Origin: Thermocoleostomius sinensis A174
Lineage (GTDB): Bacteria; Cyanobacteriota; Cyanobacteriia; Elainellales; Elainellaceae
Direction: 5' to 3'
DNA: 64,000 nt
Assembly: GCF_026802175.1 (NCBI RefSeq)
Contig: NZ_CP113797.1
Location: 4,193,026 to 4,257,025, forward strand
Positions within the stretch are counted from its first letter, which is position 1; every line of letters begins with the position of its first letter. Positions 1-64,000 of this stretch are shown here, in pieces. The notes under the pieces are model-generated. The model searched no databases and had not been told where the DNA came from. It was given only the letters and a program-made list of their open reading frames with translations. The translations under genes were made by a program, and so were the position numbers.

Positions 1-68
1 TGTTGGGCTTGTTCGTGTTCCCATTGGAACTTTGCGTGGGGTTCCTGATTCAATTCTTGACTAGGCAT
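1..68 (-). CDS. possible 5' end of a gene running off the left edge
   Basis: A minus-strand ATG at 66-68 opens 22 codons without a stop to the window edge (MPSQELNQEPH...). A purine-rich GGTGAAAG stretch lies upstream. It would be divergent from the cupin gene at 191. The fragment is too short to assign and could be chance. Confidence 0.25.
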   Translation of the reverse strand, partial: MPSQELNQEPHAKFQWEHEQAQ

Positions 69-190
69 GTCTAAACTTTCACCAAAGCGCTATGGAGTGC
101 TTGGAGATAGCAGAGACCTGTTTGTTAGAAGAGTCATCTGAAAAAGTTCATCAGAACTTCCGTTTTGCAATAGTCTCAAGGAGAAAAATT

Positions 191-610
191 GTGGCTCAAC
201 CGAAAGAAGTGACGCAACCAACAGCGCTATCTGTCCCAAACCCAGCTGTTGCCAAGGGCGTGGCAGCGACTGAACTACGCCCCTGGGGGTCTTTCACCGT
301 TCTAGAGGAAGGCAACGGTTACAAGATTAAGCGCATTGAAGTCAAGCCAGGACATCGCCTCAGCTTACAGATGCATCACCACCGCAGCGAGCATTGGATT
401 GTGGTATCAGGTACGGCTCGTGTATTCTGCGGTTCGGAAGAAAAGCTGCTATTTTGTAACCAATCGACCTATGTTCCGGCGTGCACGAAGCATCGGTTGG
501 AAAACCCCGGGGTGATCCCGCTGGTGTTAATCGAAGTGCAGAATGGCGAATATCTCGGAGAGGATGATATTATTCGATTCCAAGACGATTATTCTCGCGC
601 AGATAAGTAA
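191..610 (+). CDS. cupin protein, mannose-6-phosphate isomerase type II-like
   Basis: This is a 139-residue single-domain cupin resembling the C-terminal isomerase half of bifunctional ManC/type II phosphomannose isomerases, which interconvert mannose-6-P and fructose-6-P. Seen: RPWGSF near the start, the metal-site motif QMHHHRSEHW, GTARV, then the second cupin motif PACTKHRLENPG. I chose GTG at 191 because AAGGAG lies about 6 bases upstream; the frame is open back to ATG 92 but that adds residues not typical of the family. The guanylyltransferase half is absent, so this is the stand-alone cupin common in cyanobacteria. The family call is firm; the substrate is inferred. Confidence 0.82.
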   Translation: MAQPKEVTQPTALSVPNPAVAKGVAATELRPWGSFTVLEEGNGYKIKRIEVKPGHRLSLQMHHHRSEHWIVVSGTARVFCGSEEKLLFCNQSTYVPACTKHRLENPGVIPLVLIEVQNGEYLGEDDIIRFQDDYSRADK

Positions 611-674
611 CTGTCAATCTGGTTTTTCGTGCTCATAAATGAGCTTTTAAAGATTGCAATCTTGTAACATTGAG

Positions 675-694
675 GCCTGCACCAGCAGGCTTTT
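675..694 (+). terminator. Rho-independent-type terminator after the cupin gene
   Basis: GCCTGC (675-680) pairs with GCAGGC (685-690) around a 4-base loop and is followed by TTTT. It lies 65 bases after the cupin stop. Confidence 0.65.
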
Positions 695-1107
695 CGCGTT
701 GGAATTATATTAATTGTATTAGTATCAAGCGATCGAAAACAAAACAATCAAGGCAGTGTCAGGCTTCTTAAATCGCCGATCCAAGATAGGCTCGAGGTTG
801 GTTGCAGCGTCCAGTTGACCAGAGCGCCGTCGCATCTAACATCAAGGCTATATCAGGGCTATCTTAAAAGGATTTGACCGAACCAAAATTGACAAGATCA
901 ACTAGCAGATGGGTTTGAATCAGAGCCAGCGCCTTGCTGTCCTTAGGAAGATCAATTTCAAAGTATTCTAGAGAGTTGGACATTGTGCTAAGCGTGAGGG
1001 CTTGGAAGGCTTTGATCTCTCGCTGAAATATGTTTTAACTTATCGACGGACTCCCTTTTGGGCTTTTATTGCTTCAAATTTACCTTTTGAACATCTGTTT
1101 GGTTTAT
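695..1107. other. intergenic region upstream of pcyA, no gene seen
   Basis: There is no ORF with a plausible start and Shine-Dalgarno sequence, and no tRNA-like fold. It presumably carries the pcyA-cobL promoter, but I cannot place -35 and -10 boxes with confidence. Confidence 0.5.
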
Positions 1108-1854
1108 ATGTCTTCTTCAACTACTCGATCGATCCGCGAACAACAGCATCCTCTGATTCATCAGCTTGCCGATGTCATTGAGTCGGTTTGGCAGCGCTAT
1201 CTCGATCTATCTCCCTATCAGCTTCCTGAAGACTTGGGCTATGTGGAGGGACGGCTAGAGGGCGAAAAGCTGATTATTGAAAATCAGTGTTATCAAACTC
1301 CGCAATTTCGTAAGCTGCATCTGGAACTCGCTAAAGTTGGTAATTCGTTGGATATTTTGCACTGTGTAATGTTTCCGCGTCCGGAGTATGCCCTACCAAT
1401 GTTTGGTGCTGATTTAGTCGGTGGGCGCGGACAAGTGAGCATGGCTATTGCCGATTTGTCCCCAGTCAGCCGCGATCGCCGCTTACCGGATGTCTATCGA
1501 TCGGCTCTGCATGCTTTGCCAATCCCAGAATTTTCGCAAGCGCGCACCGTGCCAGCCTGGGGTGATATTTTTTCCGAGTTTTGCGTATTGATTCGTCCGG
1601 GTAGTGCAGAGGAAGAAGCTCAGTTTCTATCGCGGGTGGAAGCCTTCCTTCAGATTCATTGTCAGCAGGCAACAGCCATGCCTCCAACCCCCGAAACCCA
1701 ATCGGAGATTTTAGCTGGACAGCAATACTACTGTACGCAACAGCAGCAGAATGATAAAACTCGCCGCGTTTTAGAAAAAGCCTTCGGTACTGAGTGGGCC
1801 GATCGCTATATGACTACCGTACTGTTTGATGTACCCGAGCCGGAAGCGCGATGA
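1108..1854 (+). CDS. pcyA: phycocyanobilin:ferredoxin oxidoreductase
   Basis: PcyA reduces biliverdin IXalpha by four electrons from ferredoxin to phycocyanobilin, the chromophore of phycobilisomes and cyanobacteriochromes. From ATG 1108 the protein has 248 residues, the usual length. The three residues known to act in catalysis in Synechocystis PcyA (Glu76, His88, Asp105) appear here at Glu73 (HLELAK), His85 (ILHCVMF) and Asp102 (FGADLVGG), all with the same offset of three. The frame is open to 1069, but those extra 13 residues are hydrophobic and atypical, so MSSSTTR is preferred. Its last four bases (ATGA) overlap the cobL start, so the two are probably co-transcribed and translationally coupled. 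Confidence 0.96.
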
Positions 1855-3116
1855 CCCCAATCCATGTGGTTGGCATTGGTCTAGACGGTGTAGATGGGTT
1901 GTCTGCACCAGTTAAGCACCTGCTGCAACAAGCTACATTCCTAATCGGAAGCGATCGCCATCTCAGTTATCTTTCCGATTATGCAGGTGAGCGGTGGGTG
2001 TTGGGCGACTTCCGTCAAGCGATTCAACACATCAAGGAACAATTACAAATCTCTAACGATTGTCCTGAACAACCGCCTCTGATGGTGATTTTGACCTCTG
2101 GTGATCCGCTATTTTTTGGGCTGGGGCGGTTGCTGCTCGCAGAATTGCCGGCAGAACAACTAACGTTTCATCCTCACCTTAGTTCAGTCCAGCTAGCCTT
2201 TAGTCGGGTAAAAGTAGCGTGGCAAGATGCGCAGATTATCAGTGCACACGGACGATCGTTGGATGAACTGTCCCGGGTGCTCCAACAAGGTGCGGAAAAA
2301 ATTGCCATTTTGACCGATAAAACCAATACCCCCCAAGCGATCGCCCGTCTCTTGTTCGCGTTGAATTTACCCTGGGCTTACCAGCTTTGGGTCTGTGAAA
2401 ATTTGGGTGGCAATGATGAGCAGGTTCGTTGCTTCCGTCCAGAAGCTGTGGTAGATGAGAGCTTTGCGCCCTTGAACGTAGTAATTCTGCTACGCGATGC
2501 CAGTGCACTGGCTGCAACGTTAGACTCACTTCCTGCCCTGGGCATTGCCGACCATCAGTTTCTTAGTTTTCCCGATCGCCCAGGGTTAATGACGAAACGA
2601 GAGGTGCGGCTGCTGGTGTTGGGCGAGTTGAAATTGCAGCCTCATCAAACCATTTGGGATATTGGGGCAGGAACCGGATCGGTGTCGATCGAAATGGCTC
2701 GATTATTTCCTAGCTCGCAAATTTATGCCGTTGAACAAACGGCGATCGGGATTTCGTTGATTCAGCAAAATAGCCAGCGGTTTAACGTTCAAAACATTAC
2801 CAGTGTGCACGGCTCTGCGCCAACTGTCCTAGAAGATCTTCCGCAACCCGATCGAATTTTTATTGGCGGCAGCAGCGGCAAACTTCATGAAATTTTGCAT
2901 CAATGTAGCCAGCGACTACATATCTCTGGCACGATTGTTGTTGCCCTGGCAACGTTGGAGCATTTGACGGTGGCCCTCAATTGGTTACAGACGGCTCCTG
3001 CCTGGGAGGCTCAATGGTTACAAGTGCAACTGTCTCGATCGATTCCGATTGCTACCTTGACGCGCTTTCAACCTCTCAACCCCGTGACACTGCTAACGAT
3101 ACGCCGCCGTCCATAA
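1851..3116 (+). CDS. cobL: precorrin-6Y C5,15-methyltransferase (decarboxylating), CbiE-CbiT fusion
   Basis: This bifunctional enzyme of corrin-ring (cobalamin) synthesis methylates C5 and C15 and decarboxylates the C12 acetate. The 421 residues split into an N-terminal CbiE-type tetrapyrrole methylase (about 1-205; [11 protein letters not shown] at the start, [12 protein letters not shown] as the SAM/substrate loop) and a C-terminal CbiT Rossmann methyltransferase (about 235-421; [15 protein letters not shown] binds SAM). It overlaps pcyA by 4 bases. Its 3' end overlaps the convergent CPBP gene by 24 bases, so no separate terminator fits between them. Confidence 0.94.
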
Positions 3117-4028
3117 CCCGATTCCGGTCAGCAATAGAAACCCTAATCCCATCACCCCTGCTAATGGGTGATTATCAAATCCTGTGAGCCACTTTGCGGT
3201 TTGATTCGAGTAATGCACTAGATGCCAGCGATCGCAACTGGCTAGAGTCCAAATCCATCCGGCATGAAGCCCGATCGCTAGTCCTAATTGTCCCTGATCT
3301 GCCCAACGAGCCAACGAAAGCACCATTCCCATCAGCCAAAGCCCAGGCAACTGCGGCAGAATTTTACGTCCGTCCCACACCCAATGCAGCATGGCAAACA
3401 ACACACTGACACTTGTTGCTGCAACCCAAGGAGCATAATCTTGCTGAAGCTGGTTCCACAAGAATCCTCGAAACACGAGTTCCTCGATCGTGCTGACCCA
3501 CAGTCCCAGTCCCACGATCGCCACCAAGGCAAGAGACTCAGACTGGACTGCTCCAATTTCTGTCAAGTCTTCTGGTTCAATTGGCAAATCTGTTGATACC
3601 ATAGCGTCCGATCGCCCCAGCTTTACCCAGCCAAACTGTTGTTGTAGAAAGAATAGCCCCCCTAATCCAACCGTCCCTATAACTGCCCCAACACCAAAGG
3701 ATACCAGCGTGGAAGGTTGCCCAAGTCCATAGGTTGTCCAGAACGCCCGTTTAAAGCCCGAAACAACCCAAATGGCGACGGGTGCAACGGCATAAAGCGA
3801 GACAACTAAAGGAATCTTGTGATTAGCAGTTGCTGAAGGCTGCAAGGGATTCCATTTCAAGACAACTGCTAGGATTGCTGCCAACGGTAGCCAAACTACC
3901 ATCCAAACCAAGAAAAAAAGCAGTAACTTGGTCAGGGCTGGAACTTGGGTAGAAGCCGGAAACAAGGATAGCAAATCACAACTCGAACGAAGAGAGCAAT
4001 AGAAAGTCGGTAACAAGTCGTTTAGCAC
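3093..4028 (-). CDS. CPBP family intramembrane (CAAX-type) protease
   Basis: This 311-residue polytopic membrane protein has the three signatures of the CPBP/ABI glutamic protease family in order: EELVFRG (EExxxR), FAMLHW (FxxxH) and a late HAGW. About seven to eight hydrophobic segments are visible. The start is GTG at 4028, supported by GGAGAG 7 bases upstream. The family includes prenyl-protein endopeptidases and bacteriocin self-immunity proteins; the cyanobacterial substrate is unknown. Its 3' end overlaps that of cobL, tail to tail. Confidence 0.88.
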   Translation of the reverse strand: MLNDLLPTFYCSLRSSCDLLSLFPASTQVPALTKLLLFFLVWMVVWLPLAAILAVVLKWNPLQPSATANHKIPLVVSLYAVAPVAIWVVSGFKRAFWTTYGLGQPSTLVSFGVGAVIGTVGLGGLFFLQQQFGWVKLGRSDAMVSTDLPIEPEDLTEIGAVQSESLALVAIVGLGLWVSTIEELVFRGFLWNQLQQDYAPWVAATSVSVLFAMLHWVWDGRKILPQLPGLWLMGMVLSLARWADQGQLGLAIGLHAGWIWTLASCDRWHLVHYSNQTAKWLTGFDNHPLAGVMGLGFLLLTGIGLWTAAYR

Positions 4029-4243
4029 TTAGCACTCTCCGAGCAAGGCGGTTCAAGGATAGATAGAACTACCTAATTGTACTGTCTCAAAATTCAGGGG
4101 TACACTTTGAATACTCAGAACTAAGCTAAAAAGCAATAATTACTTCGTCTACTCTGAATCGACTCTCATCGGAATGTCCGCTGTTTCACAGAAGTAATAC
4201 TGCCTACATACTTTCATGCATAATTATTTGAATAAATGGAATG

Positions 4244-4645
4244 CTATTCCTCGTCCTCATCTACAAAGCCATTACGATCGCTGTCAATCTGAATCAGGTG
4301 GATATGCTTGTAGCCTAACTTGATTTCAAATTCATCGCCTGGCTTCAAACCCATTTTCTCGGTATAAGTAGAACCGATAACGATTTGACCATTTTTGTGT
4401 ACGCTGACCCGATAAGTTGGCTCACGACCCCGACCATCTTTCGCTCCCTCGGCGTCTAGCGTTGTTCCCTTTGCTTCCAACAACGCCTCAAAAAAATCCG
4501 CTAAATTGACTCGCGTTTGATTATTTTTTCCAACAGTATAGTACCCGCAACGCCTTGCCTTTTCTCGTCGGGGTAAATGAGAAAGTTCCTTTACCTTTTG
4601 AAGGAGTGCTTTCCCAGTTAATGGAGTCGGCGTGGATTCAGTCAT
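4244..4645 (-). CDS. cyAbrB-type DNA-binding regulator
   Basis: This 133-residue cyanobacterial AbrB-like transcription factor resembles the Synechocystis cyAbrB proteins, which act on nitrogen and carbon metabolism and hydrogenase genes. Seen: an N-terminal helix region (LTGKALLQKVKEL, REKARRCGYY), then the AbrB-like beta fold, here C-terminal as in cyAbrB (YRVSVHKNGQIVIGSTY, GLKPGDEFEIKLG), and an acidic tail (DEDEE). It stands alone between intergenic gaps of about 215 and 600 bases, so it probably has its own promoter. Confidence 0.9.
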   Translation of the reverse strand: MTESTPTPLTGKALLQKVKELSHLPRREKARRCGYYTVGKNNQTRVNLADFFEALLEAKGTTLDAEGAKDGRGREPTYRVSVHKNGQIVIGSTYTEKMGLKPGDEFEIKLGYKHIHLIQIDSDRNGFVDEDEE

Positions 4646-5248
4646 TGTTTCCAGGAATTCCTTACAGCTTTTAAGGGTAGTTAGGAAGTGAGATTCATCC
4701 AGTTCATCTCATCTATCTGAATATAACTTTAAACCTATTTATTTCAAAGACGACTAGTAGGAATTAGATTATGAAGTTTAGTAATTGGATGTCCCGATTT
4801 TGATCGAGCAGAGAAGTTGCTAGACGAAATTAAAGGCTTCCAATTACTAAATTGGTCTGAGAAACTACCAATTGAGTCTGTTATTTGAGAGTTACTGTTT
4901 ATGATTACAATTTCTTGGCTGTTGTGTATTGATATTAAGGTAGGTATACATGAATTTTGCCAACTGTCAACCGAAAAGCTGAATGTTTAGCTTGCCAACG
5001 CGCATGAATCGGTGCTACTCAAAAAGCCCAAGGCAATTTTAACTACCAATAGTGCCGTAATTTGTTGACTAAACAAGTTACATTTGATGCAATCTTGTCT
5101 ACGCAGAAAGCCATTAGGGTGATTGAGATGCTTGACTGAACAAGCTATTTTTATCTCTAATACGATTTCTGAAAGAATTCCGTAAACTCTGAGCACTCTG
5201 TACGCTTGGATTAGACTAGAAGATAAGTCAGCATTTCGCTTCAAATGT
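4646..5248. other. intergenic region between cyAbrB and sdhB
   Basis: This AT-rich stretch separates divergent genes, so promoters for both should lie here. A minus-strand frame (4987-5286) overlaps the sdhB start and has no recognisable features; I do not regard it as a gene. No RNA gene is recognised. Confidence 0.5.
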
Positions 5249-6301
5249 ATGCAAGTTTTGTTTAAAGTCGTTCGGCAAGCCTCCAACTCTACTTCTTACA
5301 CGCAGTCTTATCAACTGGACGTTGAGCCAGGCAACACTATTTTGGACTGCCTCAATCGAATTAAATGGGAACAAGATGGTAGTTTAGCGTTTCGGAAAAA
5401 TTGTCGAAATACGATTTGTGGCAGTTGTTCCATGCGGATCAATGGTCGATCGGCGTTAGCCTGCAAAGAAAATGTCGGTAGTGAAATCGCCCGGTTGCAA
5501 TCTATTGCTGCTTCGGTTAGTGAAAAATTCCCTACTTCAAATACTCAAACTGCTCCTATCCCCACTATTACCATTGCTCCGATGGGAAATATGCCTGTGA
5601 TCAAAGATCTGGTTGTGGATATGTCAAGCTTTTGGGATAATCTGCAAGCCGTTGATCCCTACGTCAGTACTTCGGCCCGGCACGTGCCCGAACGAGAGTT
5701 CTTGCAATCTCCTGAAGAGCGCGATCGCCTGAACCAAACGGGAAACTGTATCTTGTGTGGCGCGTGCTATTCCGACTGTAATGCCCGCGAAGTCAATCCA
5801 GACTTTGTAGGGCCACACGCGCTGGCTAAAGCCTATCGTATGGTGGCAGACAACCGAGATGCCCAAACCGCCGATCGCCTGACCCATTATAACGAAGGCA
5901 CAAGAGGCGTGTGGGGCTGTACCCGTTGCTATTTCTGCAACGCGGTTTGTCCAATGGACGTGGCTCCCATGGATCAAATTGGCAAAATTAAGCAGGAAAT
6001 TCTCGATCGCACTTCCTCAATTCAGTCCGATCCTCAGGCTGAGCCAACCAGTCGCTCGGTACGGCATCGCAAAGTATTGGTTGAGTTGGTGAAAGAGGGT
6101 GGCTGGATCGACGAGCGCCGCTTTGGGTTGAAGGTGGTGGGTAATTCCTTTCGTGATTTGAAGGGTGTGTTTAGTTTAGCGCCGCTGGGTCTGCGCATGA
6201 TAGTCAAAGGCAAGTTTCCGCTCCGCTTTGAACCCTCAGAAGGCACTGACGAAGTACGATCGCTCATTGAATCTGTGGAACAGGCAGAATCTGAAACCTA
6301 A
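5249..6301 (+). CDS. sdhB: succinate dehydrogenase/fumarate reductase iron-sulfur subunit
   Basis: SdhB passes electrons from the flavoprotein SdhA to the quinone pool at the cyanobacterial membrane. At 350 residues it is the long cyanobacterial form. Cluster ligands are clear: CRNTICGSCS with a later C in ALACKEN ([2Fe-2S], about residues 50-75), CILCGACYSDC and CTRCYFCNAVCP ([4Fe-4S] and [3Fe-4S], about 170-240). The C-terminal 100 residues extend beyond the bacterial consensus. No sdhA or membrane anchor gene is adjacent, as is usual in cyanobacteria where sdh genes are scattered. The ATG at 5249 fits the family N-terminus, though its Shine-Dalgarno is weak. Confidence 0.93.
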   Translation: MQVLFKVVRQASNSTSYTQSYQLDVEPGNTILDCLNRIKWEQDGSLAFRKNCRNTICGSCSMRINGRSALACKENVGSEIARLQSIAASVSEKFPTSNTQTAPIPTITIAPMGNMPVIKDLVVDMSSFWDNLQAVDPYVSTSARHVPEREFLQSPEERDRLNQTGNCILCGACYSDCNAREVNPDFVGPHALAKAYRMVADNRDAQTADRLTHYNEGTRGVWGCTRCYFCNAVCPMDVAPMDQIGKIKQEILDRTSSIQSDPQAEPTSRSVRHRKVLVELVKEGGWIDERRFGLKVVGNSFRDLKGVFSLAPLGLRMIVKGKFPLRFEPSEGTDEVRSLIESVEQAESET

Positions 6302-6369
6302 TAAGCCCTCAACTGTTGTTTGATGAAAGCTGTTTCTGGGAACTCTACCAGTAGTTCACCAGAAAACTT

Positions 6370-7329
6370 ATGGGTAGACGGATTGTAGGCATGATCACTT
6401 CCTATCAAGGTGTGAATCAAAGTGATTGGTTATGGCAGCAAACTCCCAACCCTTTCGGCGTTTGGAAAACTATTCAAATTTTGAAAAATGCACCCAAACC
6501 TGATGTTTTGCTGCTCTACCAGTATGATTTTTTTCGGCAGTCTACTCGGCGGAAAAGTTGGCTCGATCGCTTGCAACCACCCCAGTTGGAAACGGTTTCA
6601 TTAAGCGCTACCGAATTACGTGGTGTCCCCAGGGAGCGAGCGATCTATTTGTTGCGAGAACCGCCATTAGAAGAAATTTTGCACAAAAACAAAATTAATT
6701 ATGAGGCTGCTAAATCCTACTGTGGCTATGTTTTCGGCCCCGATGATAGTGCTCCTACGCCCGATTACATGCCTGCGATTTGGTATCACGCCAACTCATT
6801 TCGAGAGCTTGAGCAACTACCCGTTCCAGAAAAACCCAAACGCTGTAGTTGGATTACATCGGGCATCAACCGCACCAAAAACCACCGCCAGCGCCTTGCG
6901 TTTTTGCAGCAATTGCAGCAAATCGAACTTGATGTGGATCTCTACGGTCGGGGTTTACCCAGTGGGGCAAGAAGCAATGGCGAACTAAAAAATAAATGGT
7001 ATGGCATGGCTCCGTATTACTACAATCTAGCGATCGAAAACTATGCCGACAACGATTGGTACGTCAGTGAAAAGCTATGGGATTCGTTGCTGGCTTGGTG
7101 TTTACCCATTTACTACGGTGGTTCAGCCGCCGATCGACTGTTGCCACCTGGAAGTTTTCTGCGCTTGCCCAGCCTTGACGAGAAAGGAGTTGCCTACATT
7201 CAAGAAGTCATTACATCTCCAGAAACCTGGTATCAGGCAAAAGATGCCATCGCCGAAGCACGACAAATTATCCTGCACAAGCTCAATCTCTTGAACTGGC
7301 TGTCAGAATTCGTTGAAAAGTACTTTTAG
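6370..7329 (+). CDS. GT10-type (fucosyltransferase-like) glycosyltransferase
   Basis: A 319-residue protein with the GT10 C-terminal signature: the NLAIENYADNDWYVSEKLWD stretch is the alpha-1,3-fucosyltransferase motif that binds the nucleotide sugar, followed by LPIYYGG. The family transfers fucose from GDP-fucose, but the cyanobacterial members are uncharacterised. Two further glycosyltransferases follow on the same strand (7458, 8478), suggesting a small surface-glycan cluster. No signal peptide is seen, so it is probably cytoplasmic or membrane-associated. Confidence 0.82.
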   Translation: MGRRIVGMITSYQGVNQSDWLWQQTPNPFGVWKTIQILKNAPKPDVLLLYQYDFFRQSTRRKSWLDRLQPPQLETVSLSATELRGVPRERAIYLLREPPLEEILHKNKINYEAAKSYCGYVFGPDDSAPTPDYMPAIWYHANSFRELEQLPVPEKPKRCSWITSGINRTKNHRQRLAFLQQLQQIELDVDLYGRGLPSGARSNGELKNKWYGMAPYYYNLAIENYADNDWYVSEKLWDSLLAWCLPIYYGGSAADRLLPPGSFLRLPSLDEKGVAYIQEVITSPETWYQAKDAIAEARQIILHKLNLLNWLSEFVEKYF

Positions 7330-7412
7330 GCAATGTGACATTACCTTGTGAAAGGGGAAGTAGGGAGAGGCAATGGGAAATAGGGAACGAAGCGATAGAT
7401 TCTGCACCAACC

Positions 7413-7457
7413 CCCGACTCCCGACTCCCAACTCCCGACTCCCAACTCCCGACTCCC
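7413..7457 (+). repeat. heptanucleotide tandem repeat (CCCRACT) before a glycosyltransferase start
   Basis: Six head-to-tail copies of CCCGACT or CCCAACT (7413-7454) plus CCC abut the ATG at 7458. This is the short tandemly repeated (STRR) type frequent in cyanobacteria. The reading frame of the next gene stays open through it back to a GTG at 7335, so any change in copy number not divisible by three would shift that upstream frame. Confidence 0.9.
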
Positions 7458-8456
7458 ATGAATGGAATCTGCACCCTTGCCAACGATCAGGTTTATAACC
7501 AACTCGTAGCCCTGCTCAATAGCATTGAAGCCGTTGTAGGAGCAACCATCCCTGTTTGCGTTTATCCTTATGACGATCGCACCGATCGCATTGCAGCCGA
7601 AATTGCTCGGCGTCCCAATGTGCAGCTTTACAATGATCGCCTCTCGATTCAGCACTGGGATCAGTTTGTGCGGGATGTTTGGGACGCGCATCCCACCGCT
7701 AGACAATGGTGGGGCAAGCTTGACCCAACTGTATATTACCGAGTTGGAACCCATCGTCGCTTTTGTGCGTTTGATGGCCCGTTCGAGCGCTTCCTTTATC
7801 TGGATGCCGACACGCTGTTGATGAGTTCACCAGAGTTCATCTTTCAGCAGCTAGACCAGACCGATTGGGCAGTTTACGACTTTCAATTTAAAGATCCTAG
7901 CCACGTTTACAATCTCTCTTCACCCCGACTCACTCAGTTATTTTCGAGCGATCGGCTGCAAACGGAGATTTTTTGTTCTGGTTTCTACGCTACCAAGCGC
8001 CACATATTTACGGCAGAGCAACAAGCATGGCTGCTGTCAGAGTTACGAGCGGGCGATGCGGAAATCCTGTATCCGATGGCTCCTGATCAAACGTTGCTAA
8101 ATTATATGGTAATGAAATCAGGCATTAAACTCTGCAACTTGGCGCTGAAGCTACCACCCGAGCAGCGAACGGGCTGTTGCATTACCTCGGATAAGTTCAC
8201 CGAGCATGATCGAATTCTGTACGACCAAGGCAATCCGTTGACCTACATTCACTACATCGGGTTAACGTCTAGCCTCGTGAACCGGGTCTGTAGCGGCGAA
8301 AATCTTGACTTTCCCTACCGTGATCTGTTCTTGCACTATCGCTATTTGCACGAACCAGAGCAACACCCTGTTTTTTCTCAAAAACCCAGGGCCTACAATG
8401 CATCGCCGAGCCTACAGAAGCGCTTGTTTCGGAAGTTGGGTTTGGCTCGAAATTAG
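7458..8456 (+). CDS. glycosyltransferase, Npun_R2821/Npun_R2823-like family
   Basis: A 332-residue (from ATG 7458) nucleotide-sugar transferase with a GT-A fold. It starts GICTLANDQVYNQLVALLNS and carries a metal-binding FLYLDADTLLM (DxD) near residue 120, then an FCSGFYATK acceptor-region motif and QTLLNYMV. It resembles the next gene, so the two are tandem paralogues. The start is uncertain: the heptamer repeat directly precedes ATG 7458 and displaces any Shine-Dalgarno, while GTG 7335 would give 373 residues with a low-complexity PTPDS-rich leader encoded by the repeat. Substrate unknown. Confidence 0.78.
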   Translation: MNGICTLANDQVYNQLVALLNSIEAVVGATIPVCVYPYDDRTDRIAAEIARRPNVQLYNDRLSIQHWDQFVRDVWDAHPTARQWWGKLDPTVYYRVGTHRRFCAFDGPFERFLYLDADTLLMSSPEFIFQQLDQTDWAVYDFQFKDPSHVYNLSSPRLTQLFSSDRLQTEIFCSGFYATKRHIFTAEQQAWLLSELRAGDAEILYPMAPDQTLLNYMVMKSGIKLCNLALKLPPEQRTGCCITSDKFTEHDRILYDQGNPLTYIHYIGLTSSLVNRVCSGENLDFPYRDLFLHYRYLHEPEQHPVFSQKPRAYNASPSLQKRLFRKLGLARN

Positions 8457-8477
8457 ACTATCTCAAGGAGAACTGGT

Positions 8478-9398
8478 ATGAATCGCGGTATCTACATCAC
8501 CGCCAACGATCGCGCCACAGAGCAATCGATCGCCCTACTGAAAAGCATTCGGGTTTATGATGCTGAGACGCCCGTTGTGCTGATTCCCTATGACGAGCAC
8601 TATCACCATGTCGCCGATGTGTTAGCTCATCAATTTGGGGTAACGGTTTATGAAGATTTGGAGTTCATCGATCGGTTATCGCGTCAGCTATATGACATTT
8701 TTGGGGAGGGATTTTTTGCCCGCCCTAATCAATTCCGCAAGCAAGCCTGCTGGTTTGGACCCTTCGAGGAATTCATTTATATCGACACGGATATCGTGGT
8801 CTTTGAAAAAATCATTGACAACCTGAATTACCTGACCGAGTACGACTTTATCTGTGCCGACTACCAGCACGCAGGCGGGATCGCCAACGTTTTTACGCCG
8901 AAGGTACTAGAGGCAGGGGTTTTGACTGAGCAAGAGTGTGGCGATATTTTCAACGGCGGCTTTTGGGGATCGAAGCAGCATCGCATCTCTGAGTCCGATC
9001 TCTACTCTATTTTTCAAGAGTGTGCCGCCCATCCCGACTATTTTGATTTTTCTCAGAAAACCTCCGATCAGCCCATCATGAATTACATGGTGTTGAAACA
9101 GATTCCCAAACGCTTCAATATTGTCCGCCGACCCGGCAAAGCGCCCGGAAACTGGGCAGGCAGTCCCCATTTTCAAATACAGGGCGATCGGCTTTTTGAT
9201 CCTAAAGTGAATCAACCTTTACAATATTTGCACTGGGCTGGAATGCGGATTCAGCCCGGTTGCCCCTATTGGGAAATATGGGAACACTACCGCTACTTAG
9301 GTGAAGAGAAACCACCGATTGGTGCTCAACCCACGGGTCAGACCCCCGTCTGGCGGAAAACACTCGACCAAATCAAATTAAAAATCAAAGCATATTAA
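8478..9398 (+). CDS. glycosyltransferase, Npun_R2821/Npun_R2823-like family (paralogue)
   Basis: A 306-residue paralogue of the upstream gene: GIYITANDRATEQSIALLKS at the N-terminus, FIYIDTDIVVFE (DxD) near residue 105, FNGGFWGSK and QPIMNYMV further on. AAGGAG lies 9 bases before ATG 8478 and the gene begins 21 bases after the previous stop, so they are one operon. Donor and acceptor are unknown; context suggests cell-surface polysaccharide. An IS lies about 70 bases downstream. Confidence 0.82.
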   Translation: MNRGIYITANDRATEQSIALLKSIRVYDAETPVVLIPYDEHYHHVADVLAHQFGVTVYEDLEFIDRLSRQLYDIFGEGFFARPNQFRKQACWFGPFEEFIYIDTDIVVFEKIIDNLNYLTEYDFICADYQHAGGIANVFTPKVLEAGVLTEQECGDIFNGGFWGSKQHRISESDLYSIFQECAAHPDYFDFSQKTSDQPIMNYMVLKQIPKRFNIVRRPGKAPGNWAGSPHFQIQGDRLFDPKVNQPLQYLHWAGMRIQPGCPYWEIWEHYRYLGEEKPPIGAQPTGQTPVWRKTLDQIKLKIKAY

Positions 9399-9470
9399 GG
9401 ATTAGGGATAAGGACAGAACAGACAGGACTGCAACCTTCATTTATCTATCACTTTTATCTCTGACCCTTA

Positions 9471-10383
9471 GAGGGTGTTTGAAAAGATTTGAGGTGTCAA
9501 ATTTATGCCAACCGCCTCACCATAATCCGAATCATGGCAAGGTAGATCAAGGTTTCTGATGTCTCTGGTAATAATTCATAGTCTCTGACCAACCGTCTGC
9601 ATCCCATTAGCCAACCAAAAGTTCGTTCTACCACCCACCTCTTTTTGAGCAAGCTAAAGCCTTTGGTTTGCTCAGGTCGCAGTACAACTTGCACAATCCA
9701 ACGACAAACATCCATCACCCACATCAGAAAAGGGGCGCCATCGAACCCGCCGTCTACCCAAATGGTGATTAAGCGTGAAACCTTTTTCTTCATCCGTTTG
9801 ACTCGTTTGAGGACACGTTTGCCCCCTTCGCGTTCCCCCAGGTTTGCCGCACTCACAAACACCCGCAAAACCAGTCCTAACGTATCCACCGTTAAAAATC
9901 GTTTGCGTCCTGTAATCAGCTTGCCTCCATCAAAGCCAACTTGTTGATGAACTCCTGCTGCACTCTTGATGCTTTGGCTATCGATGATCGCTTCTGATGG
10001 ACTAGGATAGCGTTGCGCATCGATGCGAACCCACTGGTGCAACTGGTCATGAATGGAAATCCAGGTGCCGTCCAATCGCCAGTTGCGGAAGTACGTGTAC
10101 ACCGTCTGCCAGGCTGGGAAATCACCAGGTAAAGAACGCCAACGACAGCCTTCAACCAGAACATAGAGCATGGCATTGAGCACCTCCCACAGGTCAACGC
10201 TGCGAGGACGACCACCTGGCTTTGCTGCTGGAATTAATTCACTCAAAACCTCATATTGGGCGCGGGTTAGGTTACTGGGATATGCTTTACTCATCTGACT
10301 CACTCAGGGCTGTAGATATTTGCTATTCGCAGCCTACACTGAGTGAGCTTTTTTACGACCTTCCTGGCTTCTCAAACACCCTC
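9471..10383 (-). mobile_element. IS5-type insertion sequence, copy 1 (913 bp)
   Basis: The element is bounded by imperfect terminal inverted repeats: GAGGGTGTTTGAAAAG on the left and the complement of GAGGGTGTTTGAGAAG on the right. TTA flanks both ends and is a likely 3-bp target duplication. One transposase gene lies inside. The ends and encoded protein match the copy at 37426-38338 exactly, in opposite orientation, indicating recent transposition. Confidence 0.9.
9503..10303 (-). CDS. IS5 family transposase (copy 1)
   Basis: The 266-residue DDE transposase has an N-terminal DUF4096-like region (LTRAQYEVLSELIPAAKPGGRPR, VLNAMLYVLVEGCRWRSLP), then catalytic Asp in IDSQSIKSA, Asp in IWVDGGFDGAPF and Glu in VVERTFGWLMGCRRLVRDYE. 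It is a single uninterrupted frame, so no programmed frameshift is needed. It is identical in sequence to the copy at 37506. Confidence 0.93.
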   Translation of the reverse strand: MSQMSKAYPSNLTRAQYEVLSELIPAAKPGGRPRSVDLWEVLNAMLYVLVEGCRWRSLPGDFPAWQTVYTYFRNWRLDGTWISIHDQLHQWVRIDAQRYPSPSEAIIDSQSIKSAAGVHQQVGFDGGKLITGRKRFLTVDTLGLVLRVFVSAANLGEREGGKRVLKRVKRMKKKVSRLITIWVDGGFDGAPFLMWVMDVCRWIVQVVLRPEQTKGFSLLKKRWVVERTFGWLMGCRRLVRDYELLPETSETLIYLAMIRIMVRRLA

Positions 10384-10394
10384 TTAGCCTGATA

Positions 10395-10688
10395 TCAGGG
10401 CACTCGATTCATCATGGTCAACAACCCTTGCTGTCCTAACAACAGTTCCCTTGCCAAACTTAAAATTCCTACCCAAATAATGGGCGAGATATCGACTCCT
10501 CCGATCGGAGGAACCAACTTGCGGGTAGGACTCAAGAAGGGTTCAGTCGGAACTGCGACAACGTTGAAGGGAAAGCGCTGAAGATCTGCTTGAGGATACC
10601 AAGTCAAGACAATCCGAAAGATGAACAGAAAAATCATGATCCCTAGCACGAGAGCCAGAATCCAGGTTGCGATCGATATGGCAGGCAT
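10395..10688 (-). CDS. YggT family membrane protein
   Basis: A 97-residue integral membrane protein of the YggT/Ycf19 family. Seen: two hydrophobic segments (ILALVLGIMIFLFIFRIVLTW and a second at ISPIIWVGILSLARELL) around the family motif WYPQADLQRFPFN...EPFL.P.RKL.PPIGG. In chloroplasts and cyanobacteria these proteins are implicated in cytochrome b6f haem attachment or thylakoid and nucleoid organisation; the role here is unproven. The IS ends only 11 bases past its stop codon. Confidence 0.88.
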   Translation of the reverse strand: MPAISIATWILALVLGIMIFLFIFRIVLTWYPQADLQRFPFNVVAVPTEPFLSPTRKLVPPIGGVDISPIIWVGILSLARELLLGQQGLLTMMNRVP

Positions 10689-10882
10689 ATTTTAAGCTTT
10701 GTAACTGTGCTGTCTCATATTTTATCGCTGGTTGTGCGAAGCATGAATTCAATCATTATCCTTACTTGGCGGGCTGTAAAGTCATCAGTTCCAGATTGCT
10801 TTTCTGATTCATCTTTTCAAAGGTTTAACAGACCGATAAGATGATTAATGAATAACTCGCCTGAACCTACGGATAAAGTTCT

Positions 10883-11005
10883 ATGACACCCTCTCTTGCT
10901 AATTTCCTTTACAGCTTGCTGGCTGGTGTTGTTGTTGTGGTCATTCCTGTTGTGGTGGGTCTCGTCTTCATTAGTCAGAAAGATAAGATCCAGCGCGGCT
11001 CATAA
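10883..11005 (+). CDS. psbX: photosystem II reaction-centre protein X
   Basis: A 40-residue single-span membrane protein, too short for most gene finders. It begins MTPSLANFLYSLLAG, has a hydrophobic core of valines and leucines, and ends FISQKDKIQRGS, matching the cyanobacterial PsbX pattern (MTPSLANF...ISQ.DKI.R). PsbX is a peripheral low-mass subunit of photosystem II near cytochrome b559 and affects QB-site turnover. psbX next to ycf66 is a familiar cyanobacterial neighbourhood, which supports the call. Confidence 0.92.
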   Translation: MTPSLANFLYSLLAGVVVVVIPVVVGLVFISQKDKIQRGS

Positions 11006-11397
11006 CTCAGTCATATATTGCTCTGTGAATTTGTCCAGTGAATAGGTGTGACACCCTTTAGTCTTGACACAATTGCTTGACAAGCCTGTCTCCATAATAG
11101 CTAGGATAAAGTTGGCGACCCTAATGTGGTAGAGCGACAGCTTGTCCTAGCCATTTTTGTATCATTGGTATCAACGAATGTGGTTTTACCCAAGTATCAC
11201 CTTATAAGTAGATAGAGGACAGCTTAAATAAAGCAGCATATAGAGTAGCATCAATCTAAATTTCAGACCTTCAGGCTCGATCGATTTCTGTCGGATCTGA
11301 TTGATCAGAATCAATTTCTCACGATTTCATTAAAAATCCTGCTAGAGATTTGATGCCCAGAGTCGTTAACATAGGGACATAACATCGGAGAACGGTA
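11006..11397 (+). other. psbX-ycf66 intergenic region
   Basis: Nothing coding is seen. The stretch probably includes the ycf66 promoter and an untranslated leader. No strong terminator after psbX is obvious, so read-through into ycf66 is possible. Confidence 0.45.
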
Positions 11398-12138
11398 ATG
11401 GTAAACGTTGGACTTAACTGGGCTAGCTTTCTAGGCATTGCCCTGGCGCTAGGAGGGGCAGGCTTATATGCTCTAAGAACCATGCGTCCGGGGTTGGCTC
11501 GCGATCAGGATATCGTATTTGCGGCAATTGCTCTCCTGTGTGGCGGTATCTTGTTCTTCCAAGGTTGGCGGCTTGACCCGATTCTGCAATTTGCTCAAAC
11601 TTTGTCTGTGGCTTCAGCTATCTGGTTTGCTTATGAAGCGGTTCGTTTGAGAGGAATTGCTACGGAGCAGGCGAAACGGAATACTCCTGTTGTCGATGAG
11701 GAGCGCCCTGTCAGCCGAGTTTACCGTGCAGAACTAGATGATTATCCTCCACTAGATGAACGCGATCGGTTCCCGGTGAATCGTCGAATTCGGGGAACTC
11801 GTGAAGAGGTTCGCCCCCGCGATGATTATGACGATACCCGTCGCTCAACACCTCGGCGTGGCAGCGAACGTCCCAGCCTCAGCGATCGCCCTCGTCGCCC
11901 TCGTTCGTCCCGATCTTCCAGTTTGCCTCCCGATCGCTCGGAACGTACTTGGGATGACGATTCAAGTGAGCAGTCGTTTCGTCGTGAAGTGATTCGACCC
12001 AGTAGCGCTAGCGACGATCAGCCGACTCGCCCCAAGCGCAGCCGTCCGTCTGAGGCATCCCGTCGCCGCAGTTCAGACTACGCTGCCTCTGATTATGTTG
12101 ATTATCAGCCAGTGGATCGCTCTGACGATTGGAGCTAG
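11398..12138 (+). CDS. ycf66: Ycf66 family protein
   Basis: A 246-residue protein. The first 90 residues carry the Ycf66 membrane domain with three hydrophobic segments (FLGIALALGGAGLYAL, IVFAAIALLCGGILFF, and one near LSVASAIWFAYEA). The remaining 150 residues are hydrophilic, rich in Arg, Ser, Asp and Pro (RRPRSSRSSSLPPDRSE) and probably disordered. Ycf66 is conserved in cyanobacteria and some plastids; its function is unknown. A strong terminator follows 60 bases after the stop. Confidence 0.9.
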   Translation: MVNVGLNWASFLGIALALGGAGLYALRTMRPGLARDQDIVFAAIALLCGGILFFQGWRLDPILQFAQTLSVASAIWFAYEAVRLRGIATEQAKRNTPVVDEERPVSRVYRAELDDYPPLDERDRFPVNRRIRGTREEVRPRDDYDDTRRSTPRRGSERPSLSDRPRRPRSSRSSSLPPDRSERTWDDDSSEQSFRREVIRPSSASDDQPTRPKRSRPSEASRRRSSDYAASDYVDYQPVDRSDDWS

Positions 12139-12201
12139 GGTGTTGGCTAGTAACCGCTGATCATGCCGATCGTACAAGCTCACGGTGGATTTGATGTTTA
12201 G

Positions 12202-12241
12202 GAGTAGGGGCGTTCGGTTAGCGTCCCTACTTTGTTTTTTT
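12202..12241 (+). terminator. Rho-independent terminator after ycf66
   Basis: GTAGGGGCG pairs with CGTCCCTAC (one G-T pair) around a 9-base loop and is followed by TTTGTTTTTTT. Confidence 0.85.
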
Positions 12242-12657
12242 AGTAGAGTTGTTTAACTACAAGGTGAAGCTATCAATTTTTTATGGAATTTGAGCTAGTC
12301 TATTTAATTCTCAATAGGCAGGGTGGAACTCCAAAAATATTAACAATTTCAACATTGACATCTCTGGTTGATAGTAAGCAGAAATAGAGAAAGGCTTTGC
12401 TTGGGATTGACGTGAGAATCGGCATTCAATGAATGCAATGCAAATAGGGCTTGTCGATGGCAATCACAGCAATCTTTTGTTTACGCATGTTTACGCAAGA
12501 TCCCTGAAGCAAACCCTCTGTGTCATCCAACGAGCGAGTGAAGGTTGCGAGTTCAGTGTGAATTCTCAACGAACGTCCAAAACGCGAACTGGTGCGATCG
12601 TGCCTGTGTATTTCTATGTAAAGGGCTTTGTACTGTACCTATCAACAAGTGGTGAGC
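12242..12657 (+). other. intergenic region upstream of the first HtrA-like gene
   Basis: A short frame (12429-12692) runs through here but overlaps the protease start in another frame and resembles nothing; I do not call it. No RNA gene is recognised. Confidence 0.45.
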
Positions 12658-14106
12658 ATGACTATCAATTTTTTTCGGTTAGCGTCCTCTAGCTTAGCTG
12701 TTGCCGGAACGGCTCTTGGTTTAATAGGACTGAACGCTTTTATACCGCTAGAGGTTTTTACGCTGAAATTAGGAACTCGACAAGCAATTGCTCAGACCAA
12801 CATAACCGATGATCCAGAAGAGGGGGTGAATGTTCGCGTCTACCAAGCAGCTAGCCCGGCGGTGGTGGCGATCGAAACTGCAACAGGCAGTGGCAGTGGT
12901 AGCATTATTCGCCCCGATGGGCTGGTGTTGACAAATGCCCATGTGGTGACAGGGTCAGAAACTGTGACGGTCAAACTTGCCGATGGTCGAGAATTTGAAG
13001 GGACGGTCATTGGCTATGGAGAGGGAGGACTGGACTTGGCCGCCGTTCGTATTGTCAGCAACGAACGCAATTTTCCAACCGTGCGAGTTGCCGATCCAGA
13101 AGCGGTGGCGGTTGGTCAGCGGGCGTTTGCGATTGGCAGTCCGTTTGGCTTTCAAGGCACATTCACCACAGGCATTGTCAGCCGATTAGATCGCAATCGC
13201 GGGTTAATTCAAACCGATGCCGCCATTAATCCTGGAAATTCTGGTGGTCCATTGCTCAATAGTCGCGGAGAATTGATTGGAGTCAACAGCGCCATTCTGT
13301 CCCCTGGTGCGGGAGCTGGCAATGTGGGAATTGGGTTTGCCATTGCTACGGATCGCGTAGATTCGTTTCTGGTTGCCGTTGAAGAAGGGCGAGCCCCCAC
13401 GGCTCCCCAACAATCTCCCCTGTTAGCGGGTGGAGCCGCTGCTGAACGGTTGGCCCTCAACAACGAACCGATCGAAGTGAAAGGAAAGCTGGATGAGGAA
13501 AGTAACGTTCTCCCTAGCGATAATAGCTACTTCAACGCCTACACCTTCGAGGGCGATGCTGGACAACGGGTTATTATCGAAATGAATAGCCAGGAATTTA
13601 ACTCCTATTTGATTTTGCTCTCGCCAGAAGGAAACAATGTTGCTCAAGCAGGTACGGACAATGGGGCCAGAGATTCGCGGATCGAGGTGACGCTACCAAC
13701 CGAAGGCATTTATACCATTTTGGCGAATACCTATTCCGCTGGTGAAACCGGAGAGTACACACTAGCCCTCTCTACCACTGGCTTAAGCCCAATTTTGCTG
13801 AAGGAAGAGGGACGGTTAGGGCCAGAGTCGCAGGTGCTTCGAGCCGATGGGACATTCTACCAAGAACATACCTTCCAAGGACAAGCAGGACAGAGTGTGA
13901 CGATTGTGATGGAGAGCGAAGATTTTGATACCTATCTGATTTTGCTCGGTCCAAATGAACAGGTGATTGGACAAAATGACGATGCGTCGGCTGGAACGCT
14001 CAACTCGGTGTTGACCGTCACATTACCGGTCACTGGAACGTACCGAATTATTGCCAATGCCTATGAACGCACCGGGCAAGGGGCCTATACCGTGACCGTT
14101 CGCTGA
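12658..14106 (+). CDS. secreted HtrA-like serine protease with two PPC domains
   Basis: A 482-residue trypsin-like protease exported by an N-terminal signal (MTINFFRLASSSLAVAGTAL, cleavage probably after AIAQ). The triad is visible: His in LTNAHVVTG, Asp in GGLDLAAVRI, Ser in INPGNSGGPLL. Instead of the PDZ domains usual in Deg/HhoA proteases, two pre-peptidase C-terminal (PPC) beta-sandwich domains follow (about 270-375 and 385-482; each with FNAYTF or YQEHTF, then Y.I.ANTY or YRIIANAY). ATG 12658 is chosen over the upstream start because it begins the signal peptide and has GGTGAG upstream. It is a tandem paralogue of the gene at 14211. Likely role: periplasmic or extracellular protein quality control. 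Confidence 0.87.
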   Translation: MTINFFRLASSSLAVAGTALGLIGLNAFIPLEVFTLKLGTRQAIAQTNITDDPEEGVNVRVYQAASPAVVAIETATGSGSGSIIRPDGLVLTNAHVVTGSETVTVKLADGREFEGTVIGYGEGGLDLAAVRIVSNERNFPTVRVADPEAVAVGQRAFAIGSPFGFQGTFTTGIVSRLDRNRGLIQTDAAINPGNSGGPLLNSRGELIGVNSAILSPGAGAGNVGIGFAIATDRVDSFLVAVEEGRAPTAPQQSPLLAGGAAAERLALNNEPIEVKGKLDEESNVLPSDNSYFNAYTFEGDAGQRVIIEMNSQEFNSYLILLSPEGNNVAQAGTDNGARDSRIEVTLPTEGIYTILANTYSAGETGEYTLALSTTGLSPILLKEEGRLGPESQVLRADGTFYQEHTFQGQAGQSVTIVMESEDFDTYLILLGPNEQVIGQNDDASAGTLNSVLTVTLPVTGTYRIIANAYERTGQGAYTVTVR

Positions 14107-14210
14107 CCGAGCCTGATTGCTTCACGGCTAAAATAGCGCTGTACCTCTGGCTACAACCTTGTTCTATGTCTGTTTTTTAAGTTGCTTTCGCTGAGTTGCT
14201 TTAACGTCTT

Positions 14211-15641
14211 ATGAGTTTTCAAGTCCTCCGTCTCGCATCGTCGGGTCTGATTGTTGTGGGCACAACCCTGGGGCTAACTCTATTTAACGCGATGTCTCCG
14301 GTGGAGTGGTTCAGTGTATCTGGGTTTGGCCGATCTGCGCCTCGCGTTGCACTAGCCCAAGATGCAGAAACAGTTTATGCCGAAGTTAGTCCGGCAGTTG
14401 TCTCGATCGAATCCGACAGTGCGACGGGGAGTGGCACGTTGATTCGCTCGGATGGGTTGGTGCTAACCAATGCCCATGTGGTTGGAGATGCCCGATCGGT
14501 GACAGTGATTTTAGCGGACGGCACTCAGTATGTGGGCGAGGTGATTGGCTATGGAGAAACGGGTCTCGATTTAGCGGTAGTTCGTCTGCAAGGAGACGAT
14601 TCCTTTCCAACCGTCCGCATTGCTGAACCAGGGTCTGTCCGCACGGGGCAACAGGTGTTTGCAATCGGTAATCCCTTCGGACGTTTCCAAGGCTCCATCA
14701 CGCAGGGAATTGTGAGCCGTATCGATCGGGAACAAGGATTGATCCAAACAGACGCTTCGATCAATCCAGGCAACTCCGGGGGGCCATTGTTGAACAACCG
14801 AGGGGAATTAATTGGTGTCAACACGGCTATTTATGCTCCACGAGGATCGGCCGGAAATATCGGCATCGGCTTTGCTATTCCGATCGAACAAATTCAACCC
14901 TTTTTAGCGGCTGTTAACCAAGGGGCTGCCCCACGAACTGCTCAACAGCAAACCCCATTTGTTGAAGAACGCACTGTACAACCCTTAACGCTCAATAGCC
15001 AGATTCAAGGCAGGTTAGATGACAACAGTGGTATTCTGCCAGCCGATAATAGCTACTTCAATGCCTATTCATTCGCGGGTAGGGCAGGACAGCAAGTGGT
15101 CATCCATATGAGTAGCAGCGAATTGAATCCGTATTTGATTTTGTTATCTCCTACCGGAACCGCTTTGGCTCAAGATGACGACAGTGGTGGCGGCCGTAAT
15201 TCCCGCCTCAGTGTGACATTGCCAGATGATGGCACGTATTTGATTTTAGCTAATTCGTATGCTGCTGGAGAACAAGGTAATTATCAGCTAGAACTGTCAA
15301 CTATTGCCACAAACCCTCAACCAACAGTCGCAATTCTTCAAACGGAAGGTCTCCTCGGTAGTAGTTCACCGAAGCTGGAAGATGGCAGTTTATACGAGGA
15401 GCATAGCTTTCAAGGAAACGCCGGTCAAACCGTTACCATTTCCCTAGAAAGCAGTGACTTTGATACCTACTTAATTTTGCTAGGGCCCAACGATCAAGTC
15501 ATTGGTGAGAACGATGATGCTGCTTCCAATACACTCAACTCCACTTTGACCATCACCCTCCCGGTGACGGGAACCTATCGTATCATTGCCAATGCCTATG
15601 ACTCGGAGGGACAAGGGCGCTATGTTTTAACTGTTCGGTAA
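14211..15641 (+). CDS. secreted HtrA-like serine protease with two PPC domains (paralogue)
   Basis: A 476-residue tandem duplicate of the preceding gene with the same order: a signal peptide (hydrophobic to about residue 30, ALAQ near 49), a trypsin-like domain with His in LTNAHVVGD, Asp in TGLDLAVVRL and Ser in INPGNSGGPLL, then two PPC domains (about 260-365 and 380-476). There is no PDZ domain. A gap of 104 bases separates it from the first copy and no terminator is seen between, so co-transcription is possible. The two copies have diverged throughout, so the duplication is not recent. Confidence 0.87.
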   Translation: MSFQVLRLASSGLIVVGTTLGLTLFNAMSPVEWFSVSGFGRSAPRVALAQDAETVYAEVSPAVVSIESDSATGSGTLIRSDGLVLTNAHVVGDARSVTVILADGTQYVGEVIGYGETGLDLAVVRLQGDDSFPTVRIAEPGSVRTGQQVFAIGNPFGRFQGSITQGIVSRIDREQGLIQTDASINPGNSGGPLLNNRGELIGVNTAIYAPRGSAGNIGIGFAIPIEQIQPFLAAVNQGAAPRTAQQQTPFVEERTVQPLTLNSQIQGRLDDNSGILPADNSYFNAYSFAGRAGQQVVIHMSSSELNPYLILLSPTGTALAQDDDSGGGRNSRLSVTLPDDGTYLILANSYAAGEQGNYQLELSTIATNPQPTVAILQTEGLLGSSSPKLEDGSLYEEHSFQGNAGQTVTISLESSDFDTYLILLGPNDQVIGENDDAASNTLNSTLTITLPVTGTYRIIANAYDSEGQGRYVLTVR

Positions 15642-15744
15642 GGGAGCAGTGTGGTGAACGCGAAGCAGAGGCGTTGAAACTGCATTAACTTGCTTTGTGT
15701 CAATTCCGTAACTTTGCATTAGTCCGCCCTGACCATGCTAATCT

Positions 15745-15882
15745 CTTAAGGTAACGTCGGTTCTGATGGGGAACAGCCATCAGACGCAAGGGGGAAAGTT
15801 CGGTGCAAATCCGGCGCTGTCCCGCAACTGTGATGAGATGTTTCCTCTCTGAGTCAGGATGCCCGCCGATCGCAAATCCATC
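15745..15882 (+). promoter_or_regulatory. cobalamin (adenosylcobalamin) riboswitch
   Basis: The conserved B12-box sequence is plain: GGGGGAAAGTTCGGTGCAAA, ATCCGGCGC, TCCCGCAACTGT, then GAGTCAGGATGCCCGCC. The upstream arm (GTCGGTTCTGATGGGGAACA) supplies P2/P3. It ends about 20 bases before the hupE-like start, placing the RBS within reach of the switch. Bound cobalamin normally turns expression off, so these genes should be induced when B12 is scarce. Confidence 0.95.
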
Positions 15883-15904
15883 CCTTTTCATCTGCGAGGT
15901 ACGG

Positions 15905-16597
15905 ATGAACCAACATTCTGGCTTTTCTAGATTAATCCGCTGCGATCGTCCCTTCAAGCAAGCAGGGCTTCTAATATTTCTAATCATCGCCAGTTTTTTG
16001 TTCAGCAACTCTCCTACACTAGCTCACCACGCAATGGGAGAGAGAGTTCCCGCCAATTTCGTTGAAGGCTTTCTGTCAGGTCTGGCTCATCCTGTGATTG
16101 GCGCCGATCATTTTGCATTTATTGTGTCTGTTGGATTACTAGCTGCGATTAGTTGTCAAGGAATCAAGATTCCGATCGCTTTTGTGCTGTCAACAGTAGC
16201 AGGAGCCGTGTTCCACTTGATGCAAATCACATTACCAGCGGCTGAGCTTTTCATTTCTGGATCGGTGCTGCTATTTGGTATTTTTCTGACCCTGAAGCAG
16301 CAGCCCAATAGCTGGGTTTTAACTGGATTAGCTGCAATCTGTGGATTGTTTCATGGCTATGCCTACGGAGAATCTATCTTTGGTGCAGAAATGACGCCGC
16401 TGGTTGCCTACCTGGCAGGCTTCACTGTGATTCAACTCGCAGTGGCTATTGCCGCTTTTTTCATTGGTAAAGCGGTTCTCAAGCAAGCCACTGAACTGCC
16501 TAATTTGCCGCTTCGGTTTGCTGGGTTTGTCATTTGTGGCGTAGGTATTGCTTTTCTATCGACCCTAATTGTTGAAACGATTTTCTCAGCATTGTGA
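15905..16597 (+). CDS. hupE: HupE/UreJ family transporter, probable cobalt uptake
   Basis: A 230-residue polytopic membrane protein with a hydrophobic leader (about residues 15-40), then the HupE/UreJ hallmarks: HHAMGERVP, GFLSGLAHPVIGADHFAF and, later, GLFHGYAYGES. HupE/UreJ proteins carry Ni or Co; those under cobalamin riboswitches, as here, are thought to import cobalt for B12 synthesis. ATG 15905 follows GAGGT and lies after the riboswitch; the frame is open earlier only because it runs through the RNA. It is followed after 27 bases by a second membrane gene, so they form a two-gene operon. Confidence 0.9.
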   Translation: MNQHSGFSRLIRCDRPFKQAGLLIFLIIASFLFSNSPTLAHHAMGERVPANFVEGFLSGLAHPVIGADHFAFIVSVGLLAAISCQGIKIPIAFVLSTVAGAVFHLMQITLPAAELFISGSVLLFGIFLTLKQQPNSWVLTGLAAICGLFHGYAYGESIFGAEMTPLVAYLAGFTVIQLAVAIAAFFIGKAVLKQATELPNLPLRFAGFVICGVGIAFLSTLIVETIFSAL

Positions 16598-16624
16598 CAA
16601 ATTGAAAGTGAGGGATTTTAGATA

Positions 16625-17149
16625 GTGGCTGTAAGCAAAGGATGGTACGTCAGTTTGATTGCAATCGGCAGCGTTAGTAACTTGATCTATCCTCACGTGC
16701 CACTAGTTAGTTTTGCTACTCTGGCGGGAGTAACCCTCCGTCGCAACCAGGCGATCGTAGCGATGGTGTGCATTTGGTTCGTCAATCAGCTTGTTGGTTT
16801 CACGATTCGACAGTATCCACTGAATGCGATCGTGCTGCTGTGGGGCTTGACGATGGGCTTAGGAAGTATTCTGGTTGCCTTGATCGCTTCAATGCGCCCA
16901 ATGTTTAGTTATCACGGTTGGGTAGGACAACTCCTGTGGCTAGGAGTAGCGCTGCTGCTGGGGTTCACTGTTTACCAAAGCAGCACCCTGCTAGTCCATC
17001 AATGGGTGGGAATGCACGGTTTGACGGTCGATGTTCTCCTGCGCATCTTTGTACGTGATGGAATGTGGACGATCGGTCTCTATGCAATTTACTACGCTAT
17101 TCACAAAGTCTTCCGATTAAACTATCAGCAACGATTGAAAAGCCGATAA
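16625..17149 (+). CDS. small polytopic membrane protein, putative HupE partner
   Basis: A 174-residue protein with about five hydrophobic segments and no signature I recognise. It starts with GTG at 16625 (AGTGAGGGA about 9 bases upstream). It follows hupE closely under the same B12 riboswitch, so a role in cobalt or corrinoid uptake is inferred from position only. The N-terminal SLIAIGSVSNLIYPHVPL and VTLRRNQAIVAMVCIWF segments are reminiscent of small ECF-type substrate-binding subunits, but I would not insist on that. Confidence 0.75.
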   Translation: MAVSKGWYVSLIAIGSVSNLIYPHVPLVSFATLAGVTLRRNQAIVAMVCIWFVNQLVGFTIRQYPLNAIVLLWGLTMGLGSILVALIASMRPMFSYHGWVGQLLWLGVALLLGFTVYQSSTLLVHQWVGMHGLTVDVLLRIFVRDGMWTIGLYAIYYAIHKVFRLNYQQRLKSR

Positions 17150-17697
17150 ATCAGTAATCAACTCTCACAAAAATCTAAGTATCTTAATCTTTCAACGTCC
17201 ATTCGTTCAAGAAATGTATAAAATCCGACAAATTCGTTATTGAATGGCTACACTAAAGCTACTAGCTAGAGAGAAATGAGACGTGTTGGAGTCAATTTTC
17301 TCGAGCCATGAAAGTTGTTGCTAGTTACTACCAAACTGAAAGGAGATACTGAAGATATTGGCACTTCAGGTGTCAGTCATCAGCATCAACAATCTAATTG
17401 TGCCCGATTGCACAAGTAGATCTTGCATTGCTTGAAATACAAATTATTTATCAACCCTGATCTAACTCAATACGCTGCTTATTGCACGATTGCTTCCTTG
17501 CTTGACATTAGCTTATTCAAGCTTGATGGCTCTGCTTTTGCTGTTAATCAGAAAAAGGTTTCTTATGAAAGAAATTATATCCTGCACTTCATCTTGCACC
17601 TCTTAATTGATTGTTTTTGTCTAATTTGCATTGTTGTGTAGTTATAGCCTTTCTTAAAAACTACTGATCGCCGAAGAGAATTGCTCTTCTAAAGAAG
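17150..17697 (+). other. intergenic region upstream of the beta-oxidation cluster
   Basis: AT-rich. A short frame (17423-17641) has no Shine-Dalgarno and an unremarkable hydrophobic sequence; it is not called. The region should contain the promoter of the fatty-acid cluster. I see no clear operator palindrome. Confidence 0.45.
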
Positions 17698-19926
17698 ATG
17701 ATAGGAACTAAAACCACCAAACCTGTTTCGCCTGATTCTCTTACTGTGAGATTGGGGCGAACCTTACCTTCCTTGTTGAACGAAGCTTCTCTTCAAGTTC
17801 CCAACCCTCATGCGTTTAATCAGTGGACTGAATCAGGATGGCAATCGTTGTCGAATCAAGCCTTTCAAACGGCAGTCGAATCGCTGGCGGTTGGCTTGCT
17901 AGAGTTGGGGTTGCAGAAAGGCGATCGAGTAGCGTTATTGATGCACAGCGATGTTAATTTTTGCGTGGCTGATTTAGGTTGCTTGCTTGCAAACCTAGTT
18001 GATGTCCCGATTGATCTAACTCAGACCCTTGAACATATTATTTTCGTACTGGATCACAGTGAAGCGCGAGTGCTGATTGTTTCTAATTTAGATTTATTGC
18101 AGCAAATCTTGCCCTATCTTTGGAATATGCCTCAGCTTCGCTACATTATTGTCGTAAGCGTTCCTGAAGACTGGCAGGCAGTTCGATCGCAATGGATCAC
18201 TTCCGCTTCTACACCTGGAAGCCAATTCCCCACCAAAGAGATTCCTGAATCTGCTTGTCTAGATATTCCTATGCTGCTGCACCCAGCGTCTCTGGAGCAA
18301 TCCCATCCAACAGTTCCTCAATGTCTTCAAGTTTTCTCACTCGAAGAAATTCAGCACAACGGACAGGCATCTACAATCAATCCTCGATCGCTTCATGACG
18401 CCATCGCTGCGCATGATTTAGCCACGATTGTATATATTCCCGACGAACAGGGGCAACTGCAAGGAGTGATGCTGACCCACGAAAATATATCGGCTAACGC
18501 GCTAACCTCATTCTCGGTCATTCCAAACCTCAAACGAGGAGCACAAGAGGTTGTGCTTTCCTTTTTGCCCCTCAACCATGTTCTAGCACGAACGCTGTTA
18601 TATGGGCACATCAATTATGGTCATAGTATCTATTTTTCTAGCCCCAATCGTGTGATGAAGCAGTTGCAGGAAGTACATCCTACTGTGTTGACCACGGTGC
18701 CGCTGTTTCTAGAGAAGATTTATAGCAAAATTCTGGAACATAGCCACAAAGCCTCTTCAATTGTAGAGCGCCTGCTGCTACGCTGGGCGATGCGACTGGC
18801 AAAACGCTACGAAATGGAACATCAACCAAGCGGGGTCTATGCAGGGTTGCTAACGCTAGCGGATTGGTTGGTGTTTGCAAAATGGCGATCGGTGTTTGGA
18901 GGGCGCTTGCAGCATCTCATTTGTGGAGGAGCCGCCCTGCGCGCCGAGGTGGCTACGGTATTTGCCGCCGCGGGTATTCCAGTGATGCAGGGGTATGGAC
19001 TCACACAAGCCAGTGCTGTTGTATGCTGCAATCGGGGTTCTCACAACCGCCCCGGAACAGTTGGTACTCCCATTCCGGGAGTTGAACTAACGATCGCAGA
19101 GGATGGCGAAATTCTGATTCGTGGTCCTTACATCACACCGGGTTATTATCGCAATTCTGAAGCCACTCGATCGCTAATTGATTCGCAGGGTTGGCTCCAT
19201 ACAGGAGATTTGGGAACGATCTCTGAAGATGGATTTTTAAAGATCGTAGGACTAAAAAAATCGCTGTTTAAACTTTCGACTGGCAAATACATTGCTCCAC
19301 AACCTATTGAGCAACGTCTAATGCAATCACCGTTCGTCGATCGAACAATCGTCATCGGGGCCGATCAAAAAACGTGTGCTTTATTGATTATTCCTAATCT
19401 AGCAGCCTTGCACCGCTATGCATTGGAGTTTGGAATTGATTCACCTAATGATGCCTTACTGAAGCATCCATGTGTACTAGCCTTGTATCAAGCTTTAGTC
19501 AACGTTGCGAATTGTCATTTGCCATACTGGGCCATCGTTAAGCAATTCCGATTGATTCATCCAGATATTATCTCTAACGCTGAACAGAACTCGATCGAAC
19601 CACTCAGCCGGACGGCTCTACTACAACTCTTGACTGATGAAGTTAAGGCATTATTTGCTGAAATAACGCCTCAGGTAAGACCTCAAAATATCAAAGTTTT
19701 GACAAGCCCTGATGCAGATAAATGGAATATCAATGAGCAAGCTGGGTCTGAAGTGATTGATTTACTGTGTTCTTACCTTCCCGACGCAACTTGTCCTGTT
19801 TTTGCTCAATCATTGAATCCGCGATTGACAACGCTGCGATTGATCGTGCCATTTATGCTTTACACCGGAATGAATATACCTGAATTTTCTAGAGGCATTG
19901 CAGAGCAACTCATTACGATTCTTTAA
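17698..19926 (+). CDS. long-chain acyl-CoA synthetase-like AMP-binding protein with altered motifs
   Basis: A 742-residue member of the ANL (AMP-forming) superfamily closest to long-chain acyl-CoA ligases: WLHTGDLG and the LFKLSTGKYIAPQPIEQRL region are typical. Two core motifs are changed. The phosphate-binding loop, normally YTSGTTGxPKG, reads YIPDEQGQLQGVMLTHEN, and the GYGLTE motif reads GYGLTQAS. This may lower or redirect adenylation. It heads a four-gene beta-oxidation cluster, where an acyl-CoA ligase would be expected. The next start lies 19 bases after its stop. Start ATG 17698 fits the family length. Confidence 0.8.
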   Translation: MIGTKTTKPVSPDSLTVRLGRTLPSLLNEASLQVPNPHAFNQWTESGWQSLSNQAFQTAVESLAVGLLELGLQKGDRVALLMHSDVNFCVADLGCLLANLVDVPIDLTQTLEHIIFVLDHSEARVLIVSNLDLLQQILPYLWNMPQLRYIIVVSVPEDWQAVRSQWITSASTPGSQFPTKEIPESACLDIPMLLHPASLEQSHPTVPQCLQVFSLEEIQHNGQASTINPRSLHDAIAAHDLATIVYIPDEQGQLQGVMLTHENISANALTSFSVIPNLKRGAQEVVLSFLPLNHVLARTLLYGHINYGHSIYFSSPNRVMKQLQEVHPTVLTTVPLFLEKIYSKILEHSHKASSIVERLLLRWAMRLAKRYEMEHQPSGVYAGLLTLADWLVFAKWRSVFGGRLQHLICGGAALRAEVATVFAAAGIPVMQGYGLTQASAVVCCNRGSHNRPGTVGTPIPGVELTIAEDGEILIRGPYITPGYYRNSEATRSLIDSQGWLHTGDLGTISEDGFLKIVGLKKSLFKLSTGKYIAPQPIEQRLMQSPFVDRTIVIGADQKTCALLIIPNLAALHRYALEFGIDSPNDALLKHPCVLALYQALVNVANCHLPYWAIVKQFRLIHPDIISNAEQNSIEPLSRTALLQLLTDEVKALFAEITPQVRPQNIKVLTSPDADKWNINEQAGSEVIDLLCSYLPDATCPVFAQSLNPRLTTLRLIVPFMLYTGMNIPEFSRGIAEQLITIL

Positions 19927-19945
19927 GGGGGAGGCTATCAGAATC

Positions 19946-22291
19946 ATGAATAAACCATTCCGAACTGCTGCTGTACTCGGTGCTGGAATTATGGGCACTC
20001 AGATTGCTGCTCATCTTGCTAACGCCGGATTGACTGTGCATTTACTAGACTTGCCTGCTCAATCATCTGATAAAAACGATTTGGTAGAAACTGCATTTAA
20101 GAAAGCGTTGAAACTATCTCCTCCCATTTTCTTTACCAAGAAAATCGCCCATCGGGTCATATTAGGCAATTTTGAAGAACATTTTCACCGAGTTGCCGAT
20201 GTGGATTGGGTGATTGAAGCAGTAGTAGAAAAACTAGATGTTAAACAGCAGTTGATGCAGCAGTTAGAAACGGTCATTCGAGCCGACACGATCGTTTCGA
20301 CAAACACAAGTGGTTTACCAATTCAAGCAATTGCAGAAGGACGATCGCTATCATTCCGTCAGCGTTTTTTAGGTACGCATTTCTTTAATCCACCGCGATA
20401 TCTCAAGTTGTTAGAATTAATTCCCACATCTGACACCAATCCAGATGTTTTGAAGCGAATGCAGTGGTTCGGACGATCGGGTTTGGGCAAAGGTGTTGTG
20501 ATTGCCAAAGATACTCCTAACTTCATTGCTAATCGTATTGGTATGTATGCTGTAATGCTAGGATTACAAGCTTGGACAACCCAAGGATACACGATCGAAG
20601 AAATCGATGCCCTGACCGGAACATTGGTCGGACGTCCTAAATCTGCCACCTTTCGCACGGCTGATTTAGTTGGGTTAGATACCCTGCTGTACGTCATCGA
20701 AAATTTGTATCCTGCTATTCCCAATGATGAGAGCCGTGAAGTGTTTCGGGCACCTGAAGTGTTGCGTAAATTGGTGTCTACGGGCACATTAGGTGCAAAA
20801 ACTGGGCAAGGATTTTACAAAAAACAGAACCAGCAAATTCTCTCGTTAAACCGAGAAACCTTTGCCTATGAGCCTGCCAAGTCGTTGGATTTGGGCGATT
20901 TGTCGGCGATCGAGCCGTTGCCGTTAGCCGATCGGTTACGGGCCCTTTATGGTGCTCCTGGACGAGCGGGTGCATTTTTCCGGCAAACTATGCTCCACAT
21001 TTTGGGCTATAGTGCTCGACGGATTCCTGAAATTGCCAATTACCCGGTAGAAATCGATCGAGCTATGCGTTGGGGTTTTGGTTGGGAACTGGGCCCGTTT
21101 GAAATTTGGGACGTGCTAGGGTTTGAAACGGTGCTGGCAGACATGAACGCTGCGCATATTGCGATTCCAAACTGGGTGGAGACAATGCACCACAATGGAG
21201 CTAGAAGTTTCTATTGGAATCATCATTATACTTATGAGTTGCAGTATCAATATGTGCGGATGGAAGCACCAGCTGATGAGATCAATCTGGCTGATCTCAA
21301 ACGCATTGCCGATCGCACGCTTTGGCAAAATTCTGATGCTGCATTACTCGATTTAGGAGACGGGGTGGCTCTGTACGAGTTTCGCTCCAAAGGCAATACG
21401 TTGAGCCTGAATGTAGTGAACGGACTGGCAGAGGTGCTTGATCGCCTGGAAACTCAGGATGATTTGCAGGGATTGGTGATTGGTAACGACCGCCCCAATT
21501 TTTGTGGAGGGGCAAATTTGGCAGAAATTGCTGAGATGGCGCAATCTGGCAATATGGAGGCGATTAACACCTTAATTATTCAGTTCCAGTCACTTCTTCA
21601 GCGGATTCACTACGCTTCAAAACCGATTGTTGCTGCTGTTCAAGGACGTGTTCTCGGTGGCGGTTGTGAGTTAGTTATGGCTTGTCCGCAAGTGGTGGCC
21701 GCTGCAGAAACCTATATTGGACTGGTGGAGTTGAGCGTTGGTCTCATTCCAGGAGCAGGTGGTATTCTACGAACTGTTTCTCGATCGGTAGAACGGGCTG
21801 CAACTGAATCTCCTGAACATATTCGTCCATTCTTGCAAGCCGCCTTTGAAACGATCGCTACAGCCAAAGTCTCAAATAGTGCCTACGAAGGTCAAGAATT
21901 AGGATTTCTTCCATCCACAACTCACATCGTGATGAATGCCGATCGCCGTTTATTCGTGGCTAAGCAGCAAGTGCTTCATCTCAGTCGGATTGGCTACACA
22001 CCACCTCCTCGACAAAACGCTATTTTAGTTTTGGGGCGTCCAATGCGGGCTGTTTTGGAACATGCTGCCTATATCTTTCAACAGAGTGGGTTTGCCAGTG
22101 ACTACGATCGCTATCTTGCTAATCGCTTAGCTTATGTCATGACAGGCGGAGAGCTAACGGCTCCATGCTTTGTTTCCGAAGAATATCTACTGCAACTAGA
22201 GCGAGAAACGTTTTTACCACTCCTGGGTCAGCTAAAAACTCAGGAACGGATTGCACATGCACTGAAAACGAAGAAGCCGTTGAGGAATTGA
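19946..22291 (+). CDS. fadN: 3-hydroxyacyl-CoA dehydrogenase / enoyl-CoA hydratase, FadN type
   Basis: A 781-residue bifunctional beta-oxidation enzyme. The order is dehydrogenase first (Rossmann [19 protein letters not shown] at residue 10; catalytic [10 protein letters not shown] near 150), then the HAD C-terminal domain, then an enoyl-CoA hydratase/isomerase domain (about 480-700; oxyanion [19 protein letters not shown] and [15 protein letters not shown] carrying the two acid residues). This order and length match Bacillus FadN rather than E. coli FadB/FadJ, where the hydratase comes first. ATG 19946 is used because GGGGGAGG lies upstream and the Rossmann motif starts at once. It is 15 bases from fadA. 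Confidence 0.92.
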
Positions 22292-22305
22292 TGAGGGAAA
22301 GAACG

Positions 22306-23487
22306 ATGAAAGCTGCATACATCGTTAGTAGTGTTCGGACAGCGGTTGGTAAAGCACCACGCGGGGCACTTCGCACGATCCGTCCAGATGATATGGGGGC
22401 CGTCGCAGTGAAAGCCGCGATCGATCGAGTTCCAGGATTGAAGCCTGAGCAAATCGATGATGTAATTTTAGGTTGTGCTTTTCCAGAAGCGGAACAAGGT
22501 TTCAATTTGGGTCGTATTGTAGCCCAGCGTGCCGGATTGCCAGACTCAGTTGCAGGCTGCACGGTAAATCGATTTTGTGCATCAGGGCTGCAAACGATCG
22601 CGATGGCTACACAAGCAATCATGACTGGACAGGCGGAGGTGATAGTAGCAGGGGGAGCGGAATCGATGAGCTTGATGCCGATGGGAGGACATGGCATGGC
22701 TCCTAATCCGGATTTAATGACAAACATGCCGCAAGTCTATTGCACAATGGGACTGACGGCTGAACACGTAGCGCAGCAGTATCAGATTTCCCGTGACGAT
22801 CAAGATGTGTTTGCTCTACGATCGCATCAACGCGCTTTGGCTGCCATACAAGCGGGCAAATTTGCCGAGGAAATTGTTCCCCTTCAGGTTCATGAAACCC
22901 TGTACAAGGACGAGCGACTGCAAACTCAAGATACAGTATTTCAGATCGATGAAGGTCCCCGGGCCGATACTAGCTTAGATGCCTTGTCCAAACTACCAGC
23001 TGTGTTCCATGCCAAAGGCACCGTCACGGCAGGCAATGCGTCCCAAATGTCAGATGGAGCCGCTGCAACCGTGGTGATGAGCGATCGCCTGGTCAATCAA
23101 CTAGGCGTTAAACCTTTGGGACGGTTAGTCGGATTTGCGATTGCGGGTGTGCCGCCAGAAATTATGGGAATTGGCCCGATTGCAGCCATTCCTAAGGTGT
23201 TACAGCAGGCGGGGCTGACGCTGAATGATATTGGCTTAATTGAACTGAATGAGGCGTTTGCTGCTCAAAGCTTGGCTGTGATTCGCAAACTTGATCTCAA
23301 TGAAGAAATTCTCAATGTGAATGGTGGGGCGATTGCGTTAGGGCATCCATTAGGAATGACAGGGGCAAAACTGACGGCAACGCTACTGCACGAAATGAGA
23401 CGACGCAGCGTGCGCTATGGGCTGGTGACAATGTGTGTAGGTGGCGGTATGGGTGCGGCAGGAGTGTTTGAGAATTTGATGGTGTAA
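22306..23487 (+). CDS. fadA: acetyl-CoA C-acyltransferase (3-ketoacyl-CoA thiolase)
   Basis: A 393-residue thiolase that cleaves 3-ketoacyl-CoA to acetyl-CoA and a shortened acyl-CoA. The active-site Cys is in NRFCASGLQ (about residue 90), with GHPLGMTGA (His, about 350) and the second Cys in [11 protein letters not shown] near the C-terminus. The usual thiolase start ([15 protein letters not shown]) is at ATG 22306 behind GAGGGAA; the frame is open to 22165 only through overlap with fadN. A role in degradation is more likely than PHA synthesis, given its position between fadN and fadE. Confidence 0.94.
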
Positions 23488-23537
23488 GGCTGATTCTGGC
23501 AGTAGAGGTATGGTATTCAATCGGTACGATTTCTAAA

Positions 23538-23579
23538 GTATTCAAGCAAACGCTTGAATGCTATACCTTACAATTTTTT
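23538..23579 (+). terminator. probable terminator or attenuator between fadA and fadE
   Basis: GTATTCAAGC and GCTTGAATGC form a stem around AAAC, followed at a short distance by a T-rich run (ATTTTTTATTT). It may reduce read-through into fadE, which starts 20 bases later. Confidence 0.5.
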
Positions 23580-23599
23580 ATTTAATTTAGTGAACTATT

Positions 23600-26041
23600 A
23601 TGATTTCTATTTCCTTAGCAATCGCCTTTTCAATCTTTATTTTCTTTTTTGCGATTTTTGGCTACCTTAATGTTCCGTTTTGGGTGTGGTCAATTTATTT
23701 TGTCTTGGCTCTACTTGTATTTCATACATCAATTTGGATCTTAATTATATTTTCTGTCGCTATTGCAGGACTTAATATTCCTTTGATTCGTCAAAATTTA
23801 ATTACTCATTCAATCATGAGGGCAATTCGTATTTCTGGTGTTTTGCCAACAATATCAGAGACAGAAAAAGCGGCGATCGAAGCGGGGACAGTTTGGATAG
23901 AGGGAGAGTTTTTCACGGGTGCACCGAATCTCAAACGGTTGATGAATGAACCGTATCCGAAACTGTCACCAGAGATTCAAGCGTTTTTAGATGGCCCGGT
24001 TGAACAAGTTTGTCGTATGGCAACAGATTGGGAGATTTACCGCCACAAAGACTTACCGCCGGAAGTTTGGAATTACCTGAAACAAGAACGATTCTTTGGC
24101 ATGATGATTCCTAAAGAATATGGTGGGTTGGGGTTTTCTAATCTGGCGTATAGTGCCACGATGGTGAAACTTGCGTCGCGATCGTTCATTCATACGGCTA
24201 CGGTGGGGGTCACCAATTCCCTTGGTCCGGCTAAACTGCTGCTCAGTTATGGTACGCAAGCCCAGAAGGAGTATTACCTGCCCCGTCTCGCACGCGGAGA
24301 CGATATTCCTTGCTTTGCCCTCACAGAGCCGCAGGCAGGATCAGATGCGGCTAGCATTACCTCATGCGGGGTTGTGTTTCGCGCAGGTAATGGCAAATTG
24401 TACCTGCGCTTGAACTTTCGCAAACGCTATATTACTTTGGGCGCGATCGCCACGCTGATCGGATTGGCGATCAAATTGCACGATCCGGATCAATTGCTGG
24501 GGAAGGGGAAAGACGTTGGCATTACTTGTATTCTGGTTCCAGCCAATACGCCGGGTGTGGTACTAGGAAAACGCCATGATCCGATGGGTGTTCCGTTCTA
24601 TAATTCACCGATCGAAGGGCGGGATGTGATTGTGCCGATTGATCAGATTATTGGCGGAATCGAGCAAGCGGGACAGGGGTGGAAGATGTTGATGCAGACG
24701 CTGGCGGCCGGACGGGGAATTAGCTTCCCTGCCACCTGTACAGGCATTGCCAAATTTGTCACTCGTGTCACCAGTGCCTATGCGACAGTGCGGCGACAGT
24801 TTGGCTTGTCGATTGGGCGTTTTGAAGGAATTGAGGCACCCTTAGCGCGAATTGCCAGCCTCACTTATTTGCTGGAAGCGGCGCGGCTTTACACCTGTGC
24901 AGCGGTCGATCGGGGTGAACGTCCTCCGGTGGTATCGGCCATTGCCAAGTACCACTTTACTGAACTGTCGCGCCAATTGATTAACGATGGTATGGATATT
25001 TTAGGTGGTTTCGGTATTTGTCGCGGTCCCAGAAACCTACTAGCCAACATTTATATTGCTACTCCGATTCCTATTACTGTAGAAGGTTCCAATATTCTCA
25101 CTCGTTCATTGATGATTTTCGGACAAGGCGCGATTCGCTGCCATCCCTATCTTTACCAGGAAATAGAAGCGCTCAACAGTGGAGACACCGTTGCCTTCGA
25201 TCGAGTGTTTTGGCCACACCTTGGCTTAATTTTTCGCAACGGTGTTCGCGCCATTTTGTTGAATCTATCGCGTGGCCGATTGGCGTGTCCTCCGGTTCGG
25301 GGCGCAACAGCTATCTACTATCGCAAGCTAGCATGGGCAGCCGCTACGTTTGCCTGTCTTGCCGATCTAGTGTTGCTCACATTCGGCGGCACGCTGAAGC
25401 GTCGAGAAACCCTAACTGGACGCTTTGCCGATGTTTTGTCCTGGATGTATTTGATAATGGCTACCTTGCGGCGCTTTGAGGCAGAAGGACGCCATCCAGA
25501 TGATTTACCTTTGGTGCACTGGTCAACGCAATATGCTTTTGCCCAAATTCAACAAGCACTAGAGGGAATTTTCGCAAACGTTTCTATTCCTGTGCTGGGC
25601 GCAATTCTGCGTGGCCCGGTGGCTTGGTGGTGGCGACTCAATCCGATCGGCACATCTCCAAGCGACATCCTAGGTCATCACATAGCACGCAATATACAAA
25701 TTCCTGGAGACATTCGCGATCGTCTCACCAATGGCATCTATTTACCTGCTCATTCGGATGAAGCCTTGGGACGGTTAGAGAAAGCATTTCAGTTGTCTAT
25801 TGAGGCAGAAAACGTTCTCAAACTAATCAAAAATGCTAGTCAAACAGGTCAACTGCCTCAGTCTAAACCGGAATCGTTAATCGATGCGGCTCTTGAGGCG
25901 GGGGTAATCACCGCAGAAGCTGCCCAACTTGTGCAAGAGGCAGAGCGGATTCGAACGGATGCGATTCAAGTAGATACCTTTACGCTAGAAGAATATCAGC
26001 GCGATCAGCTTATTCCGGTTAACTTGGCCGCGATTGGCTAA
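23600..26041 (+). CDS. fadE: acyl-CoA dehydrogenase, FadE type
   Basis: This enzyme catalyses the first oxidation step of beta-oxidation, making trans-2-enoyl-CoA with FAD. Its 813 residues match the long E. coli FadE type rather than the roughly 380- or 590-residue forms. Two N-terminal hydrophobic spans (to about residue 75) suggest membrane attachment. Family motifs: ERFFGMMIPKEYGGLGFS, CFALTEPQAGSDAAS, GRGISFPAT, and GGFGICRGPRN near residue 475. The C-terminal 250 residues form the DUF1974-type extension of FadE. It follows fadA with a 112-base gap containing a hairpin. Confidence 0.93.
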   Translation: MISISLAIAFSIFIFFFAIFGYLNVPFWVWSIYFVLALLVFHTSIWILIIFSVAIAGLNIPLIRQNLITHSIMRAIRISGVLPTISETEKAAIEAGTVWIEGEFFTGAPNLKRLMNEPYPKLSPEIQAFLDGPVEQVCRMATDWEIYRHKDLPPEVWNYLKQERFFGMMIPKEYGGLGFSNLAYSATMVKLASRSFIHTATVGVTNSLGPAKLLLSYGTQAQKEYYLPRLARGDDIPCFALTEPQAGSDAASITSCGVVFRAGNGKLYLRLNFRKRYITLGAIATLIGLAIKLHDPDQLLGKGKDVGITCILVPANTPGVVLGKRHDPMGVPFYNSPIEGRDVIVPIDQIIGGIEQAGQGWKMLMQTLAAGRGISFPATCTGIAKFVTRVTSAYATVRRQFGLSIGRFEGIEAPLARIASLTYLLEAARLYTCAAVDRGERPPVVSAIAKYHFTELSRQLINDGMDILGGFGICRGPRNLLANIYIATPIPITVEGSNILTRSLMIFGQGAIRCHPYLYQEIEALNSGDTVAFDRVFWPHLGLIFRNGVRAILLNLSRGRLACPPVRGATAIYYRKLAWAAATFACLADLVLLTFGGTLKRRETLTGRFADVLSWMYLIMATLRRFEAEGRHPDDLPLVHWSTQYAFAQIQQALEGIFANVSIPVLGAILRGPVAWWWRLNPIGTSPSDILGHHIARNIQIPGDIRDRLTNGIYLPAHSDEALGRLEKAFQLSIEAENVLKLIKNASQTGQLPQSKPESLIDAALEAGVITAEAAQLVQEAERIRTDAIQVDTFTLEEYQRDQLIPVNLAAIG

Positions 26042-26691
26042 TACCCCTACGTCATGCATGCAAATCGTCAATGTAAAAGGACATTCCAAGCTTGCCAATT
26101 CCCCCTTCTTTTCTAAGCCCTATTCCTAGAAGGATGTTTGAAACGTCGCACATCTTACGCCTTCATCCTCTAACCCCTTCTCTGGTAGGACAAGGGGAGC
26201 GAGTGTCCGATTCCTTCTCCTGGGGGTGCGGGTGCGGGCAATTTGAGCCAGCATTAATACTGTTCAAATAGCCTCTAAGATATACACCGTTGCTGTAACA
26301 AGTTCATGTATTTAGAAATACACAAATGAATGTAAACTTAGAAGCTTTACTCATCCTTGAGTTAGTATTTTTGCTCGATCTATCTAATATGGAGTAGGAA
26401 AGGTGAATAGGTATCGTGGAAGAAACCAGTAAAATCGTCGATCGCTGATTAAAAAATTGCAAAAAATTACAACTTCTTAGCCAATGATGAGGACTTTTCA
26501 TAAAAGCTTCTCGTTAGTTGAGCTTTCTTACTAATTCAAACATCTGCCAAAGGGTTGATTTTAGCAGGCTTGAGACCCACGGAAAACTAGGATTCTTTAA
26601 CCGAATCTTAATTGCAGCTTATGTGCAAATCCTTAGAATTCTGTTAAGTTATACAACAATTGCAATTGCTGTTTAAGCTAAGGTAATCTCA
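26042..26691 (+). other. intergenic region upstream of mysA
   Basis: No gene is seen. Around 26100-26230 it carries a G/C-rich palindromic stretch (CCCCTTCTC...GGGGAGC, CTCCTGGGGGTGCGG) of the dispersed-repeat type common in cyanobacteria. The 150 bases before mysA are AT-rich and probably hold its promoter. Confidence 0.5.
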
Positions 26692-27933
26692 ATGGGTAAC
26701 GTCCAAGCTACGTTCACAGCCACCGATACAGCTTTTCATGTTGAAGGCTACGAAAAGATCGATTTCAGTTTGCTTTATGTTGATGGTGTATTTCGCATCG
26801 GCAACGCTGAAATCGCAGACAGTTACAAGAAATTCGGACGCTGCCTGATGGTCATTGATGCTACTGTGTACGAGTTATACGGTACTCAAGTTCAGCAGTA
26901 CTTTCAGCATTATGGAATTGATCTGACACCATTTCCAATCACGATTCGAGAAACAGACAAGACACTGCAAAGCTTCGAAAAAATTATCGATGCTTTTGCA
27001 GATTTTGGATTGGTAAGAAAGGAGCCTGTTCTGGTTGTAGGAGGTGGTCTAACAACCGATGTTGCTGGATTTGCCTGTTCTGCCTATCGTCGCCGCACCA
27101 ACTACATTCGCATTCCCACCACATTAATCGGTCTAATTGATGCCAGTGTGGCTATTAAAGTAGCGGTCAATCATGGCAAGCTCAAGAATCGATTGGGGGC
27201 TTACCATGCCTCGCAGAAGGTTATTCTTGATTTCTCATTTCTGAAAACATTGCCGATCGATCAAATTCGCAATGGCATGGCCGAATTGATCAAAATTGCA
27301 GTGGTTGCCAACGCTGACATCTTCAACTTGTTAGAGCAACACGGTGAAGCACTATTGCGGACTCACTTTGGATATGTAGATGGCTCGCCAGAACTGCAAC
27401 AGGTAGCCCATGATGTCACTTACAATGCCATTAAAACCATGCTGGAACTGGAAGTTCCTAACCTGCATGAGTTGGACTTGGATCGTGTCATCGCCTACGG
27501 TCATACCTGGAGTCCTACGCTAGAGCTTGCACCTGAGATTCCTATGTTTCACGGCCATGGCGTCAATATTGATATGGCTTTTTCTGCCACAATTGCAGAA
27601 CGGCGTGGATACATCAGTGAGACCGATCGCGATCGAATTTTGGGATTGATGAGTCGTTTGGGATTAGCCATTGACAGTTCGTATCTCACCAGTGAGTTGC
27701 TTTGGAAAGCCACCGAATCGATTACCCGTACTCGCGATGGTCTACAACGAGCCGCTGTCCCTCGTCCGATCGGTCAATGTTTCTTCATGAATGACTTAAC
27801 CCGTGAAGAACTTGCGACTGCTTTAGAAGCTCATAAGTACCTATGTAGTCACTATCCTCGTCACGGAGAGGGAATTGACATGTACATGCAAGTCGAGCAG
27901 CAACCCGATTCGTTACTGATGGGAGTGGCTTAA
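26692..27933 (+). CDS. mysA: desmethyl-4-deoxygadusol synthase (sugar-phosphate cyclase)
   Basis: MysA cyclises sedoheptulose 7-phosphate to desmethyl-4-deoxygadusol, the first step to mycosporine UV sunscreens. The 413-residue protein has the dehydroquinate-synthase fold: [18 protein letters not shown] (NAD), [32 protein letters not shown], and [11 protein letters not shown] with metal-binding His (also FHGHGVNID). Identification as DDGS rather than 2-epi-5-epi-valiolone synthase rests on the following O-methyltransferase and ATP-grasp genes. The stop and the mysB start share one base (TAATG), so translation is coupled. Confidence 0.93.
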
Positions 27934-28748
27934 TGACCAACCCAGCTAGACCTGTGACACCATTGGGCATCTTAGCTGCCAAGTTAGAACACATTGTTCA
28001 GCAAGCTCAGTCCACCTCCCTTTCAGCGCCTCTGAAGCAGGCGATCGAAGAGGCGTACCATTTGGCTAGTGGACTTGATCCCTACCTCGATCGCTGTACC
28101 ACACCTGAATCAGCAGCATTGGCAGCGTTAGCGCAGAAAACCCAGCAGGAAGACTGGAGCAGACGCTTCTCTGATGGGGAAACTGTTCGTCAGCTTGAGC
28201 AAGAGATGCTGTCCGGGCATTTGGAGGGACAAGTCCTGAAAATGCTGATTCACATGACTAAGGCCAAGCACGTTTTAGAAGTTGGTATGTTCACTGGCTA
28301 TTCAGCTTTAGCGATGGCAGAAGCCTTGCCAGAAGACGGGACACTGATTGCCTGCGAAGTTGATCCCTATGTTGCTGCATTTGCGCAGCAGTGTTTTCAG
28401 TCCTCCCCTCATGGCAATAAGATCAAGGTTGCGATCGGCCCTGCGCTAGAAACGATGCAGCAGCTAGCCGACGCAAGGGAAACCTTTGATTTGGTGTTTG
28501 TTGATGCCGATAAAAAGGAATATGTAGACTACTTCAAATTGCTTCTAGACAGTAGTTTGCTCACTCCAAATGGTTTTATCGTTGTTGATAACACCTTATT
28601 TCAAGGACAGCCCTATCTCTCCAACACACATCGCACTGCGAATGGTGAAGCGATCGCCCACTTTAACCAACTTGTGACGGCCGATCCGCGTGTGGAGCAA
28701 GTTCTTTTGCCAGTGCGGGATGGTGTTACAATCATTCGACGCATTTAG
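27933..28748 (+). CDS. mysB: O-methyltransferase making 4-deoxygadusol
   Basis: A 271-residue SAM-dependent class I O-methyltransferase of the caffeoyl-CoA/catechol type. Motif I is VLEVGMFTGYSALAMAEALP, followed by ACEVDPYVA, then FDLVFVDADKKEY with the metal- and SAM-linked Asp, and IVVDNTLFQG. It acts on the MysA product to give 4-deoxygadusol. It starts at ATG 27933 within the mysA stop. A hairpin follows, before mysC. Confidence 0.93.
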   Translation: MTNPARPVTPLGILAAKLEHIVQQAQSTSLSAPLKQAIEEAYHLASGLDPYLDRCTTPESAALAALAQKTQQEDWSRRFSDGETVRQLEQEMLSGHLEGQVLKMLIHMTKAKHVLEVGMFTGYSALAMAEALPEDGTLIACEVDPYVAAFAQQCFQSSPHGNKIKVAIGPALETMQQLADARETFDLVFVDADKKEYVDYFKLLLDSSLLTPNGFIVVDNTLFQGQPYLSNTHRTANGEAIAHFNQLVTADPRVEQVLLPVRDGVTIIRRI

Positions 28749-28776
28749 TTTCGTTGTTCCAAGAATAGTGCAATTT

Positions 28777-28814
28777 AGCTATAGGGACATTCCTGCTAGT
28801 GTCCCCTAGCTTTT
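28777..28814 (+). terminator. terminator-like hairpin between mysB and mysC
   Basis: AGCTATAGGGACA (28777-28789) can pair with TGTCCCCTAGC (28800-28810) and TTTT follows. It could end most transcripts after mysB and reduce mysC expression. Confidence 0.6.
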
Positions 28815-28849
28815 CACGCGTGTTTCTTTAGTTGAATTGAGCCTTTGTT

Positions 28850-30223
28850 ATGATACAATCCACCTCTATTCCAGTCAATTTTGTTCAATCCAAGTTACTA
28901 GCCATCGGTAAAACAATCGGCGCTCTACTATTGCTTACAGTTATTTTGCCGATTTCATTTTTGGTTGTCTTGATTTCGCTCGTGGTCAGTTCGCTATTCA
29001 ACCCTTTTCGACAATCGTCTGTAACGGCCGAGCACCCCAAAACAATATTACTGACGGGTGGTAAGATGACGAAAGCGTTGCAGCTAGCTCGATCGTTTAG
29101 GTCTGCCGGACATCGTGTCATCTTAGTAGAAACACCAAAATATTGGTTATCTGGTCATCGATTTTCCAAGGCTGTCGATCGATTTTATACTGTTCCTGTG
29201 CCAGAAAAAGATCCAGAAGGGTACTGCAATGGTTTGTTAGATATTGTTCAGCGAGAAAAGGTAGATCTATTTATTCCTGTTTCTAGTCCAATTGCTAGTT
29301 ATTATGATTCCTTGGCGAAATCGCTGTTATCCCCACATTGTGATGTAATGCATTTTGATGCGGAGATTACTAAGTTATTAGATAACAAATTTACTTTTTG
29401 TGAAAAGGCGCAATCGATCGGTTTGTCTACTCCCAAAGTGTTTCTGATCACCAATCCAAATCAAATTCTTGATTTTAATTTTGCGACAGATGGTAGCGAA
29501 TATATTCTTAAAAGCATTCCCTATGATTCGATACATCGGCTAGATCTGATTAAATTGCCCTGTTCCCAAATGGCAGAGCGTGTCAAGAGTTTACCAATTA
29601 CTCCTGAAAAACCGTGGGTAATGCAGGAGTTTGTTCGCGGACAAGAATACTGTACCCATAGTACGGTTCGTAATGGGGTAATTCGTCTCCATGGTTGTTC
29701 CAAATCTTCTGCGTTTCAAGTGAATTATGAACATGTGGAGAACCCTGCTATCTATGCCTGGGTAAAGCAGTTTGTCCAAGAATTGAATTTAACTGGACAA
29801 ATTTCGTTCGATTTTATTCAACGATCGGATGGCACCGTATTTCCGATTGAGTGTAATCCACGTATTCACTCCGCCATCACCATGTTTCATGATCATCCTA
29901 GTGTAGCTGATGCTTATCTCACTCCCGCTACTGCTGCAAATCAGCCGCCGATCGAGCCACTGCCCGACAGTAAACCGACGTATTGGCTGTACCATGAGCT
30001 TTGGCGTCTAACCGAAGTTCGATCGTTTAAGCAATTAAAGTCCTGGATTAGGAATATTACACAGGGCACAGATGCTATTTTTCGACCTAATGACCCATTG
30101 CCGTTCCTTGCGGTGCACCATTGGCAAATTCCGCTACTGCTATTGGGTAATTTGCGCAAACTCAAGGGCTGGATTCGCATTGATTTTAATATTGGCAAGC
30201 TGGTTGAACTAGGTGGTGATTAA
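28850..30223 (+). CDS. mysC: ATP-grasp ligase forming mycosporine-glycine
   Basis: MysC activates 4-deoxygadusol with ATP and joins glycine to give mycosporine-glycine. At 457 residues it has the usual N-terminal hydrophobic segment (about residues 18-50), then ILLTGGKMTKALQLARSF, and ATP-grasp elements (TKLLDNKFTFCEKA; YILKS; WVMQEFVRGQEY; FPIECNPRIHSAITMF with Mg ligands). No mysD (D-Ala-D-Ala ligase-like) or mysE (NRPS) follows in the window; downstream is a minus-strand usp. The pathway as seen stops at mycosporine-glycine unless those genes lie elsewhere. Confidence 0.92.
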   Translation: MIQSTSIPVNFVQSKLLAIGKTIGALLLLTVILPISFLVVLISLVVSSLFNPFRQSSVTAEHPKTILLTGGKMTKALQLARSFRSAGHRVILVETPKYWLSGHRFSKAVDRFYTVPVPEKDPEGYCNGLLDIVQREKVDLFIPVSSPIASYYDSLAKSLLSPHCDVMHFDAEITKLLDNKFTFCEKAQSIGLSTPKVFLITNPNQILDFNFATDGSEYILKSIPYDSIHRLDLIKLPCSQMAERVKSLPITPEKPWVMQEFVRGQEYCTHSTVRNGVIRLHGCSKSSAFQVNYEHVENPAIYAWVKQFVQELNLTGQISFDFIQRSDGTVFPIECNPRIHSAITMFHDHPSVADAYLTPATAANQPPIEPLPDSKPTYWLYHELWRLTEVRSFKQLKSWIRNITQGTDAIFRPNDPLPFLAVHHWQIPLLLLGNLRKLKGWIRIDFNIGKLVELGGD

Positions 30224-30363
30224 TGACTGGGGTGGGGTTGCTTCCCTAGATCAAAAATGGCTTCAGGTAAGGCAGAAAATCTCTGGGCTGACGATCGAAC
30301 AACTCTTTGAAGGACTGATGTATGTCAGCAGTCCAGCCGATTCACTAAGCAGATTGTAGACGC

Positions 30364-30780
30364 TTAGGGAACAACCAGCACCGGACAAGGCGAAAGATTG
30401 ATGACACGATTGGTGACACTATCGGAAGCGCCTTCTTCAGTGAGTCCTAGCCCACGACAGCCCATCACGATCAAATTGGCGTCGATCTCATCAGCTACAT
30501 CGCAAATCACAAAAGCTGGAATTCCTTCTCGTTCAATCACTTCAGCTTCAATCCCTTGGTCTCGGAAGACAGCTTTGGCGGTTTCCAACAGTTTGGCGAT
30601 CGCCTCTGGAGATGCCATTTCTCGATCGGCAGCAGAAGTGGCGTCTGTGGCGTTGGCAGTTTCAACAACCGAGATAATTACTAAGCGGCTTTGGTAGGTT
30701 TTCACCACATTTGCAACTGTATCAACCGCTTCACGGGCTTCACGGCTACCATCGATCGGAAATAAAACAGTCTTAAACAT
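30364..30780 (-). CDS. universal stress protein family (UspA-like)
   Basis: A 138-residue single Usp domain: FKTVLFPIDGSREA at the start, LVIISVVE, IDANLIVMGCRG and SVTNRVINLSPCPVLVVP at the end. The ATP-binding Usps have G-2x-G-9x-G(S/T); here the last Gly is Asp (GCRG...DSVTN), so ATP binding is uncertain. ATG 30780 is used because GAGG lies 6 bases upstream; the frame is open to 30804. It is convergent with mysC. Confidence 0.88.
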   Translation of the reverse strand: MFKTVLFPIDGSREAREAVDTVANVVKTYQSRLVIISVVETANATDATSAADREMASPEAIAKLLETAKAVFRDQGIEAEVIEREGIPAFVICDVADEIDANLIVMGCRGLGLTEEGASDSVTNRVINLSPCPVLVVP

Positions 30781-31404
30781 AGTCTGCCTCACTGGATCGA
30801 GCAATTATCTTAATAAGTGTCTTTTCATCTTTGTTATAGCTTAGTTATAGCCTACACCGTACTCGATTACTGGACACTCACAAAGGCTCGTTTTTGCAAT
30901 TACAGCAACTGCTTGAGGTCGTTGCCCTTTTCGTAATGTTCAGTTTGTAACCCCTTGCCATAGGCCCTTTTATAGGTCCTAACAAACGTTTTATAGCATT
31001 TGTAGTTCCTCCTCGGAAAATTGGTATAAAATGCTTATCAAAAATTGGTGCAACTTAACGCGCTGAGAGCAAATTGCTGACTTCTGAAGTACTTGAACTA
31101 GGCACATGCCCTTCGACACTTTCTGACATGTTTGACCGGTTCATTGAGTTTGTCATGCTTCCCTCTATCTATTTATTTATCAGCCCTGAGAAGAACCTAT
31201 TCCAATCGTTTGGACAGGGTTTGTGAGAACGCTGAACCCCTCGCCATGCCGTCAGTTGTTAGCCCTCCCCCTCAATCCCTCCCCGTGGTGAGAGCGAGCC
31301 ATTGATTTGGCTCTCCTTCTCTAAAACGGGAAAAGGGGCTGGAGCATGAGGGCGGTTTGAGATACAAGTGTCCGGACTATTGCTATTCATTAAAAACTGA
31401 TTGT
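30781..31404. other. intergenic region after usp, repeat-like sequence, no gene seen
   Basis: The stretch lacks convincing frames. Around 31260-31350 it holds C/T-rich and A/G-rich dispersed-repeat sequence (CCCTCCCCCTCAATCCCTCC ... AAAACGGGAAAAGGGGCTGG). It leads into the IS remnant. Confidence 0.5.
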
Positions 31405-31458
31405 GTAGTGCATCCCAAAAACTGGATACCTAAAGAGCCAGTTTCTGCGATGCACTAC
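31405..31458. repeat. two-part perfect palindrome (54 bp)
   Basis: GTAGTGCATC (31405-31414) is the exact inverse of GATGCACTAC (31449-31458). Inside it AAACTGG is the exact inverse of CCAGTTT. The nested inverted repeat sits just before an IS630 fragment and may be an IS end or a non-autonomous element. Confidence 0.75.
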
Positions 31459-31468
31459 ATGCTTTCAG

Positions 31469-31792
31469 GTGTTCCTCAACTTGGTTGCTCAGCATTTTGC
31501 AGACAGTATCTTGATGATTCAACTTGACCAAGCGGGTTGTGACAGGGCAAAGCGGTTGCAGATTCTCTCCAACATCATTTTGATGTTTCAACCGTCTCAT
31601 TCACCCGAACGAATCCCATTGAGCAATGTTTGGCTGTATCTCAAGCGAGGACTCCGATGGAAGCTGCCTAATACCCTTGATGAGTTGCGCTTGCTGATGC
31701 GAGAGCGATTGCAAGAAATGACCCAAGCCGTGATTCGTTCAATCGTCGCTAGAGCCTCTATTCTTGAGGCATTATCTGTAGCCGGTCTTTAA
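31469..31792 (+). pseudogene. IS630-type transposase C-terminal fragment
   Basis: The 107-residue frame matches only the C-terminal third of an IS630-family DDE transposase: LMIQLDQAGCD, NIILMFQPSHSPERIP, VWLYLKRGLRWK. The stretch that normally reads SPELNPIE, carrying the catalytic Glu, is SPERIPLS, so the third acidic residue is lost. The N-terminal two thirds are missing. It marks the distal edge of the integron-like region. Confidence 0.8.
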
Positions 31793-31930
31793 GGAATTGG
31801 TATCATTCCTATTTGCGCGATCGCCTTAGCAACGCTCCCAAAGTGATGCCACACAGATAATCTCAAAGTAAATTAGCCTTTAATACTTACAAATAATATT
31901 GCTGTACCGTCCCCACCAGGATATGAAGCA

Positions 31931-32016
31931 GCCCAACGTTCCGCTTTACCCGCCGCAGATCACCTTTGCATCATAACCGATCAACTTTCGACGGTTGGTG
32001 TGCATGGGCGTTGTAT
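31931..32016 (-). other. candidate attC site (weak), distal end of the cassette array
   Basis: GCCCAAC (31931) fits the RYYYAAC core box exactly, and GTTGTAT (32010) is an imperfect GTTRRRY partner 86 bases away. CAACG...GC...ACC on the left partly pairs with the right arm. It overlaps the C-terminus of the GFA-like gene, as attC sites often do. Confidence 0.4.
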
Positions 32017-32609
32017 ACGGCATCCATTACGTCCTTCAACTCCTGATCGCTGAGCACTTTCGGAGTAACGATAGGATCACCAGATCCTAGAACAAAGAAT
32101 GGTGTACGTTTATGGCTACCATCAAGGCGAGCTTTGAGCACCATTGCAATGATACGCAAGGTGCCAGATAGAAGTCCTATCGATTTTGGCTTATCTTCCC
32201 CGATCGCATATTTTGTATTTACGTGCATACGGACGGGACCAAACGCTCTGCTTAATAAATTTCGATCCGAACTCAAGCAGTTATCAATTAAACCAATGAA
32301 TGGTGGATTGAGGTTTGGAGGAGTATTCCCGATCGGAGTATTACAACAAGCTGCATACCATCGTAGCAGTCCATTCGCAGTCAGACGCATACACCTCAGG
32401 TTTTCAATGCCTTCAGCAAATGTGACATTTGCAGGGATGGTCTGAATGATGCTAGTACCACCCCTTTCATCAAGTATTTCATTCTCTCGTTTTAGAAAAC
32501 GGGCGAAGGCTTGGCAGTCAGCACAGTAGCATATACATCTATTTACATTGGCATTGCGGTTAAGTGTACCCTTGAGTTTGCCACAATTGCAGCGAATCGA
32601 GTGGGTCAT
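31971..32609 (-). CDS. GFA-like zinc-binding protein (DUF6151-like)
   Basis: A 212-residue protein whose N-terminus has the zinc pattern of glutathione-dependent formaldehyde-activating-like proteins: CNCGKLKG, CICYCADCQAFARF, and later YAACCNTPIGN. These folds bind structural or catalytic Zn; the substrate is unknown. It is on the minus strand like every other gene of this block and is separated from the next gene by an attC-like site. It probably arrived as an integron cassette. Confidence 0.75.
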   Translation of the reverse strand: MTHSIRCNCGKLKGTLNRNANVNRCICYCADCQAFARFLKRENEILDERGGTSIIQTIPANVTFAEGIENLRCMRLTANGLLRWYAACCNTPIGNTPPNLNPPFIGLIDNCLSSDRNLLSRAFGPVRMHVNTKYAIGEDKPKSIGLLSGTLRIIAMVLKARLDGSHKRTPFFVLGSGDPIVTPKVLSDQELKDVMDAVYNAHAHQPSKVDRL

Positions 32610-32651
32610 AGTTTTTCATTCCTCTCCTTCGATAACTCGCTGTTGTTTGCA

Positions 32652-32737
32652 GTATAACGGTTCAGGTCAGCGATTGCCGATCCCTCCAACTCAGCACCAG
32701 CGGCTTCCTTCAATCCGCTGCACCACAATTGTTAGGC
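32652..32737 (-). other. attC-like recombination site
   Basis: The 86-base site runs from GTATAAC (near RYYYAAC) to GTTAGGC (a perfect GTTRRRY). Inner arms GTCAGCGATTG and CAATCCGCTGCAC pair with unpaired extra bases, the asymmetry that guides integron integrases. The left arm reads TAACGGTTCAGGTCAGCG, closely related to the sites at 35671 and 38486. Confidence 0.8.
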
Positions 32738-32754
32738 TGTGCTTATTCTCTAGT

Positions 32755-33408
32755 TTATGCTGAATATCGAAGCATCCAAACATAGACAACAGCCAAAGTG
32801 AGACGATTCCAATTGGGTTGATTGAGTGTGAATAGAATGCCTCCAGCTAACGCTGCCCAACCCACGGGGCCAAGGATAAACGCAATCGTTTGGCTCATGC
32901 CCATGTAAATTGCAAAAGGTAATGTAATTCCCATGGCGTTAGTCAGTCCACCCAGCATGGTGCTTGCTAACAGGTACACTCCAAAACCACTCATTCTTGC
33001 AACCGTCATCACACCGCCGCCTAGCAGCAAACTCTCAAGACGTGGATCATCGCTATCTCTTTGCATCTCCATGACAAGTTTTTGTCGCTGCTCTGGTGAA
33101 AGTTGCTCCAGCATATTCTGAAACAGCTTGGTTACGACAGCGGCTTCAATTTCTTGAGTTTCTAGGTCGCGCCACCGACGATCATTTAATGTGCTTGTCC
33201 AATCAATCTTGATGTGATCGGCAACGTCTGTTACTACCTGCTTCCAAGAATCGTTCCAGAAAAGTTGACCAATACTTCCAGCCCTGAGACAGCGTATATG
33301 ATTGCAGAGAGTATCAGGAGCATCACCAAATGCAGATTCAGTCAGCTTTGCCAAGTTTTCTCGTTGTTCTTTTGTAGCTGATCTGACGATTTCGTCAAAT
33401 TCTTTCAT
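32755..33408 (-). CDS. YaaW-like (UPF0174) membrane-associated protein
   Basis: A 217-residue protein resembling E. coli YaaW in layout. The N-terminal half is helical with an EIEAAVVTKLFQNMLEQLSP segment, followed by a Gly-rich hydrophobic half (LLLGGGVMTVARMSGFGVYL, ITLPFAIYMGMSQTIAFILG) with two or three possible membrane spans. Function unknown. Its stop lies 18 bases from an attC-like site, consistent with a single-gene cassette. Confidence 0.65.
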   Translation of the reverse strand: MKEFDEIVRSATKEQRENLAKLTESAFGDAPDTLCNHIRCLRAGSIGQLFWNDSWKQVVTDVADHIKIDWTSTLNDRRWRDLETQEIEAAVVTKLFQNMLEQLSPEQRQKLVMEMQRDSDDPRLESLLLGGGVMTVARMSGFGVYLLASTMLGGLTNAMGITLPFAIYMGMSQTIAFILGPVGWAALAGGILFTLNQPNWNRLTLAVVYVWMLRYSA

Positions 33409-33722
33409 TGTTGCGATTTAGCTTTAATCGTAGGATGGTTTGCTATCAAATGAAACACTCTATTGTTTAAACTAGATCGCCCACTTGACTCGTATCTAAA
33501 AGCAACAAAAGCTTCATTCAAACATTACACAAATAACATTAAAGCATTGCCCTACGATATCTTAAACGACTGCATCTGGTGTGGATGGTTTAATCGGAAT
33601 CGCACTTGAGTTAATGAATCCTGAACACCTCAAACATTGGTTTACTCATTGCTGCTACTGTACCTCATAAACCCCGAATCCGCTGTAATCTTTGTACCGT
33701 CCGCACCAACGCAGTGTTAGAC
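33409..33722 (-). other. gap with a half attC site at its right end
   Basis: No gene is seen. The last 43 bases (TACCGTCCGCACC...GCAGTGTTAGAC, ending at 33722) resemble the right half of the attC at 35671 and end in a perfect GTTRRRY box (GTTAGAC). I cannot find the matching left half, so the site is either degenerate or longer than I can trace. Confidence 0.5.
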
Positions 33723-33929
33723 CGCGCCGCCACTGCTACCTAGTTTTCTTTTGAGGATTTCTTCCATTGCTTTCAAGTCCTCATCAGTCTGAGGAAATGG
33801 GTAGATTGGACTATTGGGATTGCCCATTCTAATCAGCGCTTCAATAGCCTCGTCATCATCCCGATGAGCAAGAACGTAAGCTCTCAATTCTTGGCGAGAC
33901 ATTTTGTTAAAATCAGGCTTCGTCATCAT
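33717..33929 (-). CDS. small conserved cyanobacterial protein (DUF6887-like)
   Basis: A 70-residue protein (MMTKPDFNKMSRQELRAYVL, AHRDDDEAIEALI, then a Tyr-Pro-rich middle and DEDLKAMEEILKRKLG). This MS(R/T)QELR.YVLAHRDDDEA pattern is common in cyanobacteria and usually occurs beside a partner like the one upstream. It overlaps that partner by about 17 bases. Toxin-antitoxin behaviour has not been shown to my knowledge; the pairing suggests co-function. The stop lies in the attC half-site. Confidence 0.75.
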   Translation of the reverse strand: MMTKPDFNKMSRQELRAYVLAHRDDDEAIEALIRMGNPNSPIYPFPQTDEDLKAMEEILKRKLGSSGGAV

Positions 33930-34104
33930 TGAACCTCCATTGTCCACTTGAGAAAACCAAGATTTCCAGGCTCTCAGTTACACCAGCAAGAATGAACACC
34001 GTCTTGGTATTGGAGTTATACCGAAACACATGAATGGGCTGATACCCATCTGAGAGCATTTGGCACACTCTGACGCAGGCAAAAGCCTGTTCTGCTGTAG
34101 GCAT
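33913..34104 (-). CDS. small conserved cyanobacterial protein (DUF6888-like)
   Basis: A 63-residue protein (MPTAEQAFACVRVCQMLSDG, IHVFRYNSNTKTVFILAG, IFSSGQWRF-like end), predicted alpha then beta. It overlaps the downstream partner gene, so the two are translated together. Families of this kind occur as pairs throughout cyanobacteria without known function. Confidence 0.72.
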   Translation of the reverse strand: MPTAEQAFACVRVCQMLSDGYQPIHVFRYNSNTKTVFILAGVTESLEILVFSSGQWRFNDDEA

Positions 34105-34186
34105 ATACTCACATCTACATGATAGCGAGTAATACCATACCGTAAAAGATGTACGGTCTTGAAGATTAAGCTCAGTAAATATATCG

Positions 34187-34816
34187 TTAGTCGTCCTTTT
34201 TTGTTAGATTAATGGTTGTGCAACTGTGATGATCCATTCTTCCAGAAAACGTTTCTAAGTTCTCATCGAATTCGCCGTGAAACCCAAAGGCTGTCCAGAA
34301 CGGAGCAGGTTGCTCCCTCCATGTTCCCCGTGGGAAGTTGATAAGACGAGAAGTAGGATTGAAATCTCCTTGATATCGTGCGCTTCCACTACGTCCGTCA
34401 TATCTTTCAACCCCACGAGGAATATCTGAATTTTCTCGCGGAGGATATAGAACAAAGTCAGCGATAACTTTATTTCCAGTTTGAGCCATAGCAACAGTCA
34501 CGCCAGTGATACGTTTTGAACAAATGTATTTGCCTTCCCATTCACCTGATATCGTTGGTTCTGGTTTTGGTGTTTGTATTGGTGTTGGTGGAGGTGTTTG
34601 AATTGTTTCTTGAGGTGTAGGCAATCTAGCAGTTTCGGTAGGACTACTGGGTAGTGTAGTAGGATTTTGGCTTCGCTGCGGATCAAAACGTGCATCCTGA
34701 TTGAAGTAAGCAGATATAACACTGCTAGCAACAGGGAAAAAAAGATATGTAAGAAAGCCCATGCAAATCGCTGCAAGGATTTTCTTGAAGGATGAACGAT
34801 CGGGTTTGTCACTCAT
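34187..34816 (-). CDS. hypothetical membrane-anchored protein with Pro/Thr linker
   Basis: A 209-residue protein I do not recognise. Seen: a short basic N-terminus, one membrane span or uncleaved signal (AAICMGFLTYLFFPVASSVI), a low-complexity linker rich in Pro, Thr and Gln (about 45-90; PTPQETIQTPPPTPIQTPKP), then a 110-residue beta-rich domain (GEWEGKYICSK ... GRMDHHSCTTINL) with two cysteines that could pair. The domain resembles small lipocalin-like sensor folds. It is probably an integron cassette gene. Confidence 0.65.
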   Translation of the reverse strand: MSDKPDRSSFKKILAAICMGFLTYLFFPVASSVISAYFNQDARFDPQRSQNPTTLPSSPTETARLPTPQETIQTPPPTPIQTPKPEPTISGEWEGKYICSKRITGVTVAMAQTGNKVIADFVLYPPRENSDIPRGVERYDGRSGSARYQGDFNPTSRLINFPRGTWREQPAPFWTAFGFHGEFDENLETFSGRMDHHSCTTINLTKKDD

Positions 34817-34869
34817 GAACTATATGCCGATAGCCTTAAAGTGCTAGTGCAAAAGGTCTGCACAGAGCC

Positions 34870-34915
34870 AACTAACGGCTCTAAAGAATCTATTGACTGT
34901 GAGTCGGTGTTCCTA
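34870..34915 (-). other. candidate degenerate attC
   Basis: CTAACGGCTCTAAA (from 34874) repeats the left arm of the attC at 35671 (CTAACGGCTCAAAT), and a GTT lies 35-40 bases on. The stem is short and imperfect. Its position between two cassette genes is right. Confidence 0.35.
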
Positions 34916-34937
34916 GAAAACTGGGATATGCAAGCAT

Positions 34938-35441
34938 CTACTTGCAACAACCACTATTTCTTCCAAATATCAGAGCAAAAATAGCGACAATGATGCTAAT
35001 AATCCATTGAATGATGTCTGTATCAGGACCTACTGACACCATAACTGAACCATTAGATTCGACGACTCGATTCTTTGAGGATGTGTATGTAATATTACAT
35101 TCTTTAAATCTTTGCCTAGCAAGAAGAGTTGCTTCAACCAGGCTCTTGTCTGCAAGAGTTTTCTTTACATACTCTGAACAAGAGTCGCCGCCGTATACAA
35201 TTCGGTGGGAGCAGGAATAACCTTTCCTTGGTGAAAGATGATGTTGATAACCACCGATAATTGCTACTGCAACCGAGCGTAGTAAACTGTCAAGCAATGA
35301 TAGCAAGTTAAAGGGCATCCTTTGTGTAGGAAAACATAAGCTGGTCTTTTTTGATTTAGTCGCTTTAAAGCGCGGTAGACGATTGCTTCGACTCTCTGTG
35401 GAGTAGTCTGAACTATTAATAAATCTCGTCATATCTCTCAT
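34938..35441 (-). CDS. YidD-like membrane-insertion factor with an extra C-terminal span
   Basis: A 167-residue protein. The middle (GGYQHHLSPRKGYSCSH, DSCSEYVKKTLADKSLVEAT, ARQRFKEC) follows the YidD pattern (YQ..ISP....C...P.CS.YA..A......L...R...C), although the residues between the cysteines are atypical. YidD assists YidC in inner-membrane insertion. It has an extra C-terminal segment with one hydrophobic span (IIQWIISIIVAIFALIFG). The start may be 35441 or the internal ATG at 35318 (MPFNLLSLLDS), which matches YidD better. It lies in the cassette array. Confidence 0.6.
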   Translation of the reverse strand: MRDMTRFINSSDYSTESRSNRLPRFKATKSKKTSLCFPTQRMPFNLLSLLDSLLRSVAVAIIGGYQHHLSPRKGYSCSHRIVYGGDSCSEYVKKTLADKSLVEATLLARQRFKECNITYTSSKNRVVESNGSVMVSVGPDTDIIQWIISIIVAIFALIFGRNSGCCK

Positions 35442-35670
35442 ACTTCAAAGCACTACTCCAATAATCTTTGTCAAAAAATCTGTACAGAACATCAACGTAA
35501 CCTCATACAGAATTGCAGTCTAACAATCCATTTTGTTGAAGGTACAAGGTTTATTTATGAACAACCGGAAAAATTACTGTTAATTTACAGGTTTTACTGA
35601 AACTTTACACACTTGGTAATTGCACCCCACCATTAAACTTCCGATTGCGCCCAAGCAGATAACTCAGGCG

Positions 35671-35756
35671 GTCTAACGGCTCAAATCAGCGGCGGCCGAT
35701 AACCTTAAACTTAATACCAGCAACTTTCGTCCGTCCGCTGCCACGCAGGGTTAGCT
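35671..35756 (-). other. attC-like recombination site
   Basis: This 86-base site begins with a perfect RYYYAAC (GTCTAAC) and ends with GTTAGCT. Inner arms CAGCGGCGG and CCGTCCGCTG pair with one extrahelical base. It lies 20 bases after the HNH stop codon, where a cassette end is expected. Confidence 0.8.
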
Positions 35757-35775
35757 GGCTGGCAGCCACCCTACT

Positions 35776-36228
35776 TCAAGCTTGACACGGATCACCTGCT
35801 GGAGGGTGTAATCCGGTTTGTATCCAAAATCGTCTGGTTGCTCGAATAGAATCTTCCTCTGGATAACGAGTATCATTCAAATCAAGCCGCAGGCAAGTTG
35901 CGCGACCAATGGGTGTCGTTCCTCCTATGACAACGCCCTTATCTTGCCAAACAAAATGCTCTGCCCATTTTTGTTTGCGAGGATTAAAAATGGGAACAAT
36001 TTCTTGGGTCTCTGGATCGATACCAGCCACAAAATTGTAACGCCTCTCGTTGCAACGACGACACGCCAGCGCAAGATTGTCGAGTGCGTCGGAACCCCCC
36101 AAAGATTTTGGGATGACATGATCAACCGTAAACCGATTAGCACTCAACCGTTCTGGAGAGTGACAATACTCGCAAATATAGTTAGCACGCTCTCGAATAG
36201 CCTGCCTGACTTCATCACTGATTGGCAT
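35776..36228 (-). CDS. HNH endonuclease
   Basis: A 150-residue protein of the McrA-like HNH group: ANYICEYCHSPE (first zinc pair), RFTVDHVIPKSLGGSD (the catalytic DH), NLALACRRCNERRYN (second zinc pair and the final His/Asn position). The C-terminal half (GTTPIGRATCLRLDLNDTRY) matches a widespread cyanobacterial HNH subfamily. ATG 36228 is preferred because it leaves a short overlap with the upstream gene. It may act as a restriction or DNA-processing nuclease. It forms one unit with the small gene upstream and probably Mrr. Confidence 0.88.
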   Translation of the reverse strand: MPISDEVRQAIRERANYICEYCHSPERLSANRFTVDHVIPKSLGGSDALDNLALACRRCNERRYNFVAGIDPETQEIVPIFNPRKQKWAEHFVWQDKGVVIGGTTPIGRATCLRLDLNDTRYPEEDSIRATRRFWIQTGLHPPAGDPCQA

Positions 36229-36457
36229 GTTGAGCAGCAAGCATCGCGTTGATATGCGTAAAAATACGATCTAGCTCTCCAATCGCATCTAATTCAGCAA
36301 CTTCATCAGGCGTGAGTTGATCAGCTTTTTTCTTTTCTAGAAGGGTTTCCATTCGCAGTTGAAGAGACTCACTAAATTTGAATAAATCCCAGTTGCCAAC
36401 TTTCTCGATCCGGATCTCATGAATTAAAGAAGATGGTTTATTGAGGGTTGTAACCAT
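36215..36457 (-). CDS. small protein coupled to the HNH nuclease
   Basis: An 80-residue, mostly helical protein (MVTTLNKPSSLIHEIRIEKV ... LLEKKKADQLTPDEVAELDA). It overlaps the HNH start by about 14 bases and follows mrr by 15 bases. Similar small proteins often precede this HNH subfamily in cyanobacteria; an antitoxin or regulatory partner is conceivable but not shown. Confidence 0.72.
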   Translation of the reverse strand: MVTTLNKPSSLIHEIRIEKVGNWDLFKFSESLQLRMETLLEKKKADQLTPDEVAELDAIGELDRIFTHINAMLAAQHANQ

Positions 36458-36472
36458 TTAGACCTCATTGAA

Positions 36473-37333
36473 TTAAATTTTTGCAAACCAAGCTGTATCA
36501 ACTTCTACTGACTCAATCATTGTGATCTTGACACCAAGTCCCAGTTCTTTCAAGCGTTGGACTAGCTGCTCGCCATCAATCAAGTCAATCGGGGGTGCAC
36601 CATCTCTGGTTGCCTCCTTAATTGCATCTCTGGTAAAGGTACCGGTTGTGATCAATAATCCCTTGTCAGTGCGCCCTTGCATAGCTCCCCGAAAATCTCG
36701 AATTTGCCCCGCCGTTACTGCTCCTTGGTAACGCTTACATTGGAAAAGAACATGGAAACTCAAAAAACCGTTGATGCGAGCAATACCGACTCCATCAATG
36801 CCACCGTCGCCAGATTTTCCAGTAACTTGAACTTGGATAAAACCAGATTCACGCAGTAGGCGTTGTGCCAAACGCTCAAATGCAGATGGTTCAAGCTCTA
36901 GAAGCATTTTATGTAACTGCTGATGCCATGCGAGTTCTTCCAAGGTTTCGATTGCTTCAACTGTCTCGGTCATTGGATCTGAAGGAACAACCTTGCTCTT
37001 GTCTGTATCTCGAACAGTTTTGACAATTTCTTTGGGATCTAAGCCATCAGGATTGATAGTGGTTGACAATAACGACCATACTCCTCGTGCCGAATTCTGC
37101 AAAAGTCCGTATTTCTTCAAATAGGTACGGCTCCATGCAAGACGGTACTCAACTTCACTTTGTGAGCTACTTCCATGTGGGATTTCAAGCACTTCATCTG
37201 GCAACTTGAGAATTTGTGCCACTCGGTCATAAATCTCCTCAGTTGTACCAGACCCACCCAGAATTTGTAGAGCCTGAATTGTGGGTATAAGCATTGCATC
37301 AAATGTTGGTACTGAGGAGGCAGATCGCTTCAT
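36473..37333 (-). CDS. mrr: Mrr-type restriction endonuclease
   Basis: Mrr cleaves modified DNA (type IV restriction). The 286 residues comprise an N-terminal winged-helix Mrr_N domain (about 10-95; TIQALQILGGSGTTEEIYDR, EVEYRLAWSRTYLKKYGLL), an acidic linker, and a C-terminal PD-(D/E)xK nuclease (about 150-265): FERLAQRLLRESGF, GKSGDGGIDGVG with catalytic Asp, VLFQCKRY with the QxK core, and RGAMQGRTDKGLLITTGTFT. It lies in the cassette array close to other nucleases. The IS at 37426 ends about 90 bases upstream and may separate it from its original promoter or attC. Confidence 0.93.
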   Translation of the reverse strand: MKRSASSVPTFDAMLIPTIQALQILGGSGTTEEIYDRVAQILKLPDEVLEIPHGSSSQSEVEYRLAWSRTYLKKYGLLQNSARGVWSLLSTTINPDGLDPKEIVKTVRDTDKSKVVPSDPMTETVEAIETLEELAWHQQLHKMLLELEPSAFERLAQRLLRESGFIQVQVTGKSGDGGIDGVGIARINGFLSFHVLFQCKRYQGAVTAGQIRDFRGAMQGRTDKGLLITTGTFTRDAIKEATRDGAPPIDLIDGEQLVQRLKELGLGVKITMIESVEVDTAWFAKI

Positions 37334-37425
37334 ACAGACAAGTTGATTTACAAAAGGGCTACCTTGTCAAATATAAACCGCTACTTAAGGTGTGGAGCCC
37401 CGCGATCTCTCAAACTGTTATCTTA

Positions 37426-38338
37426 GAGGGTGTTTGAGAAGCCAGGAAGGTCGTAAAAAAGCTCACTCAGTGTAGGCTGCGAATAGCAAATATCTACAGC
37501 CCTGAGTGAGTCAGATGAGTAAAGCATATCCCAGTAACCTAACCCGCGCCCAATATGAGGTTTTGAGTGAATTAATTCCAGCAGCAAAGCCAGGTGGTCG
37601 TCCTCGCAGCGTTGACCTGTGGGAGGTGCTCAATGCCATGCTCTATGTTCTGGTTGAAGGCTGTCGTTGGCGTTCTTTACCTGGTGATTTCCCAGCCTGG
37701 CAGACGGTGTACACGTACTTCCGCAACTGGCGATTGGACGGCACCTGGATTTCCATTCATGACCAGTTGCACCAGTGGGTTCGCATCGATGCGCAACGCT
37801 ATCCTAGTCCATCAGAAGCGATCATCGATAGCCAAAGCATCAAGAGTGCAGCAGGAGTTCATCAACAAGTTGGCTTTGATGGAGGCAAGCTGATTACAGG
37901 ACGCAAACGATTTTTAACGGTGGATACGTTAGGACTGGTTTTGCGGGTGTTTGTGAGTGCGGCAAACCTGGGGGAACGCGAAGGGGGCAAACGTGTCCTC
38001 AAACGAGTCAAACGGATGAAGAAAAAGGTTTCACGCTTAATCACCATTTGGGTAGACGGCGGGTTCGATGGCGCCCCTTTTCTGATGTGGGTGATGGATG
38101 TTTGTCGTTGGATTGTGCAAGTTGTACTGCGACCTGAGCAAACCAAAGGCTTTAGCTTGCTCAAAAAGAGGTGGGTGGTAGAACGAACTTTTGGTTGGCT
38201 AATGGGATGCAGACGGTTGGTCAGAGACTATGAATTATTACCAGAGACATCAGAAACCTTGATCTACCTTGCCATGATTCGGATTATGGTGAGGCGGTTG
38301 GCATAAATTTGACACCTCAAATCTTTTCAAACACCCTC
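37426..38338 (+). mobile_element. IS5-type insertion sequence, copy 2 (913 bp)
   Basis: Same length, ends and encoded protein as the copy at 9471, in inverted orientation. The flanks are TTA on the left and TAA on the right, so a clean direct target duplication is not seen here. It interrupts the space between the DUF4041 cassette's attC and mrr. Confidence 0.9.
37506..38306 (+). CDS. IS5 family transposase (copy 2)
   Basis: A 266-residue DDE transposase identical residue for residue to the minus-strand copy at 9503 (IDSQSIKSA, WVDGGFDGAPF, VVERTFGWLMGCRR). The frame is intact, so it is probably active and able to mobilise both copies. Confidence 0.93.
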   Translation: MSQMSKAYPSNLTRAQYEVLSELIPAAKPGGRPRSVDLWEVLNAMLYVLVEGCRWRSLPGDFPAWQTVYTYFRNWRLDGTWISIHDQLHQWVRIDAQRYPSPSEAIIDSQSIKSAAGVHQQVGFDGGKLITGRKRFLTVDTLGLVLRVFVSAANLGEREGGKRVLKRVKRMKKKVSRLITIWVDGGFDGAPFLMWVMDVCRWIVQVVLRPEQTKGFSLLKKRWVVERTFGWLMGCRRLVRDYELLPETSETLIYLAMIRIMVRRLA

Positions 38339-38485
38339 TAAGAAGCTAATTCTGTGAATGGTTCCATACCCACCGTAATTTCTACATACTTGCTTTGTCA
38401 GCCGTGCAAAGTCAGGAAAAGGTCAGGGAAAAGTCATATGCACTCACACGCAGAACCGAAGAACCGCCTCACCCCAAATTTAAAG

Positions 38486-38572
38486 GGCTAACGTTTCGGG
38501 TCAGCGGTTGCCGGGGTCTTCGTAACCCACCCAAGCGGCTTCGGTCAATCCGCTGCACCCGAATTGTTATAT
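38486..38572 (-). other. attC-like recombination site (best example)
   Basis: GGCTAAC at the left and GTTATAT at the right bound 87 bases. The arms TTCGGGT-CAGCGG and CCGCTG-C-ACCCGAA are exact inverses apart from one extrahelical C, and the outer AAC/GTT boxes also pair. The stop of the DUF4041 gene lies inside the right box, as is normal for a cassette. Confidence 0.85.
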
Positions 38573-39958
38573 CGCTGTTGCTACTTTGTCTTGGCGTTCT
38601 CTAGCTAGAGTTTTTCGATAGTCTGTTGCTTCAGCAATTTTGGTAAAGGTCACTTCAGATTTACAAATCTTGAGTTCTTGATCTATTTCTCGCACAACTC
38701 TAACTATCTCGTCTAATGAAACTCGAAAGAACTCCTTCCTCTCATTCTCCTTGTTCATTCTTCTGCTATTGAAACGCTTGTGTAAACGAGCTTCGAGTTC
38801 TGGAGCATTCTCGCAAAAGATCATAGCGTGAACATCAAATGGAAAGGGAACAGAAGCATCACCTAGTTCTTTAACTCGATCCATTGGTTCAAGGCGGCGC
38901 GTCATACCAATTTTATAAACATCTTCGCCAAACGAGCCAATGTTTGAAATGATGTAGACGTGTCCAGATTTTGTCAATTGAGCTTGAGATATAGCCCTTT
39001 CTTTATTTGCTTCAGCCTCTGCGAGTCGCTTCTGCAACTCCTCGATTTGACTAAGAAGTTTCTCTTGAGCCTTACCTGTAGCCGACTCTACGTCTCTACG
39101 AGCTTTTTCCAAAGCTTCCTGATAACGACGTTCTTCCTTCTCAGCATCTTGTCGAGCTTTTTCAAGTTCGCGTAATGCTTTCTCTTCTTCGCGCATTTGT
39201 TCGCGAATAATGCGCTGTTCTTCCTGCTCTTGATATTTTCTTTCTTGGTATTCGTGGGTTAACCAAAGCTCTTGGAGTTTTAAGTCTAAGTAGCGTGAAG
39301 TAATCTCGCAGTGTGTAGTTTGAGAGAGCTTATTTAGATCATCATAAGTCTTTCTGATGCGATTTTCCATTGTCTGAACATTGTTGTATTTAACCTTTAC
39401 AACGGAAGCATCACATTCGCCATTAAAAGCACGAAGAACTAGTTTTAGAAAATTATCAGTCATTTTCTTACCTTCTTTCGCGCTCCCACCAACTGACCAC
39501 TCCGTATGGCAGACAGCAGCTTGCTTATCCTTAATCATCTGCTTTTGTTGAGCGCGAATTTTGTCTAAGCGTTGCTTGTACTCTTCAGCCTCTTGAAAAT
39601 CATATTTGGACTCGTAAAATCCAAAAGCTTCGACAATCTCTTGCTCTTCAAGTCCTTTCAGTTTTGCTCTGAGTACTGAAATCTTAGTAGATAGTTCCTG
39701 CTCCTCTACTTGTGACTGCTTATCGAGTTGCTTAAGCCGATTCGTCAGAACGGTAATTTTCGTGTCTAGTTCTCTTGCAGTATCTTCCCTAGAGATGAGT
39801 CCTCCATACTTCCGATCGGCTTCTTGTAACCGCTTGTCTGCTTCCTTCAACCTCTCCTGAGCTATTGCATAATCATTTTTTCGCTGTTGCAATTGCTTAA
39901 TCACTAAAGCAAGTGCAGTGGCTAACCCGATGGATAAGAGAAATAGTAAGTATGTCAT
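38567..39958 (-). CDS. DUF4041 / T5orf172 (GIY-YIG-like) coiled-coil protein
   Basis: A 463-residue protein: an N-terminal membrane span (YLLFLLSIGLATALALVI), a long coiled coil (about 25-130), a DUF4041-like central region (EIVEAFGFYESKYDF), a second charged coiled coil (about 245-330), and a C-terminal T5orf172/MUG113 GIY-YIG-like nuclease domain (GHVYIISNIGSFGEDVYKIG, RRLEPMDRVKELGDA). This architecture recurs in phage- and mobile-element-associated proteins. It is the first gene next to the broken integrase, where the newest cassette sits in an integron. Confidence 0.82.
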   Translation of the reverse strand: MTYLLFLLSIGLATALALVIKQLQQRKNDYAIAQERLKEADKRLQEADRKYGGLISREDTARELDTKITVLTNRLKQLDKQSQVEEQELSTKISVLRAKLKGLEEQEIVEAFGFYESKYDFQEAEEYKQRLDKIRAQQKQMIKDKQAAVCHTEWSVGGSAKEGKKMTDNFLKLVLRAFNGECDASVVKVKYNNVQTMENRIRKTYDDLNKLSQTTHCEITSRYLDLKLQELWLTHEYQERKYQEQEEQRIIREQMREEEKALRELEKARQDAEKEERRYQEALEKARRDVESATGKAQEKLLSQIEELQKRLAEAEANKERAISQAQLTKSGHVYIISNIGSFGEDVYKIGMTRRLEPMDRVKELGDASVPFPFDVHAMIFCENAPELEARLHKRFNSRRMNKENERKEFFRVSLDEIVRVVREIDQELKICKSEVTFTKIAEATDYRKTLARERQDKVATAI

Positions 39959-40351
39959 GGAAGCAAGCCGAAATCACCTGTTATAGATTGCCCGAATCAG
40001 CACCCATACGTACTAGAAAATCAAACTTTTACTCAACCTTGCACAAATTCATATTAAAAAATACAGATTTGTTAAGCCTTGTCAGGATCTCAAAGCACAG
40101 CCCCAACCAAGAGGTAAAGCGATATAACAATTTATTGTACAGAGTAACTCTACATATCCTTCCATCTGAGGTGAATGAACACACTCCCTGCTGCATATCT
40201 GCCCCAAATAGCTGGATATACAGCAATCCTACTGTATATTTACCTGAACCAAGGTGGATCTACAGCAAAATTCCGTAGATCCGACCAGGTAATCTCAGTA
40301 GAATGCCTATACTATAAAGACATATTTTATACAAAAGTATTACGCTATCCA
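39959..40351. other. integron attI/promoter region between intI and the first cassette
   Basis: This lies between the divergent DUF4041 gene and the intI pseudogene, where attI and the cassette promoter belong. It is AT-rich with several TATAAT-like stretches (for example TATAAC at 40123). I cannot fix the attI core base with confidence. Confidence 0.45.
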
Positions 40352-41445
40352 ATGCTGGAACCTCGTCCTCGAAAGCTACTTGACCAAGTGCGCGATGCCA
40401 TACGAGTCAAGCATTACTCATATAGCACGGAGAAAACTTACGTTTACTGGATTCGTCGCTTCATTCTGTTTCATCACAAACGCCATCCTAACGAGATGGG
40501 CGCACCAGAGGTCACGCAGTTTCTCACCCATTTAGCTGTAACCGAACAGGTCGCAGCCGCCACTCAGAATCAGGCACTCAATGCCATTATTTTCCTTTAT
40601 CGTATCGTCTTGCAACAAGAGCTAGTTGGCATTAACGCCGTACGGGCAAAGACATCGCGCTACCTCCCCACCGTCTTAACGCCAGAGGAAGTGCAGCAAG
40701 TCATCTCCCACCTGTATGGCGTGTACAAGTTGGTGATTCAATTGCTATATGGCAGTGGACTTCGCTTGAGTGAGGGATTGGCATTGCGGGTGAAAGATGT
40801 GGATTTTGCTCAACAGCAGTTGGTGATTCGAGATACCAAAGGCAAAGAGAGCCGAGTCACGATGTTGCCTGCTTGTGTGGTTGCTCCCCTGCAAACGCAT
40901 CTGCAAACGGTGCGACAGTTGCACCATCACGACTTGGAGCGCCGGTTATGGCTCGGTCTACTTGCCCTTTGCCCTGGAGCGGAAGTATCCCCATGCCGAT
41001 CGCTTCAGCAAATCTTCATGGTCAGTAGGCAGGCAAGAGATGTAGCATTTAGCACACAAGTGCTACTGTCATCTACCCGCCTCGCGATGGCATCCCGACC
41101 CAGAAAGCTGCTTGACCAAGTTTGCGATACGATTCGTCTGAAACATTATTCCTATCGAACCGAGCAAAGTTATGTTGGCTGGATTCGCAGGTACAGTCTC
41201 TTCCATATCTGCATGAAAGTGGGGTACAGAAAACGCTAAAGCAAGCGGTTCGTGTAGCGGGCATTGCGAAGCGAGTTGGGTGCCATACCTTTCGCCATAG
41301 TTTTGCCACCCACTTGCTGGAAGATGGCTACGACATCCGCACGGTACAAGAGTTGCTGGGGCACAAAGATGTGAAGACCACGATGATTTATACCCACGTG
41401 TTGAATCGAGGTGGCAGGGGTGTTTGCAGTCCCCTGGATGCGTGA
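40352..41445 (+). pseudogene. intI: integron integrase (IntI-type tyrosine recombinase), broken
   Basis: The N-terminal part (from ATG 40352: [37 protein letters not shown] with the first catalytic Arg) is intact to about 40940. A frameshift follows; the continuation [20 protein letters not shown] is in another frame. About 40 residues of a second N-terminus ([20 protein letters not shown]) are then inserted from about 41087, and the C-terminus resumes in a third frame ([48 protein letters not shown]) with HxxR, His and Tyr present. GGRGV.SPLD is typical of IntI. It looks like a recombination of two integrase copies and should be inactive. Confidence 0.88.
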
Positions 41446-41589
41446 AACTCGATCGCCCCCTCCTTGCCCTCATCAAAACTTTCTGACAAAAAATGACCCG
41501 ATACGCTTGTGCAGACCGATCGAGTTGGTTTATGCTATGGCGATGCTGGTTCTTTCGCAGGACGAGAGGAACGGCTGAACGGCTCAAGG

Positions 41590-41670
41590 TACTGGCGCTG
41601 ATTAGGGAAGTTTGGCCGCAACCCTAACCAGCTAACCTAACTTCCTGTCGCAAGCAGGAGGCTAGGCTGT
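41590..41670 (+). ncRNA. structured leader RNA element, copy 1 (unrecognised family)
   Basis: Hairpin 1 pairs CTGATTAGGG (41598) with CCCTAACCAG (41622). Hairpin 2 pairs CTAACCT and CTTCCTG with CAGGAG and GGCTAGG. The same core (GCGCTGATTAGGGAAG ... AACCCTAACCAGCTAACCT) recurs at 57450, with a differently composed second hairpin that keeps its pairing. It precedes a small ORF, suggesting a cis-regulatory leader. I do not recognise a named riboswitch. Confidence 0.65.
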
Positions 41671-41796
41671 GTTGATTGTAGACCAGGTGTCTGCGATCGG
41701 CACACCTTGCTGATGCATGGTTGGGTGACACCCATGCCTTGGGCCGTTCTTAACCCAATAGAAAACATCAGCAAGGAAACGAAGAGGAATACCACC

Positions 41797-41997
41797 ATGA
41801 CTGGAGAATGGAATAGTGAATTGCCCGTTCAGGAGACTGAGCGAGCACAGGTTTGGATTATCGGTAATCGTGAGCAGGTGACACATTTGATGAATGAGTT
41901 TTATGTCAAGCGGATTGCCACCGACCGGGTGCAGTTTACGCCGATCGTTCCGGCTCCGTTTGCCACAGGCAAGTACATGACCGTGTTGGTGCGGTAG
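41797..41997 (+). CDS. small protein downstream of the leader RNA
   Basis: A 66-residue protein from ATG 41797, with AGGAAACGAAGAGG upstream. It has one beta-alpha-beta-like core (RAQVWIIGNREQVTHLMNEF) and ends FATGKYMTVLVR. I know no function. The small ORF after the second leader copy (57617) has a comparable core (VKILMIGQPEDVAAEIAHLY), suggesting distant relationship. Confidence 0.7.
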   Translation: MTGEWNSELPVQETERAQVWIIGNREQVTHLMNEFYVKRIATDRVQFTPIVPAPFATGKYMTVLVR

Positions 41998-42001
41998 GAA
42001 A

Positions 42002-42030
42002 AATAGGGGCGATCGAGGGTCGTCCCTAGC
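42002..42030 (+). terminator. hairpin after the small ORF
   Basis: TAGGGGCGA pairs with TCGTCCCTA around TCGAGGG. There is no T-run, so it may act as an RNA 3' end stabiliser rather than a classical terminator. Confidence 0.45.
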
Positions 42031-42148
42031 ACAAAAACTAGAAACGGATTTTCTATCATGCGATTGGATGAATCAATGGCAGGACTCGCTCCGTTGTATG
42101 GTTAGCTATAGTGAAAGTGCTGCGTGACTTACCTTTGATTAGCCAACT

Positions 42149-42958
42149 ATGGAATTTTCGCTCGAAATTACGCCCAAAGCGACTGTTACCGATATTCCTC
42201 GCTCAATTCAGGACGTAGCTATCACATTTCTACCCCAAAGCAATGATTTGGATGTGGTTCAACAAGCCGTAAATTTACGTCAACATGGGTTTAATCCCAT
42301 TCCCCACATCCCGGCGCGACGTATTCGCGACTTCAATCAACTGCGCGATTTTGTACAGCGGTTACGCAACGAGGCTGGTGTTCAGCAAGTGTTGGTGATT
42401 GGTGGCGACGGCAAACCAACAGGCGATTACAACGCAAGCTTACAATTGCTGGAAACGGGGCTGCTGGATGGGTTGAAAATTGGTGTGGCTGGTCATCCCG
42501 AAGGGACATCCTATTTAAGTTCCGAAGCATGCGATCGCGTTCTATTCCTTAAGAACCAATATGCCAAAAACACGGGCAGCGAATTGTACATCGTCACTCA
42601 GTGGTCACTCAGCCCAGAGAGTATCATTGCCTGGTTAGAGCGTATTCGCACATTCAACACCTTACCTGTGCGAATTGGCATTCCTGGCCCCACCACCCTC
42701 CCTGCTTTGATGAAGTTTGCAATGATTTGTGGTGTGAAAACTAGTTTGAATGCACTTAAACAACAACCACAGAAATTAACACAACTGATGACGGTGCAAA
42801 CCCCTGATTTCTTAGTGGATGCCCTTCAGCCGTATGTCGATCAATTCCATCTGTTTCCGTTTGGTGGGCTGAAACGCACTGGCGATTGGTTAGAAGCTCG
42901 TTTGAAAACGACTCAACTTGAATCGATAGAGACACAGTCTGAATTCATTCTTAATTAG
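42149..42958 (+). CDS. methylenetetrahydrofolate reductase-like protein
   Basis: A 269-residue (beta-alpha)8 FAD protein of the MetF family. Seen: FSLEITPKA at the start (Glu as in MetF), GFNPIPHIPARRIRD, VLVIGGDGKPTGDY, IGVAGHPEG and IGIPGPTTLPALMKFA. MetF reduces 5,10-methylene-THF to 5-methyl-THF for methionine synthesis. It is shorter than canonical MetF and could serve another one-carbon route. It stands alone between the small ORF and the CRISPR regulator. Confidence 0.8.
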   Translation: MEFSLEITPKATVTDIPRSIQDVAITFLPQSNDLDVVQQAVNLRQHGFNPIPHIPARRIRDFNQLRDFVQRLRNEAGVQQVLVIGGDGKPTGDYNASLQLLETGLLDGLKIGVAGHPEGTSYLSSEACDRVLFLKNQYAKNTGSELYIVTQWSLSPESIIAWLERIRTFNTLPVRIGIPGPTTLPALMKFAMICGVKTSLNALKQQPQKLTQLMTVQTPDFLVDALQPYVDQFHLFPFGGLKRTGDWLEARLKTTQLESIETQSEFILN

Positions 42959-43013
42959 TATGTGATGCACTTGTAACCAACCTCGCTTCTCCCAAAATTG
43001 AAGATCGTTACAC

Positions 43014-43874
43014 TCACTGTGTGTCATAGTGTGCCATCATCCGGATCAGTTCTTGCTTAAACCGATCGCGCACCGCCTCTGGAGATACAATCACACACTC
43101 GCTTCCATAACGCCGTACCTCTCGAAAAAACCAAAAGATATTTGTTACCCGTCGCACCACTCGCCGAACATGCACAGGGTCAGTTAACCATTCATTGATT
43201 TCGTCCATTGCGGTTTTGGTATGGTAGGCAAAAGCCAATCTATGCAATAAATGCATCTCAACTAAGATCGAATCTAATTGCGATCGCCACTGTCCTTTCA
43301 CAGGCGACACCGAAGCATCCGAAATTCGATCCCAACGCAGACACCAATTATGGGCTAACGCTGGTAAGTCATAATTCCCGTCTGTTTCCTCGCACCAGCA
43401 GTGAAGGTATTGCCGTTGTTCATAGTGAGTTATCTCTGCATAATAAATTGTAAAGTTCCAAATCCGTTCTGCTGCATCTTGATAGGCTAGCTGAAATGGT
43501 TGTTGCTGCCGAATATAGCGATCGATTTCAATTTGCCAAACAACCGTAGGTTTCGTAACAAATTGTTCAATTTCTTGACGTAATGGCAATGTAATTTCAC
43601 TGCGTTCTAGTAGTAGATGAGCTAAAACGAGGGCATCTTCTATTTGACCAGCATCAATTAATAGAGTCCTCGCTTTATTAAGTGTATTGATGCGATCGCG
43701 ACTCCAATTATTGTTTAAGGAAACTAACAGTTGGCGACGGGCGATCGCTTTAATCAACCGCGAAATATTAGGGTCATCTCCCCATTTCATACCAAGTTCG
43801 AGGGCGATTGCCTCTAGCTGGGCTTTGTCGCTCTCTTCCAGGGAAAGGGTGATCGATCGTCCTTTGCGCGTCAC
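43014..43874 (-). CDS. WYL-domain regulator of the CRISPR-Cas locus
   Basis: A 286-residue protein. Its N-terminus (MTRKGRSITLSLEESDKAQL) looks like a ribbon-helix-helix-type DNA-binding segment. The C-terminal half carries WYL-type features (FQLAYQDAAERIWNFTIYYA, QYLHCWCEE). It is divergent from cas3' with an 82-base gap. In Synechocystis the WYL protein Sll7009, next to the type I-D CRISPR1 locus, lowers crRNA accumulation; position and type suggest the same role here. The ligand is unknown. Confidence 0.82.
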   Translation of the reverse strand: MTRKGRSITLSLEESDKAQLEAIALELGMKWGDDPNISRLIKAIARRQLLVSLNNNWSRDRINTLNKARTLLIDAGQIEDALVLAHLLLERSEITLPLRQEIEQFVTKPTVVWQIEIDRYIRQQQPFQLAYQDAAERIWNFTIYYAEITHYEQRQYLHCWCEETDGNYDLPALAHNWCLRWDRISDASVSPVKGQWRSQLDSILVEMHLLHRLAFAYHTKTAMDEINEWLTDPVHVRRVVRRVTNIFWFFREVRRYGSECVIVSPEAVRDRFKQELIRMMAHYDTQ

Positions 43875-43887
43875 GGGATCTCCTAGA

Positions 43888-43971
43888 GTGTCCGTATACT
43901 TTTTTCCGTATAACTATTGCCTGTCTCTATTTTGCGTGCCATATTGGAGCAAAGCAATGAGTTACGGACAC
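43888..43971. promoter_or_regulatory. candidate operator: repeated TCCGTA boxes between the WYL gene and cas3'
   Basis: GTGTCCGTA (43888-43896) is the exact inverse of TACGGACAC (43963-43971), which overlaps the cas3' start. A further direct copy TTCCGTATA lies at 43904-43912, sharing CCGTATA with the first. A regulator controlling both divergent genes would bind here. Confidence 0.55.
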
Positions 43972-46116
43972 AATTTCAGGACACAGACCAAGACCATGTC
44001 TGATTACAGCATTACTCTTAAACCTGTTTACTCTCGGACAGTTCCAATCCCGATTGGAATCAATTTGCCCGATGAATGGTCGCTTTCATGGCACCAATCA
44101 GAAACCTTCAATGCCTTGAGCGATCCGCAGATTGACGTTGTATTTAACACAGCCATGACTGGGGATGGCAAAAGCCTGGCGGCATACTTGCAATCGATGA
44201 CTGGAAAAACATACACACTGGCAATGTATCCCACCAACGAATTAGCTAGGGATCAGGAACGGCAAGTACAAGATTACAAAGGCAAATTTCAGCCGAAGTA
44301 TGACCCGCAAATTTTTCGCCTCACTGGTGCAACGCTAGAAGATTTTGTCGAAACGAATCAGCTATCTTCAAAGCAGCAAGGAATTGTTAATCTGACAGAT
44401 AATTCAGAAATTTTACTAACCAACCCGGATATCTTTCATTACATCCATCAATTTCGATATTTGAGGAGTGATTCTAACAATACTAGGTGGGGTGATAACG
44501 CAGATAAAGTATTTCGCAAAGTGGATGATCTTTACAAATTGTTTGTTTTTGATGAATTTCATGTTTTCTCTTCACCTCAAATTGCCAGTGTTTTCAATGC
44601 AATGCTGTTGATGAAACATACAGGGTACAAAGGAAAGTTCCTATTTCTATCTGCAACCCCTAGTGAATTGCTTCAGGGCTTCTTATCGCGATCGGGTTTT
44701 AAACACCGAGAAATCAATCCTGTCACAGAAGGTGCATATTGCTTTACACAGGCAGACGAAAAGTGCTGGCGACAGATTAGCCAGCCCATTGCACTGGTAT
44801 TTCCCAATGATTTACAGCCAAATGCCAGATCTGGATACGACTGGATTGTTGAAAATGCTGAATCTATCATTCTCAAGTTTTTTCTAGATTATCCAGATAG
44901 TAAAGGGGCAATTATTCTCAATTCAATTGCAGCCGTTTACAAGCTTCTAGGTAAACTGCAACCACTGTTCAAACAGCACAATCTAACTGTTTTACCAAAT
45001 ACCAGTCTGACCGGTGAAAGTGAACGGGCACGATCGATCATAGATGCCGATCTGTTAATTGGTACCTCTACAATTGATGTTGGGGTAGATTTCAAGATTA
45101 ACTTTCTGGTGTTTGAAGCATCTAGTGCAGCAAACTTCATTCAACGCTTCGGACGATTGGGCAGGCATCAAGGCTTTCCAATCTATCGAGCCTATGCACT
45201 AATTCCAAACTTTCTGATTTCAAGATTATTTGAAGATAAGAACGAAAAAGCTGCATCATTAGCTGATGGAGATGAGTACGATCGGGTTTTCTTTAATAAT
45301 GCCATTCGAGATTCCTGGTTATTTGTGAATCAGTTTGAAGGATATTCAAAACGTTGGGGATCTGTGCAGTCGTTTTACGTTTGGAACGAATTGCGTAAGA
45401 AACAAATGCAAGCAGCTTATCCAGACGCAGCAAAAAATTTTGAAACAGATATTTTCAACGCGCTTCAAGTCAGTGTAAGGTCTCGTTATGGAGAAATCAA
45501 TCGATGTTTGGAAGCCAAACAACATAAGATAATTGACGAAGCAAGAAGTTTTCGGGGTAGTAGTCAGTTAGATTGTGCAATTTACGATACAACAAATTCA
45601 AATGAACCAGAGCGGGACAGGTTCAAGACCTACAATTTACCAGGGCTATTGAGTAACTTTATTTTTGAAGTAATGGATAATGATGAGTTTCGGTTAAAGG
45701 CTGAAAAAGCTGGAATATCTTTTACTAGACGCTATAAAGATGCACTGTGCTGCTTGCAGTTGCGAGATTATCGAGAGATGCGTGAGAACTGGCACTTTTA
45801 CCATGCAGGAAATGTGAGCGAATTAGCGAGAATCGGTAAGGTGCAAATCCTCAGAGGTCTGGAAGTGACAACAGGTGAAAATGCAATCAGTAACGCTTTA
45901 TGTCAACGTGGAATCGTTTGTTATATCTCCGATCGCCGCCGGGATGAACTACGCGCCAAGTTAGGTTTACCAATGCAGTTTCAAGCATATGGATTGAGCG
46001 ATCGTCCAGATGACCGCGACCCACCCTACACGATCGCTTTTGGTCAGTCTGCTCTTTTGCTGGAAACTCTCACCTGGCATTGGAAACCGAAGGAGGATGA
46101 AGGATGGATTTGTTGA
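43957..46116 (+). CDS. cas3: type I-D CRISPR helicase Cas3'
   Basis: The 719-residue (from ATG 43957, GGAG 8 bases upstream) superfamily 2 helicase unwinds target DNA after Cascade binding. Motifs: Walker A TAMTGDGKS, DEFH box FDEFHVF, LFLSATP, and motif VI QRFGRLGRHQGF. It lacks an HD nuclease, as type I-D Cas3 proteins do; the HD domain is on Cas10d. It is first in the operon, divergent from the WYL gene. A gap of 367 bases, containing an antisense repeat-like sequence, separates it from the next gene. Confidence 0.95.
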   Translation: MSYGHNFRTQTKTMSDYSITLKPVYSRTVPIPIGINLPDEWSLSWHQSETFNALSDPQIDVVFNTAMTGDGKSLAAYLQSMTGKTYTLAMYPTNELARDQERQVQDYKGKFQPKYDPQIFRLTGATLEDFVETNQLSSKQQGIVNLTDNSEILLTNPDIFHYIHQFRYLRSDSNNTRWGDNADKVFRKVDDLYKLFVFDEFHVFSSPQIASVFNAMLLMKHTGYKGKFLFLSATPSELLQGFLSRSGFKHREINPVTEGAYCFTQADEKCWRQISQPIALVFPNDLQPNARSGYDWIVENAESIILKFFLDYPDSKGAIILNSIAAVYKLLGKLQPLFKQHNLTVLPNTSLTGESERARSIIDADLLIGTSTIDVGVDFKINFLVFEASSAANFIQRFGRLGRHQGFPIYRAYALIPNFLISRLFEDKNEKAASLADGDEYDRVFFNNAIRDSWLFVNQFEGYSKRWGSVQSFYVWNELRKKQMQAAYPDAAKNFETDIFNALQVSVRSRYGEINRCLEAKQHKIIDEARSFRGSSQLDCAIYDTTNSNEPERDRFKTYNLPGLLSNFIFEVMDNDEFRLKAEKAGISFTRRYKDALCCLQLRDYREMRENWHFYHAGNVSELARIGKVQILRGLEVTTGENAISNALCQRGIVCYISDRRRDELRAKLGLPMQFQAYGLSDRPDDRDPPYTIAFGQSALLLETLTWHWKPKEDEGWIC

Positions 46117-46211
46117 GGAAACCGCTCCTTCCAAGACCTTAGCATTCAAGAATACCAACCCCTTGAGATGGAGGAAACTAAGGGATGATAACTAGCTTAA
46201 CTAACAAAGAT

Positions 46212-46307
46212 TGGAGAAGGGGCTTTGCCCGACATCAGAAGGCAACAGTGTTTCAATACCTGAAAGGCTTTGTGAAAGTGCAGCACTGCACTGCATCCCC
46301 TTCTCCA
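46212..46307 (-). repeat. CRISPR-repeat look-alike inside an 11-bp inverted repeat, within the cas operon
   Basis: Positions 46250-46286, read on the minus strand, align without gaps to the 37-base array repeat at 26 of 37 bases; the 3' 23 bases match at 20 positions (CAAAGCCTTTCAGG, TATTGAAAC). It is enclosed by a perfect inverted repeat, TGGAGAAGGGG (46212-46222) and CCCCTTCTCCA (46297-46307). The array itself is on the plus strand, so this copy is antisense to the operon. A full second repeat is not found. Confidence 0.75.
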
Positions 46308-46483
46308 TATATTAAGGTTACATCAGATTGGGCTTCCCGCACTCATGAAGGTAACAGTGACTAAATCTATCATAAGGCTACAGTAACTCTTGAAAATCTA
46401 GATTGGAGTTGCCAAGATGGTGAAAATACTCACCAAGGGATTTTCAATAGCTTCTTCAGCTAAGTGACAGCGATTTGGCAAAA

Positions 46484-46954
46484 ATGCCTCCTAGCCTCTC
46501 CACTGCTTTGATTGATTGGTTACAGCGTGAGAGATTGAAGCCTGCTCAACCCATTGGCAACTCACAACGCAAAACTGAAACCGAGCAACTCGCGCTTACT
46601 CTCGTCAATACAAGCTCAAACAAGAAGTCTAATTCAAGCAAAACAAGAAAAAGCCGCTCTCACATCAGACTTACTCAGCTATTTGCCGCAGGTATCACTA
46701 AATCAGGAATGCCTATTCGAGTTAAGTTGAAACAAGAACTAGCCAAGAAGTGCGGACATAAGTACGTAACAAAAGGATTGAGTTTTTCCCAAAAAGGTAC
46801 TGTGCTTTACCAGGATGAAGAGTTTGATAAGCCCAGTCCTCTGGCAAGGAGGGTAAACAGTAGTGCTGCTAATGGCTGGGAGTATGTTGAAGTGCTGAAA
46901 AACGGGCAATGGATTTGCTTGGACGAGTTACGTAAAATTTGGAGAACAATCTAA
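46484..46954 (+). CDS. small RAMA-domain-like protein inserted in the cas operon
   Basis: A 156-residue basic protein (TTG 46475 would add three residues). The N-terminal 70 residues are Ser/Lys-rich. The C-terminal 90 (SHIRLTQLFAAGITKSGMPI, SQKGTVLYQDEEFDKPSPLA, NGWEYVEVLKNGQWICLDEL) follow the pattern of the RAMA domain found in restriction and methylase systems, where it is thought to recognise DNA or modified bases. It is coupled to cas10d by TAATG. It is not one of the standard type I-D genes. Confidence 0.72.
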   Translation: MPPSLSTALIDWLQRERLKPAQPIGNSQRKTETEQLALTLVNTSSNKKSNSSKTRKSRSHIRLTQLFAAGITKSGMPIRVKLKQELAKKCGHKYVTKGLSFSQKGTVLYQDEEFDKPSPLARRVNSSAANGWEYVEVLKNGQWICLDELRKIWRTI

Positions 46955-49900
46955 TGGACGAAGAACAACTGGCTCTACCAATTGACAATGATTTGCCAAT
47001 TGTAGATTTTGATGCAGGGCGAGAAGATAAAGAAGCCAAAGAACAAAAGAAACTGCTCACGATTTCTCTGTTTAAAGAAGCCATTTGTGAAGCAGAAGGG
47101 AATGAGGACGATCGTTTACTAATTGACTTTACTGACTATGTTTTGCCAAAGTTAATGCGACAACTGGCAGGATCAACGGCAAAGGGAGGACAATTTTTTG
47201 AACGGTTAGATGCTAGAGGCAAGGTTAAACGACGTGATAATGCAGGTGATCAATCGCTTCCGGCGCATTTGCTTAACGGTTTTCTGCCAACTTACCGAAT
47301 TGCAAAACGGCTACAACAACCAGATGTAGCCAGAAATCAGGTGAAAGCCTATTGTGAGGCATTGCAGTTGCGGATTTATGTTGCTGCATATATTCTGCAT
47401 GATTACGAGAAGTTTCCAGATTACCAGCAGTGGTTAATCAAGCAGGACATTGAAGGTAAATGGAAACATCGAGACTGGGTTGATCAAGCTCCTGGTAAAC
47501 AGGATGCTCCTGATTTGGGACGAGAGTACATTGCCCAGAAAATCATTGCTCTGGGACTGGATCAATTTTTGGGTGCATCATGTCGTGAATTCATTGATGA
47601 CATTATTTGGATTAGCAGCAATGCTGGAGATAAAAACGATGCCGATTTAGGTCTAATTACACGTGGATTAAAGCCATTAGAAGACGATCGCATGGATGGT
47701 AGAATTCGCAACGTTCTAGTGAACTTAGTGAAGCTGTCCGATCGGTTTGCTTCAATTATTAAACATCCTCAAGATATTACAAAAAATAGCCTGACGGATT
47801 TGCTCAATAGCTTGAGTAATGCGGGGCAGTTTAAGTTTACCTATCATGCACTGTCTGATAATCGCGGTGTTTTAACCAACATCATCAACAATGCTTTAAT
47901 GGATTTGCACCCCAAAGAATTTTATACGCAATTGCTATATTTACCGGACGGTGTGGTTTATCTCGCAACAGCCAATGCACCCCCGATCGCTGTTCAACAA
48001 ATCTCCGAGCAAGTCATCAATAAAATAAAAACGCTTTGTGGCGATCGGCTCAAGCAACGGCAAATTGGATTTGGTCGAGATGGTAAAGGTTTAAAGTTTG
48101 CTGACTATTACTGGCTCTTTTTTAATATTGCCCAACTTATGGATGTGGCAAAGCTTGCTGCCTGCCGCATTATTCCTTCAACCAAAAACTCTTCAGCCGC
48201 TAAACGGAGTGCCAGCTTAACCAACTTTCAAGCTGACGGTGAATTACCTAATTATCTCACTGTCGAATTCAAAGATGACTATCGAATCGATCGCCTGGCT
48301 GAATTTGGGGATACGCTTTGTCGGGGTATTTGGCGAGGATGGTGCGATCGTTTTGATGCGTGGCAAAAACAGCAGCCCAAAGCAGAACGAAAGACGCTAC
48401 CTGAGTTAAATCTCACCCAAAAACTCGCAGAGCATTTAGGGCTAACTCACGAAATTCCTGCAATTAGGTCAATTCAATCTCTCAAGAAAACAGGTGGTGT
48501 ACCACTCGATTGGTATTATCTTGCTGCTAAATATATCCAGAGCAATTCTACGCTTGATGATCAGCAAGTTCGAGAGGTAATGACTGCGATGGTCAGTTTT
48601 GCTGCGGATGCTGTGGAAGCGATTGTGCAAGAGTTCACATTACCCGATGGTTGGGATGACTTACGCACTTACGTGCAGCAAATTGTTTCCTTACCTACTG
48701 GAACCATTGTTCCACCCCAAACTGATCCGTTCCTGGTTGAACTGAGTCGCTATCAAGCTGCAAAAGTGACGGGGCGCGGACGCGAAAATGTCTGTGCCAT
48801 GTCTAGCTCGTCCTACACGGTGACAGAGCAAATGGAATCTGCTACATTGTTTACGCCCCAGGTTTATAGCAATCGTCAGATCCTCTTTAATGCTCAGGCT
48901 GCCAAACGTCAGATTTGCGCGATCTGGTCAGTGGAAATTATGCTGCGCCAGATTTTGATGAATCAGACGAACGCAACAGGAGGAGACTTTGAAGGACGCA
49001 AATATCGCTATCTCTATCTTTATCCGGCCTACTTCTTTACACCAGAAACAAACACTTTTATTCAAAAAGTCTATTCCTGGATTCGGCGCACTCGATTTGA
49101 TGCAGATATTCGTAAACACCTGGTTACTGATCAACAGGTTGCTCAACTTAACCTTGAGAATTACCAGCAAGTAGACTCGCTTCTGATTCAAGCAGAATCC
49201 GATCGGGATCAAACCTTTAAGCTCAACTATCCTAATGAGCCGATGACCTTCTTTTTTATGGCGCTACCGCCAGGAAGAGATGCTACAGATACCGAATCTT
49301 GGGTGATGCCTGCTTGGTTGGCCTTTGCCCTGCCATTGGTATTAGATGTCAAGGTAGTGGCTTCTGAATCGCCTGTACCACCCTTTATTAGTGGGGCTGA
49401 TTTTGAACACACAACCGTCTTAGATGGAGAACATCAGGCGATCACCACGCTGGTTAAAAAAGAGCAATATCGCCTAGATGCAATCCTTCCTCGCACCACA
49501 GAAATCTTTTCCCCCCTGAATGCTCTGAGTGCAGCTTACTGCATTCATCTAGAAGTGAATCGCAAAAAGGATGGTGATCCAGATTGGGGCAAGTTAGCGG
49601 CTCTGGCACGTGATCTAGAAACCAGTCCGCTTTATGTTTTCCACTACCTGACCAAGCTTGTTCGAAAACTGGATTGGGATTCTGCTCCCATTTCCAAAAT
49701 TAAGCTATATCTCGACTTTTATCATTGTTTTGATCCCCAAGGAGACGATGTGAACCAATTACGCGAACTAACTCGGCTCTATCGCCGTTTCTACCGTGCT
49801 AAAAGCCAATATGCCAAACCTAACGCCGTTCTAAAACCGATCGATGAAGCGGCCGATGTAATTCTCAAAGTTGATAAAGCGCTGGTTCCAGATGATCAGG

Positions 49901-50247
49901 CATTGACTGATGTAGTCGCAGCCCGTATTTCTAAATTGATGACGAATGTACGGCGTAGAACGGCTGAGGGCAAACCAACATTGGCATTTGTAGATGGAAA
50001 ATGGAAACCTGCGTTGACCGTTGAAGAAGAACGACAGGCAATTTATGAGTTTGCACAATTCTTTGTGAAAGATCTGTTTCGGGAAACGTTTAAGAGCGAT
50101 CGAGCACGTCTTGCTGGAATGCAGCTTAATCTGATTCGGGATACCTGTGATTATCTCTATCGCCTTACCGATGACGAAGAGCGCAAAGCTCAGAATCAAC
50201 CTGAACCAGAAGACATTCCTGAACTGGAAACTGAAGACGCGGCTTGA
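46954..50247 (+). CDS. cas10d: type I-D large subunit Cas10d (Csc3) with HD nuclease
   Basis: A 1097-residue Cascade large subunit of type I-D. An N-terminal HD nuclease motif is seen in AAYILHDYEKFPDYQQW (about residue 145). The rest is the Cas10-like body, without a clear GGDD cyclase motif, as expected for Cas10d. ATG 46954 is chosen because GGAGAAC lies 7 bases upstream and it overlaps the preceding stop (TAATG); the frame also contains a TTG at 46939. Cas10d binds the PAM and with Cas3' degrades the target. An internal start near the 3' end can give Cas11d. Confidence 0.95.
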   Translation: MDEEQLALPIDNDLPIVDFDAGREDKEAKEQKKLLTISLFKEAICEAEGNEDDRLLIDFTDYVLPKLMRQLAGSTAKGGQFFERLDARGKVKRRDNAGDQSLPAHLLNGFLPTYRIAKRLQQPDVARNQVKAYCEALQLRIYVAAYILHDYEKFPDYQQWLIKQDIEGKWKHRDWVDQAPGKQDAPDLGREYIAQKIIALGLDQFLGASCREFIDDIIWISSNAGDKNDADLGLITRGLKPLEDDRMDGRIRNVLVNLVKLSDRFASIIKHPQDITKNSLTDLLNSLSNAGQFKFTYHALSDNRGVLTNIINNALMDLHPKEFYTQLLYLPDGVVYLATANAPPIAVQQISEQVINKIKTLCGDRLKQRQIGFGRDGKGLKFADYYWLFFNIAQLMDVAKLAACRIIPSTKNSSAAKRSASLTNFQADGELPNYLTVEFKDDYRIDRLAEFGDTLCRGIWRGWCDRFDAWQKQQPKAERKTLPELNLTQKLAEHLGLTHEIPAIRSIQSLKKTGGVPLDWYYLAAKYIQSNSTLDDQQVREVMTAMVSFAADAVEAIVQEFTLPDGWDDLRTYVQQIVSLPTGTIVPPQTDPFLVELSRYQAAKVTGRGRENVCAMSSSSYTVTEQMESATLFTPQVYSNRQILFNAQAAKRQICAIWSVEIMLRQILMNQTNATGGDFEGRKYRYLYLYPAYFFTPETNTFIQKVYSWIRRTRFDADIRKHLVTDQQVAQLNLENYQQVDSLLIQAESDRDQTFKLNYPNEPMTFFFMALPPGRDATDTESWVMPAWLAFALPLVLDVKVVASESPVPPFISGADFEHTTVLDGEHQAITTLVKKEQYRLDAILPRTTEIFSPLNALSAAYCIHLEVNRKKDGDPDWGKLAALARDLETSPLYVFHYLTKLVRKLDWDSAPISKIKLYLDFYHCFDPQGDDVNQLRELTRLYRRFYRAKSQYAKPNAVLKPIDEAADVILKVDKALVPDDQALTDVVAARISKLMTNVRRRTAEGKPTLAFVDGKWKPALTVEEERQAIYEFAQFFVKDLFRETFKSDRARLAGMQLNLIRDTCDYLYRLTDDEERKAQNQPEPEDIPELETEDAA
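49750..50247 (+). CDS. cas11d: internal ORF within cas10d: small subunit Cas11d
   Basis: In type I-D systems the small subunit is made by separate translation of the 3' end of cas10d. Here an in-frame GTG at 49750 (codon 933 of cas10d) has a perfect AAGGAG (49739-49744) 5 bases upstream. The product would be 165 residues (VNQLRELTRLYRRFYRAK ..., Val read as Met), a helical basic protein of suitable size. The internal Shine-Dalgarno is seen directly; the function is inferred from the characterised Synechocystis system. Confidence 0.78.
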   Translation: MNQLRELTRLYRRFYRAKSQYAKPNAVLKPIDEAADVILKVDKALVPDDQALTDVVAARISKLMTNVRRRTAEGKPTLAFVDGKWKPALTVEEERQAIYEFAQFFVKDLFRETFKSDRARLAGMQLNLIRDTCDYLYRLTDDEERKAQNQPEPEDIPELETEDAA

Positions 50248-50288
50248 AACATTACTGCTAACACATACACTCATTCTGGAGAAACAAC

Positions 50289-51314
50289 ATGGCTTTCTTA
50301 ACAACGGTTGATGCGAAGCATTTCCATACCGAAATTCCTGCAAAACCAATGGGCAAGTATGTCCACTTCATCACGATTCGTGTCACAGAATCTTACCCAC
50401 TATTTCAAACCGATGGTGAGTTGAATAAGGCACGAGTTCGGGCTGGTGTTGATCAGAAAAATAATGAACCTATCAGCCGTCTAGCCATGTTCAAGCGGAA
50501 GCAATCAACCCCTGAACGATTAACAGGACGCGAATTGCTGCGAAACTATCAAATTGGTGATTGGGAGAAGTGCGACTATAACGTTGATTTCAGTAAAACG
50601 ACACCCGATTGCGTTTTGTACGGGTTTGCGATCGGCGATGCAGGGTCTGAAAAATCCAAAGTTGTTGTTGATACCGCCTATTCCATCACGCCCTTTGACG
50701 ATTCCCATCTCAATTTCACGCTGAACGCACCCTTTGAAAATGGCACAATGAGCCGCAATGGAGAAGTTACCAGTCGAATTAACAGTCAGGACCACATTCT
50801 GCCTCAAGTCTTCTTTCCCAGTATTGTGACGCTCAAAGATCCAACAGAAGCAGGCTTTTTGTATGTATTCAACAACATTTTGAGAACTCGCCATTATGGG
50901 GCGCAAACTACTCGTACAGGTCGTGTCCGCAATGAACTCATTGGGATTATTTTTGCCGATGGCGAGATCGTCAGCAACCTGCGCTGGACTCAAAAGATTT
51001 ACGACTTGTTGATGGAAAAAGGTCAAATTAAGTTGCCTGATCCTTTGAACGAAGATCAGGTTCGTGAAGCAGCTGAAGTCGCTATTCAGCAACTCATGGC
51101 TGAAGAATACATTCCTCACACTGACTTTATCGGTACTGCTCTGGACTCGCTGCTCACAGAAGTAAAAACTATCACAGGTGACGAAATGCAACTAAGAGCA
51201 ATGTTGACTCAAGCCAATGCTGAATCTACGGCTTACGCTAACAAACACATCTTCAAATCTGCTGAAAAAGCCAAAAAGAACAATAGAAAAACAGCTACAG
51301 CCACAGCAGAGTAA
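50289..51314 (+). CDS. csc2: type I-D backbone subunit Cas7d (Csc2)
   Basis: Csc2 forms the helical crRNA-binding backbone of the type I-D effector. The 341-residue protein begins FLTTVDAKHFHTEIPAKPMG and has VHFITIRVTESYPLF (RRM-like strand), FKRKQSTPERLTGRELLRNY, and a Lys-rich C-terminus. ATG 50289 follows GGAGAAAC. It starts 41 bases after cas10d and 5 bases separate it from csc1, so all are one transcript. Confidence 0.94.
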   Translation: MAFLTTVDAKHFHTEIPAKPMGKYVHFITIRVTESYPLFQTDGELNKARVRAGVDQKNNEPISRLAMFKRKQSTPERLTGRELLRNYQIGDWEKCDYNVDFSKTTPDCVLYGFAIGDAGSEKSKVVVDTAYSITPFDDSHLNFTLNAPFENGTMSRNGEVTSRINSQDHILPQVFFPSIVTLKDPTEAGFLYVFNNILRTRHYGAQTTRTGRVRNELIGIIFADGEIVSNLRWTQKIYDLLMEKGQIKLPDPLNEDQVREAAEVAIQQLMAEEYIPHTDFIGTALDSLLTEVKTITGDEMQLRAMLTQANAESTAYANKHIFKSAEKAKKNNRKTATATAE

Positions 51315-51319
51315 CCGCC

Positions 51320-52054
51320 ATGACTATCATTTATCGTTGTACGTTAGAGTTGCATGACTCGATGTACTTTGCCACCCGTGAGATTGGGCGATTGTACGAA
51401 ACAGAACCAATTTTGCATAACTATGGGCTGTGTTATGCACTGGGACTGGTGGATAGCGATCGTCATTCCACTACTGTTTCTGAAGAACATAGCTACCGTT
51501 ACTTCTGCCCTGAGCAAATTCCCAGGTACGAAGCGCACCTCACGCCGCTCAACCAGCAGGGAATTTATGTCACTCCTGCACGGGCTGTTTCCCATACAAC
51601 CGTTCTCAACACCTGGAAGTACGCTAACAACAATTACCACGTTGAGATGGAAAAGACTCAGAAAAATATTCCTAGCTTTGGTCGAGCCAAAGAAATTGCA
51701 CCAGAAAGCCAATTTGAATGTTTCATCCTCTCTGACAAAGTATTAAGTCAGAAGAAGGAAGAGAAATATCAAATTCCTCGATGGGTAAGACTTGGTAAAT
51801 GGGCAAGCAAGGCAGCAGTCAAACTCAGTGATCCCTTAGACTTTGAGTTAAAGACAGATGATTTTATGTGTTCTCATCCACTTAATCCATTAGATGTGAT
51901 GTTTGCTCACCGAATCGTCAGTTATGACACTCTAAATATGCCACCTGTGAGCCTGATCCGAAACGTGCGGTTTTTACGGGGTAAACATTATCGAGTCAAG
52001 GAAGGAAAAGAGACGTTTTGCCTTCCGGCTGATGTTCAATATCGATTTGGATAG
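51320..52054 (+). CDS. csc1: type I-D subunit Cas5d (Csc1)
   Basis: Csc1 caps the 5' handle of the crRNA in the type I-D complex (Cas5 equivalent). The 244 residues include an RRM-like start (IYRCTLELHDSMYFATREIG), YALGLVDSDRH, and the C-terminal PPVSLIRNVRFLRGKHYRV. It follows csc2 after 5 bases. A decayed gene fragment of about 300 bases separates it from cas6. Confidence 0.93.
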   Translation: MTIIYRCTLELHDSMYFATREIGRLYETEPILHNYGLCYALGLVDSDRHSTTVSEEHSYRYFCPEQIPRYEAHLTPLNQQGIYVTPARAVSHTTVLNTWKYANNNYHVEMEKTQKNIPSFGRAKEIAPESQFECFILSDKVLSQKKEEKYQIPRWVRLGKWASKAAVKLSDPLDFELKTDDFMCSHPLNPLDVMFAHRIVSYDTLNMPPVSLIRNVRFLRGKHYRVKEGKETFCLPADVQYRFG

Positions 52055-52104
52055 TCTTAACTACTACAGCTGAACCATCCTCCCCTTTCCCCTCAACCCA
52101 TAGC

Positions 52105-52375
52105 CCCGATCGCCCATTAGAACATCATGCCTTTTCTAATCCACAGCAATCTTACACCTTCAGCAAGATCTTTGAGCTGCAAATCGAAACAGACGATCTA
52201 GTAGCTGAATTCGGCTACACACTCCGGAGAACGCGACTCAACTTGCCGCAATATCCCAGAGAACTCGATCGCCTCGAAGTTTACGATCGCGCATTGAAGA
52301 AGTTTTACCCTACGTAAGTCTGACCAGTGAAACCTCTCGTCGCGAAGCGTTATTTCTCAGGTTGTTCTGGAGTTG
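52105..52375 (+). pseudogene. remnant of a conserved cyanobacterial gene between csc1 and cas6
   Basis: Without any start codon, one frame reads SYTFSKIFELQIETDDLVAE ... GYTLRRTRLNLPQYPRELDR and stops at 52317; the next frame continues IEEVLPYVSLTSETSRREAL. Together these match a conserved N-terminus found in many cyanobacterial hypothetical proteins (TDDLVAEFGY, NLPQ, EVLPYVSLTSE), so this is a frameshifted fragment of one. The rest of that gene is missing. Confidence 0.65.
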
Positions 52376-52464
52376 TTGCATTATCCTGCTCACTTCTGCC
52401 AACAGTACATATCATTGGCATTTCCGATCTTCATCATCAATTTTTCATCTTATCAATACAACCC

Positions 52465-53280
52465 ATGCCCCACAGCCTCATTCTCAACCTGCAACCCCGA
52501 TCGTCCATTCCTTCTGGTTATCTCACCGGCAAGCATCTCCATGCCCTCTTTCTAACCTTAGTCAGTTCAGTCGATCGGAACTTAGGAGATTACTTGCACG
52601 AGCAGAAAACCGAAAAAGCCTTCACCCTCAGCCCGCTCCAGATCCGCGATCGTGCCTCAAGAGGGCATTTGTTGCAGTGGGAGCATCACCGCTCCATTGC
52701 AGCCGGAACCTCCTGCTGGTGGCGGATTTCGTTATTAGACGATACCCTATTTGCTCATCTGACTCCGCTTTGGCTCAACCTCAACCCAGCCCGCGCTTGG
52801 CATTTGGGGCCCGCCGACTTACAGATTACGAGTGTGCTTGGAACCGCCCAATCGGCTCAGCCGTGGGCAAACTTTCAGTCCTATGCTCAACTGTACGAGC
52901 AAGCCTCCGACGAGGCGCGACAAATTACGCTGACCTTGGCGACACCTGCCACGTTTCGGCAAGGCAAATATGACTCTGCGTTGCCGACAAGAGAATGTAT
53001 TTTTAACAGTTTGCTGCACCGCTGGCATCGCTATAGCAACATCCCTTTCTCTGAAACCCTAGTTGAGTGTCTTTTTCCTAGTTTTTTTGATATTCGCACT
53101 GAACTTGTCAATCATCCTGAAGGCAAGTGGGCGGGTTGTGTAGGGACGATCGGCTATCGCATTCTAGGCAATGTCGAAGCGGCAACCGTTCGGCAAATTA
53201 ACACGTTGGCAGACTTTGCGGTGTATAGCGGCATCGGGCGCAAAACCCCAATGGGAATGGGAATGGTAAGGAGACTGTAA
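52465..53280 (+). CDS. cas6: CRISPR RNA-processing endoribonuclease Cas6
   Basis: Cas6 cuts the pre-crRNA within each repeat to leave the 8-base 5' handle. From ATG 52465 the 271-residue protein has the RRM start (SLILNLQPRSSIPSGYLTGK, with HLHALFL) and the diagnostic C-terminal Gly-rich loop (LADFAVYSGIGRKTPMGMGM). The frame is open back to 52327 through the pseudogene remnant; the family N-terminus supports 52465. Its stop overlaps the cas4 start (TAATG). Confidence 0.93.
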   Translation: MPHSLILNLQPRSSIPSGYLTGKHLHALFLTLVSSVDRNLGDYLHEQKTEKAFTLSPLQIRDRASRGHLLQWEHHRSIAAGTSCWWRISLLDDTLFAHLTPLWLNLNPARAWHLGPADLQITSVLGTAQSAQPWANFQSYAQLYEQASDEARQITLTLATPATFRQGKYDSALPTRECIFNSLLHRWHRYSNIPFSETLVECLFPSFFDIRTELVNHPEGKWAGCVGTIGYRILGNVEAATVRQINTLADFAVYSGIGRKTPMGMGMVRRL

Positions 53281-53864
53281 TGGATGATTATATTCCGATC
53301 GCAGCGCTCAACCAGTATGCCTATTGCCCCCATCGGTGCTGGCGCATGTTTTGTTTGGGCGGATTTATCGACAATCAGTACACGATTGAAGGAACGAGTT
53401 TGCACGATCGCGTTCATACAGTCGGAGAAAACCAACGGGAAGAAATCTGGCAAATTCGAGCTATATGGCTAAAGTCAGATCAATATCATTTGATTGGGAA
53501 AGCAGATTTAATTGAATCGGGTAATGGGCGCTGGTATCCTGTGGAATATAAGCGGGGACATGTTGGTGAATTTGAAAATGATGCCTTACAGGTTTGTGCT
53601 CAGGCACTATGTCTAGAAGCGATGACTGGAAAACCCGTAACTCTTGGCTATCTATACTATGCTCAATCGCACCAGCGCCAACCCGTCGAAATTTCAACCG
53701 AGTTGCGGCAGAAGACAATCGCCATCATTGAGAAAGTTCGCCATCTCCTTGAGACTGGCGACATGCCACCAGCTATCTATTCTTCGCGCTGTCAGGGATG
53801 CAGCCTTTATGAGCAATGTTTACCTAAGGCGGCAGACAAGGTAAAACGATATCGAGAAGCGTAG
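53280..53864 (+). CDS. cas4: adaptation nuclease Cas4
   Basis: Cas4 trims new spacer precursors and helps select PAMs. The 194-residue RecB-like nuclease has an N-terminal Cys cluster (YAYCPHRCWRMFC), LHDRVHTVGE, GKADLIESG (metal Asp), YPVEYKRG (the E.K core), and three C-terminal cysteines (SSRCQGCSLYEQC) completing the Fe-S site. Its start is fused to the cas6 stop. Confidence 0.95.
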   Translation: MDDYIPIAALNQYAYCPHRCWRMFCLGGFIDNQYTIEGTSLHDRVHTVGENQREEIWQIRAIWLKSDQYHLIGKADLIESGNGRWYPVEYKRGHVGEFENDALQVCAQALCLEAMTGKPVTLGYLYYAQSHQRQPVEISTELRQKTIAIIEKVRHLLETGDMPPAIYSSRCQGCSLYEQCLPKAADKVKRYREA

Positions 53865-53911
53865 GTAGGGAACCGAAGTATTCATTCACTCATTCACTTA
53901 TCCATACAAAT

Positions 53912-54916
53912 ATGGGAACTCTTTATATCACACAAGATGATAGCTATCTTGGTAAAACAGATGAACGCTTGACGGTGCGCGCAAATAAACAAACGCTGCT
54001 CGATGTACCGTTGATTAAAGTTGATGGTGTGGTGGTGTTTGGGCGATCGACGGTTTCCCCCGCTGTCGTCATTGAGTTGCTAGAACGCAATATTGCGCTG
54101 AGTTTTCTGACTCACACAGGGCGCTATTTGGGACGACTAGAACCAGAGTTAACGAAGAATATTTTTGTGCGAGCGGCCCAGTGGAAGGCGATCGCCCCTT
54201 CCGAACCTGCCCTGCATTTAGTCCGAGGATTTATTCGAGGAAAGCTGAAGAACTATCGCAATGCACTGCTGCGAGGACTACGAGAATTTCCTGAGCTTTC
54301 ATTACAGCCAGCCCTGACTCGGTTGGAACAAGCAATCGCTCCTATTGACACCACTCACACGATCGATTCGTTACGCGGATTGGAGGGAAGCGGCAGTGCT
54401 GCCTATTTCGGTAGTTTTGATGCCCTAATTCGTGCTGAAGGGTTTCAGTTTACCCATCGCAATCGTCGTCCTCCTACTGATCCGGTCAATGCATTGCTCA
54501 GTTTAGGCTATGCGCTGTTGCGGCATGATGTGCAAAGTGCGGTGAATTTGGTAGGCTTTGATCCATATTTGGGCTATCTGCATACACAACGGTATGGACG
54601 CCCTTCTCTAGCGTTGGATTTGATGGAGGAGTTTCGCCCGATCGTGGTTGATGCGGTGGTGCTTAGCGCCATTAACCGTCGAGTGCTTTCTCCTGAAAAT
54701 TTTGAGACAGAACCGTTAAGTCATGCGGTTTCACTGACCTTGGAAGGGTTGCGATCGTTTTTGCGGCTATATGAACAGAAGAAACAATCGAAGTTTAAAC
54801 ACCCTGTTTTACAAACTCAATGTACTTATCAGGAGGCGTTTGAAATACAAGCGCGGTTACTTGCGAAGTACTTGATGGGTGAAACTGAAAAGTATCCGCC
54901 GTTGGTGTTGAAGTAG
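53912..54916 (+). CDS. cas1: CRISPR integrase Cas1
   Basis: Cas1, with Cas2, inserts new spacers at the leader end. The 334 residues carry the metal ligands in LRGLEGSGSAAYFGSFD (Glu), GYLHTQRYGRPSLALDLMEE (His) and the following EEFRPIVVD (acidic). The N-terminal beta domain starts LYITQDDSYLGKTDERL. It follows cas4 after 47 bases and precedes cas2. Confidence 0.97.
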   Translation: MGTLYITQDDSYLGKTDERLTVRANKQTLLDVPLIKVDGVVVFGRSTVSPAVVIELLERNIALSFLTHTGRYLGRLEPELTKNIFVRAAQWKAIAPSEPALHLVRGFIRGKLKNYRNALLRGLREFPELSLQPALTRLEQAIAPIDTTHTIDSLRGLEGSGSAAYFGSFDALIRAEGFQFTHRNRRPPTDPVNALLSLGYALLRHDVQSAVNLVGFDPYLGYLHTQRYGRPSLALDLMEEFRPIVVDAVVLSAINRRVLSPENFETEPLSHAVSLTLEGLRSFLRLYEQKKQSKFKHPVLQTQCTYQEAFEIQARLLAKYLMGETEKYPPLVLK

Positions 54917-55002
54917 GGCATCGGGAATCGAAAGTCGGGGGGTGGAAGAGCAGGGATAGTGTTTTGAGTTTTGTCAGTTCTGCTGTTGGCTATCAGGTTC
55001 AT

Positions 55003-55275
55003 ATGTATCTCGTCATCTCCTACGACATTCCAGACGACAAACGCCGATCGAAGATTCACAAGGTGCTAAAATCCTACGGACAATGGATGCAGTTGAGTGT
55101 TTTTGAATGCAACCTCAGCGAAACTCAGTATGCTAAGTTACGATCGCGTCTAAGCAAGTTGATCAAGCCGGAGCAAGACAGCATTCGGTTTTATTTTCTC
55201 TGTAGTTGCTGTCAAGGAAAGGTCGAGCGCATTGGCGGAGAGGTTTTACGAGATGAGACCATCTTTTTTGTGTAG
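55003..55275 (+). CDS. cas2: CRISPR adaptation protein Cas2
   Basis: The 90-residue ferredoxin-like subunit starts at ATG 55003 (MYLVISYDIPDDKRRSKIHK); the frame is open to 54964, but the Cas2 family begins here. The conserved Asp (YDIPDD), the LSVFECNLSE strand and FYFLCSCC are present. It is the last cas gene, immediately before the leader. Confidence 0.95.
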   Translation: MYLVISYDIPDDKRRSKIHKVLKSYGQWMQLSVFECNLSETQYAKLRSRLSKLIKPEQDSIRFYFLCSCCQGKVERIGGEVLRDETIFFV

Positions 55276-55571
55276 TGGCTCTTTATGAGGTGATGGCTTT
55301 TTGCGGGTGCACGATTGCATAGACGGCGCGGATGGGTAGGTGTTTTGAGCAGTGTTTGTTAAAATTGGCTGTAATGCTTGCAGGGAGGTGAATTGTACGA
55401 TTCTTGCTAAAAGATGATCCGCGCAATGGCTGAAAGGCAGAGTATACTTGAATTCTAGTTGTTAAGTTAAGTGATGTTTGACTTTGTTCGTTGTCAGAAA
55501 TGCTATGATTTAAGAGATCCGCGCGATCGAACCTTGAAAACCGCATATGATCAGACTTTGGGGTCTCCGCC
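55276..55571 (+). promoter_or_regulatory. CRISPR leader
   Basis: The 296 bases between cas2 and the first repeat have no gene. Orientation is set by the intact first repeat on this side and the degenerate last repeat at the far end. The leader should contain the array promoter and Cas1-Cas2 recognition sites. TATGATTTAAG near 55503 could include a -10 box. Confidence 0.75.
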
Positions 55572-57270
55572 GCGCTAATCATCACCAAACCCTTCCAGGG
55601 ATTGAAACTTTCTCCACTGGAGTCATGGCGGCTGTCGCTGTTGCGCTAATCATCACCAAACCCTTCCAGGGATTGAAACACATTTGGGTTGGATGCCAGT
55701 GGTAAGCGGGTCGGCGCTAATCATCACCAAACCCTTCCAGGGATTGAAACTGTTAACACCACGACCAATGTGATTACGTTAACGCGCTAATCATCACCAA
55801 ACCCTTCCAGGGATTGAAACGTCGGATGGCGGGTGCTGAAGGAGCCGACGATCCGGGGCGCTAATCATCACCAAACCCTTCCAGGGATTGAAACGCATTC
55901 CGGCCACACGTGTGCTTTTCCGGCCACGAAGCGCTAATCATCACCAAACCCTTCCAGGGATTGAAACTATAAGCACTTGCCCCAAGATGCCCCTATTGAT
56001 GGCGCTAATCATCACCAAACCCTTCCAGGGATTGAAACCAGATCCTTCCTTCCAACTCGAATCGATTACAGCGCGCTAATCATCACCAAACCCTTCCAGG
56101 GATTGAAACTCTCTGCCCGGATCAAAAATGCGGGTCATGGCTTGGCGCTAATCATCACCAAACCCTTCCAGGGATTGAAACGCTTCCCGGCTTGGGTGGT
56201 AAGGTGGCACGCAAAGCGCTAATCATCACCAAACCCTTCCAGGGATTGAAACTACAGCAGCACGTTTATCTACACTACGTCGCTATTGCGCTAATCATCA
56301 CCAAACCCTTCCAGGGATTGAAACAGCCCCGATCGCCATTGGTGCTGGCATTGCCTTGGCGCTAATCATCACCAAACCCTTCCAGGGATTGAAACTTTAT
56401 CCGCGTGTATTCCAGTAATTCTTAATTCCTTGCGCTAATCATCACCAAACCCTTCCAGGGATTGAAACACCCTCAGCATCACTGAGGAGAAAGACCGTAA
56501 TCGCGCTAATCATCACCAAACCCTTCCAGGGATTGAAACTTGTACCAACACCCACAGAGCGGCCGGTGGCAATGCGCTAATCATCACCAAACCCTTCCAG
56601 GGATTGAAACCTTTTCCGGCCACGAATGTGATCGAAAAAGCACATATGCGCTAATCATCACCAAACCCTTCCAGGGATTGAAACAACAGCAGTTTGATTT
56701 ATAGAACCCTCGAAAATAGGGCGCTAATCATCACCAAACCCTTCCAGGGATTGAAACCAGCAGATTAGTGTAACTCAGGTATTTGGTTGGTTGGCGCTAA
56801 TCATCACCAAACCCTTCCAGGGATTGAAACATCTAAAGCGGCGGCAAAAGCAGTGATATCTGATCCGGCGCTAATCATCACCAAACCCTTCCAGGGATTG
56901 AAACTAACTTATTCCGGGGCATCTGAACGGGGATTCGGGGCGCTAATCATCACCAAACCCTTCCAGGGATTGAAACCCAAATTAATCAATGGAGATTAAA
57001 CGAATGCCTAAGGCGCTAATCATCACCAAACCCTTCCAGGGATTGAAACTTTATCTGGGGGCTGACTTTGCCACACTGGGCTTGAAAGGCGCTAATCATC
57101 ACCAAACCCTTCCAGGGATTGAAACGGATGAGAGCAAGTGGATGCTGGGCTGCCAATCGCTGCGCTAATCATCACCAAACCCTTCCAGGGATTGAAACTA
57201 AGCGAAAGCTCCTCTGAGCCTTTCACCCGTTACGCGCTAATCATCACCAAACCCTTCCAAACATCGTAAC
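55572..57270 (+). CRISPR. type I-D CRISPR array, 24 repeats and 23 spacers
   Basis: The 37-base repeat begins GCGCTAATCATCACC, contains a short CCCT/AGGG hairpin, and ends GGGATTGAAAC; the GAAAC end is typical. Repeats 1-23 appear identical. Repeat 24 (57234-57270) keeps the first 26 bases, then degenerates to AACATCGTAAC, marking the distal end. Spacers are 33-39 bases, mostly 34-36. Spacers 5 (55895-55930) and 15 (56611-56647) share a 16-base sequence. Transcription runs away from cas2. Confidence 0.99.
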
Positions 57271-57365
57271 AGTGAGCACAGGGTCAGGTTCGATCGCCAC
57301 CTAATCGCGTCATCATCGCGTCAAGCAGAGAGTTCAAAAATAACTTGATTATTGAATGACAAAGT

Positions 57366-57394
57366 GATAGCCTCAAAAGTCGAGGCTATCTTTT
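57366..57394 (+). terminator. Rho-independent terminator after the CRISPR array
   Basis: GATAGCCTC (57366) pairs perfectly with GAGGCTATC (57382) around AAAAGTC and is followed by TTTT. It lies about 95 bases past the last repeat, so it likely ends the pre-crRNA. Confidence 0.85.
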
Positions 57395-57429
57395 CCTTGA
57401 CAGAAAATAGCTTCAGCAACAACGTATCG

Positions 57430-57525
57430 CCTAGAAGCTAAGTTCTAGGAGCGCTGATTAGGGAAGCTAGCAACAACCCTAACCAGCTAACCTTAAACCG
57501 GACGCAACCCGGTCTAAGGCTAGAA
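57430..57525 (+). ncRNA. structured leader RNA element, copy 2
   Basis: Same core as the element at 41590. Hairpin 1 pairs CTGATTAGGG (57454) with CCCTAACCAG (57477). Hairpin 2 pairs CTAACCTTA with TAAGGCTAG and, inside, ACCGG with CCGGT. An additional perfect hairpin CCTAGAA/TTCTAGG (57430-57449) precedes it. TTGACA at 57397 may be its -35. It leads into the small ORF at 57617. Confidence 0.65.
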
Positions 57526-57616
57526 GAGATTATCTCATCTAGCTGACAGATCTTGCTGCAATGGTGAATCGAATTTGGCTTCTAGTTTCCTCATCTGAAA
57601 CTAGGAGTTCTGAACT

Positions 57617-57862
57617 ATGGCTGACTTCATTGATATTCCATCGGGAGACGCGCGATCGGTCAGAAGCAAGCGCCGCGCCGTCAAAATCTTGATGATTGGA
57701 CAACCCGAAGATGTAGCGGCTGAGATTGCCCACCTGTATCACTGTGGCTACTGCCGCGTGGAAAACTGGTCACGGGCCTTGCCCTATGCCCAGATTCAAC
57801 AAGCCACGGTGCGAGAACCCGGAGAGATTATGCGGATTTACAAGCGCTATGTCGATCGGTAA
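57617..57862 (+). CDS. small protein downstream of the second leader RNA
   Basis: An 81-residue protein: a short N-terminus, a basic stretch (RSVRSKRRAVK), then VKILMIGQPEDVAAEIAHLY, GYCRVENWSRALPY and EIMRIYKRYVDR. I do not recognise a named family. The core layout resembles the small ORF at 41797. ATG 57617 has an AGGAG 14-18 bases upstream; no closer Shine-Dalgarno is visible. Confidence 0.72.
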   Translation: MADFIDIPSGDARSVRSKRRAVKILMIGQPEDVAAEIAHLYHCGYCRVENWSRALPYAQIQQATVREPGEIMRIYKRYVDR

Positions 57863-58093
57863 GAGGTGAGCAGGAATGGGGAGTCGGGAGTTGAGAGTAA
57901 TGCGCTGTGCGACGCTTCCCCCATCTTTTGCCCCCTTCTCCTGGTTGAACGCAAGGACGGGGATGAAGGCAATGCTGGATTCCTCCTCCACCCCCGCAGG
58001 GTCAGGCATGGAGACAACGCCAGACTGCCCCACCTCTGTCAAACAGGGGTTCCTCGCCCTAGTCACAACCATTACAACCCCTATTCCCCATTC

Positions 58094-59110
58094 CTACAAA
58101 GTCCCCGGCCACACACTTAAATCTAGCGATGCCTCTACCGAAGGAGCCGCCGTAATAATGCCATAGTCAGCCATCAATTCAGCCGTTTCCTGCCATTGTG
58201 CCGCCGAAATCACACCCAGTTCTGCCTCAGAAATGCCCCGCATGACATACTCTCCCACCAATGCCAACGACTGAGTTTGATAATCGACATCAGTGTATTT
58301 GCTATCCGGTTCGGCATAGATTTCCGCAACCATTTGCGCCGTTCCGGAAATATCTGCTAATGCTCGTTTCCAGCCCTCAAAACTAGCCTCCAGAAACGCG
58401 CTAACTTGGTCTGGCTGTTGTTCTAAAACCGTGGTAGTGGTGAAGAAAGTTTGAGCATAAGCATTGTAGCCATACTGATCCATCGGCAACAGCAACGGAG
58501 CTTCTCCCACTTGTTGCGCAAAGCCGATCGGCTCATCTACGGCATAGCATTGTAGCGCTGCCACCTCTCCCTGAATTAAGCGATCGAGTTTGTTTTCGTA
58601 GGGCACTTCCACCACCTCAATGGTGGGCAAATTATTGACCCCCTTCACCAACTCCATCACCTTCAGCCCATCAACATGCACCCCCACCGTTTTACCCGCC
58701 AAATCGGCCAGCGTAGTCAAGCCACTATCCGGCATCATCATCAGCGCATAAGGAGACGCTTGAAACATCGTAGCGATCGCCTTAATCGGTGCCCCCTGTG
58801 CTTGGGCATCCAGAATCAAATTTTGCTCGGCACAGCCAATTGTCAGCGGATTTTTGACTACCTCTTCTGGCACAATCATGCCAGACTCCCACGGTTTGAT
58901 CACCACATTCACACCCTTGTCTTGATATAGCCCCAACTGCTCGGCCAACAGCAACCCGGCAAACTGCACATTAAACACCCAATCCAATTGCATCGTTAGG
59001 ACATCCGGTTCGGCAGATTGCGCCAATGCAGGCTTGGTTTGCCCTAAGCGAGTCAGTAACACAGTGGCACCCAAATAGCTAGAAAACTTTAAAAGCGATC
59101 GACGTTTCAT
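58094..59110 (-). CDS. NMT1/THI5-like ABC transporter substrate-binding protein
   Basis: A 338-residue periplasmic binding protein with a twin-arginine-type signal (MKRRSLLKFSSYLGATVLL, cleavage near ALAQSAEP). The mature part opens TMQLDWVFNVQFAGLLLAEQ, then LGLYQDKGVNVVIKPW, LADLAGKTVGVHVDGLK, and ALQCYAVDEP: the SsuA/THI5 type II fold. Members bind pyrimidine precursors, sulfonates or nitrate analogues; the ligand is not decidable here. No permease or ATPase gene is adjacent in the window. Confidence 0.87.
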   Translation of the reverse strand: MKRRSLLKFSSYLGATVLLTRLGQTKPALAQSAEPDVLTMQLDWVFNVQFAGLLLAEQLGLYQDKGVNVVIKPWESGMIVPEEVVKNPLTIGCAEQNLILDAQAQGAPIKAIATMFQASPYALMMMPDSGLTTLADLAGKTVGVHVDGLKVMELVKGVNNLPTIEVVEVPYENKLDRLIQGEVAALQCYAVDEPIGFAQQVGEAPLLLPMDQYGYNAYAQTFFTTTTVLEQQPDQVSAFLEASFEGWKRALADISGTAQMVAEIYAEPDSKYTDVDYQTQSLALVGEYVMRGISEAELGVISAAQWQETAELMADYGIITAAPSVEASLDLSVWPGTL

Positions 59111-59323
59111 TTCTGTATAGTCCAGCCCTCAACAAAATAGCCCTTCATTATGGACGCAAGGTTGCGCACCAAGCAGTACCGAATGTAACAAATAGTGAAC
59201 AGCGACTCTGAAGAATCTGAACTTTTATGAAGGTTTGCCCAGACCCTATGCCGAGAGGGCGATCGCTGGATGGTAAGCTAGCAGATGCGCTTAAGAATTT
59301 GTTTATTAGATGACGGAGTTCAG

Positions 59324-60388
59324 ATGATTGGATCAAACCAAGTTCCCTATCTACTTCGGGCTGCCCGTGGAGAAAAACTGAACCGTCCGCCTGTTTGGAT
59401 GATGCGGCAGGCTGGGCGTTACATGAAAGCTTATCGGGAACTGCGAGAAAAATATCCGTCATTTCGCGAGCGATCGGAAATTCCCGAAGTCGCCGTCGAG
59501 GTTTCGCTGCAACCTTGGCGCGCCTTTCAACCCGATGGCGTGATTTTGTTCTCCGACATTGTCACTCCCTTACCGGGCATGGGCATTGAGATGGACATTG
59601 CTGAAGGACAAGGCCCCATTATTCACCAGCCCATTCGCACATGGAATGATCTCAATCAGTTACGCCCGCTGGAACCGGCCGAATCACTGCCGTTTATCCA
59701 AACCATTCTGCAAACCCTGCGGCAAGAAGTAGGCAATGAATCGACCGTATTGGGCTTTGTGGGTGCACCGTGGACGCTAGCAGCCTACGCCGTCGAAGGC
59801 AAAGGCTCTAAAACCTACTCCATCATCAAAAACATGGCCTTTTCCGAGCCGTCGATGTTGCATCGATTCCTAGAGTTTCTGGCCGACTCGATCGCGACCT
59901 ATGTCCGCTACCAAATCGATGCCGGAGCACAAGTCGTGCAAATGTTTGACTCGTGGGCCGGGCAACTAAGTCCACAGGATTATGAAGTCTTCGCCTTACC
60001 CTACCAGCAGCGTGTCATTCGCCAAGTTAAGCAAACCCACCCCGATACCCCGCTAATTCTGCTAGTCAGCGGCAGTGCGGGTCTATTGGAACGCATGGGC
60101 CACTCCGGAGCCGATATCATCAGCCTAGATTGGACCGTGGACATGGCCGAAGCTCGGCAACGCTTAGGGTGGGATGTCAAAGTGCAGGGCAACCTCGATC
60201 CGGGTGTTTTGTTTGGCTCAAAAGAGTTCATCCGCGATCGCATTCTCGATACCATTCGCAAAGCTGGTAACCAGGGACATATCCTCAATTTGGGGCACGG
60301 CATTCTGCCCAATACCCCCGAAGAAAACGCCGCTTTCTTCTTTGAAACCGCAAAGCAAGTCGATCAATTGTTGGCCGTTCATGCGTAA
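59324..60388 (+). CDS. hemE: uroporphyrinogen decarboxylase
   Basis: HemE converts uroporphyrinogen III to coproporphyrinogen III on the way to haem and chlorophyll. The 354-residue protein has the two family signatures ([20 protein letters not shown] near the N-terminus and [16 protein letters not shown] at about 140) and the substrate Asp in [10 protein letters not shown]. The family N-terminus supports ATG 59324 with GGAG 9 bases upstream. Divergent from the binding-protein gene. Confidence 0.97.
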
Positions 60389-60810
60389 TAGGAATTGGGG
60401 ATGGAAGATACCTAAAGGCGGTGGAACTGCTCCTTGGGCGCGATCGATTAATTGTAATGGTTGCATACCGTTCTCACCTGATCTGGCATAGCATTAGAGT
60501 CTTAGACAGATCGATCGCCTTGCCAGATGCACAACATTGGCCCTATCATCCAATGGCATCGATTCATCCTGGATCGATCAATTCGGTTCATCATGAACCC
60601 ATCAGTGTTCTTACGATGAGCCTATCCCGATTTAAGTCACAGTCTCCACCCAGATCACCCCACCGCCTACGGCGACTCCTCTCGATAAGGGGAGGTTGGG
60701 AGGGGTTTCATTCGATCGGTCTCGTGCTGATCATTTATCATCTAGATCATCTAATTTGTTAGGGCTAACTCCAATTTCCCCCCCCTGTCCCCCACCCCTA
60801 ACCCCCTCTC
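60389..60810 (+). other. hemE-SDR intergenic region with a dispersed repeat
   Basis: No gene is seen. At about 60656-60712 a CACCGCCTACGGC...CTCCTCTC...AAGGGGAGG stretch closely resembles one at 62458-62505, a G/C-rich palindromic dispersed repeat. Confidence 0.5.
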
Positions 60811-61767
60811 ATGCCTGCGAAACGAATCTTCATCACTGGTGCCAGCGGTTGCATTGGTCATTACATTGCCGATCTTTTGATTCAGCGCACTTCCCATGAA
60901 TTGTTTTTCATGGTCAGAGATATCAGTAAGCTGAAGTTTGACTATAATGCTCGCCCTGGTATCACAATCATTCCCGGCGACATGCGAGAGATTGAACAAG
61001 TGGGTCGGCTGCTGAAGACAATGCAGGTGGCAATCTTGGCAGCCACCGCCTGGGGTGGAGAAGATGTCTTCGATGTGAATGTGATCAAAACCGTACGGTT
61101 ACTGAACTTGCTTGATCCCGATGTATGCGAGCAGGTAATTTATTTTTCTACGGCCAGCATTCTCGATCGCCACAATCAACCCTTGAAAGCAGCCGGGGAA
61201 CTGGGCACTGATTACATTCGATCGAAATATACGTGCCATTTGCAGTTGTCAAAGCTGGCGATCGCGCCCAAAATCACGACCCTATTTCCCACGTTGGTTT
61301 TTGGCGGCGAAGACAACAAGCCCTACTCTCACCTGTCTTCAGGGTTAAAGGATGTCTTGAAATGGGCTGACCTGATTCGCTTCCTCCAAACCGATGCCAG
61401 CTTTCACTTTCTTCACGCCCACGATATTGCCCAAGTGGTGACGTACTTTGTTGATCATCCCCCCGATGCCAACGACCCGCATGAATTTGTCTTAGGGAAT
61501 CCGGTTCTGACAGTGAATCAAGCCGTCAAAGAAATTTGTACCTATCTCAACAAACGCATCTATTTCCGCATTCCCCTATCGCCACAGCTTGCCGAGTTAC
61601 TGATTGCAGTCTTTCGGATTCAAGTGGCGGACTGGGATCGATTCTGCATGAGCTATCGTCACTTTAGTTATCAAAACCCGGTTAGTCCTGAGTCATTTGG
61701 TTTAATTACCTACTACCCTACCCTGCGCGATCTGCTGAAAGCCAGCGGCATCTCGCCCTATCCTTAA
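60811..61767 (+). CDS. NAD-dependent epimerase/dehydratase (extended SDR)
   Basis: A 318-residue extended short-chain dehydrogenase: the Rossmann motif ITGASGCIGHYIADL at residue 8, VIYFSTASILDR, the YxxxK pair in DYIRSKYTCHL, and FPTLVFGGED. Substrate unknown. ATG 60811 follows a C-rich stretch with no good Shine-Dalgarno. Its stop is 11 bases from the next gene, so the two may be co-transcribed. Confidence 0.87.
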   Translation: MPAKRIFITGASGCIGHYIADLLIQRTSHELFFMVRDISKLKFDYNARPGITIIPGDMREIEQVGRLLKTMQVAILAATAWGGEDVFDVNVIKTVRLLNLLDPDVCEQVIYFSTASILDRHNQPLKAAGELGTDYIRSKYTCHLQLSKLAIAPKITTLFPTLVFGGEDNKPYSHLSSGLKDVLKWADLIRFLQTDASFHFLHAHDIAQVVTYFVDHPPDANDPHEFVLGNPVLTVNQAVKEICTYLNKRIYFRIPLSPQLAELLIAVFRIQVADWDRFCMSYRHFSYQNPVSPESFGLITYYPTLRDLLKASGISPYP

Positions 61768-61778
61768 TTCCAATTGCT

Positions 61779-62207
61779 ATGGTTTTGCGTCCCTTTCACC
61801 TTGCCTTTCCTGTTAAAGATCTGGTGTCCACCCGTCAGTTTTACGAAACTGTGTTGGGGTGCTCGATCGGTCGTAGCTCGGATACGTGGATTGATTTCAA
61901 TTTCTTCGGACATCAAACAACTGCCCACCTTTGCCCAGACGTGTTTGATAGCATAGCAACCAATCTCGTTGACGGTAAACCCGTGCCCGTGCAGCATTGG
62001 GGTGTAATTTTAGACATGGAACAATGGCAGGCATTAGCCGATCGCCTCCGGCAACATCACGTTGAGTTTGTGATTGAACCATACAGGCGCTTTCAAGGAG
62101 AAGTGGGTGAACAAGCAACACTGTTTATTCTCGACCCTAGCGGCAATGCTTTGGAATTCAAGGCATTTCAACACGATGCATCCATTTTTGCCACTTATGC
62201 CACTTAA
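61779..62207 (+). CDS. VOC (glyoxalase/dioxygenase) family protein
   Basis: A 142-residue vicinal-oxygen-chelate protein: RPFHLAFPVKDLVSTRQFYE (metal His near residue 6), VQHWGVILDMEQWQAL (second His), and FILDPSGNALEFKAF with the metal Glu. VOC members include glyoxalase I, dioxygenases and resistance proteins; this small type has no assigned substrate. It starts 11 bases after the SDR gene. Confidence 0.87.
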   Translation: MVLRPFHLAFPVKDLVSTRQFYETVLGCSIGRSSDTWIDFNFFGHQTTAHLCPDVFDSIATNLVDGKPVPVQHWGVILDMEQWQALADRLRQHHVEFVIEPYRRFQGEVGEQATLFILDPSGNALEFKAFQHDASIFATYAT

Positions 62208-62783
62208 TTGATCGCCTAGATTCACGGCATCAATCAGCATCAATTGGCATCAATAGATATTGCGCTAGATATTGCATTAGTTCAAGATAGTTCAAGTTTA
62301 CTAACAACTTGAGCGATCGTGACCAATCTCACCCAATCTCTTCCGTGTTCTTTGCTAGAGTGAACAGAACAAAGGTTCGTTCTAATATTCAAGTTGAAGA
62401 CCTCGTTTAAAAACGTAGCTTGTGAGTCCCATTCTTTATTAGGCTGCATCGCATTCATTCCACCGCGTGCGGCTCCTCTCTTTACCAAGGGGAGGGTAGG
62501 AAGGGTCGGTATACTAGTCCACCGGATAGAGAATTGGTGTCACGATTAATTTTGTTTCACTAAGTTTTGTTTTGTTTTCTTGTTGCTTTGATACCTTCTG
62601 ATTGCAGTGCGGGAACGTTCATACACAACAGTTCGCTGTAAGCATGAAGCACCTATCACAATGGTTGCTCTACGATCGGTGTCTGCTGTTTAGCAGCCTA
62701 TCCATGTAAACTCTGTTCGTTGTAAACCCTGTTCGTTCCAAGCATGGTGAGTCAACTTCCTGTTTCTACGCTACTTGAGTCCT
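62208..62783 (+). other. intergenic region before the pentapeptide-repeat gene
   Basis: No gene is seen. It contains a CACCGCGTGCGGC...CTCCTCTC...AAGGGGAGGG dispersed repeat (62458-62505). CTCTGTTCGTTGTAA and CCTGTTCGTTCCAA (about 62710-62740) form a small direct repeat. Confidence 0.5.
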
Positions 62784-63806
62784 ATGGATGTTGATGAATT
62801 AATACAACAGTATGCGGCGGGTGAGCGCAATTTTGCTGGAGTGAATTTAGCCGGAGCCGACTTCACTGGCATCAATTTAAGCGGCGCAAACTTGACCGGA
62901 GCATTTTTGCCGTTTACCAGATTCGATCGCAGCATTTTAACGGAAACCTGTTTGAAGGGCGCGTTTTTATATGGCTCTAAGATGCAATACGTTAAACTGG
63001 GCGGTGCAGACTTAAGCCAGTGTGATTTCACCAAGGCTAACCTCACGGGGGCTAATTTGGTGAAAACCAACTTAACGGAGGCAAAGCTGACTGGCGCGGT
63101 TTTCCAGTCCGTGAACTTGCGGCAAGCTAGCCTCAAAAGCGTTAATTTCTGTGGTGCAAATTTAAGTCACATTAATCTCTATGCTGCCAATTTGGAAAGC
63201 GCTGATTTAAGTTGGGCAAATTTGTCGAACGCCAAACTCAGCGGGGCAAATCTACGTGGAGCCTGTTTGCTACATGTGAAGCTTTGTGGTGCATTCGTCA
63301 ATGGGGTCGATTTAAGCGGGGCAGAGCTTGATGGGGTTGATATGAGCCGAGCACGCCTCAACGGTGTGAATTTTAACCAGGCTAATTTAACTGCCACCAA
63401 TTTAACGCACGCCCAGCTAAAGCGCGCCTCGCTGATCCAAGCGAATTTGCGGGCTGCCAATTTAACCGGAGCCACCTTGGCAAAAGCAGATCTCAGTGAA
63501 GCCCATCTCAGCCGTAGCAATCTCACGTCGGCTAATTTGCATTACGCCAATCTCAGTGGGGCTAACCTCAATGGGGCTAACCTGACCGGAGCAAATGCAG
63601 AACACGCCAACTTACGAAGCGCCTATCTTTGGATGGCACAATTGCGCAACGCGAATCTAAACCACGCGAATTTACGGGGGGCACAACTGCAAGGCACAAC
63701 CCTAGACGGGGCTGACCTTCGCAACATTCTCTCTGATCCGACAACCCGGTTTCCCTCACCATTGCATACAATTGCAGAACAGTTTTCGTGGTTGCGTACA
63801 TCCTAA
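62784..63806 (+). CDS. pentapeptide-repeat protein
   Basis: A 340-residue protein composed almost wholly of A(D/N)LxX pentapeptide repeats (for example ANLTGANLVKTNLTEAKLTG), which fold as a right-handed quadrilateral beta helix. Only the first 25 residues (DVDELIQQYAAGERNF) and the last 30 depart from the pattern. Such proteins are abundant in cyanobacteria and mostly uncharacterised; a DNA mimic or scaffold role is known for a few relatives. ATG 62784 is preferred over the upstream TTG. No signal peptide, so cytoplasmic. Confidence 0.93.
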   Translation: MDVDELIQQYAAGERNFAGVNLAGADFTGINLSGANLTGAFLPFTRFDRSILTETCLKGAFLYGSKMQYVKLGGADLSQCDFTKANLTGANLVKTNLTEAKLTGAVFQSVNLRQASLKSVNFCGANLSHINLYAANLESADLSWANLSNAKLSGANLRGACLLHVKLCGAFVNGVDLSGAELDGVDMSRARLNGVNFNQANLTATNLTHAQLKRASLIQANLRAANLTGATLAKADLSEAHLSRSNLTSANLHYANLSGANLNGANLTGANAEHANLRSAYLWMAQLRNANLNHANLRGAQLQGTTLDGADLRNILSDPTTRFPSPLHTIAEQFSWLRTS

Positions 63807-63886
63807 GCTAGTGTTTCAAACCTAGTGACATCTCTTGATGATCCTTTAAAGTCTCCCTGACTTATGCCCCCCTATAGTCCCCTTGG

Positions 63887-64000
63887 CTAGGGGGGACGGC
63901 AACAGCCGGGGGCGTGACTGTTTTGCTGCTGCTTTACTAATGCCTGTAGTAATGCCTGTAGCCATTCAATCGTCTCCCCCAGTTCTTCTCGATCGCGTCC
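63887..64000 (-). CDS. possible 3' end of a gene entering from the right edge
   Basis: A minus-strand frame is open from the edge for 37 codons (REELGETIEWLQALLQALVK, then QQQNSHAPG) and stops at 63887-63889. The helical Leu-rich sequence looks protein-like, but the tail runs into a G/C-rich repeat. Low certainty. Confidence 0.35.
   Translation of the reverse strand, partial: GRDREELGETIEWLQALLQALVKQQQNSHAPGCCRPP

Follow-up and report, generated by a model that had tools for sequence, protein, structure and literature searches.

Cas-regulating RNAs, known as CreR, were reportedly described by Liu et al. in Cell Host Microbe in 2023, while Shmakov et al. (NAR, 2023) are said to have described standalone repeats and mini-arrays whose spacers are partly complementary to the promoters of cas or cargo genes. 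CreR have been reported for types I-B, I-E and V-A, according to the accessible part of PMC13131331. The creTA of the Acinetobacter type I-F system is found in the gap between cas3 and csy1, and its 20-nt guide is paired at 17 positions and mismatched at positions 6, 11 and 18 (available text of PMC10097628). In type I-D the PAM is given as GTN for Synechocystis and GTH for Microcystis; each sixth base flips out and may be mismatched (available sections of the review PMC10212523). The one regulator of type I-D named in those sections is a protein, Sll7009.

A repeat-like element in a type I-D locus

The window (the whole stretch of DNA that was analysed, 64,000 nucleotides from Thermocoleostomius sinensis A174) holds a type I-D locus in the order WYL gene, cas3', RAMA-like open reading frame (ORF), cas10d, csc2, csc1, cas6, cas4, cas1, cas2 and array (Table 1). 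The WYL-domain gene is likely to encode a protein regulator of the locus. The listed cas3' ORF begins within the WYL ORF, and the true start of cas3' is probably later than listed. The RAMA-like ORF scores 27.8 bits against Pfam RAMA, below the curated cut-off of 35.2. Its frame (window 46446-46500) extends upstream past the listed TTG start and resembles relatives there (LLQLSDSDLAKMPP); this extension is preceded by a stop codon, relatives such as L034 begin there with an ATG, and the first few residues of the window protein seem to have been lost. Near the CRISPR locus lie a PD-Lambda-1 match with DUF4041 and T5orf172 domains (window 38567-39958, minus strand, E 2.5e-178) and, beside the locus, a tyrosine-recombinase-type integrase (40175-41239); these may form part of a defence island.

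Table 1. Positions of the genes, RNA parts, target sites and predicted promoters in the window
Feature	Position	Strand	Remarks
WYL-domain gene	43014-43874	-	PADLOC WYL, E 3.8e-12
cas3' (cas3d)	43687-46116	+	Protein match begins at residue 107
Closing-helix arm TGGAGAAGGGG, 3' end of RNA	46212-46222	+	Exact complement of 46297-46307
Predicted guide RNA (CreR-like), about 94 nt	46213-46306	-	Covariance model; closing helix end to end
Guide (spacer-like) part ACTGTTGCCTTCTGAT	46234-46249	-	Directly after ATTGAAAC; 14/16 match to T1
Would-be 5' handle ATTGAAAC	46250-46257	-	Last 8 bases of mimic
CRISPR-repeat mimic GTGCTGCACTTTCACAAAGCCTTTCAGGTATTGAAAC	46250-46286	-	26/37 to array repeat, 20/23 at 3' end
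Closing-helix arm CCCCTTCTCCA, 5' end of RNA	46297-46307	+	Exact complement of 46212-46222
Predicted -10 box (TAATAT) of guide RNA	46309-46314	-	AT-rich box
Weaker second site T2	46347-46361	-	PAM GTC (46359-46361) and ACTGTTACCTTC (46347-46358)
Target T1	46369-46387	-	PAM GTT (46385-46387) and protospacer ACTGTAGCCTTATGAT (46369-46384)
Predicted promoter of RAMA-like/cas10d operon, TTGAAA-17-CAAGAT	46390-46418	+	Analogy with relatives
RAMA-like ORF	46475-46954	+	Pfam RAMA; first gene behind T1
cas10d (csc3)	46939-50247	+	Effector large subunit
csc2 and csc1	50289-52054	+	
cas6, cas4, cas1, cas2	52327-55275	+	
CRISPR array	55572-57270	+	24 repeats of 37 bases, last degenerate

The original prediction had placed in the gap between cas3' and the RAMA-like ORF a 37-base, minus-strand mimic of the array repeat, bracketed by perfect 11-bp arms. 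A gapless scan of both strands found its coordinates and both match counts to be correct. With the array excluded, the mimic is the best site in the window on both counts, the runners-up reaching 24/37 (13/23 at the 3' end) and 16/23. The two arms are exactly complementary, and the element does lie between the two genes named, with cas10d beyond. When positions 46100-46500 were searched against Rfam at E values up to 1, the sole result was a chance hit to MIR164, whose 18.1 bits fall well short of the cut-off of 64.

A second array of about 18 repeats lies elsewhere in the genome (L134:7258-8537; C1, about 2369257-2370537). The last 22 bases of the mimic match the repeat of this second array at 20/22 positions, compared with 19/22 for the local repeat. 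No ORF longer than 449 aa was found in the 16 kb around the second array, which may be an orphan array.

The spacer-like part, its candidate targets and the predicted promoters

Behind the mimic, the spacer-like part matches a site in the same gap, T1, which sits 135 bp from the guide toward cas10d and is flanked by a PAM. Guide and T1 agree at 14 of 16 positions, with mismatches at positions 6 and 12 only, where type I effectors do not require a base pair; pairing then stops, positions 17 to 30 matching in just 1 of 14. T1 is the one place in the 5.8-Mb genome where the motif GTNACTGTNGCCTTNTG stands, and the best score in 200 dinucleotide shuffles of the gap was 10/14, compared with 14/14 observed. 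T2 starts 26 bp nearer the guide. It matches at 11 of the first 12 positions, with a mismatch at position 7 and further ones at 13 and beyond, and over 16 positions it is borderline in the window (p about 0.056). The footprint of a type I effector exceeds 25 bp, so T1 and T2 are probably not occupied simultaneously.

The predicted operon promoter begins 2 bp beyond the PAM of T1. In the window it is not the best-scoring sigma-70-like site and is not listed by the promoter scan, which gave 1 site against 0.9 expected from shuffles; no terminator was found. Across 18 loci of the window's class (class A, defined below), the best sigma-70-like site near T1 starts 1-3 bp past the PAM in nine, as a raw count, and four of these nine carry a perfect TTGACA. 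An AT-rich box just before the closing helix is conserved in class A, which suggests that it marks the guide RNA's own promoter. T2 would then lie between two predicted promoters, that of the guide and that of the operon.

A proposed model of self-repression

The element is very probably a guide RNA of the CreR/CreA type that directs the type I-D Cascade to repress the cas10d operon. This reading rests on sequence, conservation, the PAM, the register of the match, the periodicity of mismatches, matched changes of guide and target, and paired changes in the RNA; from these we infer transcription, Cas6 processing, loading, repression, induction and the positions of the promoters. A minus-strand RNA of about 94 nt (46306 to 46213) would be transcribed toward cas3'. 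Cas6 would recognise the repeat-like part and leave the handle ATTGAAAC, and the processed RNA would be loaded into the I-D Cascade. The spacer-like part would then pair with T1 behind its GTT PAM. T1 abuts a predicted -35 box, and this promoter would serve the RAMA-like gene, cas10d and the downstream genes. Because pairing ends after 16 bases, the bound complex would be expected to block RNA polymerase rather than to license cutting, and the effector would thereby repress its own synthesis. Repression would lift once competing crRNAs from the array displace the guide, or once the effector is put out of action by an anti-CRISPR. T2, being 26 bp nearer the guide's own promoter, may add self-repression of the guide.

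The original prediction of a repeat-like RNA through which Cas6 or Cascade may regulate or guard the operon thus gains support from the PAM-flanked target and from guide/target covariation. It had also proposed a search for complementarity to the cas promoters, and T1, beside the predicted operon promoter, is such a site. Judged by sequence, the decisive part is the spacer-like stretch after the repeat, and the element is not solely a repeat decoy.

Conservation in other type I-D loci

The comparison covered 80 named cas10d loci, further relatives and eight plasmid records. The scan for mimics used the last 23 bases of the repeat; a full 37-base profile had blurred the degenerate mimics. In the loci counted, 52 from cyanobacterial type I-D systems, the cas3'-cas10d gap contains a mimic, always on the minus strand. 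Two classes can be told apart. Class A, to which the window belongs, combines a single mimic with a conserved guide and a tail resembling GGGCAAAGCCC. Class B is found in loci whose cas10d is more distant; these mostly carry a pair of mimics separated by about 60-110 nt, and they have several unlike guides. One gap (L104:778-936) holds three successive mimics rather than two. In the window (region 46090-46212) the end of cas3' stands 133 bp from the first base of the guide; in most class A loci inspected this distance is 45-46 bp, which puts the end of the RNA beside the cas3' stop.

A first target score required a GTN PAM, ignored positions 6 and 12 and was set at a threshold of 11/14. Targets that pass this score lie 40 to 260 bp from the guide; class A has them in 17 of its 21 loci and class B in 28 of its 31, whereas shuffled gaps would give 0.03 and 0.055 loci. 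Below the threshold were L033, L037, L044 and L057 in class A and L076, L090 and L093 in class B. The test was repeated without bias, with all 16 positions weighted equally, no PAM demanded and a threshold of 11/16, and 47 of the 52 loci reached the threshold in their own gap. The conservation of the element, which the original prediction had named as a check, is thus borne out by the mimic in 52 loci and a comparable target in 47 of them. Although no PAM was demanded, GTT directly precedes the target in 27 of the 47 loci, GTC in 17 and another triplet in 3. Mismatches concentrate at position 6 (30) and position 12 (34), followed by positions 16 (14), 10 (13) and 11 (9), with 0 to 5 at each of the others. 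The review cited above, in its available sections, counts flipped bases from position one; the free positions here are 6 and 12.

As a control, guides were scored against the gaps of loci with unlike guides. Since 252 of these 2102 swapped combinations (12%) also reach 11, the unbiased test is not perfectly specific. The mean score is 12.96 in register; sliding the guide off the handle by 2 bases in either direction reduces it to about 11.8, and shifts of 4 bases or more to about 10-11. The register therefore begins at the handle. A blind scan looked for a handle-like octamer with a GTN target near the end of cas3', or upstream of cas10d where cas3' was not found. It gave a score of at least 12/14 in 46 of 100 regions (L022 and L115 being one record) against 1 of 920 shuffles, the latter made from the 92 regions with a cas3' stop. 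The blind scan added Picosynechococcus PCC 7117 (L115), Anabaena sp. 90 (L113), Dolichospermum UHCC 0315A (L117) and L098. It found no element in Synechocystis 6803 and PCC 7002, where the gap is 13 bp in both, in Pseudanabaena galeata (annotated gap of 17 bp) or in Gloeothece (42 bp).

Neither mimic nor target was found in many type I-D loci with a wide gap, among them a close relative of the window, Phormidium tenue (L056:6202-6919; cas10d 88% identical). There the end of cas3' matches, the guide element and the RAMA-like gene were not found, and by eye DUF433- and DUF5615-like frames come straight after cas3', so that this locus forms a natural contrast to the window. On the Dolichospermum UHCC 0315A plasmid, the guide TGTAGTAAAGAAGTAA matches a GTC-flanked target at 16/16 positions, 6 and 12 included, and is nearer to self-targeting than the other guides.

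Of 17 class A loci, 12 have a significant (p<0.05) second site at T2-like spacing. Class B has at least two sites in 10 of 31 loci, five of which have tandem sites 26-27 bp apart.

Genes between the target and cas10d

The genes that the target promoter could serve were searched by tblastn in the gaps of the 21 class A and 31 class B loci, and by Pfam in ten examples. Class A gaps hold RAMA-like homologues (19/21), DUF433 (16) and DUF5615 (14), and class B gaps hold YhcG (20/31), MntA and HepT (14 each), DUF433 (13) and DUF5615 (5). Toxin-antitoxin-type genes (DUF433, DUF5615, YhcG, MntA or HepT) occur, at least one per gap, in 16 of the 21 class A gaps and in 26 of the 31 in class B, and this frequency is what speaks for a guard of the CreTA/CrePA kind. 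On such a reading the guide would mainly keep a toxin of the target operon silent, losing or inhibiting Cascade would stop or kill the cell, and repression of cas would be secondary. This account is rather unlikely. The window has the RAMA-like ORF alone between T1 and cas10d, with no toxin-antitoxin-type gene, and in L069, which has the target and cas10d, the search detected no cargo between them. A toxin-antitoxin reading was abandoned for the window itself, where those genes are absent. Together, L069 and the window favour cas autorepression as the common function suggested by these sequences, with toxin control added in many lineages.

Joint variation of guide and target

Guide and target change together. 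Across 18 class A loci, which give 17 distinct pairs, variation in the guide falls at positions 1 (A/T), 4 (G/A/T), 5 (T/G) and 9 (C/T), and the target has the same base at each, giving 16 matched changes, not all of them independent because related loci share changes. The guide is invariant at positions 2, 3, 7 and 8, and all guide changes at 1-5 and 7-9 are mirrored in the target. Positions 11, 13, 14 and 16 each add one further matched change. Departures of the target alone occur at positions 10, 11, 13, 14, 15 and 16 (3, 3, 2, 2, 1 and 6 cells), and the one departure of the guide alone is at position 6. Guide and target are not associated at positions 6 and 12 (permutation p 0.84 and 0.94). 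Examples are L063, where the guide TCTATTGCCTTCTGAT goes with GTC-TCTATAGCCTTATGAT, and L069, where ACTTGTGCTTTTTAAA goes with GTT-ACTTGAGCTTTATAAA; in class B, L102 and L107 obey this rule too, on the opposite strand. Agreement is favoured by the choice of T1 as the site that best fits its own guide, though the sites also align column by column; in L055 the site used as T1 may correspond to T2.

These data bear on the possibility that the mimic, T1 and T2 are operators, all three bound by one protein such as the WYL regulator, with no RNA guide. A WYL gene is present, and many class A loci carry T1- and T2-type sites as direct repeats spaced by about 25 bp, as operators might be. Yet the mimic has the 3' end of the repeat where the targets have GTT or GTC, mismatches fall at every sixth base, the register begins exactly at the handle and most class B targets lie on the opposite strand, all of which make protein operators very improbable.

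Structure of the predicted RNA

A structure of 24 pairs was tested on 20 class A sequences; it comprises a closing helix (the 11-bp arms), a GCAGT/ACTGC hairpin, a second small hairpin and a repeat stem. Standard pairs occupy 95.1% of cells, compared with 90.3 in shuffles, and nine pairs change on both sides, compared with 5.1. The covariation score is 0.179, against 0.111 for shuffles and 0.043-0.080 for slid versions; the 19 further pair types do not exceed those of shuffles (19.9). RNAalifold pairs guide positions 7-10 with the tail, one such pair having five double changes. The window RNA folds at -38.6 kcal/mol (z -3.3). The paired changes support the view that the inverted repeat forms the closing helix of an RNA, and this helix may substitute for a second repeat in delimiting or protecting the RNA.

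With the window excluded, a covariance model was built from 18 other loci; it matches the window element (46213-46306, minus strand) at 92.2 bits (E 3.3e-21). Under strict filters the model gave three strong matches in 386 cyanobacterial genomes, two of them already known from other records, and each has a cas3' match on the surrounding stretch. Six weak matches at 30.9-37.5 bits were found in the same genomes; weak matches within loci fall mostly at arrays.

The element could also be a decoy, an RNA with no target that occupies Cas6 or Cas7 and does nothing more. It shares with Racrs a solitary repeat unit, but Racrs, as the available part of PMC10651486 has them, are virus-encoded and without guide function. 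The element described here lies in a host cas operon and has a conserved guide with a target in its own locus, and a search of viral contigs for one exact core pattern found it in 0. A pure decoy is very improbable and was dropped because the guide has a target. That the element is a dead remnant of an old array or of a repeat insertion is scarcely credible, for although the repeat is degenerate and a few loci (L037, L057) have a mimic without a target, the structure is conserved, guide and target change together and the window fits the relatives' model as closely as given above.

Comparison with known systems

If the proposed reading is correct, it extends RNA-guided self-repression of Cas effectors to type I-D, and this immune system could both limit itself and sense being disabled. 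The cargo would link CRISPR self-repression to a possible release of toxin. The many guide-target pairs would form a natural data set on the positions that the type I-D effector reads. Work in Synechocystis 6803 and PCC 7002 would have missed the element, because by the blind scan neither has one and the gap in both is 13 bp. A literature search at the level of titles and abstract openings found no description of such an element for type I-D; it may nevertheless already have been predicted by Liu et al. or Shmakov et al. (2023).

A further, tentative suggestion is that these RNAs form a distinct class of guide. They might combine one repeat, a covarying 5'/3' closing helix that replaces the second repeat, and two tandem PAM sites, of which T1 would shut the effector operon (in most relatives together with a toxin-antitoxin operon) and T2 the guide promoter. 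If so, the arrangement would be a homeostat that releases fresh effector and toxin-type cargo upon inhibition of Cascade.

The comparisons that follow take the known systems as the accessible portions of their sources present them. CrePA resembles the model proposed here in that an effector, directed by a guide, represses an operon in which a protein toxin may be encoded. CreP, however, is described with a KilA-N domain, whereas the relatives studied here have DUF433/DUF5615, YhcG or MntA/HepT, and the window has no such gene under the predicted target promoter. The Acinetobacter CreTA shares the equivalent gap, a nearby PAM-flanked target and a guide with mismatches, there at positions 6, 11 and 18. 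It differs in having two repeats and a small RNA toxin, while the target promoter here would lead to protein genes and cas10d. Class B fits the description that the CRISPR-derived regulatory mini-arrays of Shmakov et al. are said to have.

Like the CreR reported for I-B, I-E and V-A, the element would be a crRNA-like RNA with partial complementarity to a cas promoter and effector-dependent autorepression, the mechanism being proposed here; unlike them it belongs to type I-D, and class A has one repeat with a closing helix and often two tandem targets. The window holds a single mimic, with no second repeat after the spacer-like part, which is compatible with membership of CreR/CreA because a creA may carry one or two repeat-like parts (available text of PMC9458426). 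A repeat-like sequence lies outside the array in the cas locus, at a place conserved in class A; PAM-flanked partial complementarity is found at T1, near a predicted cas promoter; and complementarity is limited, ending at 16 bases, which would prevent cutting. In its sequence the anatomy is that of CreR/CreA: a repeat-like part, then a spacer-like part that is partly complementary, beside a PAM, to a site close to a predicted promoter in the cas locus.
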